The position numbers and the translations under genes are program-made. DNA of 53,280 nucleotides from Robiginitomaculum sp. (GTDB lineage Bacteria; Pseudomonadota; Alphaproteobacteria; Caulobacterales; Maricaulaceae): NCBI GenBank assembly GCA_002733805.1, contig NVXG01000039.1, forward strand, positions 1-53,280, read 5' to 3'. Shown here piece by piece: positions 1 to 53,280 of the stretch (the first letter of the stretch is position 1; each line of letters starts with the position of its first letter). Under the pieces are notes generated by a model. That model did no database searches, was not told the DNA's origin, and was given only the letters and a program-made list of their open reading frames with translations.

Positions 1-994
1 TGCCCAGAATTCCACTTTGCGGTGCGTTCAGGATCGGCGTTGACATCAGCGAGCCATATACCCCGCCATTAGAGATGGTAAAGGTCGCGCCGGTCATATC
101 GGCCATGGTCAATTTACCGTCACGGGCTTTGGCCCCCATGTGGGCAATTTCTTGCTCTACCCCGCCCATCGACAAGGCATCGCATTCCCGAATGACCGGA
201 ACCACCAAGCCTTTTTCCGTGCCGACAGCCACGCCAATATCATAATGGTTTTTGAAGATCAGCGTATCGCCATCAATCTCGGCATTGACCTCGGGAATGT
301 CTTTTAGGGCTTGCACACAGGCTTTGACAAAAAACGACATGAAACCCAGCTTGATACCGTGTTTTTTGGCAAACATATCTTTGTATTTTGATCGAGACGC
401 CATGATGGCACTCATATCCACCTCGTTAAAAGTGGTCAGGATGGCTGCGGAGTTTTGGGCTTCTTTCAGCCGCCTTGCGATGGTTTGGCGCAGGCGTGAC
501 ATCTTCACACGCTCTTCACGCGGGCCAGTGTCGCGTGGTGCTGCCGGGGCGCTGGCTGGTGCCTTGGCTGCGGCAATGGCATCGCCCTTGGTGATCCGCC
601 CACCCTTACCTGTGCCGGTTACCGAAGCAGGCTCAGTGCCGGTTTCGGCCATTTTACGAGCCGCAGATGGCATGGCATTGGGTGCAGAAGTGGCTGGCGC
701 TACTGCTTCAACTGGTTTTGGCGCGGCGACTTTTGCGGCTGGCGCGGCGGCCTTGCCTTTGCCGGGTGTTACTACGCCCAACAAAGCACCGATTTCAACT
801 TCGGCTCCCTCCTCGGCGACGATTTTGCTCAACACCCCGTCTTCGGGTGCCGCCACCTCGATGGAAACCTTGTCAGTTTCCAATTCGACTAGCATTTCAT
901 CGCGAAGCACAGCATCGCCTTCGGACTTGGCCCAACTGGCCACAATAGCTTCGGTTACGGATTCGCCCAATTCAGGCACGACAATATCGGTCAT
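1..994 (-). CDS. sucB: Dihydrolipoyllysine succinyltransferase, E2 of 2-oxoglutarate dehydrogenase (3' part beyond window)
   Basis: E2 core of the 2-oxoglutarate dehydrogenase complex, which moves the succinyl group from E1 to CoA through a lipoyl arm in the cytoplasm. About 331 codons are visible; the catalytic C-terminus lies beyond base 1. The frame starts with a lipoyl domain (MTDIVVPELGESVTEAIV) whose ELETDKVSIEV motif carries the lipoylated K42. An Ala/Pro/Lys-rich linker follows at about 78-105, then a peripheral-subunit-binding domain (PSAARKMAETG, GKGGRITKGD), a second Ala-rich linker and the start of the acyltransferase domain (MSRLRQTIARRLKEAQ). The ATG at 994-992 overlaps the sucA stop in an ATGA junction, so translation is coupled to E1. 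Identification is firm; only the end is missing. Confidence 0.97.
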   Translation of the reverse strand, partial: MTDIVVPELGESVTEAIVASWAKSEGDAVLRDEMLVELETDKVSIEVAAPEDGVLSKIVAEEGAEVEIGALLGVVTPGKGKAAAPAAKVAAPKPVEAVAPATSAPNAMPSAARKMAETGTEPASVTGTGKGGRITKGDAIAAAKAPASAPAAPRDTGPREERVKMSRLRQTIARRLKEAQNSAAILTTFNEVDMSAIMASRSKYKDMFAKKHGIKLGFMSFFVKACVQALKDIPEVNAEIDGDTLIFKNHYDIGVAVGTEKGLVVPVIRECDALSMGGVEQEIAHMGAKARDGKLTMADMTGATFTISNGGVYGSLMSTPILNAPQSGILG

Positions 995-3894
995 TTTTCA
1001 GATCCTTCTGCAAAGGCACGATCCAGAAACGCTTCTAGTTCGGCCAGATGGAATTTCATGGCACCAGCGGCAGTAGAGGCCGATGCTTTGCGGCCCACAT
1101 AATGTGGCCTTGTATGCTTGGCTCCGATCATTTTCAGGACCCATTCGAGTGACGGTTCAATAAACGACCATGCACCCATGTTTTTGGGTTCTTCCTGACA
1201 CCAGATCATTTCCGCATTTTTGAAACGCGAAAGCTCGGTGCGTAATGATTTGGCTGGGACCGGGTACAATTGTTCAACCCGCATCAAGTAGACATCATCA
1301 ATGCCTCTTGCTTCGCGGGAGTCGAACAGGTCGTAATAAACCTTGCCGGTACACATCACGACACGCCGAATATCCTTGTCTGCCTTCAAGGTAATTTTTG
1401 CCTTGCGGGTTGGCATTTCTGCGTCATCCCACAGCACCCGGTGAAAGTTTGATTTGGCATTGATGTCGGAAAAATCAGATACGCAGCGTTTGTGCCGCAG
1501 CAGGGATTTTGGGGTCATCAAAATTAACGGTTTACGGAAATTACGGTGAATTTGCCGCCGCAAAATATGAAAATAATTGGATGGCGTTGTGCAATTGGCC
1601 ACTTGCATATTGTCCTGCGCGCAGGCTTGCAAATACCGCTCAAGGCGAGCCGAAGAATGTTCTGGTCCCTGCCCCTCATAGCCATGCGGCAACAACATGA
1701 CCAACCCGGACATCCGCAACCACTTGCGTTCGCCACTGGACAGGAACTGGTCAACGATCATGTGCGCGCCATTGGCAAAATCGCCAAACTGCGCTTCCCA
1801 CAGGGTCAACGTATTGGGGGCCGCCAGCGAATAGCCATACTCAAAGCCCAGCACCGCTTCTTCGGACAACAGAGAATCAATCACCTCATAGGTTGCCTGA
1901 TCTTCAGAGACATTGTTCAAAAAGGTATATCTGGCTTCGGTTTGCTGATCGACAATCCGGCTATGCCGTTGGCTGAACGTGCCACGCCCGCAATCCTGCC
2001 CGGACAAACGAACTCCGTATCCTTCGTCCAGCAAGCAAGCAAATGCCAAATGTTCAGCCGTGGCCCAATCTAGATTCTTACCCGTTTCAATTGATTTTTG
2101 CCGCGCACCAATGACCCGTTTCAAGGTGCGGTGCGTATCGTATTCATCGGGAATTTTGGTCATGGCCAAACCGAGACGTTTTAACCGTTCCAGCGAAACA
2201 CCGGTGCGCCCGCGCCGGTCACTGGTCGCCCGACCAAGCCCTGACCAAGCCCCGTCCAGCCAATCGGCCTTGTTATGCTCCTGCTGAATTCCTGCTTCAA
2301 ATTCAGCCTCCAAAAACGTCTTAAACTCGGTTCGCCACTGGTCGATCTCTTCCTGCGTAATCACCTTTTCTGCGAGCAAACGGTCGGTATAAAGCTGTAG
2401 CGTGGTCTTCTGACCCTTGATTTTACGGTACATGATCGGCTGCGTGAAAGACGGATCATCACCCTCATTGTGCCCATAACGACGATAGCAAAACATATCG
2501 ATAATCACATCAATCCCAAATTCCTGACGAAATTCGGTCGCGACTTTGGCGGCATGCACCACGGCTTCAGGGTCATCACCATTTACATGGAAAATCGGTG
2601 GCTGCACGGCCAAAGCAATATCCGTCGGATAGGGCGAAGAGCGTGAAAATTGCGGGCTGGTGGTAAAGCCGATCTGATTATTGACAATAAAGTGGATGGT
2701 GCCACCAGTTTGGTGGCCGACCAAACCCGACATGGCAAAACATTCGGCAACGATCCCCTGTCCGGCAAAGGCCGCATCACCATGTAGAAGAAGCGGCAGG
2801 ATATGCGAACGATCTGTATGCTCGTCCTCAGGGGCGGATGGCTCTTGCTTGGCGCGCACTTTGCCCAACACCACCGGGTTTACTGCTTCGAGATGCGATG
2901 GGTTGGCGGTCAGCGACAAATGCACCGAATTGCCATCAAATTCTCGATCCGAGCTAGCTCCCAAATGGTATTTCACATCGCCAGACGCATAATCATCCTC
3001 GCCCCAAGTGTGCCCCCCGGCAAATTCATTGAATACCTGACGATAGGCCTTGCCCATTACTGCGGTCAGTACATTCAAGCGGCCCCGGTGCGGCATGCCC
3101 AGAACAATTTGCTCGACGCCGAGATTGCCGCCGCGTTTGATAATTTGCTCCATGGCCGGGATCAATGATTCCCCGCCATCCAGACCAAAGCGTTTGGTGC
3201 CGGGATACCGCTTGTGCAAGAACTGCTCAAACGCCTCGACTTCCATCAATTTTTTCCAAATAGCCTTGCGGCCCTCCGGGGTAAATGAAACCGATTTTTC
3301 TTCACCCTCGATCCGACGTTGCAGCCAGCTTTTTTGTTCTGTGTTGGAGATATGCATGAATTGCACAGCAAATTTACCGCAATAGGTATTTCGCAAGATC
3401 ACCAATATCTGTCGAATGCTTGCCGTTTCCAGCCCCAATACATGATCAATAAAAATTTCCCGGTCCATATCTTCCGGACCAAAGCCGTAACTGGCTGGGT
3501 CCAGCTCTGGATGCGGTATTTTTTCAGCAATCCCCAACGGGTCCAGATCTGCCTCCAAATGACCGCGCACCCGATAGGCCCGGATCATCATCAGGGCACG
3601 GATACTGTCATGAGTGGCTTTGCGAATTTCCTCTGGCGTGGCCCCCGGCACCCGCGCCTGTTGTTTGGCCGACAACTGGCTTTTCGCAGGCCACTCGCCG
3701 GTCATGGCACCGGTCAGCTCATCACCAATTTTTGGTGGCCAGTCGGTCCGCTTCCAGCTTGGTCCCGGCGCAGGTTCGGTTTCAAAAAATGCACGCCAGT
3801 CTTGCGGGACCGTTTCCGGATTATCGCTAAATTTAGCCTGCATATGTTCAAGCCAGGCTGCGTTGGTTCCCGAAAGAAAGGTCTGGTCCGACAT
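991..3894 (-). CDS. sucA: 2-oxoglutarate dehydrogenase E1 component
   Basis: Thiamine-diphosphate-dependent decarboxylase that commits 2-oxoglutarate to the TCA cycle and succinylates the E2 lipoyl arm. At 967 aa it is a little longer than the E. coli enzyme (933 aa). The N-terminus FLSGTNAAWLEHM is the typical E1o start. GMPHRGRLNVLTAVMGK (about 265-280) and GDAAFAGQG (ThDP/Mg site, about 370) are visible, and the C-terminal third contains LLPHGYEGQGPEHSSAR. An AGAGG-like ribosome site precedes the ATG at 3894. The gene lies 23 bases after sucD and overlaps sucB by four bases (ATGA), so it is part of the sucCDAB operon. Confidence 0.98.
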   Translation of the reverse strand: MSDQTFLSGTNAAWLEHMQAKFSDNPETVPQDWRAFFETEPAPGPSWKRTDWPPKIGDELTGAMTGEWPAKSQLSAKQQARVPGATPEEIRKATHDSIRALMMIRAYRVRGHLEADLDPLGIAEKIPHPELDPASYGFGPEDMDREIFIDHVLGLETASIRQILVILRNTYCGKFAVQFMHISNTEQKSWLQRRIEGEEKSVSFTPEGRKAIWKKLMEVEAFEQFLHKRYPGTKRFGLDGGESLIPAMEQIIKRGGNLGVEQIVLGMPHRGRLNVLTAVMGKAYRQVFNEFAGGHTWGEDDYASGDVKYHLGASSDREFDGNSVHLSLTANPSHLEAVNPVVLGKVRAKQEPSAPEDEHTDRSHILPLLLHGDAAFAGQGIVAECFAMSGLVGHQTGGTIHFIVNNQIGFTTSPQFSRSSPYPTDIALAVQPPIFHVNGDDPEAVVHAAKVATEFRQEFGIDVIIDMFCYRRYGHNEGDDPSFTQPIMYRKIKGQKTTLQLYTDRLLAEKVITQEEIDQWRTEFKTFLEAEFEAGIQQEHNKADWLDGAWSGLGRATSDRRGRTGVSLERLKRLGLAMTKIPDEYDTHRTLKRVIGARQKSIETGKNLDWATAEHLAFACLLDEGYGVRLSGQDCGRGTFSQRHSRIVDQQTEARYTFLNNVSEDQATYEVIDSLLSEEAVLGFEYGYSLAAPNTLTLWEAQFGDFANGAHMIVDQFLSSGERKWLRMSGLVMLLPHGYEGQGPEHSSARLERYLQACAQDNMQVANCTTPSNYFHILRRQIHRNFRKPLILMTPKSLLRHKRCVSDFSDINAKSNFHRVLWDDAEMPTRKAKITLKADKDIRRVVMCTGKVYYDLFDSREARGIDDVYLMRVEQLYPVPAKSLRTELSRFKNAEMIWCQEEPKNMGAWSFIEPSLEWVLKMIGAKHTRPHYVGRKASASTAAGAMKFHLAELEAFLDRAFAEGSEK

Positions 3895-3917
3895 GCAATT
3901 TGCCTCTTCTTGTTCGC

Positions 3918-4793
3918 TTATCCCTTAAGCACTTCGATAAGGGTTTTGCCCAAAGCCGCCGGTGATGGAGATACGGTAACTCCAGCCGATTTTAAGGCTT
4001 CGATTTTACCCTCTGCGCCGCCCTGACCACCCGAAACAATCGCTCCGGCATGACCCATGGTTCGCCCTGGTGGCGCGGTCAGACCAGCAATAAAACCAAC
4101 GACCGGCTTTTTGATTTTGGAGCTTTTCAAAAACTCAGCAGCTTCTTCCTCAGCGGTACCGCCAATTTCGCCAATCATCACGATGCTTGTCGTCTCGTCG
4201 TCAGCCAAAAACATCTCCAAACAATCAATGAAGTTCGTACCGTTTACCGGGTCGCCCCCGATACCGATACAGGTGCTTTGACCCAGACCAACCGCAGTGG
4301 TTTGCCCCACCGCCTCATAGGTCAGAGTGCCGGATCGCGAAACCACACCGACCGAACCGCGTTGGTGGATATGGCCCGGCATAATGCCAATTTTGCATTC
4401 ACCAGGCGTAATCACACCCGGACAATTTGGCCCAATTAATCTTGTTTTGGAGCCGCTTAATGCTCGTTTGACCTTGACCATATCAGCCACTGGAATGCCT
4501 TCGGTAATACACACCACCAGCTCGAGATCGGCGGCGATTGCTTCGCAAATCGCATCGGCAGCAAAGGGTGGTGGTACATAAATCACGCTAACCGTGGCGC
4601 CGGTGCCTTCACGTGCGCCACCAACCGTGTTGAATACCGGCAGGCCAATATGTTTGGAGCCACCTTTGCCCGGCGTTACTCCGGCCACCATCTGGGTGCC
4701 GTATGCCAAGGCTTGCTCTGTATGAAAGGTGCCGTTTTTGCCGGTCAGCCCCTGCACAATAATTTTTGTATTTTTATCTACGAGTACAGACAT
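3918..4793 (-). CDS. sucD: Succinyl-CoA ligase, alpha subunit
   Basis: Alpha subunit of succinyl-CoA synthetase, making succinate and ATP/GTP from succinyl-CoA in the TCA cycle. At 291 aa it is normal for the family. The N-terminal CoA-binding Rossmann domain ([15 protein letters not shown]) and the phosphorylated-histidine loop GHAGAIVSG (H248) are present, as is [16 protein letters not shown]. The ATG directly abuts the sucC stop codon with no spacer, so the two subunits are co-translated. sucA follows 23 bases downstream. Confidence 0.98.
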
Positions 4794-5963
4794 CTATTTG
4801 GCTCCTTTTACAGCAGCGACGATTTTTCTGGCCGCATCATCCAGATCATTGGCGCTGATCACATCCAGCCCCGATGTGCTGATAATTTCTTTGCCTCGTT
4901 TGACGTTGGTTCCTTCCAAACGAACCACCAGTGGCACTTTCAGCCCCACTTCTTTGACCGCAGCAATCACCCCCTCGGCGATCACATCACAACGCATGAT
5001 CCCGCCAAAGATATTGACCAGAATGCCTTTTACATTGGGATCAGACGTAATGATCTTAAAAGCTGCCGTAACTTTTTCCTTAGTCGCGCCACCGCCAACA
5101 TCTAGGAAGTTGGCTGGCGAAGACCCGTATAATTTGATGATGTCCATGGTCGACATAGCCAGCCCAGCCCCGTTGACCATGCAGCCAATTTCACCATCCA
5201 GTGAAATATAAGATAAATCGTATTTGCCAGCCTCTAGTTCTTTTGGGTCTTCTTCGCTTTCATCGCGCAAAGCCTCGATATCCGGATGGCGATACAGCGC
5301 ATTGCCATCAAAACTCATTTTGGCATCCAGACAGACCAGATCACCAGAGCCGGTCAGGACCAACGGGTTAATCTCGAGCAAGCTCATATCTTTGGTCACA
5401 AAGGCTTTGTACAAAATGCCGGCCAGCTTTCCGGCCTGTTTGGCGGCTGCACCCGAAAGGTTCAGAGCGCGCGCCACCGCCCGGCCATGGTGCGGCATGA
5501 TGCCGGTGGCAGGATCAATGGTGAAGGTATGAATTTTCTCCGGCGTTTCTTCAGCTACCGCCTCAATATCCATTCCACCTTCGGTCGAAACTACAAATGC
5601 CACCCGGCTGCTGGCCCGATCCAATAGCATCGACAAATAAAACTCATCGGCAATATCAGCACCGTCTTCAATAAAGATGCGATTTACCTTTTTACCCTTC
5701 GGCCCGGTTTGGTGGGTGACCAATTGCATGCCCAGAATTTCATTGGCGTAGCGCTCAACCTCCTCCATAGATTTGGCAATTTTAACGCCGCCACCCTTGC
5801 CGCGACCGCCCGCATGAATTTGGGCCTTTACCACCCACACCGGCCCAGGCAATTTGCGCGCCGCCTCCATGGCTTCTTCAATACTAAAAGCCGGATACCC
5901 TTCGGCCAATGGCGCGCCAAACTCTCGCAATACAGCTTTGGCTTGATGTTCGTGAATGTTCAT
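4794..5963 (-). CDS. sucC: Succinyl-CoA ligase, beta subunit
   Basis: ATP-grasp beta subunit of succinyl-CoA synthetase, 389 aa, the usual length. [16 protein letters not shown] is the standard N-terminus. The Gly-rich nucleotide loop [11 protein letters not shown] (51-61) and the C-terminal [15 protein letters not shown] are clear. A GAGGGG ribosome site precedes the ATG at 5963. It is the first gene of the sucCDAB operon. In many alphaproteobacteria mdh sits directly upstream; here that place is taken by a bufferin operon and mdh lies about 15 kb away. Confidence 0.98.
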
Positions 5964-6214
5964 AAAAACCCCTCAACAGGAATGGAAGGACGCCAAAACC
6001 CGAAAGCATGGCGAACAAGTGAATCAGGTCTGAATCCTATCCGGTACGGATATAACAATGTCCTAACCACAAAACCGTTTTGCATTCCTTGTCCGAAAAC
6101 CAACATTGACTTTGAAAGAAATACAGTATTTTGGCTGTACGAGCGTTCGCGGGATCACGCAATGGGCGATCCCGCTAAACATGCTCAATTTGAGTATATT
6201 AAATTTGAATTGGT
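5964..6214. other. Intergenic region between the doxX stop and sucC
   Basis: 251 bases without a convincing gene. It must hold the sucC promoter and 5' leader (minus strand) and the end of the doxX transcript. The one clear structure is the inverted repeat at 6149-6175, listed separately. I could not pick a convincing -35/-10 pair for sucC. Short frames on either strand lack ribosome sites and family resemblance. Confidence 0.5.
6149..6175. terminator. Hairpin between doxX and sucC
   Basis: Perfect 8-bp inverted repeat GCGGGATC / GATCCCGC (arms 6149-6156 and 6168-6175) around an 11-base loop, 40 bases past the doxX stop. There is no U-run on either strand, so it may be a processing or stabilising hairpin at the end of the buf operon transcript rather than a classical intrinsic terminator. 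Confidence 0.4.
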
Positions 6215-6673
6215 TTACTTGCGGGACTTCAACCAATGATCGACTGAATACCGTTGCGCCCCATAGGCCAAAACGGCCAGCAGGATCACCGCCCACCAAG
6301 CGTGATCATTCCACCAATACCCCAGACCATCTTCGGTCCAGAACGGATAAACGGCAGTACTGATCACCACGGTCATCACCAACAATCCTGCGGCGGCATA
6401 TCGGGTCATGAACCCAACCAACAGCATGAGCGGCAACAAGGTTTCGCCGATAGTGGCCATTGCCGCCGCAACAGTGGCCAACATATACGGCATGCCATCA
6501 AAATACTCATAGGCAAACAGATCAATCGCCCCTTCAAAATCCTTCACCTTGACGATGCCGGATTTCAGGAACATGCGGGCCATAACCAGACGCATGGCCA
6601 GATCAGCAATCGATGGCAGTTTGTCGGCAAAACCTTCAAACCCGGTCATTAGTTTTCTTAACTGAGCAATCAT
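6215..6673 (-). CDS. DoxX family membrane protein of the bufferin (gig-like) operon
   Basis: Small integral membrane protein (152 aa) of the DoxX family, with about four hydrophobic segments and family motifs LVMARMFLKSGIVKVKDF and ATIGETLLPLMLLVGFMTR. It is the last gene of bufA-bufB-bufC-doxX and its ATG overlaps the bufC stop (ATGA). The same four-family order is known for the gold/copper-responsive gigABCD operon of Caulobacter (gigD = DoxX) and for bufferin operons. The precise function of the DoxX partner is unknown; a role at the inner membrane in metal or redox handling is inference from context. Confidence 0.88.
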   Translation of the reverse strand: MIAQLRKLMTGFEGFADKLPSIADLAMRLVMARMFLKSGIVKVKDFEGAIDLFAYEYFDGMPYMLATVAAAMATIGETLLPLMLLVGFMTRYAAAGLLVMTVVISTAVYPFWTEDGLGYWWNDHAWWAVILLAVLAYGAQRYSVDHWLKSRK

Positions 6674-7431
6674 CTTGCTTCCCCTTTGAATAATCCTGCT
6701 GACAGCCAGCGAGAGAATTGTTGCTGTAAATCAAATGCGCGATCGAACCGGCAGCTTTCCGAATAGGCTTGCGCCAGACTCTGCCCGGCTTCCACATTGT
6801 TCAAAAATACATATTCGGCACGGCTCAAGGCCGCATGGTGAACGGTGTTATTCTCCCGCCAGACCAAGGCCCACTCGGCACCTTTTTTAAGATCAATCGC
6901 CTTGACCTGTTCATCTTCCTTATTGGTTCGCCAAATGGAATAAGCCGGCACCTTAAAGCGCAACAATTGCGCGCTGACCGCCAAGCCCGGCTTCATAAGC
7001 GGCAATGCACCATGAGATGCGCCTTGCAAATCTTTCGCGTCAAGCGGTGGCGTATCAGCCGCGCCATAGGCAGCAAACCAGGCCCGATCCAACTCGGCCA
7101 CAGCCGACAACCAAGGCAGGTCATTTTGCACCGGCGCAAAGGTTCGCAAAAAGGCCGGAAATTCATCCCCATACAAGGTCAAGCTGGCTATACTTGGCGG
7201 ATGATCTCGCACAAAAGCCTGCGCCAAACCTTGCATGTATTCGTCACCAACAATGCGCGAAACAACCGGATATCCACTGACAATGACGCTTTGCACCGAG
7301 GTCCGGTAATTGCCCCGGTGTGCCTCAATCCGATGCGCTGCATCTGCGCCGATTATCGGCACCATCGGCTCGTCACTATTGTCCAATATTGCTTCAGCCA
7401 TAGCTTGATAAAAACCTTCATCACCCGGCAT
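6670..7431 (-). CDS. bufC: DUF2063 partner protein of the MNIO enzyme (BufC/GigC type)
   Basis: DUF2063-family protein, 253 aa, the partner that normally accompanies an MNIO (DUF692) enzyme and helps it bind the precursor peptide. Characteristic features are RIEAHRGNYRTSVQSVIVSGYPVVSRIVGDEYMQGLAQAFVR (quoted in parts: GYPVVSRIVGDEYM, AQAFVRDHPP) and YGDEFPAFLRTFAP. The start overlaps the end of bufB by 11 bases and its stop overlaps doxX by four, so all three are translationally coupled. The N-terminal helix usually found ahead of this domain is short here. Confidence 0.88.
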   Translation of the reverse strand: MPGDEGFYQAMAEAILDNSDEPMVPIIGADAAHRIEAHRGNYRTSVQSVIVSGYPVVSRIVGDEYMQGLAQAFVRDHPPSIASLTLYGDEFPAFLRTFAPVQNDLPWLSAVAELDRAWFAAYGAADTPPLDAKDLQGASHGALPLMKPGLAVSAQLLRFKVPAYSIWRTNKEDEQVKAIDLKKGAEWALVWRENNTVHHAALSRAEYVFLNNVEAGQSLAQAYSESCRFDRAFDLQQQFSRWLSAGLFKGEAR

Positions 7432-8278
7432 GGAGCATCTCCCGTTCCGGTTGTCGCAAAACTTGTTCAGCCCGGTTGCGCTCCGCCATCAGCTCCGCAA
7501 AGCTCGGGATATTGTCATCGCGTTCGATCAATACCGGCTTGGGACCATACAATTTGCGGACCCGGGCCAGCATTTCCCATACTGGCTCACCGACCGGCGC
7601 ATCATGGCTGTCGATTAAAATCGTTTCATCGCCGATCTGGCGCGGCGTAGCGCCAGCAATATGAATTTCACCAACCAGATGACCCGGCACAGCATCCAGC
7701 CAAACTTCAGCCGACAGGTCCACATTGGCCTCGCAAACAATGATATTATTCAGATCAAACAGCAATCCGGCGCCAGTGCGTTTGGCAGCTTCCACATACA
7801 TTTCGGGTAAATCTTCGATGCCGGGAAGCGGTAAATACAGGCTTGGATTTTCAATCAACAAGGTACGACCCAGAACCTCTTGTGTTTCGTCAATATGTGC
7901 CACCACTCGGTCCAGCGCATCCGCACTAACTGGCGGCGGTAGCAAATCGGCAAAATAAGTGTCCCCAAGTCGGGACCAAGCCAGATGCTCGGACACTTGC
8001 ACAGGATCAAACTGGTCAGTTAGTCGCTTCAAACGCTTCAAATGCTCTGGGTCGGGTCGATCCGGCCCACCCAAAGATAGGCCAACACCGTGGAACGACA
8101 TGGGAAATTTTTGGGCGAAGGCTTCCAACCAGCTTAATCGCGGACCACCAGCCACCATGTAATTTTCAGGATGGATCTCGAACCACAGACCGGGTTCGGC
8201 GCAGTGCATCGCATCTTCATAATGTATCGGCTTTAAGCCAATCCCCGCAGAATCGGGTAATTTCCGATTATTGCTCAT
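7421..8278 (-). CDS. bufB: MNIO family (DUF692) multinuclear iron oxidase, RiPP-modifying enzyme
   Basis: DUF692/MNIO TIM-barrel enzyme, 285 aa. Family members use two or three iron ions to oxidise cysteines in a precursor peptide, forming thiooxazoles in bufferins. Likely metal ligands and signature stretches are SFHGVGLSLGG (H63), VSEHLAWS, LIENPSLYL, LLFDLNNI, GEIHIAG and IDSHDAPV. The start is GIGLKPIHYEDAM, typical of the family. Its probable substrate is the 102-aa BufA encoded just upstream. A hairpin followed by a U-rich stretch lies between the two genes and probably lowers enzyme expression relative to peptide. Confidence 0.93.
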   Translation of the reverse strand: MSNNRKLPDSAGIGLKPIHYEDAMHCAEPGLWFEIHPENYMVAGGPRLSWLEAFAQKFPMSFHGVGLSLGGPDRPDPEHLKRLKRLTDQFDPVQVSEHLAWSRLGDTYFADLLPPPVSADALDRVVAHIDETQEVLGRTLLIENPSLYLPLPGIEDLPEMYVEAAKRTGAGLLFDLNNIIVCEANVDLSAEVWLDAVPGHLVGEIHIAGATPRQIGDETILIDSHDAPVGEPVWEMLARVRKLYGPKPVLIERDDNIPSFAELMAERNRAEQVLRQPEREMLHAG

Positions 8279-8307
8279 GGTTACATCTTGCTTTGGACAT
8301 AAAAATA

Positions 8308-8352
8308 CCCGGCGGCTGCGGTGGGGGGAGGGGTGAAATTACAGCCACCGGG
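8308..8352 (-). terminator. Attenuator-like hairpin between bufA and bufB
   Basis: Read on the minus strand, CCCGGTGGCTG (8352-8342) pairs with CAGCCGCCGGG (8318-8308), 11 bp with one G-U pair around a 23-base loop. TATTTTTAT follows directly. It sits 24 bases after the bufA stop and 29 before the bufB start. The likely role is partial termination, so that precursor peptide is made in excess over its modifying enzymes, as is common in RiPP operons. Confidence 0.7.
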
Positions 8353-8376
8353 TCAAAAATAACAGCTTGTTGCCGA

Positions 8377-8685
8377 TTAGCTTTCCATAGCTGCTTTTGC
8401 TTGTTTTGTGCTCATACCATGATGCTCATTACCATCAGCATCAGTTTCAACCGTGTCAGCGCAAGTACCTTTTGGTACAAATTGCCACTCACCACCACCA
8501 TAGCTCACGGTCGACTGACCTTGGCAAGAATGGGTTTTGGACAGATTTCCACAATCATTTTCACCAGCAACGGTAATACCGTAGCATTTTTCTTTTGGTG
8601 CAGCATTGGCAGCGGTAATACCGGCGCTTAAAGCCATTGCAATACCAGTACCAGCGGCGATCGTAATTTTTACAGGTGCGTTCAT
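8377..8685 (-). CDS. bufA: Bufferin-type precursor peptide (DUF2282), exported and cysteine-modified
   Basis: 102-aa DUF2282 protein, the probable substrate of the MNIO enzyme. A signal peptide spans residues 1-29 (KITIAAGTGIAMALSAGITAANAAP), split here into KITIAAGTGIAMALSAG and ITAANAAP. The mature part has four cysteines: C34 (EKCYG), C45 (NDCGN), C54 (HSCQG) and C75 (KGTCAD), spaced as in bufferins, where central cysteines become copper-binding thiooxazoles. I chose ATG 8685 because AAGGA lies eight bases upstream; a TTG two codons earlier is less likely. A small hairpin CGGGT/ACCCG lies in the leader at 8715-8728. Periplasmic copper (or gold) buffering is inferred from the family. Confidence 0.92.
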   Translation of the reverse strand: MNAPVKITIAAGTGIAMALSAGITAANAAPKEKCYGITVAGENDCGNLSKTHSCQGQSTVSYGGGEWQFVPKGTCADTVETDADGNEHHGMSTKQAKAAMES

Positions 8686-8875
8686 AGTCAAATTCCTTTA
8701 GTTGAATGTCAGTTCGGGTTTGTACCCGCCTCGCCATAACAACATAGCAATTAATTTTCCCCTGTCCCCTCACAAAATCCGGTTTTTTCATCAAACAAAT
8801 GTGAGCCGTACGTGTTGAAGAACCTAGAAACCCAGCGGGCTTGCAAGGCCCCGCCAAACCAGACAAATTGCACCC

Positions 8876-9640
8876 ATGAACCAAACCCTCCCTCTTTCCT
8901 GCTTTATCATTGCCAAAAACGAGGCAGATAGAATCGCGCAAACCATTACTTCTGTTACCAATTTGGCATCCGAAGTTTTGGTTATAGAACAAGGTAGCAC
9001 CGACGATACGGTGCGCGTGGCCGAGCAAGCTGGAGCCAAGGTATTCCACAATGAATGGAGCGGGTTTGGCCAACAAAAACGATTTGCAGAACAACAGTGC
9101 ACCCATGACTGGGTACTGAATTTAGATGCCGATGAGGTATTATCTGATGAATTGATCACCGAAATCAGACAACTTTTTGCCAAAGGGACCCCGCCAATAG
9201 CCGGATATCGGTTTCGGCAGGTCACGGTTTATCCGGGGCGATTACGCCCAAGATTATGGGCCGACGGACATAATTACATCCGTCTTTATGACCGAACCCG
9301 GATGCGCTTTGCGAACAGCGCGAGCCATGATGCAGTTGAACCAAAGGATCACCCAATTGGCCAGCTTTCACAAATTGCCCTGCACTATTCGTGGCGGTCC
9401 TTATCCCATCTAGCCGAAAAATATGACCTCTATACCGACTTGCAAGCTACAACCCTGAAACCCAAACCGGTATGGATTTTGGGTTTGCGTTTGCTCACTG
9501 AATTTCCTCTGCACTTCATCAAGACCTACTGGGTCCATCGCCATTTCACCGGAGGATGGCACGGTTTTGCCGCTTCGGTCATTATTGCTTGGAGCCGACA
9601 ACAACGGATCGTTAAATTATTGAAGGCTAGATTTTCTTGA
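8876..9640 (+). CDS. Glycosyltransferase family 2, WaaE/KdtX-like
   Basis: Cytoplasmic GT-A glycosyltransferase, 254 aa, resembling LPS-core beta-glucosyltransferases of the WaaE type. The fold begins with CFIIAKNEADRIAQTI. The nucleotide motif reads VIEQGSTDDT (E38 where the family usually has Asp, as in DSGSTD), and the metal motif is LNLDADEVLS (D84, D86). The C-terminal part has amphipathic helices and KTYWVHRHFTGGWHGF, typical of this subfamily. The gene is divergent from bufA and the ribosome site is weak. Role in LPS or other surface glycan assembly is inferred; acceptor unknown. Confidence 0.85.
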   Translation: MNQTLPLSCFIIAKNEADRIAQTITSVTNLASEVLVIEQGSTDDTVRVAEQAGAKVFHNEWSGFGQQKRFAEQQCTHDWVLNLDADEVLSDELITEIRQLFAKGTPPIAGYRFRQVTVYPGRLRPRLWADGHNYIRLYDRTRMRFANSASHDAVEPKDHPIGQLSQIALHYSWRSLSHLAEKYDLYTDLQATTLKPKPVWILGLRLLTEFPLHFIKTYWVHRHFTGGWHGFAASVIIAWSRQQRIVKLLKARFS

Positions 9641-9750
9641 ATACCGACCCCGGAAAAGAGAGTTTTTTCCAAGAATTCTGACGGCGCGAAGCCTTGACTT
9701 GCCCCGCGCAATCGGCACGGTAGGTCATCATGTACCACAAGGGACGCTCT

Positions 9751-10488
9751 ATGTTTGCCCAGATATGGCAAAATCCAAAAACCCGGCGCGATTTTATTCT
9801 GGTCATTATCATCGGAACCCTGCTGGCGCTGATCTCACCTTTTGGTGTTACTGATAGACTGCCGATATATGGCGCTTGGGCCTATTGGACCGGTTTGATT
9901 GCCCTTGGGTGGGTCTCAATGTCCTTTCTTGCTCCCAAGTTACAGACCAGATTGCCGCAATTATCTGAACCCGGATTTTATTTTTTGATCTCGGTTATTA
10001 TGGTTGCTTTTATCCTACCCGGAGTGCTCGCCATCCAAATTTTGGTTGGAGATCCAATTCCCTTGTCATACTGGCCTGCACTGCTTTTTATGATCTGGGT
10101 CATTTCCGCCGCGATTTCCGGAGTTGCCTATCTGTTCAATCGTGCATACGCGGACAAAAATACCCAAGATGGCTCTGCTTTTATGGCTCGAATTCCAGCC
10201 AAACTAGCCGGTGGAAACCTGTATGCGATTTCATCGGAAGACCATTATCTACGCATTCAAACTGCGCGCGGTTCTGACCTCATCTTGATGCGCCTCGCAG
10301 ACGCCTTACAAGAACTCGATGGCTTTGACGGCATGCAGGTGCATCGTTCTTGGTGGGTCGCGCGCCAAGGGGTTGATAAAATCAACCGCGATAATGGCCG
10401 CATCACCCTGACCTTGCGCGATGGTACCAGCGTACCCGTCAGCCGGACCTACGCCCCGAAAATCCGCCAGGCCGGGTGGTTGGGTTAA
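9751..10488 (+). CDS. Membrane-bound LytTR-domain transcriptional regulator (first copy)
   Basis: 245 aa. Four hydrophobic segments fill roughly residues 14-130, followed by a C-terminal LytTR DNA-binding domain (about 145-243) with AISSEDHYLRIQTARG, MRLADALQEL and VHRSWWVAR. I chose ATG 9751 because AAGGGA lies six bases upstream; an in-frame ATG at 9730 has no such site. Membrane LytTR proteins of this design act without a separate kinase and are common in Caulobacterales-like bacteria. Targets unknown. The stop codon overlaps that of vapC on the other strand. A related protein is encoded at 19716-20576. Confidence 0.85.
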   Translation: MFAQIWQNPKTRRDFILVIIIGTLLALISPFGVTDRLPIYGAWAYWTGLIALGWVSMSFLAPKLQTRLPQLSEPGFYFLISVIMVAFILPGVLAIQILVGDPIPLSYWPALLFMIWVISAAISGVAYLFNRAYADKNTQDGSAFMARIPAKLAGGNLYAISSEDHYLRIQTARGSDLILMRLADALQELDGFDGMQVHRSWWVARQGVDKINRDNGRITLTLRDGTSVPVSRTYAPKIRQAGWLG

Positions 10489-10907
10489 ATCGTAAGATTA
10501 CCGGGATAAACTGCCAACGCCTCATAAGAAGTCCCTATTAGTTTATTCAATAGACGTTTGTCGACAGTCACCATTGGGGCCAGCTCTCGCGCCGCCAAGG
10601 CAAGATAAAAGCAATCATACGCTGGGTGTTTCAACTCCAGTGAAATGGCTGTAGCCGCCTCTGCCAACGGCGCACACGGCAGTATTTTATCGATGGTATT
10701 GGCCAGTTGTTTGACAATTACTGGCCCTTGTTCCCGCGATAAATATCCACCGTGCACCAACCGCCACACTGCATTGCTTACTTCTGGAAAAATCAGATCT
10801 GGCGCAATCAGTTCGTTCTTTTCTGTAAGCAACGAACTGACATCCAGCACCCCCTCCATGGCCACAAGCCATCCCATAGCGACGCTGGCATCAATGACCA
10901 GCTTCAT
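10485..10907 (-). CDS. vapC: VapC-family PIN-domain toxin
   Basis: PIN-domain ribonuclease, 140 aa. The four acidic active-site residues of the family are visible: D6 (VIDASVAM), E42 (FPEVSNA), D98 (PAYDCFYLALA) and D116 (MVTVDKRL). Members cleave tRNA or rRNA to stop growth. The ATG overlaps the stop of the preceding antitoxin gene (ATGA), the normal antitoxin-first arrangement. Target RNA cannot be read from the sequence. Confidence 0.93.
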   Translation of the reverse strand: MKLVIDASVAMGWLVAMEGVLDVSSLLTEKNELIAPDLIFPEVSNAVWRLVHGGYLSREQGPVIVKQLANTIDKILPCAPLAEAATAISLELKHPAYDCFYLALAARELAPMVTVDKRLLNKLIGTSYEALAVYPGNLTI

Positions 10908-11449
10908 CGCTCATTTCTTCCTTCCCGAATGACCTGTACAATGTCCACGTCCGTGATCGACGGCATCTTGGCACGAATGGCGCGTATTTGTGTCATTCTG
11001 TTGTTTTCGGCAGTATCGCGATGGATGAGATTGATAATTTCCTGCTCCAGAGTATGTTGGCTGGCGGATGCTCGGCGACGTAATACGCGCAGAGCTTCCT
11101 CGGAAATACCTTGCAAAACTACGATATCACCGGTCTGTTTTTTGGGTGTTGGTTTGGAATGCCAACTCGTTTCCTGCTCCGAAAATTGGCCAGCCTCTTG
11201 AGTTCGATGTTTGCGTCGAAAGGTTACTTTTTCACCACGAATATCTAAGTTCCCTGTACGCCAACCAGCATTCAGCCACGCCCTTGTTTGAGAGTGGGTC
11301 TTTGCATCATTACTCCACCAAGCCGGGTATTTTCGCGCGCTTGGAGGTAATTCAAATTTGAGCAGCTTTTCGATCGAGGCAAAATTAACCCGCCATTCAT
11401 CCGTGACAAGATTGCTCAAGTATTGTTCAAGGTTTTCGTATTTGGACAT
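10904..11449 (-). CDS. Antitoxin: DUF7662-like N-terminal domain fused to a FitA/RHH-type antitoxin
   Basis: 181 aa, about twice the size of a normal VapC-partner antitoxin. Residues 1-80 match what I recognise as a DUF7662-like module (WRVNFASIEKLL, LPPSARKYPAWWSND, HSQTRAWLNAGWRTG). A linker (about 81-107) leads to a FitA-like ribbon-helix-helix domain (DIVVLQGISEEALRVLRRRA, QHTLEQEIINLI), then a basic-acidic tail (146-181) likely to occupy the VapC active site. ATG 11449 is preceded by GGGAGG; a TTG at 11452 is less likely. vapC follows with a 4-base overlap. The RHH part should bind the operator; the job of the N-terminal domain is unknown. Confidence 0.82.
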   Translation of the reverse strand: MSKYENLEQYLSNLVTDEWRVNFASIEKLLKFELPPSARKYPAWWSNDAKTHSQTRAWLNAGWRTGNLDIRGEKVTFRRKHRTQEAGQFSEQETSWHSKPTPKKQTGDIVVLQGISEEALRVLRRRASASQHTLEQEIINLIHRDTAENNRMTQIRAIRAKMPSITDVDIVQVIREGRNER

Positions 11450-11452
11450 CAA

Positions 11453-11773
11453 TCATCCTCCCTTAACAGGTAGATGCAAACGAAATAACTTTGGCCCAAG
11501 AACAGTTAGTTCGAATCTGGGCGGATGCCCTTTTTGCCAATCAAAAACTCCCAACCTCTCCATCCACCCACCGATTAGTGGGCTACGTACTTCAGGGCAA
11601 GATCGCCAAAATGCTGGAGAAACTTCACATTCTACTCTTGTGAATTGCCCATTTAATTCGGGTAGATCAATTGCAACCTTAGTCACATTAAAACCAAAAA
11701 GAATGTCTCTATTTGGCTTTCCAAATCGAATTCCACGACTAACTCTTCCATCACTCCATGCGCCTACAAACAT
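11453..11773 (-). CDS. Hypothetical protein, first gene of the vapC operon
   Basis: 106 aa, not recognised. It starts MFVGAWSDGRVSRGIRFGKP; I chose ATG 11773 because GGAGAA lies six bases upstream, not the longer frame. No signal peptide or membrane segment. It ends four bases before the antitoxin ATG, so the three genes form one operon. The W/F-rich middle (PAFWRSCPEVRSPLIGGWM) suggests a small folded domain. It may be a third toxin-antitoxin component or an unrelated hitchhiker. Confidence 0.6.
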   Translation of the reverse strand: MFVGAWSDGRVSRGIRFGKPNRDILFGFNVTKVAIDLPELNGQFTRVECEVSPAFWRSCPEVRSPLIGGWMERLGVFDWQKGHPPRFELTVLGPKLFRLHLPVKGG

Positions 11774-11813
11774 AATTATTCTCCATATTATTTCAATATG
11801 CAGCCATAAAAAC

Positions 11814-11827
11814 ATATGTTAACATAT
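11814..11827. promoter_or_regulatory. Palindromic operator candidate of the vapC operon
   Basis: Perfect 14-bp palindrome ATATGTTAACATAT, 41 bases upstream of the first gene of the three-gene toxin-antitoxin operon, in a very AT-rich stretch that likely contains the promoter. RHH antitoxins usually bind such sites to autorepress. It shares the ACATATGTT sequence with the palindrome ahead of the AbrB/Doc pair at 25880-25897. Confidence 0.55.
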
Positions 11828-11842
11828 ATGTCAATTACTATT

Positions 11843-12400
11843 TTATTTTTCGCACACCCACTCCGCGCGGCTTTGCCCCCAGATCTGATTGGTGATCTCT
11901 CCATACCCGGCCAGTTTTTCGATGGTTCGCAAATGGCGGGAACCCAGTGCCGCTGCCAGTTTTTGTGAAGGAATGTTCTCGGGTGATATGACATGGATCA
12001 CTTGATCCCAGCCCAAATCATCAAATGCGTATGCCATGGCAGCCATCGCGGCTTCAAACCCGTAGCCCTTTCTCCAACACGCCCGGTGGATCACCCAACC
12101 CACTTCACGGCCGGGCCAATCCTGTGGGAAATGGGTTCCAACGCTTCCCACCACTGCGCCGCTTGTCTTTTCCAAAACGTCAAAAAAACCGTACCCTCGT
12201 AAGGCCCAATGGCCAACTTGTGCAGCGAACGAGCGCCAGGCTAGAGCTGGCACAATGCCGCCACCCAACAGCGCCATGGTTTCCTCATCCCTGGCCATTT
12301 CAGCGCGCTCTGCAAAATCTGCCAAAATCGGGGGGCGCAAAATCAACCGTTCTGTTTCAATCGTCGGGCCAAGATCTAAGGTTGGGCGGCGCTCATCCAT
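11843..12400 (-). CDS. GNAT N-acetyltransferase, RimJ/RimL type (second of a tandem pair)
   Basis: 185-aa acetyl-CoA-dependent N-acetyltransferase of the Acetyltransf_3 group. The opening TIETERLILRPP and the CoA-site region VGWVIHRACWRKGYGFEAA are typical. It closely resembles the upstream neighbour (shared ETxRLILRPP, ALAWR, GHWALRGYGFF, LGSR and IWGQS/VWGQS), and overlaps it by eight bases, so this is a tandem duplication. Substrate unknown; related enzymes modify ribosomal-protein N-termini or small amines. Confidence 0.88.
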   Translation of the reverse strand: MDERRPTLDLGPTIETERLILRPPILADFAERAEMARDEETMALLGGGIVPALAWRSFAAQVGHWALRGYGFFDVLEKTSGAVVGSVGTHFPQDWPGREVGWVIHRACWRKGYGFEAAMAAMAYAFDDLGWDQVIHVISPENIPSQKLAAALGSRHLRTIEKLAGYGEITNQIWGQSRAEWVCEK

Positions 12401-12938
12401 TATGTCGCGCCCGCCATTCGGCTTGGCTTTGCCCCCAAACTACGATTTTCATCGGACCAAAACCGGGCAATTCATCAACTTCCCGCAAGGGTCTTGATCC
12501 CAATGATTCTGCCAAAGCAGCAGAGCCGGTATTGGCTGGGTCGATCATATGGGTCACTTGTGGCCAATGCAGATGATCAAAGGTCCAATTGATGCTGGCA
12601 ATCGCCGCTTCACGGGCAAACCCTTGTTTCCAGCGCGAGCGAATAATAGTCCAACCGACCTCTGGCTCCGGCCACAAATGCGGATACCACGGCCCAACCC
12701 GGCCAATCCACTGGCCGGTGCTTTTCTCAATCACAGAAAAGAAACCATAGCCCCGCAAAGCCCAATGGCCGCTGAGCATGGCAAAGGTCCGCCACGCCAA
12801 TGCCGGTTCGCTAACTCCGCCAATAAACTGCATGGTGGTTTCGTCCTGGGCCATTTCAGCCAATGCCTCAAAATCCGATGATTGCGGCGGACGTAAAATC
12901 AAACGGTCGGTTTCAAGGATCAAATTTGGGTCATACAT
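12393..12938 (-). CDS. GNAT N-acetyltransferase, RimJ/RimL type (first of a tandem pair)
   Basis: 181 aa from ATG 12938, chosen because AGGAT precedes it; a GTG ten codons upstream is less likely. LILETDRLILRPPQSSDF opens the GNAT domain and VGWTIIRSRWKQGFAREAA is the acetyl-CoA loop. Paralogue of the gene that follows at 11843-12400. The two stop/start regions overlap by eight bases, implying a shared transcript. Divergence between the copies (GTHFPQDWP against GPWYPHLWP in the central region) suggests different substrates. Confidence 0.88.
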   Translation of the reverse strand: MYDPNLILETDRLILRPPQSSDFEALAEMAQDETTMQFIGGVSEPALAWRTFAMLSGHWALRGYGFFSVIEKSTGQWIGRVGPWYPHLWPEPEVGWTIIRSRWKQGFAREAAIASINWTFDHLHWPQVTHMIDPANTGSAALAESLGSRPLREVDELPGFGPMKIVVWGQSQAEWRARHNG

Positions 12939-13004
12939 AGCTCTATCCTGCAATCTGGTTTGAACCACAGGATAGAAAGACTATCGCCAGTTTTCCAGCC
13001 CCGA

Positions 13005-13547
13005 TTATGACCCAAATAACAAAGGCAACATGATCCGTCCGGGAAGGAAGGCCAACGCGCCGCTGACCAGTAACGCTCCGATATAGGTGCCACGCATGGA
13101 TGGCCCATGGGCCTTTTTGCTACCACGGATCAGCGGCATCAAACCCCGATACAGGCCAACAATCGTGACGATAATAAATAGATGGATCGGTGAAAACGAA
13201 CCATGAAATAAGTCGCGAATAAAAAATGCGCTGCCCGCCACAACCAGCATGGCCAACACCCAGACACACCCCATCACAATGTGCAATGTTCGGCCCTTGG
13301 GCAGGACAAATTGCAAGCCACCTAAAACCAGTGCGAACAGGGCGCTACTGACGTGGATTTTTATAGCCAGAGACATTCTGGCCAACACGTCAGGTTGCAG
13401 TGGAATTTGCCCGTTGGCCAACAAAGCCACAATCAGCAATGAGCCGGAGATCAGCAATAAAGCCAAACCAGTTTGCAAACGAGTGGGCCGCAGGGGCGCA
13501 CGAGCCAACCTCCCAACAGAAATTGTTTGTGTATTCGAATGGTTCAT
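13005..13547 (-). CDS. DUF2306-family membrane protein
   Basis: 180-aa inner-membrane protein with about four or five helices. Family features are KIHVSSALFALVLGGLQF, the TLHIVMG motif after the second helix, SPIHLFIIVTIVGLYRG and the ending GALAFLPGRIMLPLLFG. It follows the DUF2141 gene by 49 bases on the same strand and probably shares its transcript. Function unknown; several DUF2306 proteins are presumed quinone- or haem-linked but I see no proof here. Confidence 0.8.
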   Translation of the reverse strand: MNHSNTQTISVGRLARAPLRPTRLQTGLALLLISGSLLIVALLANGQIPLQPDVLARMSLAIKIHVSSALFALVLGGLQFVLPKGRTLHIVMGCVWVLAMLVVAGSAFFIRDLFHGSFSPIHLFIIVTIVGLYRGLMPLIRGSKKAHGPSMRGTYIGALLVSGALAFLPGRIMLPLLFGS

Positions 13548-13596
13548 CTGATTTGTCCTTTGTTATTGGAAAATTTCGGGTGGGAACTATTGCCGA

Positions 13597-14043
13597 CTAT
13601 TTGCTTAAATGGATGGTTTGTTCGGTGTGTGATGCGCCAAGCACAAATTTTGCATCTTCCCATGTTGCCGGGCCAAACCGGGCCGGTGCATCATTGGAAA
13701 ATCCATATGGCTCACTGGGGATACCCACCAAGTTTTTGTTCAACTTTCCATTGCCATCCACATCGTGGAACAATTTGATGGCATAGGTGCCGGGTGCCAA
13801 CGCTTTGATCGTCCCGGAAATCTGTGACTGATCTGCGACCAGGTTCAACCCATTGTCACGCTCACCGTCCTTATAGGCCTCGGCACTGGCATAGAGCGCA
13901 ATCAGTACATTGCCGGTTTGCTGGCCGATGCTCTCAACATTGATTTGTAGATCAATTGTATCGCCTTGGGCCTGTGCGGTGACTGGCACCATCCCCAAAA
14001 CGCAAACCAATGCGATTGTTTTTATTTCATTTCCAAGTGACAT
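13597..14043 (-). CDS. DUF2141 secreted protein
   Basis: 148 aa from ATG 14043 (AAAGGA upstream). Signal peptide at 1-26 (IALVCVLGMVPVTAQAQG), then a DUF2141 beta-sandwich with VLIALYASAEAY, GTYAIKLFHDVDGNGKLN and GIPSEPYGFSNDAPARFGP, the signature of the family. Periplasmic or outer-surface location is expected. Function is not established. Upstream gene of a probable pair with the DUF2306 gene, and divergent from the amidohydrolase. Confidence 0.88.
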   Translation of the reverse strand: MSLGNEIKTIALVCVLGMVPVTAQAQGDTIDLQINVESIGQQTGNVLIALYASAEAYKDGERDNGLNLVADQSQISGTIKALAPGTYAIKLFHDVDGNGKLNKNLVGIPSEPYGFSNDAPARFGPATWEDAKFVLGASHTEQTIHLSK

Positions 14044-14281
14044 ATTTCTTTCCTTTATCTCTGCTGCCCGAATGGGCGTTGTGCAACCAGACAAGGTCGG
14101 CCGATTGCTCACCAGCGACATTGCATCAAAGTGCGTTCAGCCTTCGCAAACTGCGCACCAGCTCCATTCGCGAACCGTGAAAATGGGTGATTTGCACTTG
14201 GCGCTTCGCCAGAAGCGGACTTGATCCAATTGCAACGCGCTCTTAGTCTCCAGACGAACAAAAATGCGCGGGAGCAAAGCA
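14044..14281. other. Divergent intergenic region between DUF2141 and amidohydrolase genes
   Basis: 238 bases holding the two divergent promoters. I see no strong -35/-10 pair, no long palindrome and no coding frame with a ribosome site. GGCGCTTCGCCAGAAGCG near 14196 can form a short hairpin. Confidence 0.4.
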
Positions 14282-15589
14282 ATGACCAAACCCATCCAAT
14301 TTCTGAAACTGGCCATCGGTGCGATCGGATTGGCGGCTAGCGCTCCGGCCTTGGCCGCAGGCACTAGCGTGCAATGCGGACATTTGCTTGACCAACCGGG
14401 CCAATCCCCACGCGGGGCATCAACCATTGAGATCGCAGCGGATGGAACTATCGTGGCTATTCACGAGGGAAAAATACAAATCGAAGGCACCGATCTGGTC
14501 GATTTAGGCGATAAATTTTGCCTGCCCGGCCTAATCGATAGCCATGTACACCTGACCTCGGAATTGGGACCAAAAGGTCGATTATATGCCGTTACCCGGT
14601 CCGATGCCGACTGGGCGATGAGCGCTGTATTATTTTCGAGACGCACCTTGATGGCCGGGTTTACCTCGGTACAGGACGTGGGTGCCAGAGGCGATGACGC
14701 GATTTATGCAGTGCGCGATGCGATTGCCCGGGGTGACATTGCCGGGCCTCGCATTCTGGCCGCCGGTAAAACCATTTCGGTTTCTGGTGGGCATGGCGAT
14801 GGTCGTCATGGCTATAGCGAAGCGGTCGCGGCCAGCTTGCTCTCTCCGGCAATTTGCGATGGTCCGGATGATTGCCGCCGAGCGGTGCGTGAAAATATCA
14901 GGCGCGGCGCGGATGTAATCAAAATCACGGCAACGGGCGGCGTGCTTTCCAATACGGCAGCCGGTACGGAACAACAGTTTTTCGATGACGAAATGCGCGA
15001 TATTGTAAAAGCCGCCCATTCCATGGGCCGCCAGGTCACTGCTCATGCTCATGGCAAAGGCGGCATTGAGGCAGCGTTGCGCGCTGGCGTGGATAGCATT
15101 GAACACGGAACGTATCTGGATGCCAAAACCGCAGCCTTGTTCAAAAAACATGATGCCTATTTGATCCCGACAGTTCTGGCCGGAGCGACGGTAGTTGCCT
15201 TGGCTAATGATCCAAAAAGTTTCCTGCCCGAAGCCTCTCGTGTAAAGGCGCGCCAAGTCGGTCCGCAATCGATCGAAATGCTACGCATTGCCCGCAAAGC
15301 CGGTGTCAAAATAGCCTTTGGTACCGATAGCGGTGTATCGCACCATGGCGACAATGCACAAGAGTTTGTGCTGATGGTCGAAGCCGGGTTTACGCCGATG
15401 CAAGCGATCACATCAGCCACGGTTTCCGCCTCGGATCATTTGCAAATCTCCGACCAAACCGGAACACTTGAGGCTGGAAAACAAGCTGACCTGATCGCGG
15501 TTGGTGGAAGCCCGCTGGACGACATCAAGCAATTGCTCGACGTTGATTTTGTGATGAAGGGCGGGAAAGTTTACAAGAACAAGGACTAG
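14282..15589 (+). CDS. Secreted metal-dependent amidohydrolase, Xaa-Arg/Lys dipeptidase-like
   Basis: 435-aa amidohydrolase-superfamily enzyme with a signal peptide (about 1-26, ending APALAAG). The binuclear metal set is complete: DSHVHL (H88, H90), VIKITATGG (K214, bridging carbamylated lysine), TAHAHG (H255), EHGT (H275) and GTDSG (D349). The HGDGRHGYSE loop is typical of the subgroup that includes Caulobacter Cc2672, which removes C-terminal Arg or Lys from dipeptides. ATG 14282 has GGGAG seven bases upstream; ATG 14264 lacks one. Substrate preference is inferred. Confidence 0.88.
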   Translation: MTKPIQFLKLAIGAIGLAASAPALAAGTSVQCGHLLDQPGQSPRGASTIEIAADGTIVAIHEGKIQIEGTDLVDLGDKFCLPGLIDSHVHLTSELGPKGRLYAVTRSDADWAMSAVLFSRRTLMAGFTSVQDVGARGDDAIYAVRDAIARGDIAGPRILAAGKTISVSGGHGDGRHGYSEAVAASLLSPAICDGPDDCRRAVRENIRRGADVIKITATGGVLSNTAAGTEQQFFDDEMRDIVKAAHSMGRQVTAHAHGKGGIEAALRAGVDSIEHGTYLDAKTAALFKKHDAYLIPTVLAGATVVALANDPKSFLPEASRVKARQVGPQSIEMLRIARKAGVKIAFGTDSGVSHHGDNAQEFVLMVEAGFTPMQAITSATVSASDHLQISDQTGTLEAGKQADLIAVGGSPLDDIKQLLDVDFVMKGGKVYKNKD

Positions 15590-15598
15590 TTCGCCCTC

Positions 15599-16330
15599 AT
15601 GAGCCAACAACCCATTAAAGGCATTGCCGAAGAAAAGTATTTCCGGTGGCGCGGCAAAGAAGTTTCGCGCACCGAAAACTTATCGGACATCGTGTTTGCC
15701 ATGGCGTTGACGCTGATCGTTGCCTCGTCGGTTCCTAGCTCATTTGCCGAGCTGACCGGATTGTGGCGCGAAGGTATTGCGATCGGGCTTTGCTTCACTA
15801 TTTTGCTGTTGATCTGGCGAATACATTTCGTGTTTTTCAGGCGTTATGACTTGGAAGACCGAACCACCATGGTTCTAAATTCTATTTTAATTTTTCTAAT
15901 CATGATTTTTGCTTATCCATTAAAATTTTTGGCCATGTTCTTGGTCAATTATTTCACAGAAGGCTTCCCCGCTCTGCTGGACATTGCTACCGTCCTTTCA
16001 TTGGAGCAAGCACCTTGGCTAACTGCGATCTACTCGATCGGGTATGGCGTGGTCTATGCAGTATTCGCCGCCATGTATGCACATGCCGCAAAACGCGCGG
16101 ATGATATTGGCTTGAACCAGGCAGAACGGGTGCTAACCACAGCCGCCATACACGCCAATTTGGTACATGTTGGGTTTGCCGGTTTTGTTGTATTACTAAC
16201 CCAAATATTGCCAGACGCTTTTGTAACCATGGCTGGATTTTTCTTCGTGTTTCTGAGAATCCCCTTGTCCATCCTTGGCAATAAAGCCGCAAAGAAAGCC
16301 AAAGCTGCCTTTGTGGCTGATGCGAGTTAG
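15599..16330 (+). CDS. TMEM175/DUF1211-like integral membrane protein
   Basis: 243 aa with about six hydrophobic helices. The first reads RTENLSDIVFAMALTLIVAS, which resembles the RxxxFSD pore helix of prokaryotic TMEM175 potassium channels (DUF1211), although the Phe is Leu here. Lies nine bases after the amidohydrolase on the same strand. The C-terminus is short and Lys-rich (NKAAKKAKAAF). Ion-channel function is a family-level guess. Confidence 0.6.
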   Translation: MSQQPIKGIAEEKYFRWRGKEVSRTENLSDIVFAMALTLIVASSVPSSFAELTGLWREGIAIGLCFTILLLIWRIHFVFFRRYDLEDRTTMVLNSILIFLIMIFAYPLKFLAMFLVNYFTEGFPALLDIATVLSLEQAPWLTAIYSIGYGVVYAVFAAMYAHAAKRADDIGLNQAERVLTTAAIHANLVHVGFAGFVVLLTQILPDAFVTMAGFFFVFLRIPLSILGNKAAKKAKAAFVADAS

Positions 16331-16348
16331 CCCCTAGCCAATGCTGAC

Positions 16349-16799
16349 TTAATCCAACACCCGATATGACGTGACATTTGAAACAAAATCGCGTCTGCCG
16401 CCAACATCCCGATGGCGCCGATAAACAAACGGGGCTTCGCGAGAAACCCAGAAATGGCTGACTGTTCCGCCCCATGTTTTGCTTTCGATCACCCAACAAT
16501 CACAAGAGACACCGGAATCCAGTTCTAGATGTTCTTTTCGCAATACGGTGTATTCATCAAACTCAGAAGAAACCCGACCACCCTTGCGCGGGTAGGCTTG
16601 CGGTAACTTGAACTTCGCACCAATTTCCATAGGCATCAGCGAAGCAAGAGTTGGCGAGAACATGATGTCTACGCTTCCCTTATTGGCCAGTTCTCCGGTG
16701 ATGCGTATCGGATCCCCACCGCCAATTGGCGTACGCACCCAATCATATGAATTCTTGGTGTTCTGGGCCACAATGTATTCTTTGCCAAAGGCAAAATAA
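16349..16799 (-). pseudogene. Secreted hypothetical protein, 3' part, split by an IS1595 element
   Basis: C-terminal part of a gene whose 5' part lies at 19162-19498. Joining base 19170 to base 16799, which removes the element and one copy of the 8-bp duplication, restores an open frame: ...EFAAQPYF then AFGKEYIVAQNTKNSYDW... The rebuilt protein is about 261 aa, starts with a signal peptide and ends SNVTSYRVLD. Family not recognised; the SCDCWVIESKTWGGTVSHFW stretch resembles DUF3108-like periplasmic beta proteins, but this is weak. The fragment has no start of its own. Confidence 0.9.
16792..16799. repeat. 8-bp target duplication, left copy
   Basis: CAAAATAA, repeated at 19162-19169 directly outside the other end of the IS1595-family element. 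Eight bases is the usual duplication size in this family. Confidence 0.9.
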
Positions 16800-16825
16800 G
16801 GGACCTATATACCTACCTGACCCAA
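16800..16825. repeat. Left terminal inverted repeat of the IS1595 element
   Basis: 26-bp end beginning GGGACCTATATACCTAC. It matches the reverse complement of 19136-19161 except at position 18 (C against T). Confidence 0.93.
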
Positions 16826-16832
16826 TACGGGG

Positions 16833-18179
16833 TCAACCATCATTCTTTAATGCTGAATTTAGAAAATAGGTCTGTACGAACTGCCTACCCTTCTCTGTTC
16901 CGCGGAATCCTCCCGGAATATCCTCTGCATACCCCTGATAAATGAAGTTGTTTTTACTGGTTTTATGGGATTTTAGATTCCGCACTATCTGGCTGAATTT
17001 TGAGTCCTTGCGACTCATATTTTCTGCTACAGCCTCATCTGGTACTGTAATATATTTTGGTAGTTCAGCTATCAGATCGGTTGTGCTCATTTCCATATCT
17101 GGTTGTTGCACGATAACAAGCAGCGCATATTTCCAAAGATCGGCTTTCAAATCAATTTTCCTAGCGCTATCACTAGTTCTCTCTGGTTCAGGTAGGGGTG
17201 TGCTTTGAGCAGTTAACTTCTTTTGCCGCTGGCGTGCGCGGGCAACCTTTTTTACATCTTCTGCTACCGGTAGATTTTCTGGAACAACGCCACCAAGTTC
17301 CGTGATGGCTTGGCGCACCCTTTTGCCGACCTCATAATGCGCTAGGCCAGCAGCATGAGCCCCCTTAACCTCTTCCTTGCGAAGTTTCTCTTCGGTTTGT
17401 GTAATACGAAATAGATTTGCTGCCAGTTCCGTGCTTCCCATTCGATCTAGTATTTTGGCAGATTTTGGTAGGCCCTTGTGGCGACGAATTTCTTTTACTC
17501 CACGGCCTCCATAAAGGCCCTCATATCCTTTGTTTTGGAAAATTCCATACTCCACGCCGTCTTTAACGCCCGCTCCACTTGCAGCTCTCGCTAACTTTTT
17601 GTTTTCCTCAACAACCTGGTTGCGCAGATAAAGGCGTTGTTCAATTTCTGATAATGTAGAAAAATCTACGCCATTCTGATCCGTCAACTCCTGTCGGCGG
17701 GTTTGAATCGCAAAATATGTTTGGGCGAATGCCACTTGCCTTTTACGTGAAGAGGCATTTTGTGCAATCAGGTAGCAGGCATAACGAGAGAGTTGAAAAT
17801 CTTTCGCGGGACGCCCCCCTTCGGAGTTTTTCGGCTTATCCCGAAAAACCTCCTTAAAGTGGCTGGCGGGGTCGTGCTCACTATTGACGCAAGCAATAAC
17901 CGCCCTTTGAATTACACTATCAAAATCTTCCCAGCGCTTATATCCCAGAAGTCGCTGTAAGTCTCTAGCAAACCAGACCTTATCGCCAGAACCAATTTCT
18001 TGTCCCGCGAGTTCAAATTCATCTATAAGGCTTTCTATTGTTTCTTCTGGAACCGATGCCTGCTCAATATCTTCCACTTCTTCCAGTTCTGTTCCAGCAA
18101 CGCGTTCTAGCGCCTCTTCAAAGTCCATATCAAACTCTACCGGCTCGTCGGCCTTAATGGTCTTTTTTTTATCGTTCAT
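16833..18179 (-). CDS. DinD-like protein with C-terminal winged-helix domain, IS passenger gene
   Basis: 448 aa. Residues about 48-310 match DinD (DNA-damage-inducible protein D): VWFARDLQRLLGYKRWEDF, VIQRAVIACVNSEHD, LSRYACYLIAQNASSRK, FAQTYFAIQTRRQEL, GYEGLYGGRGVKEI and RMGSTELAANLFRITQTEE. E. coli DinD is about 274 aa. This protein adds an acidic N-terminus (1-47), a basic linker (ARARQRQKKL, 313-322) and a winged-helix-like domain (about 345-440, Mrr N-terminal-like: WKYALLVIVQQPDMEMST, GGFRGTEKGRQFV). The ATG overlaps the transposase stop (ATGA), so it is co-translated with transposase. DinD is known to inhibit RecA-mediated strand exchange; a role for this version in transposition or host SOS control is inference. 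Confidence 0.85.
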   Translation of the reverse strand: MNDKKKTIKADEPVEFDMDFEEALERVAGTELEEVEDIEQASVPEETIESLIDEFELAGQEIGSGDKVWFARDLQRLLGYKRWEDFDSVIQRAVIACVNSEHDPASHFKEVFRDKPKNSEGGRPAKDFQLSRYACYLIAQNASSRKRQVAFAQTYFAIQTRRQELTDQNGVDFSTLSEIEQRLYLRNQVVEENKKLARAASGAGVKDGVEYGIFQNKGYEGLYGGRGVKEIRRHKGLPKSAKILDRMGSTELAANLFRITQTEEKLRKEEVKGAHAAGLAHYEVGKRVRQAITELGGVVPENLPVAEDVKKVARARQRQKKLTAQSTPLPEPERTSDSARKIDLKADLWKYALLVIVQQPDMEMSTTDLIAELPKYITVPDEAVAENMSRKDSKFSQIVRNLKSHKTSKNNFIYQGYAEDIPGGFRGTEKGRQFVQTYFLNSALKNDG

Positions 18180-19093
18180 GCGATCAAATCCTTATAAAGA
18201 AGGCGTTTGCCACTTGCGGCATGAAGTAACATATTAACGCGGTTGCCTTCTTCCACGTCTCGGTTATTTTGGCGGAACATCATTTCATCAAGATAACGCT
18301 GAAGGTGCTTTGCAGAGACAAAATGATGAATGCCAATAATTTGGCGCTTGAGGAGCGCCCACGCGCTTTCAATCGTGTTCGTATGGAAGAAATACCATCG
18401 AACATACTCACCGGCACTGTGATTGACTGTGTAGTGGTTGTATTCGCCATCTAGTCCACGATAAACACGGGCCTCGTCGGTTAGAAGTGTTGCTCCTACC
18501 TTCACATTTCTTCGAATCATATCTTTTGCAACTGTACCCGTTAGGTCCTCAACCTTTTCAAACCTGACCTCACCATCACGAGATTTGACACCAAGCACCG
18601 GAGTTTTTCCTACTGCACCACGACCTCTATTTAGTTTTTTATGGCTATGTTTATTTTTCTCTTTCCCACCGACGAACGTTTCATCAGCCTCAACCGTGCC
18701 ATCAAGCGGACGATTAAAGGACTTCGTTTTAGCCGCACAGCGCAATCTATGCAGCATGAACCATGCAGTTTTTTGCGTAACTGAAATGTCTTTAGCAAGC
18801 TGAGTACTGGCGATGCCTTTCTTATGGGAAGTAATCAGCCATATCGCCATAAACCACTTTTGAAGACCAATTTTACTGTCCTCAAAAATCGTTCCGACCT
18901 TGATTGAAAACCGCTTGCGACAATCGCCGCACTTATGCGTTTTTTGGTCAGCGAAATGGTATATTTTAATTGAGCCGCAATGTGGGCAATACGCGCCACG
19001 CTTCCACCGAATGGCCTCAAAATGTTTGATCGCCGACAATTCGTCAGGAAAGGCTTTAAGCAGATCAAATAGACTGTCAAATTGCTGAATCAT
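18176..19093 (-). CDS. IS1595-family (ISXO2-like) transposase
   Basis: 305-aa DDE transposase. An N-terminal zinc ribbon (CPHCG, C36/C39; CGDC, C55/C58) is followed by a helix-turn-helix (ISVTQKTAWFMLHRLR, 103-118). The catalytic core comprises VEADETFVGGKEKNKH (D137), LLTDEARVY (D206) and FFHTNTIESAWALLKR (N239/E242). This is the ISXO2-like domain layout of the IS1595 family. GGAG lies seven bases before the ATG. Full-length with no frameshift, hence potentially active. It supplies the start signal for the coupled DinD-like gene. Confidence 0.96.
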   Translation of the reverse strand: MIQQFDSLFDLLKAFPDELSAIKHFEAIRWKRGAYCPHCGSIKIYHFADQKTHKCGDCRKRFSIKVGTIFEDSKIGLQKWFMAIWLITSHKKGIASTQLAKDISVTQKTAWFMLHRLRCAAKTKSFNRPLDGTVEADETFVGGKEKNKHSHKKLNRGRGAVGKTPVLGVKSRDGEVRFEKVEDLTGTVAKDMIRRNVKVGATLLTDEARVYRGLDGEYNHYTVNHSAGEYVRWYFFHTNTIESAWALLKRQIIGIHHFVSAKHLQRYLDEMMFRQNNRDVEEGNRVNMLLHAASGKRLLYKDLIA

Positions 19094-19135
19094 TGTAAGC
19101 TCCGTTTGTGGAGCCTTTATGGCATTAAATCAGAT

Positions 19136-19161
19136 TTGGGTCAAGTAGGTATATAGGTCCC
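19136..19161. repeat. Right terminal inverted repeat of the IS1595 element
   Basis: 26-bp end; its reverse complement begins GGGACCTATATACCTAC, matching 16800-16825 with one mismatch. CAAAATAA follows immediately. Confidence 0.93.
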
Positions 19162-19169
19162 CAAAATAA
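19162..19169. repeat. 8-bp target duplication, right copy
   Basis: CAAAATAA, identical to 16792-16799 on the other side of the IS1595 element. Confidence 0.9.
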
Positions 19170-19498
19170 GGTTGGGCGGCAAACTCGGCGCGATGGGTTT
19201 TCAGATCAATCACTCGCTGGGCAACAATCACATTGTCTTTCATTGGAATGATGTCGATCATTGACAGTTTTTTGTCATTGCCAGATTTGCGAGCTTGCAT
19301 GAAAAACCGGCCGTTTTTTCCCATGGCGCTATTATAGCCAACTTCGAAATTTTCAAATTTTGGAGTTTTGAAATGCTTGTCGCCCGGTAAAATGGTCAGG
19401 GCTTCATCCGCCGCTAACCCCGCGCCAGCTCCTGCGAACACCAGACATAAACCGGCAGACAAATACCGAAACAACCGAGATTTTCCAAAACTTTTCAT
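19162..19498 (-). pseudogene. Secreted hypothetical protein, 5' part, split by the IS1595 element
   Basis: N-terminal part of the gene continued at 16349-16799. ATG 19498 is preceded by AGGAG. A signal peptide (about 1-29: RYLSAGLCLVFAGAGAGLA) is followed by ADEALTILPGDKHFKTPKF. The frame reads into the element after PYF and stops eight residues later inside the terminal repeat. A truncated exported peptide of about 122 aa could still be made. Confidence 0.9.
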
Positions 19499-19715
19499 AA
19501 GACATATTCTCCTGAACAATTGATTTGTTTGAATTTTATGTTGTGAATTGAACTGGAGCTTGGATTTCAAACAAGCCAAATGGGTCCAGAGGCACATATT
19601 TGTGGCCGGACGTGTTCAAACAAAATGTCAAAAGTAAACTCAAAATCCGATCAAGGGTGAACGTACCCAGATTGGGGATGAGTGAATACTGTGCGCCAAG
19701 TTGGGCCAGTTTGGC

Positions 19716-20576
19716 TTACTGGCTGGTCAGCATTTTAGACTTGAATGCTGCCAATTTCCGACGGCTCAAGGGCGCAATTTTTCCATCGGACAAATGGACC
19801 TCAAAGGTCTTTAATCCGGCACTTGAATTGATCGATTGGACATAGTCCAGATTGATCAGCGCTTGTCGATGCGAGCGCACAAACGCCCCGCCTTGCAAGT
19901 CGGTGCTGAGTTTAGCCAGTGATTTTCTCAACATGAAAACGCCGCGCTCGGTGTGTAATTGTACGTAATTGCCTGATGCTTCAACCCACAGAATTTCACT
20001 GGCGGAGATCGACAAGGTTTTGCCGTTTTTACGTATCTCAAACCGTCGGTTTAATTGGTCTATTTTTGCCATTCGGGAACGGAGGATATAAATCACAAAA
20101 CAGGACAAGGCATAGATCATTAGCCACAAGCCGGAATACCCAATCCAAGTTTCCAAAATGGCGTTGGGCAGGAATGACAGCCCCCAACCCGCACCAGCCC
20201 ACATGAACAGTTTCAAGACGGCCAGAAAGCCCAAATGGACGATGGATAGAACCAATCCAGCCAATACTAGCCGCCCGATCAATTGTTTGGACAGGCTCGA
20301 AACAGCGCCGGTAGTTTGGTCAAAAACTGCCCATGCCAATCGGGGCGCAAACATCCACATTCCATAAAACAGCAAGGTCAGGCTTAGTTGTACGACAAGG
20401 CCAACATTGGGCGCACGAAACGGCGCAAACCAAATAATCTGAATGGCTTCAAACCCAAACAAAAACAACCCAATTGCCAAGGCGAACCCCCAATACCGGG
20501 TGTGCCAGCGCATTTGCCGGGCCTGTGCTGCTGATTGCGCTACATCACCAGCTTCTATCGGTTGAAATACATTCAA
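19716..20576 (-). CDS. Membrane-bound LytTR-domain transcriptional regulator (second copy)
   Basis: 286 aa. About four or five membrane helices (28-165) lead into a LytTR DNA-binding domain (about 178-284) with SISASEILWVEASGNYVQLH, FMLRKSLAKL and FVRSHRQALINLDYVQSI. Same architecture as the protein at 9751-10488, though sequences differ clearly. It is transcribed towards the IS-split gene, and its product might once have controlled that secreted-protein gene. No partner kinase is nearby; ligand and targets unknown. Confidence 0.88.
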   Translation of the reverse strand: MNVFQPIEAGDVAQSAAQARQMRWHTRYWGFALAIGLFLFGFEAIQIIWFAPFRAPNVGLVVQLSLTLLFYGMWMFAPRLAWAVFDQTTGAVSSLSKQLIGRLVLAGLVLSIVHLGFLAVLKLFMWAGAGWGLSFLPNAILETWIGYSGLWLMIYALSCFVIYILRSRMAKIDQLNRRFEIRKNGKTLSISASEILWVEASGNYVQLHTERGVFMLRKSLAKLSTDLQGGAFVRSHRQALINLDYVQSINSSAGLKTFEVHLSDGKIAPLSRRKLAAFKSKMLTSQ

Positions 20577-20629
20577 AGTTAGCCTGTTCGTTTCTGCCCG
20601 CTTTGGGTTTACTTGGCCGACAATCTACA

Positions 20630-22263
<1,634 letters not shown>

Positions 22264-22341
22264 TCAAGTTAACCTTGCCCGAATAGCTTCGCAATGCGGC
22301 GAACTGGCGTTTTTTTAACGCAAACCACACTTTGCCAGCGC

Positions 22342-23484
22342 CTACACCGCCAAGCCGCGACCGGCATGGACCATCTCTGCCCAACTGTCGGAGCGCATTT
22401 CGATCAGACGCGAGGCGCAGCGCGAAAACTCGAACGACCCGTCGCCCTGATCATAGAGCTGGTCCGGCTCAGCATCGGCGCTGATCACCAGCTTGACCCC
22501 GGCCTCGTACAAGGTGTCGATCAGCATCACAAACCGTTTGGCCTCATTGCGCTGCTCCGGTCCCAGTTTGGGCACCTGTTCCAGAAAGAGTGTGTGGAAC
22601 TGACTGGCCAACTCCAGATAGTCCGCCGCAGCCAACGGCACGGCGCACAGAGCCGCAAAATCGGTTCGAGCCGAACCGCCAAACGTCCGGGCGATCACCA
22701 GTTCCCGGCCCAACACATGCAAGCTGCGGGGCATCTCCTGCGCCCCGGCCAGTAGTTGACCCCACAGACGATCCAGTCCGCCGTTCGCCCCCGCGCCCAA
22801 AGGCGTGAAGTAGAGCTGGCTGGTGGCCAATTGTTCGCGGCGATAATCCCGGGCGGCCGGGAGTTCCAGCGCATCCAGTTTTTGCCCCAACAACTCGATA
22901 AACGGCAGGAAACGACGTCGGTTCAACCCATCTTTGTACAGGTCTTCCGGTGGGCGGTTTGAGGTGGCGACCATCACAATGCCGCGCTCGAAAAGCTGTT
23001 CAAACAAACGCCCCAACAACATGGCATCGGCAATATCGGACACCTGAAATTCATCGAAACAGATCAGATTTGCTTGGTCAAAAATACCCTTGGCCAAAGG
23101 CGCAATCGGGTCATTACCCGCACCGCGCACAAAATTGGCATGTTGCTGACGCTCTCGTTCGGACAAGCCGCGCCATTTCGCAATTTCCCGATGGCAATTT
23201 TGCATAAAGTCATGAAAATGCACACGAATTTTCTTGTTAACCGGTGCGCTTTGGAAGAACATATCCATCAACATGGACTTGCCGCGCCCGACATCTGCAT
23301 ACAGATACAACCCGATCGGCTGCGGTTCTGGCCGCCCGAACAATAAGGTTTTCTTGCCCGGTTTCCAGCCCAGTAACCTTCCTGAAAGCAGGGTCAGCAT
23401 CTGCGCGGCTCGCTCTTGGGCCGGATCATGGTGCAACTGGCCGTCTGCGACCCGTTTACGCCAGATTTCTATCGGGGTGCCCAT
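22342..23484 (-). CDS. zapE: Cell division protein ZapE / AFG1-family ATPase
   Basis: 380-aa AFG1-type P-loop ATPase. Walker A is LYADVGRGKSMLMDMFF (61-77), Walker B LICFDEFQVSDIADAM, with VHFHDFMQN and TSNRPPEDLYKDGLNRRRFLPF (quoted in parts: TSNRPPEDLYKDG, LNRRRFLPFI) as family marks. In E. coli ZapE modulates the Z-ring; mitochondrial AFG1 assists membrane-protein turnover. Placed directly upstream of mdh, as in many alphaproteobacteria, and 18 bases after the thioredoxin-like gene. Confidence 0.95.
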   Translation of the reverse strand: MGTPIEIWRKRVADGQLHHDPAQERAAQMLTLLSGRLLGWKPGKKTLLFGRPEPQPIGLYLYADVGRGKSMLMDMFFQSAPVNKKIRVHFHDFMQNCHREIAKWRGLSERERQQHANFVRGAGNDPIAPLAKGIFDQANLICFDEFQVSDIADAMLLGRLFEQLFERGIVMVATSNRPPEDLYKDGLNRRRFLPFIELLGQKLDALELPAARDYRREQLATSQLYFTPLGAGANGGLDRLWGQLLAGAQEMPRSLHVLGRELVIARTFGGSARTDFAALCAVPLAAADYLELASQFHTLFLEQVPKLGPEQRNEAKRFVMLIDTLYEAGVKLVISADAEPDQLYDQGDGSFEFSRCASRLIEMRSDSWAEMVHAGRGLAV

Positions 23485-23502
23485 CCGTCGATCCGATCCA
23501 GA

Positions 23503-24159
23503 TCAGCTGGCCTGTGGCACACCAAGTTCGCGTCGGATCATTCTTTTGCCGCGCTCATCATCGCCTAAGAATACCCGCCAGTCGCCATTCTTGGCCCGCC
23601 AGAACAAGGCTGGCACTTCCATGGACCAACCATTTTGCTGCATGACATTGGCCACCCGGTCGCGCACCACCCGGCCCCATTCCAGACAGGCACTGCGCTG
23701 ATTGCTTGATTCAGCAGCCGGTGGAGCTCCGTATATTTCAGGGTACGCATCCGGCACATCTTCCATCCAACGCTGATAAATCGTCCATTCTCTGGTACAA
23801 GCCAAATCGGCCACAATGGCCCGCTCAGCTGCACTGGAGTCTCCACGTTGGGCATAAAGAATTACCCGAGTATCGATATTGGCTTTGTGCAAATCTTCAA
23901 ACTCGGTCAGCTCGTAATTGATGCAATCCCCGCACGACCGAAATCCGATTTTATAGAGCGCCTTTCCGGGCAAACCGGGCGAGACCCACGGGCCATTGCT
24001 TAAGGCTTCGGTCAGCTCCTTGGTGCCGATCCGAACCGTTTGCGGTGTTTTGGGCAAGAGCTTTCCCGGAACCGGTGGTTTTTCATAAACTGCCACATAG
24101 AAAAACCCGGACAAAATCGTCAAAAAAACCAAAACCGGAGCAAGGATCGCGATACGCAT
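23503..24159 (-). CDS. Membrane-anchored thioredoxin-like protein
   Basis: 218 aa from ATG 24159 (AGGAA upstream). One N-terminal membrane anchor (about 4-24: AILAPVLVFLTILSGFFYVA), then a thioredoxin-like region with FRSCGDCINYELTEFEDLH (C76, C79) and a DTRVILYAQRGD strand. Likely faces the periplasm as a thiol-disulfide or disulfide-carrier protein. Two further cysteines (ACTREW, RSACLEW) might form a structural pair. It precedes zapE by 18 bases. Exact family not recognised. Confidence 0.65.
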   Translation of the reverse strand: MRIAILAPVLVFLTILSGFFYVAVYEKPPVPGKLLPKTPQTVRIGTKELTEALSNGPWVSPGLPGKALYKIGFRSCGDCINYELTEFEDLHKANIDTRVILYAQRGDSSAAERAIVADLACTREWTIYQRWMEDVPDAYPEIYGAPPAAESSNQRSACLEWGRVVRDRVANVMQQNGWSMEVPALFWRAKNGDWRVFLGDDERGKRMIRRELGVPQAS

Positions 24160-24799
24160 GGCATATTCCTGAAATGATAGCGCCCAAATAGGGCAAAGAG
24201 ACATATTTGTACTGGTTTACCGCAACAGGTCAAAGGATCATGCGCCATTGCACAATGTTTTGATCAGGAAGTTTTCATGCGTTCCACCCGGCTATAATAG
24301 CCGCGTGATGGGACCCCAATAGCTGAAAAATAAAACAATTTGGCGGCTGGATCAGACTTTCCCCCGTGGACAAACCTGTTGGACCTGCTGATCATAAGGT
24401 ATGATCCGGGCGTTACCCTTTATGCAGATCAACTATTAAACCCATGTTTATAAAGGTCTTTAACCTATCTACACTGTCAAAGAGCCGAGAGCAAAGCGCA
24501 AAATCCCTGATCCACGCTCTATTGTACGGGGTCCCTATTGGCTGGGAATTGTCCAAGTTTATCCCTTCGGGTTCAGCGTCAAAGAGTGTGGGCAAGTGTG
24601 ATTTATCTGTCATTTATCTGTGAACGTGTGCGCCAGCAGCCAAAAAACATTGTGATTTATTTGCGCCGGCCCCTAATCCCGTGACAATCAAAAATGACAG
24701 TGCCGGATCGGGATATGCCGCGCCCGATTGCCGCAGCCGGTTTTTTTCACCGCCCGCAGCCCCCACCTAAAAGGAGCACAATCAGAACTGGAGAAGAAA
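24160..24799. other. 640-base region without a convincing gene
   Basis: Contains the promoter of the thioredoxin-like gene and that of the SpoIIAA-like gene. A direct repeat ATTTATCTGT occurs at 24601-24610 and 24612-24621. The frame at 24413-24613 (minus, 66 codons) has no ribosome site or family resemblance. Base composition is mixed and no tRNA fold was found. A small RNA cannot be excluded. Confidence 0.4.
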
Positions 24800-25162
24800 A
24801 TGATCATCCACACCACCGCCGGGCAAGACAAAGTTTTGGGCTTCAAGATCAGCGGCAAGCTAACCGCGCAGGATTATGAAACCGTCTTGATGCCAGCCAT
24901 TGATGAGCGGGTAAAACGCGACGGTACGGTCAACGTGCTGATCGAGTGGGACGACAGCTTTACCGGGATGGAAGCCAAGGCCATGTTCGATGATGCCAAA
25001 CTGGGCTTTGCCCACTGGAACCATTTTCACCGGCTGGCCCTGATCGGCGCCCCCCATTGGCTGGATGGCTTTGCCAAACTGTTCGACCTTGTGTCCAAAG
25101 GCAAAGTCAAAACATTTGAGGCCAATGAATTTGTTGATGCCCTGAAATGGGCGCGGGGGTAG
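24800..25162 (+). CDS. SpoIIAA-like (STAS-fold) protein
   Basis: 120-aa cytoplasmic protein of the SpoIIAA-like family, with GFKISGKLTAQDYETVLMPA, VNVLIEWDDSFTGMEAKAMF and HWNHFHRLALIGAPHWLDGF. ATG 24800 follows GGAGAAGAAA. These small STAS-fold proteins are widespread with no fixed function; lipid or anti-sigma-like binding has been proposed for relatives. Monocistronic here. Confidence 0.85.
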   Translation: MIIHTTAGQDKVLGFKISGKLTAQDYETVLMPAIDERVKRDGTVNVLIEWDDSFTGMEAKAMFDDAKLGFAHWNHFHRLALIGAPHWLDGFAKLFDLVSKGKVKTFEANEFVDALKWARG

Positions 25163-25238
25163 CGCATCAACTACCGTATGTTTTGCTAAAAATTGAACAA
25201 GCACCGGATGAAGTGGAACGAATTACCTTCAATTTCAC

Positions 25239-25628
25239 CTATTTTGCCAAGGACTGAGCGATCCAATCGGACAGTTCTGATTCGCTGATATTTCCGGCAG
25301 CCAAGTTCAGGAAGGCCTCATATTTTTCGGCTTGAGATACAGTCAATTCCGCTCCGTTGAGTTTTAGAAACAATAGACAAATTACAAACGCCGTACGTTT
25401 ATTGCCATCAACAAAGGGATGGTTCTTACAAATTCCGTAGGCATAAGCTGTGGTCATCGCAGCCAAACTTGGTTTCGGATCACCATAATGGTACAGGTTT
25501 TTGGGTTTGTTCAGGGCAGAATCCAGCAATGAAAAGTCCCGGACCCCCTCACCTCCGCCATGCTCTGAGAGTTGACGATTGTGAATGGCCAACACAATTT
25601 CATCCCTGATCCAGATTGGCTCAGACAT
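25239..25628 (-). CDS. doc: Doc-type (death-on-curing, Fic-fold) toxin
   Basis: 129 aa. The Fic-fold motif HPFVDGNKRT (70-79) has Asp instead of the AMPylation-type Glu/Gly pattern, as in Doc, a kinase that phosphorylates elongation factor Tu and blocks translation. IHNRQLSEHGG and LLDSALNKPKNLYHYGD are typical of Doc N-termini. It lies three bases after an AbrB-type antitoxin on the same strand, the normal phd/doc-like order but with an AbrB partner. Confidence 0.92.
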   Translation of the reverse strand: MSEPIWIRDEIVLAIHNRQLSEHGGGEGVRDFSLLDSALNKPKNLYHYGDPKPSLAAMTTAYAYGICKNHPFVDGNKRTAFVICLLFLKLNGAELTVSQAEKYEAFLNLAAGNISESELSDWIAQSLAK

Positions 25629-25631
25629 TTT

Positions 25632-25856
25632 TTATTGTGCCAGCTTCCGTAATACGTCCCGGTCTTTTCGCATGATTTCTTCCGCAGCATCCATTTGCCT
25701 GGCAAATTCCGGGTTATAGGAGGACAACTCAATGCCGTTTGGTGTTTCAGAAACAAACAGCTTGTCACCTTTTTGTACGCGAAGTTTTGACAAAAGCTCT
25801 TTGGGCAAGATAACACCCGTAGAATTTCCAATTGTTGTTACTTTAAGCTCTGGCAT
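25632..25856 (-). CDS. AbrB/MazE-type antitoxin of the Doc toxin
   Basis: 74-aa swapped-hairpin AbrB-domain protein. The DNA-binding half is VTTIGNSTGVILPKELLSKL and VQKGDKLFVSETPNG. The C-terminal tail (NPEFARQMDAAEEIMRKDRD) should insert into the Doc fold to neutralise it. It precedes doc by three bases. Probably autoregulates through the 18-bp palindrome 24 bases upstream. Confidence 0.92.
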   Translation of the reverse strand: MPELKVTTIGNSTGVILPKELLSKLRVQKGDKLFVSETPNGIELSSYNPEFARQMDAAEEIMRKDRDVLRKLAQ

Positions 25857-25878
25857 CAGGGTTCCCCACGCGGTTGGT

Positions 25879-25908
25879 ATTATAACATATGTTATAACTT
25901 CGCGTAAA
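25879..25908 (-). promoter_or_regulatory. Promoter and palindromic operator of the AbrB/Doc operon
   Basis: Perfect 18-bp palindrome TTATAACATATGTTATAA at 25880-25897. On the minus strand TATAAT (25884-25879) overlaps its edge as a -10 box, with TTTACG (25908-25903) 18 bases further up as a possible -35. An antitoxin bound to the palindrome would block polymerase. Confidence 0.65.
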
Positions 25909-26012
25909 TCAACTAGACCCGTGATGTGCTGAGTCGTGAATATAGCACTCCAATGATCTGACGCCTCCTGCCCGGCCCGATATCATAGATATCGTGCGTT
26001 CGCAAAGATAAC

Positions 26013-26025
26013 GCCCCACCGGGGC
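26013..26025 (-). terminator. Short hairpin after mmsA
   Basis: GCCCC-ACC-GGGGC stem-loop 12 bases past the mmsA stop, followed on the minus strand by GTTATCTTT. The stem is only five pairs and the U-run is broken, so it is a weak terminator candidate. Confidence 0.4.
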
Positions 26026-26036
26026 CTTCTATTTGC

Positions 26037-27536
26037 TCATTCCATAGTTGGAATAATAAAGCTCTGGTCTTCCACTGCGCCTTCGGGCCAGCGGGAGGTG
26101 ACCGTTTTTATTTTGGTCCAAAAGCGAACGCCTTCGGGGCCGTGTTGGTTGGTGTCGGCGAAGGCCGAGCGCTTCCACCCGCCAAACGTGTGGTAGCTTA
26201 CGGGCACTGGAATCGGCACATTGATCCCGACCATGCCAACCTGCACGGATGCCGCAAACTGGCGCGCCGCGTGACCGGATCGGGTGAACAGCGCCACGCC
26301 GTTGCCATATTGGTGATCCGAGGCCAATGCCGCCGCTTCGGCTAGGGTTTCGGCTCGGACGATTTGCAAGACCGGCCCGAAGATTTCTTCCTCGTAGGAT
26401 TGCATACCCGGTTTGACATGGTCGAACAGCGATGGGCCAACGAAAAAACCGTCTTCGTAGCCGGGCAGGATAAATCCGCGCCCGTCGACCAGCAATTTAC
26501 CGCCCTCTTTTTCGCACATATCGATATAGTGCTCGACTCGTACTTTGTGGGCCGCACTAACCACTGGACCATAATGCACATCCGGGTCGCTCGAGACCCC
26601 GATACGTAGTTTTTTGATCTGTGGCAAAATACGGGCGATGAAATCCTCGGCGGTTTTGTGACCAACCGGAACTGCTACTGGCAAGGCCATGCAGCGTTCG
26701 CCAGCCGAACCAAAAGCCGCACCCAGAAAATCGGCCACAACCTGATCCATGTCGGCGTCGGGCAGGATAATCCCGTGGTTTTTGGCCCCGGCCATGGCCT
26801 GCACCCGCTTGCCGTTTTGCGCCGCACTGATCGAGACATATTGGGCAATATCTGACGAGCCAACAAAGCTAACCGCTTTAACATCAGGGTGAGCAATCAG
26901 CGCATCTACCGCTTGCTTGTCGCCATGCACGACGTTCAGCACCCCGGCTGGACCGCCGGCCTCAAGGAACAACTCGGCCAAGCGAACCGGAACCGATGGA
27001 TCTTTTTCCGAAGGCTTCAACACAAAGGTATTGCCGCAGGCAATGGATACACCAAACATCCACATCGGGATCATTGCCGGGAAATTAAACGGGGTGATGC
27101 CGACACAAACCCCCAAAGGCTGACGCATGGAATAGACATCAATTCCCGGACCAGCGGATTCGGTATATTCACCCTTTTGCAAATGCGGAATACCGCAAGC
27201 AAATTCGATCACTTCCAGACCCCGTTGCACATCGCCACGACTGTCCGCCACCACCTTGCCGTGTTCGGATGACAACAGTTCAGCCAGTTCATCCATATGA
27301 TCTTCCAACAAGGCTTTGAACCGGAACATCACGCGGGCCCGGCGCTGCGGGTTTAAGGCTGACCAAGCGGGAAAAGCCGCTTTGGCCGCCGCAACCGCTT
27401 TGTCAACTTCGCCCGCATCGGCCAAGGGAACCAAGGCCTGCACCTGACCGGTATTCGGGTCAAACACGTCTGCTTTGCGGTCAGAAGTACCGGCCAGCAA
27501 TTGGCCATTAATCAGGTGCCTTATTTCATGAGTCAT
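26037..27536 (-). CDS. mmsA: Methylmalonate-semialdehyde dehydrogenase (CoA-acylating)
   Basis: 499-aa aldehyde dehydrogenase making propionyl-CoA or acetyl-CoA from methylmalonate or malonate semialdehyde in valine, thymine and inositol breakdown. Catalytic C282 lies in GSAGERCMALPVAV. The cofactor loop is GITPFNFPAMIPMWMFG. The ending QHGPEGVRFWTKIKTVTSRW and FGGWKRSAFADTNQHG are signatures of MmsA rather than other ALDHs. The E residue usual at the general-base position of ALDHs is replaced by AGAKNHG, as in all MmsA. Stands alone. Confidence 0.96.
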   Translation of the reverse strand: MTHEIRHLINGQLLAGTSDRKADVFDPNTGQVQALVPLADAGEVDKAVAAAKAAFPAWSALNPQRRARVMFRFKALLEDHMDELAELLSSEHGKVVADSRGDVQRGLEVIEFACGIPHLQKGEYTESAGPGIDVYSMRQPLGVCVGITPFNFPAMIPMWMFGVSIACGNTFVLKPSEKDPSVPVRLAELFLEAGGPAGVLNVVHGDKQAVDALIAHPDVKAVSFVGSSDIAQYVSISAAQNGKRVQAMAGAKNHGIILPDADMDQVVADFLGAAFGSAGERCMALPVAVPVGHKTAEDFIARILPQIKKLRIGVSSDPDVHYGPVVSAAHKVRVEHYIDMCEKEGGKLLVDGRGFILPGYEDGFFVGPSLFDHVKPGMQSYEEEIFGPVLQIVRAETLAEAAALASDHQYGNGVALFTRSGHAARQFAASVQVGMVGINVPIPVPVSYHTFGGWKRSAFADTNQHGPEGVRFWTKIKTVTSRWPEGAVEDQSFIIPTME

Positions 27537-27764
27537 GGGGTTTTCCTTGATGAGGGTGTCGGTGCCGGTTGCTCCAGCTTTGTCGGTTGGTTTACGCCGC
27601 TAACCCCATCTCGTCCAGAGCACCAACTGCCGCAGCCAATCCGCGAGTGACCCCAAACTTACAACCGGTTTGATTCAGGGAAACTTAAACAAAATCGGGT
27701 AGATAGTACCCAACAAACCAAGAACCTTACTTAAAAGGTCGGTGGTGTGGTGGAGCGTCAAGTG

Positions 27765-30281
27765 ATGATTTATCGTCTCATTGGTATAATTATATTGGGT
27801 CTTGTGCTGTCACTCAGCACCGGTGCATGGGCGCAGGGCAAAGCGGCCAGCGACACACAATCGGCTGGTGTTCTTGATCTGACCGATCATGATTTTTCGG
27901 TGCAAAGCCAGATTGATCTCGACAAACATTGGCAGTTTTTCTGGCGTGAGTTTGTTGATCCGGGGCAGGAAACCGCCACGTCCGGACCGATTGTATCCAT
28001 GCCCCATGGCTGGCGCGGTCAAAACTTTGATGGGGTGCCTAACGATGGAACGGGCTTTGCCAGCTACCGTTTACGCATTTTGCTGCCCGATAATGCCCCG
28101 TCTTTAACTTTACAGGTTAAGGGTCTGGCCTATGCTTCTTCTGTCTATGCAAACGGCGTTCTGATCCGGGCTATGGGTCAACCCGGCACAAGCGCCATTA
28201 CCGAAATTGCGCGCAGTTACAACACGCAATCTGTCTTGCCTGTTTTGCCAAAAACCGGGGCCGAGTTGGAAATTATCATTCATATATCCAACCATTTCCA
28301 CACCCATGGCGGTATAGTCGAGACGCTGACTTTGGGCGAGTCCGGGGCTATGGCCATGGCAGCCTCCCGAAAAAACTTGGCCATGACCATGATGATTGGC
28401 TGCCTGTTAATGCTGGCCCTGTATCATTTTCTCCTGTTTGCGGCGCGGCCCAGCGACCGGGCGCCACTGCATTTCGCCTTCTATCTGGCCGTGGTCCTGA
28501 CCTATGTAGTGGTCAGCAATGGCGTGTTGGACACGATCGGCGTTTTCTTCTCGACCAGCCTCTTGTTAAAAATTGAATATTTGTGTCTGATTCTGGGTGG
28601 TCTGACCGTTCTGGAATTTGTCTGGAGCGTGTATCCGCAATTACATTGGCGTAAAGTAAATCAAGCGGTTCGCCTGTATACAGTTTTGGCCGGGGGTTTG
28701 ATCATCTTCACATCAGCCCGCACCTATACCAGCTTGTTGCCGATCTATAATCTGGGCTTACTATCTGCTGTTGTGCTAAATCTCGCCATCGTGATCCTCG
28801 CCATCCGACTTAAATTGCCCGATGCCAAGGTTCTGCTGCTCGGTGTGTTCGTCATAGCAGGCGGCGTTATTTTGGGTATTGTCGGCCATACAGCCGGTGG
28901 AAATGCCCCGGCCATGATGATCTATTTTGCCCTGTCTTTCTTTGTGTTGACCCAAGCGGTGGTGATCGGTCGCCAAGCGGCCAGAGCTACCGAAACCTCT
29001 GAGCGCCTGCGTGGTAAGCTGCAAGTGGCCAATTCCGGTCTGGAAGAAAAGGTTCGGGAGAGAACCAGCGAATTGCGCGCTTCGGTCCAAGCAGCTGAAG
29101 CGGCCAATCAGGCCAAAACTGATTTCCTGTCAATGATGAGCCATGAATTACGCACCCCGATGAATGCGGTACTGGGTTCGGCCCAAAGCTTGAAAACCAC
29201 GAGATTGTCCAAAAAGGCTCACGAACTGGTCGATACCTTAAGTGATGCCGGACAGATATTGATGACCTTGTTGAATGACATTCTCGATCTGGCCAAAATT
29301 GAAGCTGGCAAATTGGAAATTGATCAAACCAATGTCGATCTGCGTCACATTTTGGGCGGGGTTGAGCGACTGTATCGCGCCCAAGCTAATGATAAGGGCT
29401 TGGATTTCTCGCTGGAAATTGACGACAACGTACCGCAAGCGATCAAGAGTGATCCGACCCGCCTACGGCAGATCGTGTTCAATCTGGTCTCCAATGCCAT
29501 CAAGTTTACCGGGGCGGGCAGCGTGACTATTCACGTTAGTGCGGAACCTGTTGGCCAAAGCAAAAACCAAATCCGGATCAGTATAACCGACACCGGTATC
29601 GGGATTGCCGAAGAGGCTCGTGGGCGCTTGTTCAGCCGGTTTGAACAAGCCGAAACCTCTACCTCGCGGCGATTTAGCGGTACGGGTCTGGGTTTGGCCA
29701 TATCTAAGCAATTGGCCGAATTGATGGGCGGCGTATTAAACTTGCAATCAGAAGTCGGCAAAGGTTCTACCTTCACGTTATGCTTGGAGGCCGAAACTAT
29801 GGCCACCAAACCAGTTTCAAAAACCACGCCAAACGCCAGCCCAGCGCTTTCTGCCAAAAGTAAAAAACTACGAATTCTGGCGGCCGAAGATAATCTGATG
29901 AACCGCCGGGTGCTGACCGCCTTTTTGGCCAGTATCGGACAACAAGCGATCTATGCCGATCATGGACAAGACGCGCTCGACCGGCTGGCCGAACAACCCT
30001 TTGATCTAGTTTTGATGGACATTCAAATGCCGGTCATGGACGGGGTCAGCGCGGTCAAAGCCCTGCGGGCCAATGCGAAAGGCCTGAACGCCAATATCCC
30101 GGTGATTGCCATGACCGCCAATGCGATGGCTGGCGATCGCCAATCATATTTGGATGCCGGCATGAACGATTATGTGGCCAAGCCGATGGATGTGCGGGCG
30201 CTTTACGCGGCGATTGGCCGGGTGATGAGCGCATCTGCAAAACCAAAGAAAGCAAAAGTGGTTAAAGCCAAAGTCGCTTGA
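27765..30281 (+). CDS. Hybrid sensor histidine kinase with 7TMR-DISM sensor
   Basis: 838 aa. A signal peptide (1-24, ending TGAWAQG) is followed by a periplasmic 7TMR-DISM extracellular domain (about 35-185), seven membrane helices (about 200-395), a coiled coil (EEKVRERTSELRASVQAAEA), HisKA with MMSHELRTPMN (H460), HATPase_c (FNLVSNAIKF, ISITDTGIGI, FSGTGLGLAIS) and a receiver domain (LAAEDNLMNRR, MDIQMPVMDG with D752). The tail is Lys/Ala-rich. The sensor domain is thought to bind carbohydrate-like ligands. No response regulator or HPt lies beside it. ATG 27765 is chosen; GTG 27762 with GGAG six bases upstream is equally possible. Confidence 0.93.
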   Translation: MIYRLIGIIILGLVLSLSTGAWAQGKAASDTQSAGVLDLTDHDFSVQSQIDLDKHWQFFWREFVDPGQETATSGPIVSMPHGWRGQNFDGVPNDGTGFASYRLRILLPDNAPSLTLQVKGLAYASSVYANGVLIRAMGQPGTSAITEIARSYNTQSVLPVLPKTGAELEIIIHISNHFHTHGGIVETLTLGESGAMAMAASRKNLAMTMMIGCLLMLALYHFLLFAARPSDRAPLHFAFYLAVVLTYVVVSNGVLDTIGVFFSTSLLLKIEYLCLILGGLTVLEFVWSVYPQLHWRKVNQAVRLYTVLAGGLIIFTSARTYTSLLPIYNLGLLSAVVLNLAIVILAIRLKLPDAKVLLLGVFVIAGGVILGIVGHTAGGNAPAMMIYFALSFFVLTQAVVIGRQAARATETSERLRGKLQVANSGLEEKVRERTSELRASVQAAEAANQAKTDFLSMMSHELRTPMNAVLGSAQSLKTTRLSKKAHELVDTLSDAGQILMTLLNDILDLAKIEAGKLEIDQTNVDLRHILGGVERLYRAQANDKGLDFSLEIDDNVPQAIKSDPTRLRQIVFNLVSNAIKFTGAGSVTIHVSAEPVGQSKNQIRISITDTGIGIAEEARGRLFSRFEQAETSTSRRFSGTGLGLAISKQLAELMGGVLNLQSEVGKGSTFTLCLEAETMATKPVSKTTPNASPALSAKSKKLRILAAEDNLMNRRVLTAFLASIGQQAIYADHGQDALDRLAEQPFDLVLMDIQMPVMDGVSAVKALRANAKGLNANIPVIAMTANAMAGDRQSYLDAGMNDYVAKPMDVRALYAAIGRVMSASAKPKKAKVVKAKVA

Positions 30282-30283
30282 TT

Positions 30284-30787
30284 CTACTCTATTGCCTCGG
30301 CGCGAGGATCAAACAGCTGAATCAGTTTGGGTCGCTCGCCGCTCATATCAAATTGTGCGGCAAATGCTGTTTTGAATTGCCCCCGCAAAATTTCCTGTGC
30401 CATTGGCTCATGACCGGTGCCTTGCTCGAGCAGCGTCCATGCCGCCATGGCCATGCCCGGATTATGACCGACCACGGCCAGCGTCCCGACACCTGTCGCC
30501 GCCAGCCAGATTTGCTTGTCGATCTCCTCGGCGCTGGCTAGATAAAGTTTCTCAATAAATGTTGCTTTGGCGGCATTGAATTGTTCGGCCAGCCCGACCC
30601 AAGTTTGGCGGGTGCGACGCGCCGTGGAGACCAATGCCAAATCAGGCACAAGGCCAGCACGGTTCAACTGATTGGCCAAAATATGGGTTTGCGCCCTGCC
30701 CCGGTCGCTTAACGGCCGGTCATGGTCGCCTGGCACATTGCCAAATGGCGCGGCCTTGGCATGGCGGATGAGCAGAAGTGTGTGCAA
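30284..30787 (-). CDS. sixA: Phosphohistidine phosphatase SixA
   Basis: Histidine-phosphatase-superfamily enzyme of about 167 aa. The catalytic RHAKAAPFG motif is near the N-terminus, with DHDRPLSDRGRAQ, STARRTRQT and the second His in LAVVGHNPGM. SixA removes phosphate from histidine on HPt or PTS proteins. The open frame extends to GTG 30859, but family N-termini begin at about LHTLLLIRHAKA, so I favour TTG 30787; the start is uncertain. Convergent with the hybrid kinase, the stops being two bases apart. Confidence 0.88.
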   Translation of the reverse strand: MHTLLLIRHAKAAPFGNVPGDHDRPLSDRGRAQTHILANQLNRAGLVPDLALVSTARRTRQTWVGLAEQFNAAKATFIEKLYLASAEEIDKQIWLAATGVGTLAVVGHNPGMAMAAWTLLEQGTGHEPMAQEILRGQFKTAFAAQFDMSGERPKLIQLFDPRAEAIE

Positions 30788-30929
30788 AATATTGATCCAG
30801 TGAGAGCCGGAAAAGTGTGAGCCGGGGCCAAGCGAATCTGCTTGAGGGTTTGGTAGCACTTTAGAGACGTTTTTCCCAACAAACTAACTGCAAAGTTTTC
30901 GAATCAGTTGTTGTGCAAAGGATTTTGTC

Positions 30930-32510
30930 ATGCGGTTCTTTATATTTTTTGCGGTCGTCTCCTTGATGTTCGCCTCATTGATGATGGCCAATGTCAGTTT
31001 GTATTGGTTCATCCCGGCGATAATTTTTGGTGCAATCACCGTTTATGGGGTGTTTGATCTGGTTCAGTCTGGACATGCCTTGTGGCGTAATTACCCGGTA
31101 TTGGGCCGCGCACGCTGGTTGTTCGAGTTTATGCGCCCTTATATGCAGCAATATCTGGTCGAGGGCGAAACCGACGGCATGCCGTTTAATCGTGAGCAAC
31201 GATCTTTGGTCTACCGACGGGCCAAGAATGTACAGGCGTCCGAGCCCTTTGGCAGCCATGTTGATTTTAATGAAGCGCGCTATGAGTGGCTAAACCCTTC
31301 TCTGGCGGCGCAAGAAAACGATGCGAGTTCGTTCCGGGTAAAGATCGGTGGCCCCGATTGCAAACAACCCTACTCGGCGTCCGTGTTCAATATCTCCGCC
31401 ATGAGCTTTGGCTCACTGGGATCCAATGCCATATCCGCCCTGAACCGGGGCGCAGCCAAGGGTGGATTTTACCATGATACCGGCGAAGGCGCGATTAGCC
31501 CTTATCACCAATTGGGCGGTGATCTGGTCTGGGAAATTGGCTCTGGCTATTTTGGGTGCCGGGATGAGGCCGGAAATTTCAACCCGGATAAATTTGCCGA
31601 AAACGCCAACCGCGATTGCGTAAAAATGATCGAGATTAAGCTTAGCCAAGGGGCCAAGCCGGGCCATGGCGGCATTTTACCCGGCTCCAAAGTCACCCCT
31701 GAAATTTCCGAAACCAGAGGCATACCGTTGGGCGAAACCTGTGTTTCACCGCCTTCGCACAAAGCCTTTTCCACGCCACTTGAACTGGTGCAGTTCATCG
31801 GGCAATTGCGAAAACTATCGGGCGGTAAACCAGTTGGCTTCAAGCTGTGCATCGGTCATCGTTGGGAATTTCTGGCCATCGTCAAAGCCATGTTGGAAAC
31901 CGGGATCAAGCCGGACTTCATCGTCATTGACGGGGCCGAAGGGGGCACTGGCGCCGCACCCGTAGAGTTTCAGGACCATATCGGATCACCCTTGCGCTCT
32001 GGTCTGGTCTTTGTCCGCAACGCTTTGGTTGGTGCCGGGCTTCGGGATGACATCAAAATTGGAGCCAGTGGCAAAATTGTTTCGGCCTTTGGCATGGCAG
32101 CCGCCATGGCGGTCGGTGCCGATTTTTGCAATTCCGGGCGGGGCTTCATGTTTGCGCTGGGTTGCGTGCAATCCTTAAGTTGCCATACCAACCATTGCCC
32201 GACCGGAATTGCCACCCAAGACAAATTGCTGCAACGCGGGTTGGTGGTGACCGACAAAGCCGAGCGGGTTTATCATTTCCACCACAACACTATTCGAGCC
32301 TTGGCCGAAGTGGTCGGGGCCGCCGGGTTATCCCATCCGTCAGAATTACAGCCATGTCATTTGTTTCACCGGGTCAGCGCGACCCGCGCCTTGCCGGCTG
32401 ATGAAGTCTATGATTTGTTGGAAGATGGTATCTTGTTGGACAAACCGCAAAATACGGATTTGGCCAAAGACTGGGCGCGAGCCAACTCGGCCAGCTTTGC
32501 CGCGAATTGA
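30930..32510 (+). CDS. Membrane-anchored FMN-binding glutamate synthase-like protein
   Basis: 526 aa. Two N-terminal membrane segments (about 1-47) precede a domain like the FMN-binding half of GltB. FNISAMSFGSLGSNAISALN, GEGAISPYH, GAKPGHGGILPGSKVTPEI and DGAEGGTGAAP line the FMN/glutamate barrel. CVQSLSCHTNHC has the C-x5-C-x4-C spacing of the GltB [3Fe-4S] site. There is no amidotransferase domain or GltD partner, so true glutamate synthase activity is unlikely; the substrate is unknown. AAAGGA precedes the ATG. The next gene starts 11 bases after the stop. Confidence 0.93.
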   Translation: MRFFIFFAVVSLMFASLMMANVSLYWFIPAIIFGAITVYGVFDLVQSGHALWRNYPVLGRARWLFEFMRPYMQQYLVEGETDGMPFNREQRSLVYRRAKNVQASEPFGSHVDFNEARYEWLNPSLAAQENDASSFRVKIGGPDCKQPYSASVFNISAMSFGSLGSNAISALNRGAAKGGFYHDTGEGAISPYHQLGGDLVWEIGSGYFGCRDEAGNFNPDKFAENANRDCVKMIEIKLSQGAKPGHGGILPGSKVTPEISETRGIPLGETCVSPPSHKAFSTPLELVQFIGQLRKLSGGKPVGFKLCIGHRWEFLAIVKAMLETGIKPDFIVIDGAEGGTGAAPVEFQDHIGSPLRSGLVFVRNALVGAGLRDDIKIGASGKIVSAFGMAAAMAVGADFCNSGRGFMFALGCVQSLSCHTNHCPTGIATQDKLLQRGLVVTDKAERVYHFHHNTIRALAEVVGAAGLSHPSELQPCHLFHRVSATRALPADEVYDLLEDGILLDKPQNTDLAKDWARANSASFAAN

Positions 32511-32521
32511 GGAAAGGTTTT

Positions 32522-33169
32522 ATGAGTTTGCAATTTGATGTGTTCTGGTCGTTTCGCTCCCCCTATTCCTATGTGGCAACCCCCGGCCTGATGAAGTTGA
32601 TCCGTGACTATGACGTGGTGTGCAATTTTCGACCGGTCTATCCCTTGGCGGTGCGAGTCGAAGGTTTCTTTGAGTCGGTCAATCCAATGTGGCCCGGATA
32701 CTTGCTGCACGATGCACCGCGCGAAGCCGAACGGGTCGGCTTGCCCATGTCATGGCCTGATCCCGATCCGATCGTGCAGGATTTTACAACATATAAGGTC
32801 GCAAAAGAACAACCCTACATCACCCGTCTGACCCGGCTGGGTGCGGCTGCTGCGCGCCGCAATCTGGGATTGGAATTTGCCACTGCCACATCCAAACGGA
32901 TCTGGGGCGGGGTCAAAGACTGGGACAAGGGCGATGTGTTGGCTGAAGCTGCAACCGAGGCCGGGCTTGATCTGGATGATTTGCAAAGTGATTTGGACAA
33001 TGATGCCGCCGGGTTGGACAAGCAAATCGAGCAAAACGAAGCCGACCAAACCAAGGCCGGACATTGGGGTGTGCCCCTGATGGAATTTGGTGACGAACCA
33101 TTTTTCGGACAAGACCGGATTGACGCAATGATCTGGCGGATGAAACAGAAAAATCTGCAACGCAGGTAG
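32522..33169 (+). CDS. DsbA-family 2-hydroxychromene-2-carboxylate isomerase-like (GST kappa)
   Basis: 215 aa, thioredoxin fold with helical insertion. FDVFWSFRSPYSYVATPGLM carries the Ser in place of CxxC that marks GST-kappa/HCCA isomerases. GHWGVPLMEFGDEPFFGQDR is the conserved end (cis-Pro VP and GxDR). Such enzymes isomerise aromatic breakdown products with glutathione. ATG 32522 follows AGGAAAGG; a TTG at 32507 overlaps the previous stop. Likely co-transcribed with the upstream FMN protein. A strong terminator follows. Confidence 0.9.
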   Translation: MSLQFDVFWSFRSPYSYVATPGLMKLIRDYDVVCNFRPVYPLAVRVEGFFESVNPMWPGYLLHDAPREAERVGLPMSWPDPDPIVQDFTTYKVAKEQPYITRLTRLGAAAARRNLGLEFATATSKRIWGGVKDWDKGDVLAEAATEAGLDLDDLQSDLDNDAAGLDKQIEQNEADQTKAGHWGVPLMEFGDEPFFGQDRIDAMIWRMKQKNLQRR

Positions 33170-33176
33170 CTGCTGG

Positions 33177-33210
33177 CCGGTCTCACATCCTCGTGAGCCG
33201 GGTCTTTTTT
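33177..33210 (+). terminator. Intrinsic terminator after the GST-kappa gene
   Basis: CCGG-T-CTCAC (33177-33186) pairs with GTGAG-CCGG (33193-33201), nine pairs with one bulged T and a six-base loop. Six T residues follow at 33205-33210. It lies eight bases past the stop codon. Confidence 0.9.
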
Positions 33211-33265
33211 GCTTTGCACCAGCAACGGCAACGTCCATTACAGTTGCGTAACCAAGGAGTTCATC

Positions 33266-33853
33266 ATGCGCGTCTGGATTTTTGCAATATTTTTAGGGTT
33301 GGCCTCACCCACCTTTGCGGCAGAAGAAATAGCCGAGATCGCACCGACCGAACGCGGTCCGGCAATTGGAGCCATAATCCCATCCAACCTGTCCAGTTTG
33401 GACCATACCGGCCAGCCAGCCAATTTCGATAGCTTGGTTGGTCCAAATGGAATGGTTCTGGTGTTTATCCGCTCGACCAAATGGTGCCGGTTTTGTAAAA
33501 TGCAATTGGCTGATCTGGCCACCGGGGTCGATGAGATCGAGGCACGGGGTTATTCTTTGATCGTGCTAAGCTATGACTCGGTGAAAGATAACACGCGCTA
33601 TGTCGAAGAATATAAGCCGGGCTTCACCATTTTATCGGATCGTAAATCAGAGGTGATTGATGCCTTCGGAATTCGCAATCATAAATATGGTAAAATGCAC
33701 TTCGCTCACGGTGTGCCGCACCCGATGATTTTTGTGATCGATGCTGACAAAACCATTCAGGCCAAACTGGCTGAATCTGGATATAAGGATCGCCCGGCAA
33801 TTGCCGTGGTGATTGAAACTCTGGATGCATTGCCGCCCAAAGATGCCCCATAA
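33266..33853 (+). CDS. Exported redoxin (AhpC/TSA-like peroxiredoxin fold)
   Basis: 195 aa. Signal peptide 1-18 (FAIFLGLASPTFA), then an AhpC/TSA-like fold: MVLVFIRSTKWCRFCKMQL holds C74 and C77, followed by DLATGVDEIEARGYSLIVLS, TILSDRKSEVIDAFGIRN and PHPMIFVIDADKTI. The CxxC pair instead of a lone peroxidatic Cys suggests thiol-disulfide exchange as well as peroxide reduction. AAGGAG precedes ATG 33266. Monocistronic after a terminator. Confidence 0.87.
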   Translation: MRVWIFAIFLGLASPTFAAEEIAEIAPTERGPAIGAIIPSNLSSLDHTGQPANFDSLVGPNGMVLVFIRSTKWCRFCKMQLADLATGVDEIEARGYSLIVLSYDSVKDNTRYVEEYKPGFTILSDRKSEVIDAFGIRNHKYGKMHFAHGVPHPMIFVIDADKTIQAKLAESGYKDRPAIAVVIETLDALPPKDAP

Positions 33854-33977
33854 GGCATAAACCTGACGGATCAGTCTTGTCGATTGTCCCTTGCAAATCA
33901 TCAACCTGCATTCCATCAATTAGATGAAGTAACCAGCGTGGGGTTTCATTGTCTCTGGTTTTGATGGGAAAAGATTT

Positions 33978-34730
33978 ATGAGCGTTTTGATAGCAATCAG
34001 CACCACTGATTTTGATCCGACCGAAGTGGCGGTTCCGTGGAAGATTTTGCACGATGCCGGAGTGGAAGTGGTGTTCGCCACCGATACCGGCCAAACGGGT
34101 GCAGCCGATCCCTTAATGCTTTCCGGCAAAGGGCTGGGTCTGTTTTCTCGCGCCTTGGTCGCTGACAAAGCTGCCCAAGCCGCCTATGGCGAATTGATCA
34201 ACGATAAAGCGTTTCAAAACCCGATCCACTATGACGATATCAAGGTGGAGCAATATGACGGCCTGATCCTGCCCGGTGGCCATGCCAAGGGGATGATCCC
34301 CTATCTCGAGGACAAGTCCTTACAAACTTCCATTGCTGGTTTTTTTGCCGCTGACAAACCAGTTGGTGCGATCTGTCATGGGGTCATTGCCGCTTGTCGA
34401 GCCAAGGACCTAGAGACCGGTAAATCTGTTCTGCATGGGCGCAAAACCACCTCTTTGCAAAATCGACAGGAATTGTTGGCCCACAAGCTAACCAAACGCA
34501 AAATGGGCGATTACTTCCTGACCTATCCGATTACGGTTGAAGATGAAGTGGTGGCAGCTTTGGCCTCACCAGATGATTTCGTAGCCGGTCCGCCGCCGAT
34601 GTTTCGCGACAGCCCGAACAATTTGAAACGTGGCTTTACGGTGCGTGACGGCAATTACCTCTCGGCCCGCTGGCCCGGTGATGCCAATGCGTTTGGCAAC
34701 CAGTTTCTGGAGATGGTTCGGGCCGGATAG
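33978..34730 (+). CDS. DJ-1/PfpI family protein
   Basis: 250 aa of the class I glutamine-amidotransferase-like superfamily. The nucleophile elbow is VGAICHGVIAAC (C133, H134), with LILPGGHAKGM ahead of it. Family members include glyoxalase III-like and chaperone or protease types; the long C-terminal region (FVAGPPPMFRDSPNNLKRGF) resembles the plant/fungal-type non-peptidase group. Function here is not established. 19 bases before a DMT transporter gene. Confidence 0.88.
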   Translation: MSVLIAISTTDFDPTEVAVPWKILHDAGVEVVFATDTGQTGAADPLMLSGKGLGLFSRALVADKAAQAAYGELINDKAFQNPIHYDDIKVEQYDGLILPGGHAKGMIPYLEDKSLQTSIAGFFAADKPVGAICHGVIAACRAKDLETGKSVLHGRKTTSLQNRQELLAHKLTKRKMGDYFLTYPITVEDEVVAALASPDDFVAGPPPMFRDSPNNLKRGFTVRDGNYLSARWPGDANAFGNQFLEMVRAG

Positions 34731-34749
34731 CCTTGGGACCAATTGCCAA

Positions 34750-35643
34750 ATGAACAGCGAAACCAGAAATCGCAATATCGGAATTTTGCTGGCCACCGGC
34801 AGTGCTATCCTGTTTTCGCTCAAAGGGATCATATTGAAAGTTGCGTTTTCCCACGGGGCCAGCGTCGATCAGATGATGGCACTGCGCGCTACTTTTGCCT
34901 TGCCGTTTTTTCTGATTGTTGGGGTTTTGGCCTATCGCAAGGGGACGGTTCGCGTCACTCGCAAGATGTTCTTGGTAGCGGTGAGCCTGGGCATTTTGGG
35001 ATATTACGTCTGTAGCTGGCTGGACTTTTCCGGGCTGAAATACATTTCAGCGCAATTGGAACGTCTGATCCTGTTTTTGTATCCGACCATTACCGCCTTG
35101 CTCGCCTGGGTGTTTCTAGGCGACCGTATTACTTGGCGTCATGTGATGGCTTTGGTCTTGTCCTATTCAGGTATTGCCGTCTTGGTCAGCCACGAAATCG
35201 GCCAATTGGGGCCGGATGCCATTTTGGGTGCCGGATTGGTATTTGCGGCTGCCGTATTATTTGCGGTCTATGTCACCGCTGCCAAGCCGGTCATCTCCAG
35301 ATTAAGTGCGCCGCTTTATACCTCGATTGCCATGACCGGCGCATCCATTGTCATCTTGGGATTGTTTGCCGGGCAAACCGTGATGTCCGATGCCCCGGCC
35401 ATGCCCCCGTTGATCTGGGGATTGGGCTTTTTGCTGGCTACATTATGTACCGTCGCACCAGCCTTCATGATGTCTGATGCCATTGGCCGCATCGGACCCG
35501 GATTGACCAGTGCGGTTGGTGGGTTGGGGCCACCGACCACCGCATTGATGGCGGTGATTTTTCTGTCAGAACCGTTTGGCGGCGCGCAGATATTGGCCTT
35601 GTTATTGACCGTAAGCGGCGTGTTATTGCTCTCGAAACGATAG
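34750..35643 (+). CDS. EamA/DMT-superfamily transporter
   Basis: 297-aa inner-membrane protein with about ten helices in two EamA repeats (first about 10-143, second about 160-294). Marks are ILFSLKGIILKVAF, LDFSGLKYISAQLERLILFLYP (quoted in parts: LDFSGLKYISAQ, LERLILFLYP) and ALMAVIFLSEPFGGAQI. ATG 34750 is the family-like start; the ribosome site is weak. Exporter of amino acids or other metabolites is the usual role; substrate cannot be read. Confidence 0.88.
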   Translation: MNSETRNRNIGILLATGSAILFSLKGIILKVAFSHGASVDQMMALRATFALPFFLIVGVLAYRKGTVRVTRKMFLVAVSLGILGYYVCSWLDFSGLKYISAQLERLILFLYPTITALLAWVFLGDRITWRHVMALVLSYSGIAVLVSHEIGQLGPDAILGAGLVFAAAVLFAVYVTAAKPVISRLSAPLYTSIAMTGASIVILGLFAGQTVMSDAPAMPPLIWGLGFLLATLCTVAPAFMMSDAIGRIGPGLTSAVGGLGPPTTALMAVIFLSEPFGGAQILALLLTVSGVLLLSKR

Positions 35644-35655
35644 CTCAAATAACGC

Positions 35656-35700
35656 TTGACATAATGGTAAGCTATCACTTACCGTAAGTAATGACTTACG
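35656..35700 (+). promoter_or_regulatory. Promoter and double ArsR operator overlapping the start codon
   Basis: TTGACA (35656-35661) is a clear -35. Two palindromes follow: GGTAAG-ctatca-CTTACC (35666-35683) and CGTAAGT-aatg-ACTTACG (35683-35700). They share a GTAAG/CTTAC half-site, and the second covers the ATG of the arsR-like gene at 35691. A regulator bound here would block initiation, so the gene is probably autorepressed. Confidence 0.7.
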
Positions 35701-36008
35701 ATTTAATTTTCTCTGCTTTGGCCGACCCAACCCGGCGCAACATTTTTGAGGCGCTACGCGATCGCCCGCAAACTGTCGGGCAATTGGCGGCCAACCAACC
35801 GGTAAGCCGACCCGCCGTTTCCCAACATTTGAAGGTATTACACAAGGCCAAACTGGTCAGTATGCAAGCGCAAGGTAATCGTAATTTATACGCGCTGCGG
35901 CGTGAAGGCCTGGACGAATTGCGGGCCTATCTGGACGAATTCTGGTCCGACGCCCTGTTTGCCTTTGGCGCTGAAATCATTAGAAAAAACAACGAACAAG
36001 GAAGCTAA
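35691..36008 (+). CDS. ArsR-family winged-helix transcriptional regulator
   Basis: 105 aa, metal-site-free ArsR type found next to SRPBCC genes. FSALADPTRRNIFEALRDRP is the conserved start and RPAVSQHLKVLHKAKLV the recognition helix. There is no CxC metal motif, so the signal is not an obvious metal. No ribosome site precedes the ATG, and its start lies inside a palindromic operator. One base separates its stop from the SRPBCC gene. Confidence 0.93.
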   Translation: MTYDLIFSALADPTRRNIFEALRDRPQTVGQLAANQPVSRPAVSQHLKVLHKAKLVSMQAQGNRNLYALRREGLDELRAYLDEFWSDALFAFGAEIIRKNNEQGS

Positions 36009-36009
36009 C

Positions 36010-36468
36010 ATGCTTGATCCCGTAACCTATTCCATCGAAGTTCCCTGCAACCAGCAACAGGCGTTTGAGACCTTTGTCGATATCGGCTCATGGTGGCCAT
36101 TGGACAAACGCTCCATCGCCACCATGCAGGGCAAGCAAAAACCCATATCCTTAACTCTGGATCGGCAAGTGGGTGGCCAAATCATTGAAACTGGCGAAGA
36201 TGGAACCGAATATCATTGGGGCACGGTCCGCACGTATGACCCCCACGCTCTGTTCGTCATGGATTTTCATATGGGAATGCCCGCCATGTCGCCCTGCAGC
36301 CAAGTCAAAGTTCGCTTTACCGAATTAGATGCAAACCGCACCGAGGTCACCCTCATTCAAGACAATTGGGAAGCCTATGGCAACATGGCTGAAATGATGC
36401 GCGACGGATATGGCAGCTCTTGGCGCATGTTATTCGAAGAAGCTTATAAAACCGTTTGTACCCGGTAA
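36010..36468 (+). CDS. SRPBCC (AHSA1-like) domain protein
   Basis: 152 aa, START/Bet v1-like fold. TYSIEVPCNQQQAFETFVD, SWWPLDKRS, GGQIIETGEDGTEYHWGTV and TEVTLIQDNWE are typical of the activator-of-Hsp90-like proteins paired with ArsR regulators. ATG 36010 follows AAGGAAG. Binds a hydrophobic small molecule in other members; ligand unknown here. Second gene of the ArsR operon. Confidence 0.92.
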   Translation: MLDPVTYSIEVPCNQQQAFETFVDIGSWWPLDKRSIATMQGKQKPISLTLDRQVGGQIIETGEDGTEYHWGTVRTYDPHALFVMDFHMGMPAMSPCSQVKVRFTELDANRTEVTLIQDNWEAYGNMAEMMRDGYGSSWRMLFEEAYKTVCTR

Positions 36469-36496
36469 ACGTGAGGCATTAGCCTTCTGGAAAATT

Positions 36497-38029
36497 TTAC
36501 GGCTCGGCAACTCCGCCAAAGCGCACGCCTGACAGCTTGGCCATTTCTGGCTTCCAAGTGGTCAGGTCTTGATGACGGAATTCGGACAGATGATCATGTC
36601 CACAAGCCCGCGCCATGACCTGCATCAGATGCACCGATGCATCTAGGAAATTGGCCAAGCGTTTGGCGGCTATATCCACATCCAGCAGGGCGCGCAATTC
36701 CGGTTTTTGCGTGGCGATACCCGCCGGGCAATTATTGGTGTTGCACATACGCGCCGCCACGCAGCCAATGGCCTGCAAGGCGGAATTAGACAAGGCAATG
36801 CCATCCGCCCCCATCGCCATCGCTTTGATGAAATCCTCTGGCATCCGCAACCCGCCGGTGATGATTAGGGTCACTTCCCTGCCAGATTTTTTGTCGAGAT
36901 GGGCCCGCGCCCGGGCCAAAGCCGGGATGGTTGGAACGCTAATATGATCCCGAAACAACAGAGGCGCCGCGCCGGTACCGCCGCCACGACCATCCAAAAT
37001 AATATAATCCGCCCCGGCTGCTAGCGCAAAATCAATGTCGTCTTCGATCTGGTTGGCCGACAGCTTATAGCCGATTGGGATGCCTCCCGAACGCTCGCGC
37101 ACCTCGTCGGACAATTTGCGAAAATCATCCACAGTTTTCAGCGTCTGAAAAGTCGGTGGAGAAATGGCATCCTGTCCGACGGTCAAGCCTCTGGTTTCAG
37201 CAATTTTGGCCGTTACTTTGGCACCGGGCAAATGGCCGCCAGTGCCGGTCTTGGCACCTTGTCCGCCCTTAAAATGAAAGGCTTGCACCTTTTCGACCAA
37301 TTCCAGATCCCAACCAAATTTGGCCGAAGCCAGCTCGTAAAAATACCGGCTATTGGCCTCACGTTCCTCGCGCAAGGCACCGCCTTCGCCGGAACAAATC
37401 CCAGTCCCGGCCAGCTCCGCACCTAATGCCAGTGCGACCTTTGCTTCTTCGGATAATGCACCGAAACTCATATCCGAAACAAACAATGGAATGTCCAGAA
37501 CCAGCGGCTTTTTGGCCCGTGGTCCGATCACCAGTTCGGTTGCAACTTCTGCATCATCCATCAACGGTTTACGGGCGAATTGGGCGGGTAAAATCTGGAT
37601 GTCATCCCAATGGGGCAAATCCTTGCGGGGTACGCCCATAGCACCCAACTCGCCATGATGGCCCACCTTGCTCAATCCATCGCGGGCCAGTTGATGAATA
37701 CGCGCCACGGTTGGCTCCTCAGGTGTGGGTTCAGCCGATGGCATCCCGCCTCGTGCCATTTGCGGAACCTCATCGCCCGGTTGCGCCTCACCCAGCTTCG
37801 TATGGGACCCATCACAAAACGGGGCATTGGCCGTGGCTTTGCACTGGCACAAATACGCCGTTTCGGTTTTTTCAGCGGTAAACGCGGTGGGCGCAAGACC
37901 CGTACCCTTATGCGACCCATCACAAAACGGCTGATTTTTCGAACGCCCACAAGTACACCAATAATAGGTTTCCCCCGCAACCAATTCCGTTTTCACCGGT
38001 TTCTTGGCGGCAATGATTGGTTTTGTCAT
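36497..38029 (-). CDS. Two CDGSH iron-sulfur domains fused to an FMN-binding glutamate synthase domain
   Basis: 510 aa. The N-terminus has two CDGSH [2Fe-2S] motifs: CTCGRSKNQPFCDGSH (C25, C27, C36, H40) and CQCKATANAPFCDGSH (C61, C63, C72, H76). A linker (about 80-110) leads to a GltB-like FMN barrel: LFVSDMSFGALSEEAKVAL, GEGGALREE, GQGAKTGTGGHLPGAKV and LDGRGGGTGAAPLLF. CVAARMCNTNNC keeps the C-x5-C-x4-C [3Fe-4S] spacing. There are no membrane segments, unlike the related protein at 30930-32510. The layout suggests electrons pass between three Fe-S clusters and FMN. Substrate unknown. Single gene. Confidence 0.92.
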   Translation of the reverse strand: MTKPIIAAKKPVKTELVAGETYYWCTCGRSKNQPFCDGSHKGTGLAPTAFTAEKTETAYLCQCKATANAPFCDGSHTKLGEAQPGDEVPQMARGGMPSAEPTPEEPTVARIHQLARDGLSKVGHHGELGAMGVPRKDLPHWDDIQILPAQFARKPLMDDAEVATELVIGPRAKKPLVLDIPLFVSDMSFGALSEEAKVALALGAELAGTGICSGEGGALREEREANSRYFYELASAKFGWDLELVEKVQAFHFKGGQGAKTGTGGHLPGAKVTAKIAETRGLTVGQDAISPPTFQTLKTVDDFRKLSDEVRERSGGIPIGYKLSANQIEDDIDFALAAGADYIILDGRGGGTGAAPLLFRDHISVPTIPALARARAHLDKKSGREVTLIITGGLRMPEDFIKAMAMGADGIALSNSALQAIGCVAARMCNTNNCPAGIATQKPELRALLDVDIAAKRLANFLDASVHLMQVMARACGHDHLSEFRHQDLTTWKPEMAKLSGVRFGGVAEP

Positions 38030-38187
38030 AGGTCTATTCCTGAATTTTAGAGGCTTTTCGAGTTCTGGATCAGCCTACTGGAACGTAAGGGTTTGGCAAA
38101 TGCACGGATAGCGGGGGAAGGCGTGCCAGCGGAGGAACGAACTGTGTAATCATTCATAGCTTATGCTTTATCTCAATACCTGCCTCC

Positions 38188-38265
38188 CTCCGGCTTGACC
38201 AGTGGGTCCAGAAAACCTTTCAGCAATACCCGTGCGTTGAGATGGATACTCCGGTCAAGCCGGAG
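38188..38265. repeat. Dispersed palindromic repeat (alphaproteobacterial type)
   Basis: CTCCGGCTTGACC (38188-38200) and GGTCAAGCCGGAG (38253-38265) form a perfect 13-bp inverted repeat around 52 bases. The GGTCAAGCCGGAGTACGACGA string resembles short palindromic repeats scattered through many alphaproteobacterial genomes. It lies in the gap after the deacylase gene. Confidence 0.75.
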
Positions 38266-38301
38266 TACGACGAATGTGAGGGTGTTGTGGGCATTATCTA
38301 C

Positions 38302-40071
38302 TCACACCCCAGCTCGCACCAACCTACCTGGCCTTGCATCAGTGATCTGGTCGTTGGCGATGACCTGCTCCCCCGACACGAAAGTCGCTTTATAGCCGCT
38401 AACCGGTTGCAACAGGCGTTGGCCACCGGCGGGTAGGTCTTTGACCATGGTCGGAACTTTCAAGGACAGATTGTCATAATCAATGACATTGATGTCGGCT
38501 TTTAAGCCAACTTGCAGTCGCCCACGATCAGCAAAGCCCAGATAATCCGCTCCATCGGCGCTGAGCATTTGCACGGCGCGTGGCAGCGAAATGGTGTCGC
38601 CGTTTCGGCTCTTGGTCCAATGGGTCAGGAAATAGGTCGGGAAACTGGCATCACAGATATAGCCCACATGCGCCCCGCCATCGGTCAGGCCGGGCAAGAC
38701 ATATGGATTGGTCAACATGGTATGGACTGCATCATAATTCATATCGGTATAATTGTAGGCTGGAAAATAAATCAGCGCATGGCCATCGTTTTCCAGCACT
38801 TCATCATACAGTCGATCCCAGATACTGACCCCGGCATCGCGGGCTTTTTGGGCGATGGAGTTTTTTGCGCCTTGCTCATAATCCACCTCGCCATCGCCAG
38901 CCGGATCAAGCCGGAATAATTTCTCGGCAACAAATTCCATCCCGGCAATCAGCAGGTCAGTCATCGGCGGAATCGAAGAACCCGGACCGGCCAATTGAAC
39001 CGGCGTTTCGGCTAGCATTTTGGCCTTCATGGCCGGGTCGCGCATTTTGGTGACTCGCTCGGCCAAGGGCAATTCAGCCATTTCAATATAACTTGGAAAA
39101 GCCATCAACGGGTGAAAGGTGGATTGTAATCCTAAAAACACCCCGATGGCCCGCGGTGCTGCTTGTAAGAACAATTCCACGCCGTCGGCTTGCAAATCTG
39201 CGGTGCGCTTGGCGATGCGGGTCCAATGGTCCGGCACCAGATCGCGCTGCATCCAAGTCATCGATGATTTATGCCCCGGCGCGGCTCGAAAAAACTTTTC
39301 CAGAATATCAAATTCAAGATCGAACTGGTCGCCCTCGCGCTCCTGATTAAAATCATTCACCGCATGCAACACGCCGTGGCCCAAGCCGTTTAAGCCTTCG
39401 GCAATCCCGACCAGCTCGTCCGGGTGGGCTTCCGATGACGGGGTCCACTCACCATCAGCGCTTTTATGAAAGTCGGAACGTCCGGTGGAAAAGCCTACCG
39501 CCCCGGCTTTCATGGCCTCGGTAGTTAGCTCGCGCATTTTGGCGATGTCCTGGGTGGTGGCCAGCTCATCAGCAATAGCCCGCTCGCCCATCACAAACAC
39601 CCGAAGCGGATCGTGCGGTAACATCATGGCAAAATCGACCGTGTGCGGTATCGCATCAATGGCGCTCATATATTCGGGGAAACTTTCCCAATCCCAAGTA
39701 ATGCCCTCGGACAGCGCAGAACCCGGTATGTCCTCGACCCCTTCCATCAGGCGGATCAGCTTGTCATGATCGGCGGCACGACACGGCGCAAAACCAACCC
39801 CGCAATTACCGGTGACAATGGTGGTGACCCCGTGATTGACCGAGGGCATCAATTCCTGATCCCACGAAATCTGACCATCATAATGGGTGTGCAGATCAAC
39901 AAAGCCGGGGGTGACGATATGGCCCTTGGCATCCAGCGTCTGGGTGGCCGATCCAGCACAATCCCCGATCTCGACAATGATCCCGTCTTTTACGGCGATA
40001 TTGGCGACAAATGGCGCAGCCCCGGTGCCATCCACGATCATTCCGTTCTCGATTTTCAGATCATATTGCAT
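38302..40071 (-). CDS. N-acyl-D-amino-acid deacylase (amidohydrolase family)
   Basis: 589 aa. Metal-site motifs of D-aminoacylases are present: GFVDLHTHYDG (H61, H63), VTGNCGVGFAP (C90) and LTDGGAHVGYICDA. The N- and C-terminal beta-sandwich pieces (IENGMIVDGTGAAP; GRLQVGLKADINVIDYD) complete the fold. Members hydrolyse N-acyl-D-amino acids or related amides. ATG 40071 follows GAGGGA. It overlaps the BASS gene by 11 bases and is the last gene of an acylase-transporter-deacylase set. Confidence 0.92.
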   Translation of the reverse strand: MQYDLKIENGMIVDGTGAAPFVANIAVKDGIIVEIGDCAGSATQTLDAKGHIVTPGFVDLHTHYDGQISWDQELMPSVNHGVTTIVTGNCGVGFAPCRAADHDKLIRLMEGVEDIPGSALSEGITWDWESFPEYMSAIDAIPHTVDFAMMLPHDPLRVFVMGERAIADELATTQDIAKMRELTTEAMKAGAVGFSTGRSDFHKSADGEWTPSSEAHPDELVGIAEGLNGLGHGVLHAVNDFNQEREGDQFDLEFDILEKFFRAAPGHKSSMTWMQRDLVPDHWTRIAKRTADLQADGVELFLQAAPRAIGVFLGLQSTFHPLMAFPSYIEMAELPLAERVTKMRDPAMKAKMLAETPVQLAGPGSSIPPMTDLLIAGMEFVAEKLFRLDPAGDGEVDYEQGAKNSIAQKARDAGVSIWDRLYDEVLENDGHALIYFPAYNYTDMNYDAVHTMLTNPYVLPGLTDGGAHVGYICDASFPTYFLTHWTKSRNGDTISLPRAVQMLSADGADYLGFADRGRLQVGLKADINVIDYDNLSLKVPTMVKDLPAGGQRLLQPVSGYKATFVSGEQVIANDQITDARPGRLVRAGV

Positions 40072-40987
40072 TTGTCGTCCCTCGTTTTTTGTCAACCGTT
40101 CGAAAAATGAACACCATACACCCCCCGGCCACAATATGCCACAGCCCCCACATGCCGGTAATGGCGGCCGCACCGCCCAGACCGGACAAATGGGTCAGTA
40201 AAATAATCAGACCAAGCCCGGAGTTTTGGATACCCACCTCAAACGCCAAAGCCCTGCGGGTTGGGATATCAGCCTGGGTAACCAGCCCGGTGCCATAGCC
40301 CAAGGCAAATGCCAGCGCGTTGTGAACAATCACCAACGGCAAAATGATCATGCCAAAATCAGCCAACACGGCGCGGTAGGTATAAAACCCGACAAAAATA
40401 ATGCCAAGCAAAACCACGCCGCCAAACAGGGCCAACGGTTTTTGTAAACGTTTGGCCAGTTTGGGCGCACGCCACGCGGTCAGCGCGCCGAGCAATAGCG
40501 GCAGGGCCAAGATTAACAGGGTCTGGCTTAAAAACGCCATACGATCAAACTGGGTGGTGCTTAGCAATTGCCGGGTCGGCTCGTAAATCGACAACCAAAA
40601 CAAGATGGAGACCGGCGTAACGAACGCAGCAGCCAGAGACGAGGTTGCAGTCATCGACACCGACAAGGCCGTATTGGCCCGCCCGAACATCGCCAGCAAA
40701 TTGGAGATATTGCCGCCGGGACAACAGGCCACCAAGATCATCCCCAAGGCTAGCGACGGAGCGGGTTTCAGCACCATCACCAATCCCAAGGTCAGCAAAG
40801 GCAAGCCGATAATCTGGGCCAGCATGCCGGCCAGATAATGCTTTGGGTCCTCCCGGAAAAACATAAAATGTTCGCGGCGAAGCCCCAGCGCCACCGCATA
40901 CATCATGGTGGCCAACACCAAGGTCAGCAGACCAGATTGGCCACTTCCCAGTTCGATCTGAATCTGATCAAGCGCACTGACATCCAT
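40061..40987 (-). CDS. Bile acid:sodium symporter (BASS) family transporter
   Basis: 308-aa inner-membrane protein with about nine or ten helices. VACCPGGNISNLLAMFGRAN is the crossover-helix signature; ALAFEVGIQNSGLGLIIL is the second (ExGxQNxGL). BASS proteins carry bile acids, keto acids or other organic anions with sodium. ATG 40987 begins eight bases after the acylase stop; a TTG at 41011 is possible. Overlaps the downstream deacylase by 11 bases. Context suggests import of an acid released or used by its two hydrolase neighbours. Confidence 0.9.
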   Translation of the reverse strand: MDVSALDQIQIELGSGQSGLLTLVLATMMYAVALGLRREHFMFFREDPKHYLAGMLAQIIGLPLLTLGLVMVLKPAPSLALGMILVACCPGGNISNLLAMFGRANTALSVSMTATSSLAAAFVTPVSILFWLSIYEPTRQLLSTTQFDRMAFLSQTLLILALPLLLGALTAWRAPKLAKRLQKPLALFGGVVLLGIIFVGFYTYRAVLADFGMIILPLVIVHNALAFALGYGTGLVTQADIPTRRALAFEVGIQNSGLGLIILLTHLSGLGGAAAITGMWGLWHIVAGGCMVFIFRTVDKKRGTTNAI

Positions 40988-40994
40988 CCGAGGG

Positions 40995-43169
40995 TCAATC
41001 ACTCGCCGCAATGAATTGTGGCCTGTAATTCCGCTCGGCCAAGCTCAGAATTTCATCCCGATCTCGCAATCCCTTGCGCCATTTCTGCCCGGCAAACAAT
41101 GGTGCCTGATCAGAATAATGTTTGGAGTTTTCGTCCAATGTAGCGCTGCCAAATTGATGGATAATTTCGGCACTGGCCGCGCCACCGTCTTTCCATTCAA
41201 CCAGAGCGATCCAAGTGTCCCCGGCGGCGGCGCGCAATATGCCGTCCTCGCCAAAACTTTGCGGGTATATTGCCCGCAAGGTATCAGACGCTCCATCAAT
41301 CGGTAGATCAACCGCGCCATGAACCAGCCGGTTTAGCTCGCCCCATTTCGGATCAATCCGCCCATAATGCTCGAGCAGATAATTCACCGCCTCGCGAAAC
41401 GCCACTTCCGGGCTGGGCGCTTCGATATGGGTGAATTCTTCCGTTATGTGCGGGCTGGTGGTCAGAACCCCTAGGGCCGCATGAGTATTGGCGATATTGG
41501 TCCGTAAATCCCAATCGGCCAGATGCCCCGCCGCGAGAAGCATTTGCGGCTCGGCGCTCCAATCCATTGCAATAATCTGTGCCACCAGTTTGGCCGCATC
41601 CGATTTGACCGAATAGGCCGTATCAAATTTGATCTCGAGCAGTCTTTGCTTATCGATCAAACTAGTGCCATCGGTCAATTCCATCATTCGGTACGAACGG
41701 TTGGTGTGATTGGTTTGCAAGCCCATTTCGGCCGGGAAGTCTTCGCGTTTTAGATTGTCCGGACCATCGGTCGCCACAAATGGCGTATTGTTGGAATTAA
41801 AAATCAGACCCGATTGTGGATTGAACAATTGCGGACCTTCCGCGTAGGGCAAATACTCCGACCAGATTAGATCAGAGCGATCCCCCGGCAGGTATTTCTT
41901 CCAGTCCCATCCCGGCTTTCGATCCGGGTATTGGGCATTGTGAATAAAGCCGATATTGCCTGCCGCATCGGCATAGATATAATTGATGCTGGGCAAAGCG
42001 TTCAGGCCCATTGCCGCCTGAAACTGTTCCAGATTTGTGGATTTGTTCAGGGCGTAATACTGGCCCAACTGGCCGATTTCATCCATGCCAGCATAACGCA
42101 GAGCATAATCGCCATGATCCGTTTCAAACACCGGGCCGTGGCGAGAGCGCAAAATAGTCCGCTTGGCCGCAAAGGCAAACGGACCCCACAGGCGAACCAG
42201 AATGGTGATCTGTTGTTTCTCAAAGTCCTGCCATGTGCCGTCCAGCTTGTATTGATCCGGGTTATCCGGGTTGCGCTCCAACACATAGACATCGACCAGA
42301 TCCTGTGCGCTGACCGTATTGGCCCAACCCAGATAATCGTTAAACCCGTGCAAGATCAACGGCACGCCGGGAAAGGTTCCGCCGGTCATGTTCAAACCTT
42401 CCTCCGAGATCAGATGCGCCTCATACCACGCCACCGGCCCGGTCATTGGCTGATGCGAATTGATCATCAATCGCGTCACCCCGTCCCCGGCCCGCTGGGC
42501 CGAAACCGCAATCGCGTTGGAGCCACGCCGCACCATGGTGGATGGTGCCACATGCCAGGCGGATCGCCCCGGTCCAGGGTCCAGCGCAATTTCCATGGCC
42601 CGCTCATCGCCAGACAGCGCCAGCAGCACGCCATCGAACCCATAGAAAAACGGCGTTTTGAAAATAAACCCGGCCACAATGTCCCGCTCGGTAAACGGAG
42701 CCAGCCCGCGCCATGTGGATTTTGGATGATTGGCCGCATACAGGTTCAAGCCATCGGCATAGGCCGCCGCAATGGCTTTGGTGCCGGGCGAAACCTTGTC
42801 AGCATAATCGCGCTCAACAATGCCCCAGACATCCATCAGCCCCACAATATAGTCGGTCGGTGCCGCGCCTTTGCCATCATAAGAGGCCAACACACCGCGC
42901 GTTGCCGCCACCATTTGCTGAATGGTTTCAAAATCATCCTCGGCATGGGCAAAGCCCAGTCCAAACGACGCATCGGCATCGCGCACCCCATAGATATGCG
43001 GCACCCCCCAATTGTCCCGAACGATCTGTACATCATACCGGCTGGCGTTTTTGGCCAATTGCTGTGCGGGTGGATTTGCCGCCAAAGGATGCCACAACCA
43101 AGCGCCAACGCCGATCATTACCACCGCCAAAATGCCCATTCCGAATGACAGTATTTTCTTGAATTTCAT
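40995..43169 (-). CDS. Penicillin acylase family (Ntn-hydrolase) protein
   Basis: 724 aa. One N-terminal membrane helix or signal (about 7-26), a short alpha chain, then the autocatalytic site MVRRGSNAIAVSA, with S217 as the beta-chain N-terminal nucleophile after G216. VRDNWGVPHIYGVRDADASF is the canonical alpha-chain start and INSHQPMTGPVAWYEAHL a substrate-site region. Relatives cleave penicillin G, N-acyl-homoserine lactones or other amides. ATG 43169 has only a weak ribosome site. First gene of the set with the BASS transporter and deacylase. Periplasmic action is likely. Confidence 0.92.
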   Translation of the reverse strand: MKFKKILSFGMGILAVVMIGVGAWLWHPLAANPPAQQLAKNASRYDVQIVRDNWGVPHIYGVRDADASFGLGFAHAEDDFETIQQMVAATRGVLASYDGKGAAPTDYIVGLMDVWGIVERDYADKVSPGTKAIAAAYADGLNLYAANHPKSTWRGLAPFTERDIVAGFIFKTPFFYGFDGVLLALSGDERAMEIALDPGPGRSAWHVAPSTMVRRGSNAIAVSAQRAGDGVTRLMINSHQPMTGPVAWYEAHLISEEGLNMTGGTFPGVPLILHGFNDYLGWANTVSAQDLVDVYVLERNPDNPDQYKLDGTWQDFEKQQITILVRLWGPFAFAAKRTILRSRHGPVFETDHGDYALRYAGMDEIGQLGQYYALNKSTNLEQFQAAMGLNALPSINYIYADAAGNIGFIHNAQYPDRKPGWDWKKYLPGDRSDLIWSEYLPYAEGPQLFNPQSGLIFNSNNTPFVATDGPDNLKREDFPAEMGLQTNHTNRSYRMMELTDGTSLIDKQRLLEIKFDTAYSVKSDAAKLVAQIIAMDWSAEPQMLLAAGHLADWDLRTNIANTHAALGVLTTSPHITEEFTHIEAPSPEVAFREAVNYLLEHYGRIDPKWGELNRLVHGAVDLPIDGASDTLRAIYPQSFGEDGILRAAAGDTWIALVEWKDGGAASAEIIHQFGSATLDENSKHYSDQAPLFAGQKWRKGLRDRDEILSLAERNYRPQFIAASD

Positions 43170-43239
43170 ATCTCTGACGACCCTTTGTTTTTCGAGCACA
43201 CTTAATCACGAGATTCGAGTAAAACTCAAGAACGAAGCG

Positions 43240-43268
43240 TTGACAACTGTAAATTTACACATTACATA
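43240..43268 (+). promoter_or_regulatory. Promoter and operator of higBA
   Basis: TTGACA (43240-43245), 17 bases, then TACATA (43263-43268). The perfect palindrome TGTAAATTTACA (43248-43259) fills the spacer, well placed for autorepression by HigA. The higB ATG is seven bases after the -10, so the transcript is leaderless or nearly so. Confidence 0.65.
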
Positions 43269-43275
43269 TTTTAAT

Positions 43276-43554
43276 ATGATACTCAGTTTCAAACATCGCG
43301 GATTGAAACGGCTTTTTGAGAAAGGCGACCGAAGCAAGCTCCCCGCCGATATGATAACCCGTATTGAGGTTTTATTGGCGGCTTTGGACGAAGCACAAAT
43401 GGTTGAACATTTGGAGCGCCCGTCTTTTCGACTGCACCCGTTAAAGGGGCAACGAAAAGGACAATGGTCTGTTACGGTTCGCGCCAATTGGCGCATTACG
43501 TTTCGCTTCGAGGACGGCGATATTTTAGATGTAAATTTTGAAGATTATCACTAG
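43276..43554 (+). CDS. higB: HigB/RelE-family mRNA interferase toxin
   Basis: 92 aa. MILSFKHRGLKRLFEKGD, ALDEAQMVEHLERPSFRLHP and NWRITFRFEDGDILDVNFED (quoted in parts: NWRITFRFEDGD, VNFEDYH) are hallmark HigB sequences. It cleaves mRNA on the ribosome when free of HigA. The longer open frame upstream has no resemblance; ATG 43276 matches HigB N-termini. Toxin-before-antitoxin order is normal for higBA. Confidence 0.95.
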   Translation: MILSFKHRGLKRLFEKGDRSKLPADMITRIEVLLAALDEAQMVEHLERPSFRLHPLKGQRKGQWSVTVRANWRITFRFEDGDILDVNFEDYH

Positions 43555-43599
43555 TTTTTTCTCATAGGCAATGAAGCCGACCGATAAAGGAGATTGAGA

Positions 43600-43890
43600 A
43601 TGCCCATGTATAACCCGCCGCATCCGGGCAAAGGCCTGCGCGATGATTTTGATGCCCTTGGTTTATCCATTGCCAAAGCTGCCAACGCCTTGGGCGTAAC
43701 GCGGCAACAACTATACAAGGTGGTCAATGGCACCAGCGCCATTTCCCCCGAAATGGCGATCCGCTTGGAGGCAGTGATTGGCTCCACCGCCGACCAATGG
43801 CTACGCATGCAAAACGCCTATGATCTGGCGCAAATACGAAATGGTGGAGCGGGGATTGCCGATGGATTGGAACGGTTACGGGTGGCTTAA
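43600..43890 (+). CDS. higA: HigA-family antitoxin
   Basis: 96-aa HTH_XRE protein. YNPPHPGKGLRDDFDALGLS leads into the helix-turn-helix (IAKAANALGVTRQQLYKVVN), then GTSAISPEMAIRLEAVIG and ADQWLRMQNAYDLAQIR. AAAGGAG lies upstream of ATG 43600. It follows higB by 45 bases. Should bind HigB and the palindrome at 43248-43259. Confidence 0.95.
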   Translation: MPMYNPPHPGKGLRDDFDALGLSIAKAANALGVTRQQLYKVVNGTSAISPEMAIRLEAVIGSTADQWLRMQNAYDLAQIRNGGAGIADGLERLRVA

Positions 43891-43902
43891 GCCTTTACCC
43901 CT

Positions 43903-44799
43903 CTAGTTCAGTTTGTTCATTTCTTCAATTTCCCATTCTTTGTAGGTTTTTTTTGAACCTCTAACTTTCCAGTTGGTTGGGCCATTGGATGACCGCCCTT
44001 GAATAACTGCTGCAGCCGCGCTTGGGCTATTAAATGCATAATTCTCTGTAAAACGGCGAGCTTCACCTTCCTGTACTAATATTTTTTGCCTAATTAGCTG
44101 TTCACAAAGCTTGCTGTAACTAGAAGTTATTGAGGCCTGCCCAACCCACTTGCCTCGAGCGATCGAATCTTTTTGCACAACGAACTCCCCATTGTCCAAT
44201 ACCGCCTTTGCATCAATGCCAAATTTAGCATGTATGATTTCAAATATTGGAACTTTTCGGTCTGGAACCATTTTTTCTGACGATACTGTTGGCCTAGCAT
44301 TTGAGAGCAGAAAATCAATCTGTAATGCCGGTAAAACCAGCAAAATGTGTTCCAGAAAAACCTCCATGCTGGCTGTAACCGATTCTGACAATGAGGGCCG
44401 AGATGGAGTGTTTCCATTCTCTAAATCCATTCTTCCAACACTTTTTGCGATCTCTACCATGCGGGATTCCAGGTATTTTACATGGGCTTTATTCAGATTA
44501 TTTGCCGCTGATGTGATTAAAACGACCGATGTCCACCAGTCCTTGTTTACATCATGGTTTTTAATCCGAGAACCAACATCTTCCGCCTCCCCAACATATG
44601 CCAGTGGACCTTGTTCATTCTCGCCAATCAGAAGGTAAATGCCGGTAAACTTGGTTTCTTTTCGTTGAAACGCTTCGACCAGTTGGGTTCTCGGAAACAT
44701 TAACACATGCCCGGTCCAGCCAAACACCTCTGCTGTTAGCATTTGATCTGGTTTTCCGTTTACAAAAAACAACTCAAGCGAACGACCCTTTGTGTTCAT
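43903..44799 (-). CDS. GIY-YIG nuclease-fold protein with DUF4357
   Basis: 298 aa. GIY-YIG motif: FTGIYLLIGENE and AYVGEAEDVGSRIKNH (GIY 53-55, YVG 68-70, R78), with a candidate metal-binding E111 in YLESRMVEIAKS. The C-terminus is a DUF4357 module (FNSPSAAAAVIQGRSSNGPTNW in parts: SPSAAAAVIQGRSSNG). Such proteins often sit in restriction or mobile-defence contexts. DNA target unknown. Tail-to-tail with higA, 12 bases apart. Confidence 0.87.
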   Translation of the reverse strand: MNTKGRSLELFFVNGKPDQMLTAEVFGWTGHVLMFPRTQLVEAFQRKETKFTGIYLLIGENEQGPLAYVGEAEDVGSRIKNHDVNKDWWTSVVLITSAANNLNKAHVKYLESRMVEIAKSVGRMDLENGNTPSRPSLSESVTASMEVFLEHILLVLPALQIDFLLSNARPTVSSEKMVPDRKVPIFEIIHAKFGIDAKAVLDNGEFVVQKDSIARGKWVGQASITSSYSKLCEQLIRQKILVQEGEARRFTENYAFNSPSAAAAVIQGRSSNGPTNWKVRGSKKTYKEWEIEEMNKLN

Positions 44800-44955
44800 T
44801 TTCTCATCCCCATAATTTTACAAAGCAAGCTGTAGCAGATTTATACCCGTTTGGTCATACCCCGATTTATTCGGGGTATCCAGCTCACGTTCGTTGGTCA
44901 GCTGGATCACCCGGACAAGCCGTGTGATGACAAGCGGGCGGTGCAAAAGCCGCCG
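44800..44955. repeat. Cluster of short palindromic repeats ahead of groES
   Basis: ATACCCCGA-ttttat-like hairpin: arms ATACCCCGA (44857-44865) and TCGGGGTAT (44871-44879) around TTTAT. CAGCT/AGCTG arms follow, and the ATCACCCGGACAAGCCGTG string resembles dispersed alphaproteobacterial palindromic repeats. No gene is present. It may also end transcripts coming from either side. Confidence 0.6.
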
Positions 44956-44961
44956 CACCTT

Positions 44962-44990
44962 CTTGACTCACCCGTCCCTCGTCCCTATCT
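44962..44990 (+). promoter_or_regulatory. RpoH (heat-shock) promoter of groESL
   Basis: CTTG (44962-44965), 18 bases, then CCTATCT (44984-44990), matching the alphaproteobacterial sigma-32 pattern CTTG-N17/18-CYTAT. A housekeeping reading (TTGACT-N17-TATCTC) overlaps it. CIRCE lies just downstream. Confidence 0.65.
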
Positions 44991-45000
44991 CCCCCATGCG

Positions 45001-45027
45001 TTAGCAGTCCAAGGGGTTGAGTGCTAA
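45001..45027 (+). promoter_or_regulatory. CIRCE element (HrcA operator)
   Basis: TTAGCAGTC, nine bases, GAGTGCTAA: the CIRCE inverted repeat with a single mismatch (G for C at position 7 of the first arm). It lies 65 bases upstream of the groES start. HrcA repressor should bind here, relieved on heat shock. Confidence 0.92.
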
Positions 45028-45091
45028 AACTCAATACCGGATCGCTTGCAAATGTGTTTTGAACAACAACCCGAAGAAAGAGCGAACTGAT

Positions 45092-45379
45092 ATGAAATTT
45101 CGTCCCTTACATGACCGCGTGCTGGTTGCGCGTCTCGAAGAAGAAAGCAAAACCTCTGGTGGGATCATCATCCCCGACACAGCCAAGGAAAAACCCCAAG
45201 AAGGCAAAGTTGTTGCCGTGGGTTCTGGCACCAAAGACGAGAGCGGCAAAGTAATTCCGCTCGACGTCAAAGCTGGCGACCTCATCTTGTTCGGCAAATG
45301 GTCCGGTACCGAGGTCAAACTCGACGGCAAAGAGCTGATCATCATGAAAGAATCCGATATTATGGGCATTTTGGGCTAA
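45092..45379 (+). CDS. groES: Co-chaperonin GroES
   Basis: 95-aa lid of the GroEL folding chamber. [20 protein letters not shown], the mobile loop [17 protein letters not shown] and YG-less ending ESDIMGILG match GroES. ATG 45092 begins the family N-terminus; the longer frame upstream runs through CIRCE and is not coding. 50 bases before groEL in a classic heat-shock operon with RpoH-type promoter and CIRCE. Confidence 0.98.
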
Positions 45380-45417
45380 AGCCCACACCCACAATTTCCA
45401 ACAATTATTCGAAATAG

Positions 45418-47085
<1,668 letters not shown>

Positions 47086-47126
47086 TCATGGCCGTTCCGG
47101 GCATCCGGTTCGTTGAGAATTTAGAA

Positions 47127-47157
47127 GGGCGGCCTCATGTGGGGTCGCCCTTTTTTT
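47127..47157 (+). terminator. Intrinsic terminator of groESL
   Basis: GGGCGGCCTC (47127-47136) pairs with GGGGTCGCCC (47141-47150) over ten positions, two of them G-U, around the loop ATGT. Seven T residues follow. Confidence 0.95.
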
Positions 47158-47281
47158 GTTTAGCGGAAGAGTAAGGCAGCGCGATTGGTCTCGATTTGCA
47201 ATCGGCCTAGCTTACGCTACACTTGTGGGATGGAAGCTAAAAAATGATGATGAAAAAGTGAAAGCAGGTGGAACACCTCTA

Positions 47282-48436
47282 ATGATCAGGGGAGATACGT
47301 CCTCGCCTTTGGAGCAGATACATATCGGTGGAAAGAACCAGCCTTTCGATGAGCGATGGCTTCAAAAATTGATTTATTGCCATCCATCCTGCCTTCCAAT
47401 GGATCAAATCGAACCAGGCCTGCAAGACGTAATTTCGGTTTGCATGGAATTAAAACTGCCTTGCGGGTCTCTCGATAACCTGTTCATGACTCCAGATGGC
47501 GATATTATCATCGTCGAGGTCAAATTATGGCGCAACCCTGAAATGCGCCGTACCGTAATTGCCCAAGCACTTGATTATGCAACAGACCTATTTGGTATGG
47601 ATTATGAATCCTTGGAAAAAGCAGTATTAAAATCTGACTTTAATGGGCAGAAACCACCAACTCAACTTTATGACATGTTTGGCGATGCCGAAGTATTAGC
47701 TGAACACGATTTTGTGGACGCGGTAAACCGCAACCTGAAAAAAGGGCAAATTGTTGTTCTGGTGGTTGGGGATGGTACTAACACCAATTTAGAAAACTTG
47801 GTTGATGGACTGCAATCACATGCAGGATTTCATTTTACATTTGCACTGATTGAGCTTGAAGTATTTAGAGGTGAACAGGCAAATGATGAGTTTTTGATCA
47901 TACCGCGTACATTGGCTAAGACCTACCTCATAGAAAGAGCAATCATACAAATCGACGACCAAAGAAGCCAAGTAAGTGCCGCGCCCACCACATCTGGCGC
48001 CGTTGCAGCCAGCGCCCGCATCTCAATTACTTCACAGCAATTCTTTGATGATATGCAAGCGAGGCACCCTGAACTACCCAATAAACTCAAGGCATTTATG
48101 GACAAGCTTGAAACTCTAGGAATTTATATTGAATTCAAAAAATCACTCAATATAAAGTGGAACCCGCCCTCAGGAAAACCAATCAACTTTGGCTATGTTA
48201 ATCGCAACGGGCAGCTGTGGACAGATGCGGCGACTTGGTTTGTGTTGGAGAAAGGCCAAAAATATCTGGATCAACTTGCCAAAGCGTTTGATGGCGAAGT
48301 TATTATAAATGACAATGGAAATAGATATGTTGCGATCAACGGAAAAGCCCCGCGCGTTGAAACTATTATGGACAAATTTGATGATTGGTATGAAGTCATA
48401 AAGGCGTATCAGGAAACTTTCTACGACGACGATTAG
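47282..48436 (+). CDS. PD-(D/E)XK nuclease-like protein
   Basis: 384 aa from ATG 47282 (AGGTGG upstream; the longer frame runs into the groEL terminator). GSLDNLFMTPDGDIIIVEVK gives a D65...E79-V-K81 core, followed by LWRNPEMRRTVIAQALDYA, the pattern of NucS/DUF91-like PD-(D/E)XK folds. A C-terminal region (about 275-384) with FFDDMQARHPELPNKL and a VNRNGQLWTD sheet looks like a second domain, unrecognised. Likely DNA-acting, perhaps in defence or repair. Single gene. Confidence 0.7.
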   Translation: MIRGDTSSPLEQIHIGGKNQPFDERWLQKLIYCHPSCLPMDQIEPGLQDVISVCMELKLPCGSLDNLFMTPDGDIIIVEVKLWRNPEMRRTVIAQALDYATDLFGMDYESLEKAVLKSDFNGQKPPTQLYDMFGDAEVLAEHDFVDAVNRNLKKGQIVVLVVGDGTNTNLENLVDGLQSHAGFHFTFALIELEVFRGEQANDEFLIIPRTLAKTYLIERAIIQIDDQRSQVSAAPTTSGAVAASARISITSQQFFDDMQARHPELPNKLKAFMDKLETLGIYIEFKKSLNIKWNPPSGKPINFGYVNRNGQLWTDAATWFVLEKGQKYLDQLAKAFDGEVIINDNGNRYVAINGKAPRVETIMDKFDDWYEVIKAYQETFYDDD

Positions 48437-48445
48437 AACGCCGCT

Positions 48446-48580
48446 TTCCGATCCTTCGAGGCCGCTGCGCGGCACCTCAGGATGAGGGGATTGTTGTTGC
48501 CACAGCGTGGTGGTGTCTACCTTGTCCAACCTCACCCACCTCATGCTGAGGTGCGACCAGCGGGAGCCTCGAAGCATCGG
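48446..48580. repeat. 135-bp dispersed repeat, first copy
   Basis: Begins TTCCGATCCTTCGAGGCCGC and ends GGGAGCCTCGAAGCATCGG. The two ends are themselves complementary (CCTTCGAGGC with GCCTCGAAG; CACCTCAGGATGAGG with CCTCATGCTGAGGTG), so the element can fold on itself. A second copy in the same orientation lies at 49216-49349; the ends are near-identical and the middle (about 40 bases) differs. Confidence 0.88.
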
Positions 48581-48623
48581 CTACCGGGGCCAATTGACAG
48601 AATCTAAATGAACAGCCCTCTCC

Positions 48624-48914
48624 CTAAACACCAACCATCGGCTGAACCATCTCCCGCAAGTCAGCCAACCGGTCACGCTTGGCAATGCGTAGCTCGTAGT
48701 CCTTTTGCAGGTTGAGCCAAAAACCGTTGCTCATGCCAAAAAACAGGCTGAAGCGTAGCGCCATATCGGCTGATATGGCTCGCTTGCCATCAATGATTTT
48801 TTTGATGGCGGCGCGATCAACGCCGATGGCTTTGGCAAATGTGCCGGGCTTGATACCCAGATCATCCAGGAAATCTTCTTTGAGCATTACGTCGGGGTGT
48901 TCGATCTCAATCAT
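48624..48914 (-). CDS. Solo HigA-like antitoxin
   Basis: 96 aa from ATG 48914 (AAGGAA upstream). MIEIEHPDVMLKEDFLDDLG is the HigA N-terminus, the helix-turn-helix is KPGTFAKAIGVDRAAIKKII, then GKRAISADMALRFSLFFG and FWLNLQKDYELRIAK. No HigB toxin is found on either side within the window. It may be an orphan antitoxin able to counter other HigB toxins, or a leftover. It sits between the two copies of the 135-bp repeat. Confidence 0.88.
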   Translation of the reverse strand: MIEIEHPDVMLKEDFLDDLGIKPGTFAKAIGVDRAAIKKIIDGKRAISADMALRFSLFFGMSNGFWLNLQKDYELRIAKRDRLADLREMVQPMVGV

Positions 48915-48947
48915 GTCATCATTCCTTTCATCAGTATTTGCCCTGGA

Positions 48948-48966
48948 CCCCGGATCAGGTCCGGGG
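48948..48966. repeat. Short palindromic repeat CCCCGGA/TCCGGGG
   Basis: Perfect 7-bp arms with loop TCAGG. Resembles the GGACCCCGGATCAnGTCCGGGG repeat often dispersed in alphaproteobacteria. Located 33 bases ahead of the solo higA start. Confidence 0.8.
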
Positions 48967-49014
48967 ACCGAGTTTGTTGTTGGTAGCGAACATTGGAGCG
49001 CCGCCAACGGAACT

Positions 49015-49035
49015 CCTTCTCCCATTGGGAGAAGG
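49015..49035. repeat. Short palindromic repeat CCTTCTCCC/GGGAGAAGG
   Basis: Perfect 9-bp arms around ATT. A close relative (CCCTCTCCC/GGGAGAGGG) stands 75 bases further on. Confidence 0.8.
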
Positions 49036-49092
49036 CGGGGATGAGGGGTAAGAGTTAGAAGGTGATTGGGAATGCAGGTCAATCCTGCCCAT

Positions 49093-49136
49093 GGTTCCCC
49101 TCACCCCGACCCTCTCCCAATGGGAGAGGGGGAACC
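49093..49136. repeat. Nested palindromic repeat CCCTCTCCC/GGGAGAGGG
   Basis: Inner arms CCCTCTCCC (49110-49118) and GGGAGAGGG (49122-49130). Outer arms GGTTCCCC (49093-49100) and GGGGAACC (49129-49136) give alternative folding. The CCCTCACCCCGACCCTCTCCC type is widely dispersed. Confidence 0.8.
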
Positions 49137-49215
49137 TCTACTTGGGACTAAACGTGTTGATCAATCAGCGTCAATGTTTTGTTGTCTGTGGAGCAACTTA
49201 TATCTGTACGTCGCG

Positions 49216-49349
49216 TTCCGATCCTTCGAGGCCGCTTTGCGGCACCTCAGGATGAGGGAGCGGTTGTTGCAATAACCTTGGCCGCGCACCTGTGCCAACC
49301 CCACCCACCTCATGCTGAGGTGCGACCAGCGGGAGCCTCGAAGCATCGG
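49216..49349. repeat. 135-bp dispersed repeat, second copy
   Basis: Same orientation as 48446-48580: TTCCGATCCTTCGAGGCCGC to GGGAGCCTCGAAGCATCGG. Differences cluster in the central spacer. Confidence 0.88.
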
Positions 49350-49464
49350 CGAGCGGGCACCCGAACGAACACCACGCGATCAACTCCCCCTCACCGCTAC
49401 GTGAATAGGCAAATCTGTTGGGGCGTGCCAAGTTTCCTGTACCCCTTTTGGTTCAGGAAAATCC

Positions 49465-50226
49465 ATGCCCGTTACCCGTTTTGATTTCACCGCACCATCT
49501 GGCCACAAGCTGTCGGCCCGCTTGCATATGCCGGAGCAGACACCGGCCCATGCGGCGTTGTTTGCCCATTGCTTTACGTGCTCCAAGGATATTCTGGCGG
49601 CGCGGATCATTTCGCAAATTTTGTCTGAGCATGGGTTTGCGGTGTTGCGCTTTGACTTTACGGGCTTGGGCATGTCGGAAGGCGAGTTTTCTGATACCAA
49701 TTTCAGCTCGAACATTGAAGATCTGATTGCCGCCAATGATGCGTTGGCCGATCATTTTCGAAGCCCTGATTTGTTGATTGGCCATAGCCTTGGCGGGGCG
49801 GCAGTTTTAGCCGCAGCCGAGCAATTGCCCGATGTAACAGCCTTGGTCACCATTGGCGCGCCAGCCGACCCGGCCCATATCGAACATGCGCTGGGGGCTT
49901 CGGTGCGCCAAATCGAGCAGGATGGTGAGGCCGAGGTGTTACTGGCCGGGCGGCCGTTTCGGGTTCGCCAGCAATTTCTGGATGATATTCGCCATAGCTC
50001 GTTGAATGGTCACATTGCGCGCTTAAAAAAAGCCTTGCTGGTTTTGCATGCTCCGACCGACCACACCGTAGGCATTGAAAATGCCTCGCATATCTTTGGT
50101 GCGGCCAAGCACCCTAAAAGTTTTATCGCCCTGCACGGGGCAGATCATTTACTGAGCCACAAGGGTGACGCGCAATATGCCGGTCGGTTAATCGCCGCGT
50201 GGGCCGCTCATTATCTGCCCGAGTGA
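49465..50226 (+). CDS. Alpha/beta hydrolase (stand-alone form of the hydrolase/OsmC type)
   Basis: 253 aa. The nucleophile elbow is GHSLGG (S108), with APTDHTVG and HGADHLL as likely acid and base. HCFTCSKDILAARIIS, LRFDFTGLGMSEGEF and TNFSSNIEDL are signatures of the alpha/beta hydrolase half of bifunctional hydrolase-OsmC proteins, yet no OsmC domain follows: the protein ends at YLPE and recQ is convergent four bases later. Substrate unknown. CAGGAAAA precedes the ATG. Confidence 0.9.
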   Translation: MPVTRFDFTAPSGHKLSARLHMPEQTPAHAALFAHCFTCSKDILAARIISQILSEHGFAVLRFDFTGLGMSEGEFSDTNFSSNIEDLIAANDALADHFRSPDLLIGHSLGGAAVLAAAEQLPDVTALVTIGAPADPAHIEHALGASVRQIEQDGEAEVLLAGRPFRVRQQFLDDIRHSSLNGHIARLKKALLVLHAPTDHTVGIENASHIFGAAKHPKSFIALHGADHLLSHKGDAQYAGRLIAAWAAHYLPE

Positions 50227-50230
50227 TGGT

Positions 50231-52054
50231 TCATGAGAACCCGGCAATGACTGCCAAAAATGCCGCGCCATAGCGCTCACGCTTTTTCGCGCCAATGCCG
50301 CTGATCTCGTCCAACTGCTCTAACCGGGAGGGTTTTTGCGTGGCCAATTGGCGTAAGGTGGCATCATGAAAAATCACGTAAGGCGGCAAGCCTTGGGCTT
50401 TCGCCAACTCGGTTCGCTTGGCTTTGAGTGCCGACCATAGCTCTTCATCTTGCGGGGCGATCCCCTCTGGCGGTTTGGATTTGCTCTTGCGGGACTTCGG
50501 TGATTTTTTTGTCAATTTGCGTAAGTGTACGGTTTGTTCGGAACGCAAAACTGGTCGGGCTTTTTCGGTTAGGCACAGGGCGTTATAGCGCTCCGCATCA
50601 ATATGGATCAGCCCTTGCGCCACCAATTGCCGCAAGATGCTGCGCCACGCCACAGCACCCAAGTTTTCGCCCAAGCCAAATACTTTTAATTGGTCGTGAT
50701 TGTTGGCGGTAATGCGTGTCTCTTGTTTGCCGATCAGCACATGGGTGATGTACACCGCGCCAAAGCGTTGCCCGGTGCGAAAAATGGCCGACAGCGCCCA
50801 TTGCGCTTCCAACGTGGCATCCCAAGTTTGCGGCGGGTTCAAGCAATTATCACAATTGCCGCAAGGCTCCTCCAGCAGATCGCCAAAATACCCGAGCAAA
50901 GCCTGCCGACGGCACGTCACCATCTCGCACAGGTCGAGCAATTGTTCCAGCTTTTGGCGCTGCACCTGCTTTTGTGGCTCGCCAGCATCAGATTGCTCGA
51001 GCCACTGGCGTTGCAACACCACATCGCGCAAAGAGTAGTGCATCCACGCATTTGCTGGTGCGCCATCGCGCCCGGCCCGCCCGGTTTCCTGATAATAACT
51101 TTCCACTGATTTAGGTAGGTTCAAATGTGCCACAAAGCGCACATCTGGCTTGTCGACGCCCATCCCAAACGCAATGGTCGCCACCATAATCACCGCTTCT
51201 TCGCGTAAAAAACGCGCTTGATGATCGGCCCGAACTGCACTGTCCAAACCGGCATGATAGGCCAAGGCCGTCCGGCCTTTAGCAACTAACCAAGCAGCAG
51301 TTTCCTCGACCTTTTTGCGCGACAGGCAATAGATAATGCCGGCATCATTTGGGTGATGCTCAGTTAAAAACTGCCACAATTCATCGCGGCCATTTCCCTC
51401 ATCGGTAATGGCATAGCGGATATTGGGTCGGTCAAATCCAGAGATGAAATGCCGGGCATGTGTCAGGCCCAGCTCAAAGACGATTTCGTCACGGGTGCGA
51501 GCGTCGGCGGTTGCGGTTAAGGCCAAGCGGGGAACGCTCGAAAAACGCTGAGCCAGCACCGATAGTTGCTTGTATTCTTTTCGAAAATCATGGCCCCATT
51601 GCGACACACAATGGGCCTCGTCAATCGCGAACAAAGCCAGAGGTAACTGATCCAGCAAGTCGAGCATTTGCGGCATCAATAACCGCTCTGGTGAGATATA
51701 GAGCAAATCCAGTTGCCCGGCGATCAGGTCGGCCCGAACCTTGTCCTGCTCATTCGTGCTTTGCGTTGAATTTAAGAAGGCGGCCCGCACGCCCAATTGC
51801 CGCAGGGCGTTGACCTGATCCTGCATCAGGGCAATCAGCGGGGAAATCACTACGCCGACCCCGTCCATCACCAAAGCCGGGATTTGGTAGCACAAGGATT
51901 TGCCGCCGCCAGTTGGCATCAGCACCAATGCGTCACCGCCACCCAGCAAGGTTTCGATAATGTCGGATTGGTTGAACCGGAATTGTGAATAGCCAAATAC
52001 CTGACCCAGCACCTGCTCGGCTTGCTGCATTTTGGTTTGAATTTCCTGGTTCAT
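50231..52054 (-). CDS. recQ: ATP-dependent DNA helicase RecQ
   Basis: 607 aa, full length. Walker A is MPTGGGKSLCYQIPA (K52), the helicase box FAIDEAHCVSQWGHDFR (144-147 DEAH), then HAGLDSAVRADHQARFL and GRAGRDG. The zinc site is CEMVTCRRQ plus CGNCDNC (C-x16-C-x2-C-x2-C style), followed by the RQC winged helix and a C-terminal HRDC domain ending DEISGIGAKKRERYG. It unwinds 3' to 5' in recombination repair. Downstream of hisS and its terminator; ribosome site weak (GGGA). Confidence 0.97.
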   Translation of the reverse strand: MNQEIQTKMQQAEQVLGQVFGYSQFRFNQSDIIETLLGGGDALVLMPTGGGKSLCYQIPALVMDGVGVVISPLIALMQDQVNALRQLGVRAAFLNSTQSTNEQDKVRADLIAGQLDLLYISPERLLMPQMLDLLDQLPLALFAIDEAHCVSQWGHDFRKEYKQLSVLAQRFSSVPRLALTATADARTRDEIVFELGLTHARHFISGFDRPNIRYAITDEGNGRDELWQFLTEHHPNDAGIIYCLSRKKVEETAAWLVAKGRTALAYHAGLDSAVRADHQARFLREEAVIMVATIAFGMGVDKPDVRFVAHLNLPKSVESYYQETGRAGRDGAPANAWMHYSLRDVVLQRQWLEQSDAGEPQKQVQRQKLEQLLDLCEMVTCRRQALLGYFGDLLEEPCGNCDNCLNPPQTWDATLEAQWALSAIFRTGQRFGAVYITHVLIGKQETRITANNHDQLKVFGLGENLGAVAWRSILRQLVAQGLIHIDAERYNALCLTEKARPVLRSEQTVHLRKLTKKSPKSRKSKSKPPEGIAPQDEELWSALKAKRTELAKAQGLPPYVIFHDATLRQLATQKPSRLEQLDEISGIGAKKRERYGAAFLAVIAGFS

Positions 52055-52084
52055 AAGGTCCCATTTCTAGCCGCCTTGGCTTAC

Positions 52085-52117
52085 TCAAAAAAGAGGGCCA
52101 GCGACTAGCGCTGGCCC
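52085..52117 (-). terminator. Intrinsic terminator between hisS and recQ
   Basis: GGGCCAGCG (52095-52103) and CGCTGGCCC (52109-52117) form a perfect 9-bp stem with a five-base loop. On the minus strand it is followed by TCTTTTTT (52094-52087). It ends transcription from hisS or from a small RNA in the gap. Confidence 0.9.
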
Positions 52118-52188
52118 TTGTTCAAGGTCGGTCGATGAGGGACGTTTCCTCCCCGAAAACGCCAAACAAAACGGTCTCCCGCTTTACC
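52087..52188 (-). ncRNA. Candidate small RNA between hisS and recQ
   Basis: The 236-base gap between hisS and recQ is long and ends in a strong terminator over 170 bases past the hisS stop. TTGACT (52224-52219) and a weak AAGTAT (52201-52196), 17 bases apart, could start a transcript of about 100 nt that carries a GGGA/TCCC hairpin and the terminator. No match to a known RNA family; it may only be the hisS 3' tail. Confidence 0.25.
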
Positions 52189-52290
52189 TGCGCGCATACT
52201 TGTAGGCGAAGGGTCAAGAGTCAAGTTAACATTCACTCCGCCGGCATCAATATGATAATGTGATAAGAATTTTTATTTGAAACGTGCCAA

Positions 52291-53280
52291 CTAATCGCTG
52301 GCCAGCGCCTGTTGCACCAGACCGACCAACTCATCCCGCTTACCCGTGACCTGCGCTGGACGACCTTCACGCCACTGCACATTATCCGAAATATGTTCGG
52401 ACATTTTGGAGCCCAGCGCCAAATCCTTGACGGTCACGGTTCCGGCAATGCGCTCGTCCTCGCCAACGATGACCACCGCCGGTGCGGAGCGTTTGTCGGC
52501 GTATTTCATCTGAGCGCGCATGCCTGAACTGCCGACATAAACTTCGGCCCGAATACCGGCAGCCCGCAATTCTTGCGCCATGGCAAAATAGGCACCCATC
52601 TGATCTGGCTCCAGCGCCAACACCACGACCGGGCCTGAATTGGCTTCGCCCAACCGACCTAATGAAGCCAGCAAAGCCGCAAAACGCGAAACCCCGAAAG
52701 AAAAGCCAGTGGCTGGCACTTCGATGCCTTTGAAGCGGGCGACCAGCCCGTCATACCGGCCGCCGCCACCGACCGAGCCAAAGCGCATCGGACGGCCTTT
52801 GGCATCCTGCGTCTCCAAGGTGATATTCGCCTCAAATACCGGCCCGGTATAATAGCCTAATCCGCGCACGATGGAGGGTTCAAAAAACACCAGTTTTTCG
52901 TCCCACCCGGCGGCAGTAACTAGGTCATTGATCACGTTCAAATCGCGCAACGCATTGCCCGCGTGTTCGCTCACGCCCAACAGGGATTGCAACTGGTTCA
53001 GGGTCTGGGTTCGATCTCCGGCCCCGGCCCGAGTAAAAGCCAATACCCGCTCAATGGCAGGGGCTTCTAAACCGGCCCCGTGGGTGTAATCGCCGCTGTC
53101 ATCCTTGCGGCCCGTACCCAACAAGGCAGCCACACCTGGCTCTCCCAAGCGGTCCAGCTTGTCGATCGCCCGTACCACAACGCCTTTTTGTAACGCGCCA
53201 GCTTCCGTTTCCGGCACGCCCAATTCGGCCAGCAATACATCCAATAATCGTCGGTCATTGATCTGAATGGCAAACTCCTC
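52291..53280 (-). CDS. hisS: Histidyl-tRNA synthetase (5' part beyond window)
   Basis: C-terminal 329 residues of class II HisRS; the frame stays open through base 53280 (EEFAIQINDRRLLDVLL). GLGYYTGPVFEANITL is the His-binding motif 2 region, FGSVGGGGRYDGLV and ATGFSFGVSRFAALL are motif 3, and an anticodon-binding domain (from about VVVLALEPDQMGAYF) ends the protein. Charges tRNA-His. No histidine-operon neighbours. Terminator at 52085-52117. Confidence 0.97.
   Translation of the reverse strand, partial: EEFAIQINDRRLLDVLLAELGVPETEAGALQKGVVVRAIDKLDRLGEPGVAALLGTGRKDDSGDYTHGAGLEAPAIERVLAFTRAGAGDRTQTLNQLQSLLGVSEHAGNALRDLNVINDLVTAAGWDEKLVFFEPSIVRGLGYYTGPVFEANITLETQDAKGRPMRFGSVGGGGRYDGLVARFKGIEVPATGFSFGVSRFAALLASLGRLGEANSGPVVVLALEPDQMGAYFAMAQELRAAGIRAEVYVGSSGMRAQMKYADKRSAPAVVIVGEDERIAGTVTVKDLALGSKMSEHISDNVQWREGRPAQVTGKRDELVGLVQQALASD

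Follow-up and report, generated by a model that had tools for sequence, protein, structure and literature searches.

A gene coupled to an IS1595-family transposase joins a group-typical leader to differing domains, among them DinD

Background

Why should a simple insertion sequence carry a DinD-like gene directly behind its transposase? The question is raised by a contig of Robiginitomaculum sp. (NVXG01000039.1 of assembly GCA_002733805.1), of which a stretch of 53,280 nucleotides, called the window below, was analysed. DinD of Escherichia coli inhibits RecA. Passenger genes as such were reportedly described for the IS1595 family in general by Siguier et al. in 2009.

Results

A mobile element in an interrupted host gene

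The complete element occupies positions 16800-19161 (2,362 bp) of the window. Its 26-nt terminal inverted repeats, both on the minus strand, lie at 19136..19161 (transposase end) and 16800..16825 (passenger end); they are 96% complementary and form the sole pair of at least 14 nt reported by the inverted-repeat search between 16500 and 19500, in accordance with the near-perfect 26-bp repeats of the initial annotation. Both flanks carry the identical 8-bp target duplication CAAAATAA, at 16792..16799 and 19162..19169 (no strand assigned). The element splits a minus-strand host gene into a 3' part (16349..16771) and a 5' part (19163..19498), the latter 96% identical in the sister genome G012 of the same genus, where the open frame comprises 329 aa. 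In G012 the same gene (L192) contains no element and a single CAAAATAA, and the joined element flanks align with this empty site over 595 bp, ungapped, at 88% identity. Altogether, the repeats, the 8-bp duplication and the empty site show that the window element is mobile. The interrupted gene was present in 3 of 21 genomes, own genome counted, and a DNA search of the own genome (assembly 94.7% complete) revealed one copy of the element.

The transposase (305 aa, 18176-19093, minus strand) scored 140 bits against Pfam DDE_Tnp_IS1595 (PF12762; cut-off 27) and 204 bits against NCBIfam IS1595 (cut-off 75), and its residues D137, D206, N239 and E242 are invariant in four aligned copies. The ISXO2-like DDE transposase with zinc ribbon, the terminal inverted repeats and the 8-bp duplication are those of the IS1595 family. 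The passenger gene (448 aa, 16833-18179, minus strand) overlaps the transposase stop by ATGA. The overlap, from which translational coupling was proposed earlier, recurs in relatives: a second gene starts at -4 relative to the transposase stop in 15 of the 19 members of the transposase group described below. An ORF starting between -30 and +60 from the transposase stop was counted as coupled.

The passenger combines a leader, a DinD core and a predicted winged helix

Residues 46-323 (17211..18044, minus strand) matched the NCBIfam equivalog 'DNA damage-inducible protein D' (NF008573) with 339 bits, well above the cut-off of 242, so that the DinD-like assignment holds. Within this core, residues 64-153 (17721..17990, minus strand) matched Pfam Bro-N (31.4 bits, cut-off 25.6). 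In Foldseek the core resembled DdrC of Deinococcus radiodurans (E 4e-5, probability 1.00), with a TM score of 0.23 on the query and 0.46 on DdrC, an rmsd of 16-19 Å and 16-18% identity; the DdrC chains, at 207-235 residues, are too short to include counterparts of the leader and the C-terminal winged helix. DdrC was also the top PDB sequence match of the DinD profile, a weak one (E 0.087). The PDB sequence search with the whole passenger gave no relatives at E 10. According to PMC5436757, DdrC binds DNA, preferably single-stranded, shields it against nuclease attack, and can both anneal strands and convert linear DNA into circles.

AlphaFold modelled the full passenger with a mean pLDDT of 82.7 and a pTM of 0.47, the N-terminal residues at low confidence. 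For the C-terminal domain alone (residues 345-448; 16836..17147, minus strand) the values were 84.9 and 0.79, and the model contains three helices and a two-strand wing. The best Foldseek match was the MarR-like 4b8x (probability 1.00, TM 0.54, E 0.067), and none reached E 0.001 or below. The winged helix suspected at this place is thus predicted by the model as well. In the copy L116 the same region resembled Mrr_N below cut-off (E 0.015). Eleven weak PDB sequence matches of the winged helix, the best to EndoAI antitoxin (E 0.01) and the others to MHC class I chains, were not accepted as relatives. The domain also occurs as separate proteins of about 100 aa, nine in total (L006-L008, L021-L026). 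Compared with ordinary DinD, the passenger differs by a leader in front, a winged helix behind, residence on a transposon and the absence of an exact LexA-type box.

The leader is typical of one transposase group

The initial annotation had described an acidic N-terminus gained by DinD. The segment is present (residues 1-40; 18060..18179, minus strand), but its gain by DinD did not stand: sibling elements also encode it as a separate small protein (52-74 aa), the likeness covering about 35 residues with the motif LDMxFxEALxRFxxTxPxEV (in a longer form, PLxLDMxFxEALxRFxxTxPxEV-like). A profile built without the window leader still found it at E 2.8e-5. When the profile was built from seven stand-alone leaders alone and run against 3,111 sequences, it recovered 13 of 21 passenger N-termini at E 7e-14 to 6e-3. 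These were the group's 11 fused members without exception, the remnant in Zymomonas and L091, a Dam-type fusion that sits just outside the group and matched weakly (E 0.0044). Neither the eight more distant passengers nor nine ordinary DinDs were matched. In the reversed-sequence control, a 16-member leader profile met one protein, at E 0.079. The notion of a DinD with a newly acquired acidic tail was consequently dropped; judged by these profiles, the 'acidic N-terminus' is the element's own leader module, which is the new point here.

The group was delimited by transposase searches covering the class (61 of 385 genomes at 1e-40), the order (14 of 249 at 1e-60), the order of G120 (1 of 43 at 1e-90), the phylum (9 of 398 at 1e-70), plasmids (115 records, five examined) and viral sequences (80 of 117 loci kept), together with 20 regions, pooled into 139 unique loci. 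A quick, midpoint-rooted tree was calculated for 62 of them, omitting transposases below 43% identity or with less than about 200 matched residues (L116, L124 and L094 excepted); 22 of its 59 inner branches lack resolution. The window falls into a 19-row group with an SH-aLRT of 99, which is alphaproteobacterial where the host is known. The leader accompanies 18 of these 19 transposases (16 of the 18 entered the profile) and is missing from L094. As far as sequence comparison goes, the short leader is thereby shown to be typical of this group. Weak leader-like stretches are also coupled to the more distant IS1595 transposases of L114 (E 1.1e-4) and L132, and L097 has another towards the end of a small protein; if these are true, the leader would be a general component of IS1595 elements.

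Different proteins follow the leader in sibling elements

Within the group of 19, the leader stands alone in seven elements, in one of which (L067) it is separated from the transposase by a gene for an IrrE/ImmA-like peptidase. It precedes DinD in five (the window, L002, L003, L116, L014), a KilA-N-DinD hybrid in one (L124), RhuM in four (L066, L069, L089, L090) and a 184-aa protein without known family in one (L088); L094 is leaderless. L069, at first taken for a frameshifted RhuM, has an intact frame of 385 aa. In L124, KilA-N (73 bits) takes the place of Bro-N, the C-terminal half of DinD follows (144 bits, below the whole-protein cut-off) and the winged helix is 67% identical. By these comparisons the shown part of the picture is an ATGA-coupled gene that consists of the group leader alone or of the leader before DinD, KilA-N plus the DinD C-terminal half, or RhuM. 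In this the group differs from the IS1595 family at large, as it has a conserved coupled leader with exchangeable Bro-network domains behind it. Complete coupled frames of at least 150 aa were found at 30 of 137 loci over all relatives and in 12 of 19 members of the group, so large passengers are a feature of the group more than of the IS1595 family.

Features of the Bro network recur here: Bro-N in the window passenger, KilA-N in L035 and L124, and domain swapping in L124. PMC10111431 describes such swapping for phage satellites (PICIs), in which Bro-network proteins of the Bro-N and KilA-N kind act as regulators, and it reports translational coupling of P4 eta to the preceding gene, an alpA homologue. 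Unlike these, the window's protein belongs to an IS1595 element, with a transposase and a group-specific leader in front of it.

Among more distant relatives, 11 coupled proteins were considered and eight distant or odd ones were compared with Pfam, yielding five DNA methyltransferases of four Pfam families (candidate passengers by their coupled position), one P63C protein, one PAPS-reductase-like protein and one (L094) without family. P63C and KilA-N domains appeared in further coupled proteins of relatives.

Exact 8-bp duplications, read from the flanks, border 11 of 20 elements (the group and L091), including five of the seven leader-only elements; L116 has 7 of 8 matching bases and the other eight have none, some of them ending at a contig or stretch end. 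In seven group members nothing is fused to the leader; the domain is thus not required for transposition, and any role assigned to the leader is conjectural.

The leader-DinD-winged-helix gene recurs, with signs of exchange and of purifying selection

Full-length relatives of the passenger were found in Robiginitomaculum MAGs (L002, 95%; L003, 85%) beside other neighbouring genes, and in Zymomonas mobilis plasmids (58%; seven records with a long match, two examined). L116 and, with KilA-N for Bro-N, L124 lie in viral contigs, next to genes that by eye look like those for phage tail, portal and terminase. In all of these a transposase or a fragment of it is located directly upstream, and the searches made here gave no leader-DinD-winged-helix gene without such a transposase, or its remnant, in front of it. 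In L014 the transposase is 63% identical; the DinD frame there is cut off after 257 codons and resembles DinD up to residue 244.

A passenger search of 61 relatives matched six genomes including the own, three over the whole length and three in the winged helix alone. The class, represented by 385 genomes, gave 19 matches: the own genome, 12 with DinD (L014 included) and six limited to the winged helix. Of 251 matching records in the phage collection, only the two from Zymomonas matched over more than 80% of the length. Peptide patterns found no passenger in viral contigs; L116 and L124 were reached via the transposase search.

The recurrence behind a transposase, with the same kind of ends, supports a true passenger; other copies do carry the gene, and their absence would have refuted one. 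As for copies beyond the repeats, relatives have ordinary DinD genes elsewhere; every leader-DinD-winged-helix form found here lay behind a transposase or what remains of one. No convincing right repeat was seen within 3.5 kb in L003, and the Zymomonas copy has a right repeat with four mismatches and no visible left one, so enclosure of the gene by repeats is unsupported in both. For L002 no target duplication was found; counting also the missing repeat of L003 and the broken DinD frame of L014, several copies have decayed.

The window and L002 differ in a mosaic manner. Across element positions 1021-2245, which cover residues 13 to about 421 of the passenger, the two copies disagree at 29 of 1,225 sites, compared with 167 of 1,137 outside (log-likelihood gain 63.9; none of 60 permutations as good, on a coarser grid), and dS is 0.063 in the DinD core versus 0.57 in the transposase. 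This indicates, as the best account of the mosaic, that the passenger was swapped between copies without the transposase. The break lies inside the leader, so that part of the leader would have travelled with the core.

The passenger dN/dS was 0.213 between the window and L002, 0.083 between the window and L003 and 0.046 between L116 and Zymomonas, where dS is saturated; these estimates show purifying selection as calculated from the alignments. The L116 transposase has lost its catalytic part by an in-frame deletion, that of L124 is also gone, and the Zymomonas transposase is a remnant with a 63-residue match and a stop. Despite these broken transposases, all three copies retain an open frame for the passenger. 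The low L116-Zymomonas value may in part predate the breakage.

Discussion

A proposed cassette slot with cargo against competitors

The slot proteins of relatives are of kinds found in phages and phage-defence regions. With PADLOC, the window DinD matched PDC-S13 at 340 bits and, more weakly, a type I specificity model and PDC-S05; the two of four RhuM passengers that were scanned (L089, L090) matched PDC-S05 at 338 and 353 bits. We take these PDC families to be defence candidates only. The KilA-N part of L124 best fitted a transcription-regulator PHROG (6e-23), the BstA PHROG ranking third (E 2.5e-13), which lowers the weight of the likeness to BstA. The methyltransferases, the PADLOC- and BstA-type matches and the modelled DdrC-like core would favour cargo dealing with foreign or damaged DNA.

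Our preferred reading, to which we give a probability of roughly 0.45, is that this IS1595 group has a cassette slot behind the transposase, in which the leader serves the element and DinD is cargo against competing phages or plasmids, not an SOS switch. Transcription would start from a promoter in the transposase-end repeat, and through coupled translation any synthesis of transposase would bring some passenger with it. The leader would serve the element, most likely by touching or regulating the transposase. The DinD part would be cargo acting on DNA breaks or single strands and would pay its way by interfering with competing phages or plasmids. A bolder form of this idea is tentative and rather unlikely as it stands: the leader would bind the transposase as a constant plug, with Bro-network or defence proteins swapped behind it, each effector being brought to the transposing DNA or carried along as an immunity gene.

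The strongest competitor, a possible account that we nevertheless doubt, is an accessory transposition protein that would be guided by its leader and DNA-binding domains to the transpososome or the target DNA and would thereby control the sites or the frequency of transposition. The -4 coupling in 15 of 19 members, the tie of the leader to the transposase group and two predicted DNA-binding domains, Bro-N and the winged helix, agree with it. However, the domain after the leader changes family and is absent from seven elements, five of them with exact 8-bp duplications, and copies with a broken transposase still have an open passenger frame.

Improbable, in our judgement, is an antirepressor that, by binding repressors or operators of the host or of prophages, induces resident prophages or satellites as a vehicle for the element. 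Phage proteins of the antirepressor type are known to contain Bro-N, KilA-N and P63C domains, a sibling element carries the IrrE/ImmA-like peptidase, two copies reside in phage contigs and the KilA-N part of L124 has its regulator-type best PHROG. The regulation of satellites by Bro-network proteins and the coupling of P4 eta to the alpA homologue (PMC10111431) would also suit an antirepressor, yet no target repressor came to light and the C-terminal half of DinD is not a known antirepressor effector.

The annotation's proposal that the passenger modulates RecA or the SOS response and ties transposition to DNA damage found no support, and we regard it as quite improbable. It could draw on the inhibition of RecA by E. 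coli DinD and on the equivalog match. The DdrC-like core would fit too, given the single-strand binding, annealing and circularisation ascribed to DdrC in PMC5436757. Against it, the element contains no exact GTTCN7GTTC, GAACN7GAAC, CTGTN8ACAG or GAACN4GTTC, four LexA-type patterns beside which a divergent box could exist, and SOS boxes were therefore rejected; moreover, siblings have RhuM, a KilA-N hybrid or nothing at all in the slot. That a neutral gene was captured by chance and is now decaying, to which the single copy in the own genome and some decayed copies might point, is very improbable, since the gene recurs at different sites in three chromosomes as well as in two phage contigs and one plasmid, with dN/dS well below 1.

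If the cassette-slot reading is correct, a simple insertion sequence with a fixed adaptor and a changing protein behind it blurs the line between insertion sequences and cargo transposons. It would offer a testable route for the spread of DinD, RhuM and KilA-N genes, and a small conserved peptide whose influence on an IS1595 transposase is directly measurable. Bideshi reportedly described Bro-like genes on class II transposons of prokaryotes in 2003, so an association of Bro genes with transposons in general may already be published. Among the matches listed for literature titles and abstract openings, a search outside which most subscription papers fall, no IS1595 element with DinD, RhuM or KilA-N was named.

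Signals upstream of the transposase

The putative promoter consists of TTGACC (19139-19144), a -35-like box by eye inside the transposase-end repeat, and a -10-like box 17 bp beyond it; by eye, the pattern is seen in many members. A hairpin is predicted over the ribosome-binding site of the transposase (19097..19116, minus strand; folding z -3.35). Its z was below -1 in 16 of 20 elements, while two coding controls reached this value in 9 and 1 of 20, and it averaged -1.9 upstream versus -1.2 and +0.5 in these controls. This margin is too small for a firm conserved structure, and conservation is suggestive only. A hairpin at this site is predicted in most of the group, with a sequence that differs from the window's.

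Genes adjoining related transposases

Past IS1595 transposases of 39-42% identity, at loci L044, L048, L050, L053, L057, L059, L060 and L075, we found proteins with an R-x4-H-like stretch (e.g. RNKYVH, RHKLAH), which by eye appear HEPN-like in sequence; a Pfam scan of the one from L057 returned no family. At other loci, small proteins are encoded 3' of the transposase, antisense in L051 and L056 and sense in L076, with an 'LLRxLLxTPPQPxPK'-like or 'ALRRITPAPPKPK'-like stretch. In outline this stretch resembles the leader, the ~35-residue motif of the window element's group, and the small proteins are possible partners of the HEPN-like genes.

Between the transposase and the leader of the L067/L181 element, which is flanked by the 8-bp duplication CAGATTCA, lie genes for a peptidase resembling IrrE/ImmA (Pfam M78, 68 bits) and, antisense, for a membrane-like protein. 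An antisense gene of ~320 aa lies 3' of the transposase in L070/L182 and L078, and its products look trypsin-like when the sequences are read by eye; no family was returned when the L070 protein was scanned against Pfam.

In the phage-borne copies L116 (3977-4462) and L124 (4001-4426) the catalytic half of the transposase is gone, and the retained N-terminal half adjoins an open passenger frame; these truncated transposases are possibly dominant-negative derivatives. As a stand-alone protein, the winged-helix domain is found in L008 (1483-2777) next to another IS1595 transposase (29% identical), the two genes being convergent. Elsewhere in the window, 11843-12968 holds a tandem pair of apparently GNAT-like acetyltransferase genes (by eye) with overlapping ends.
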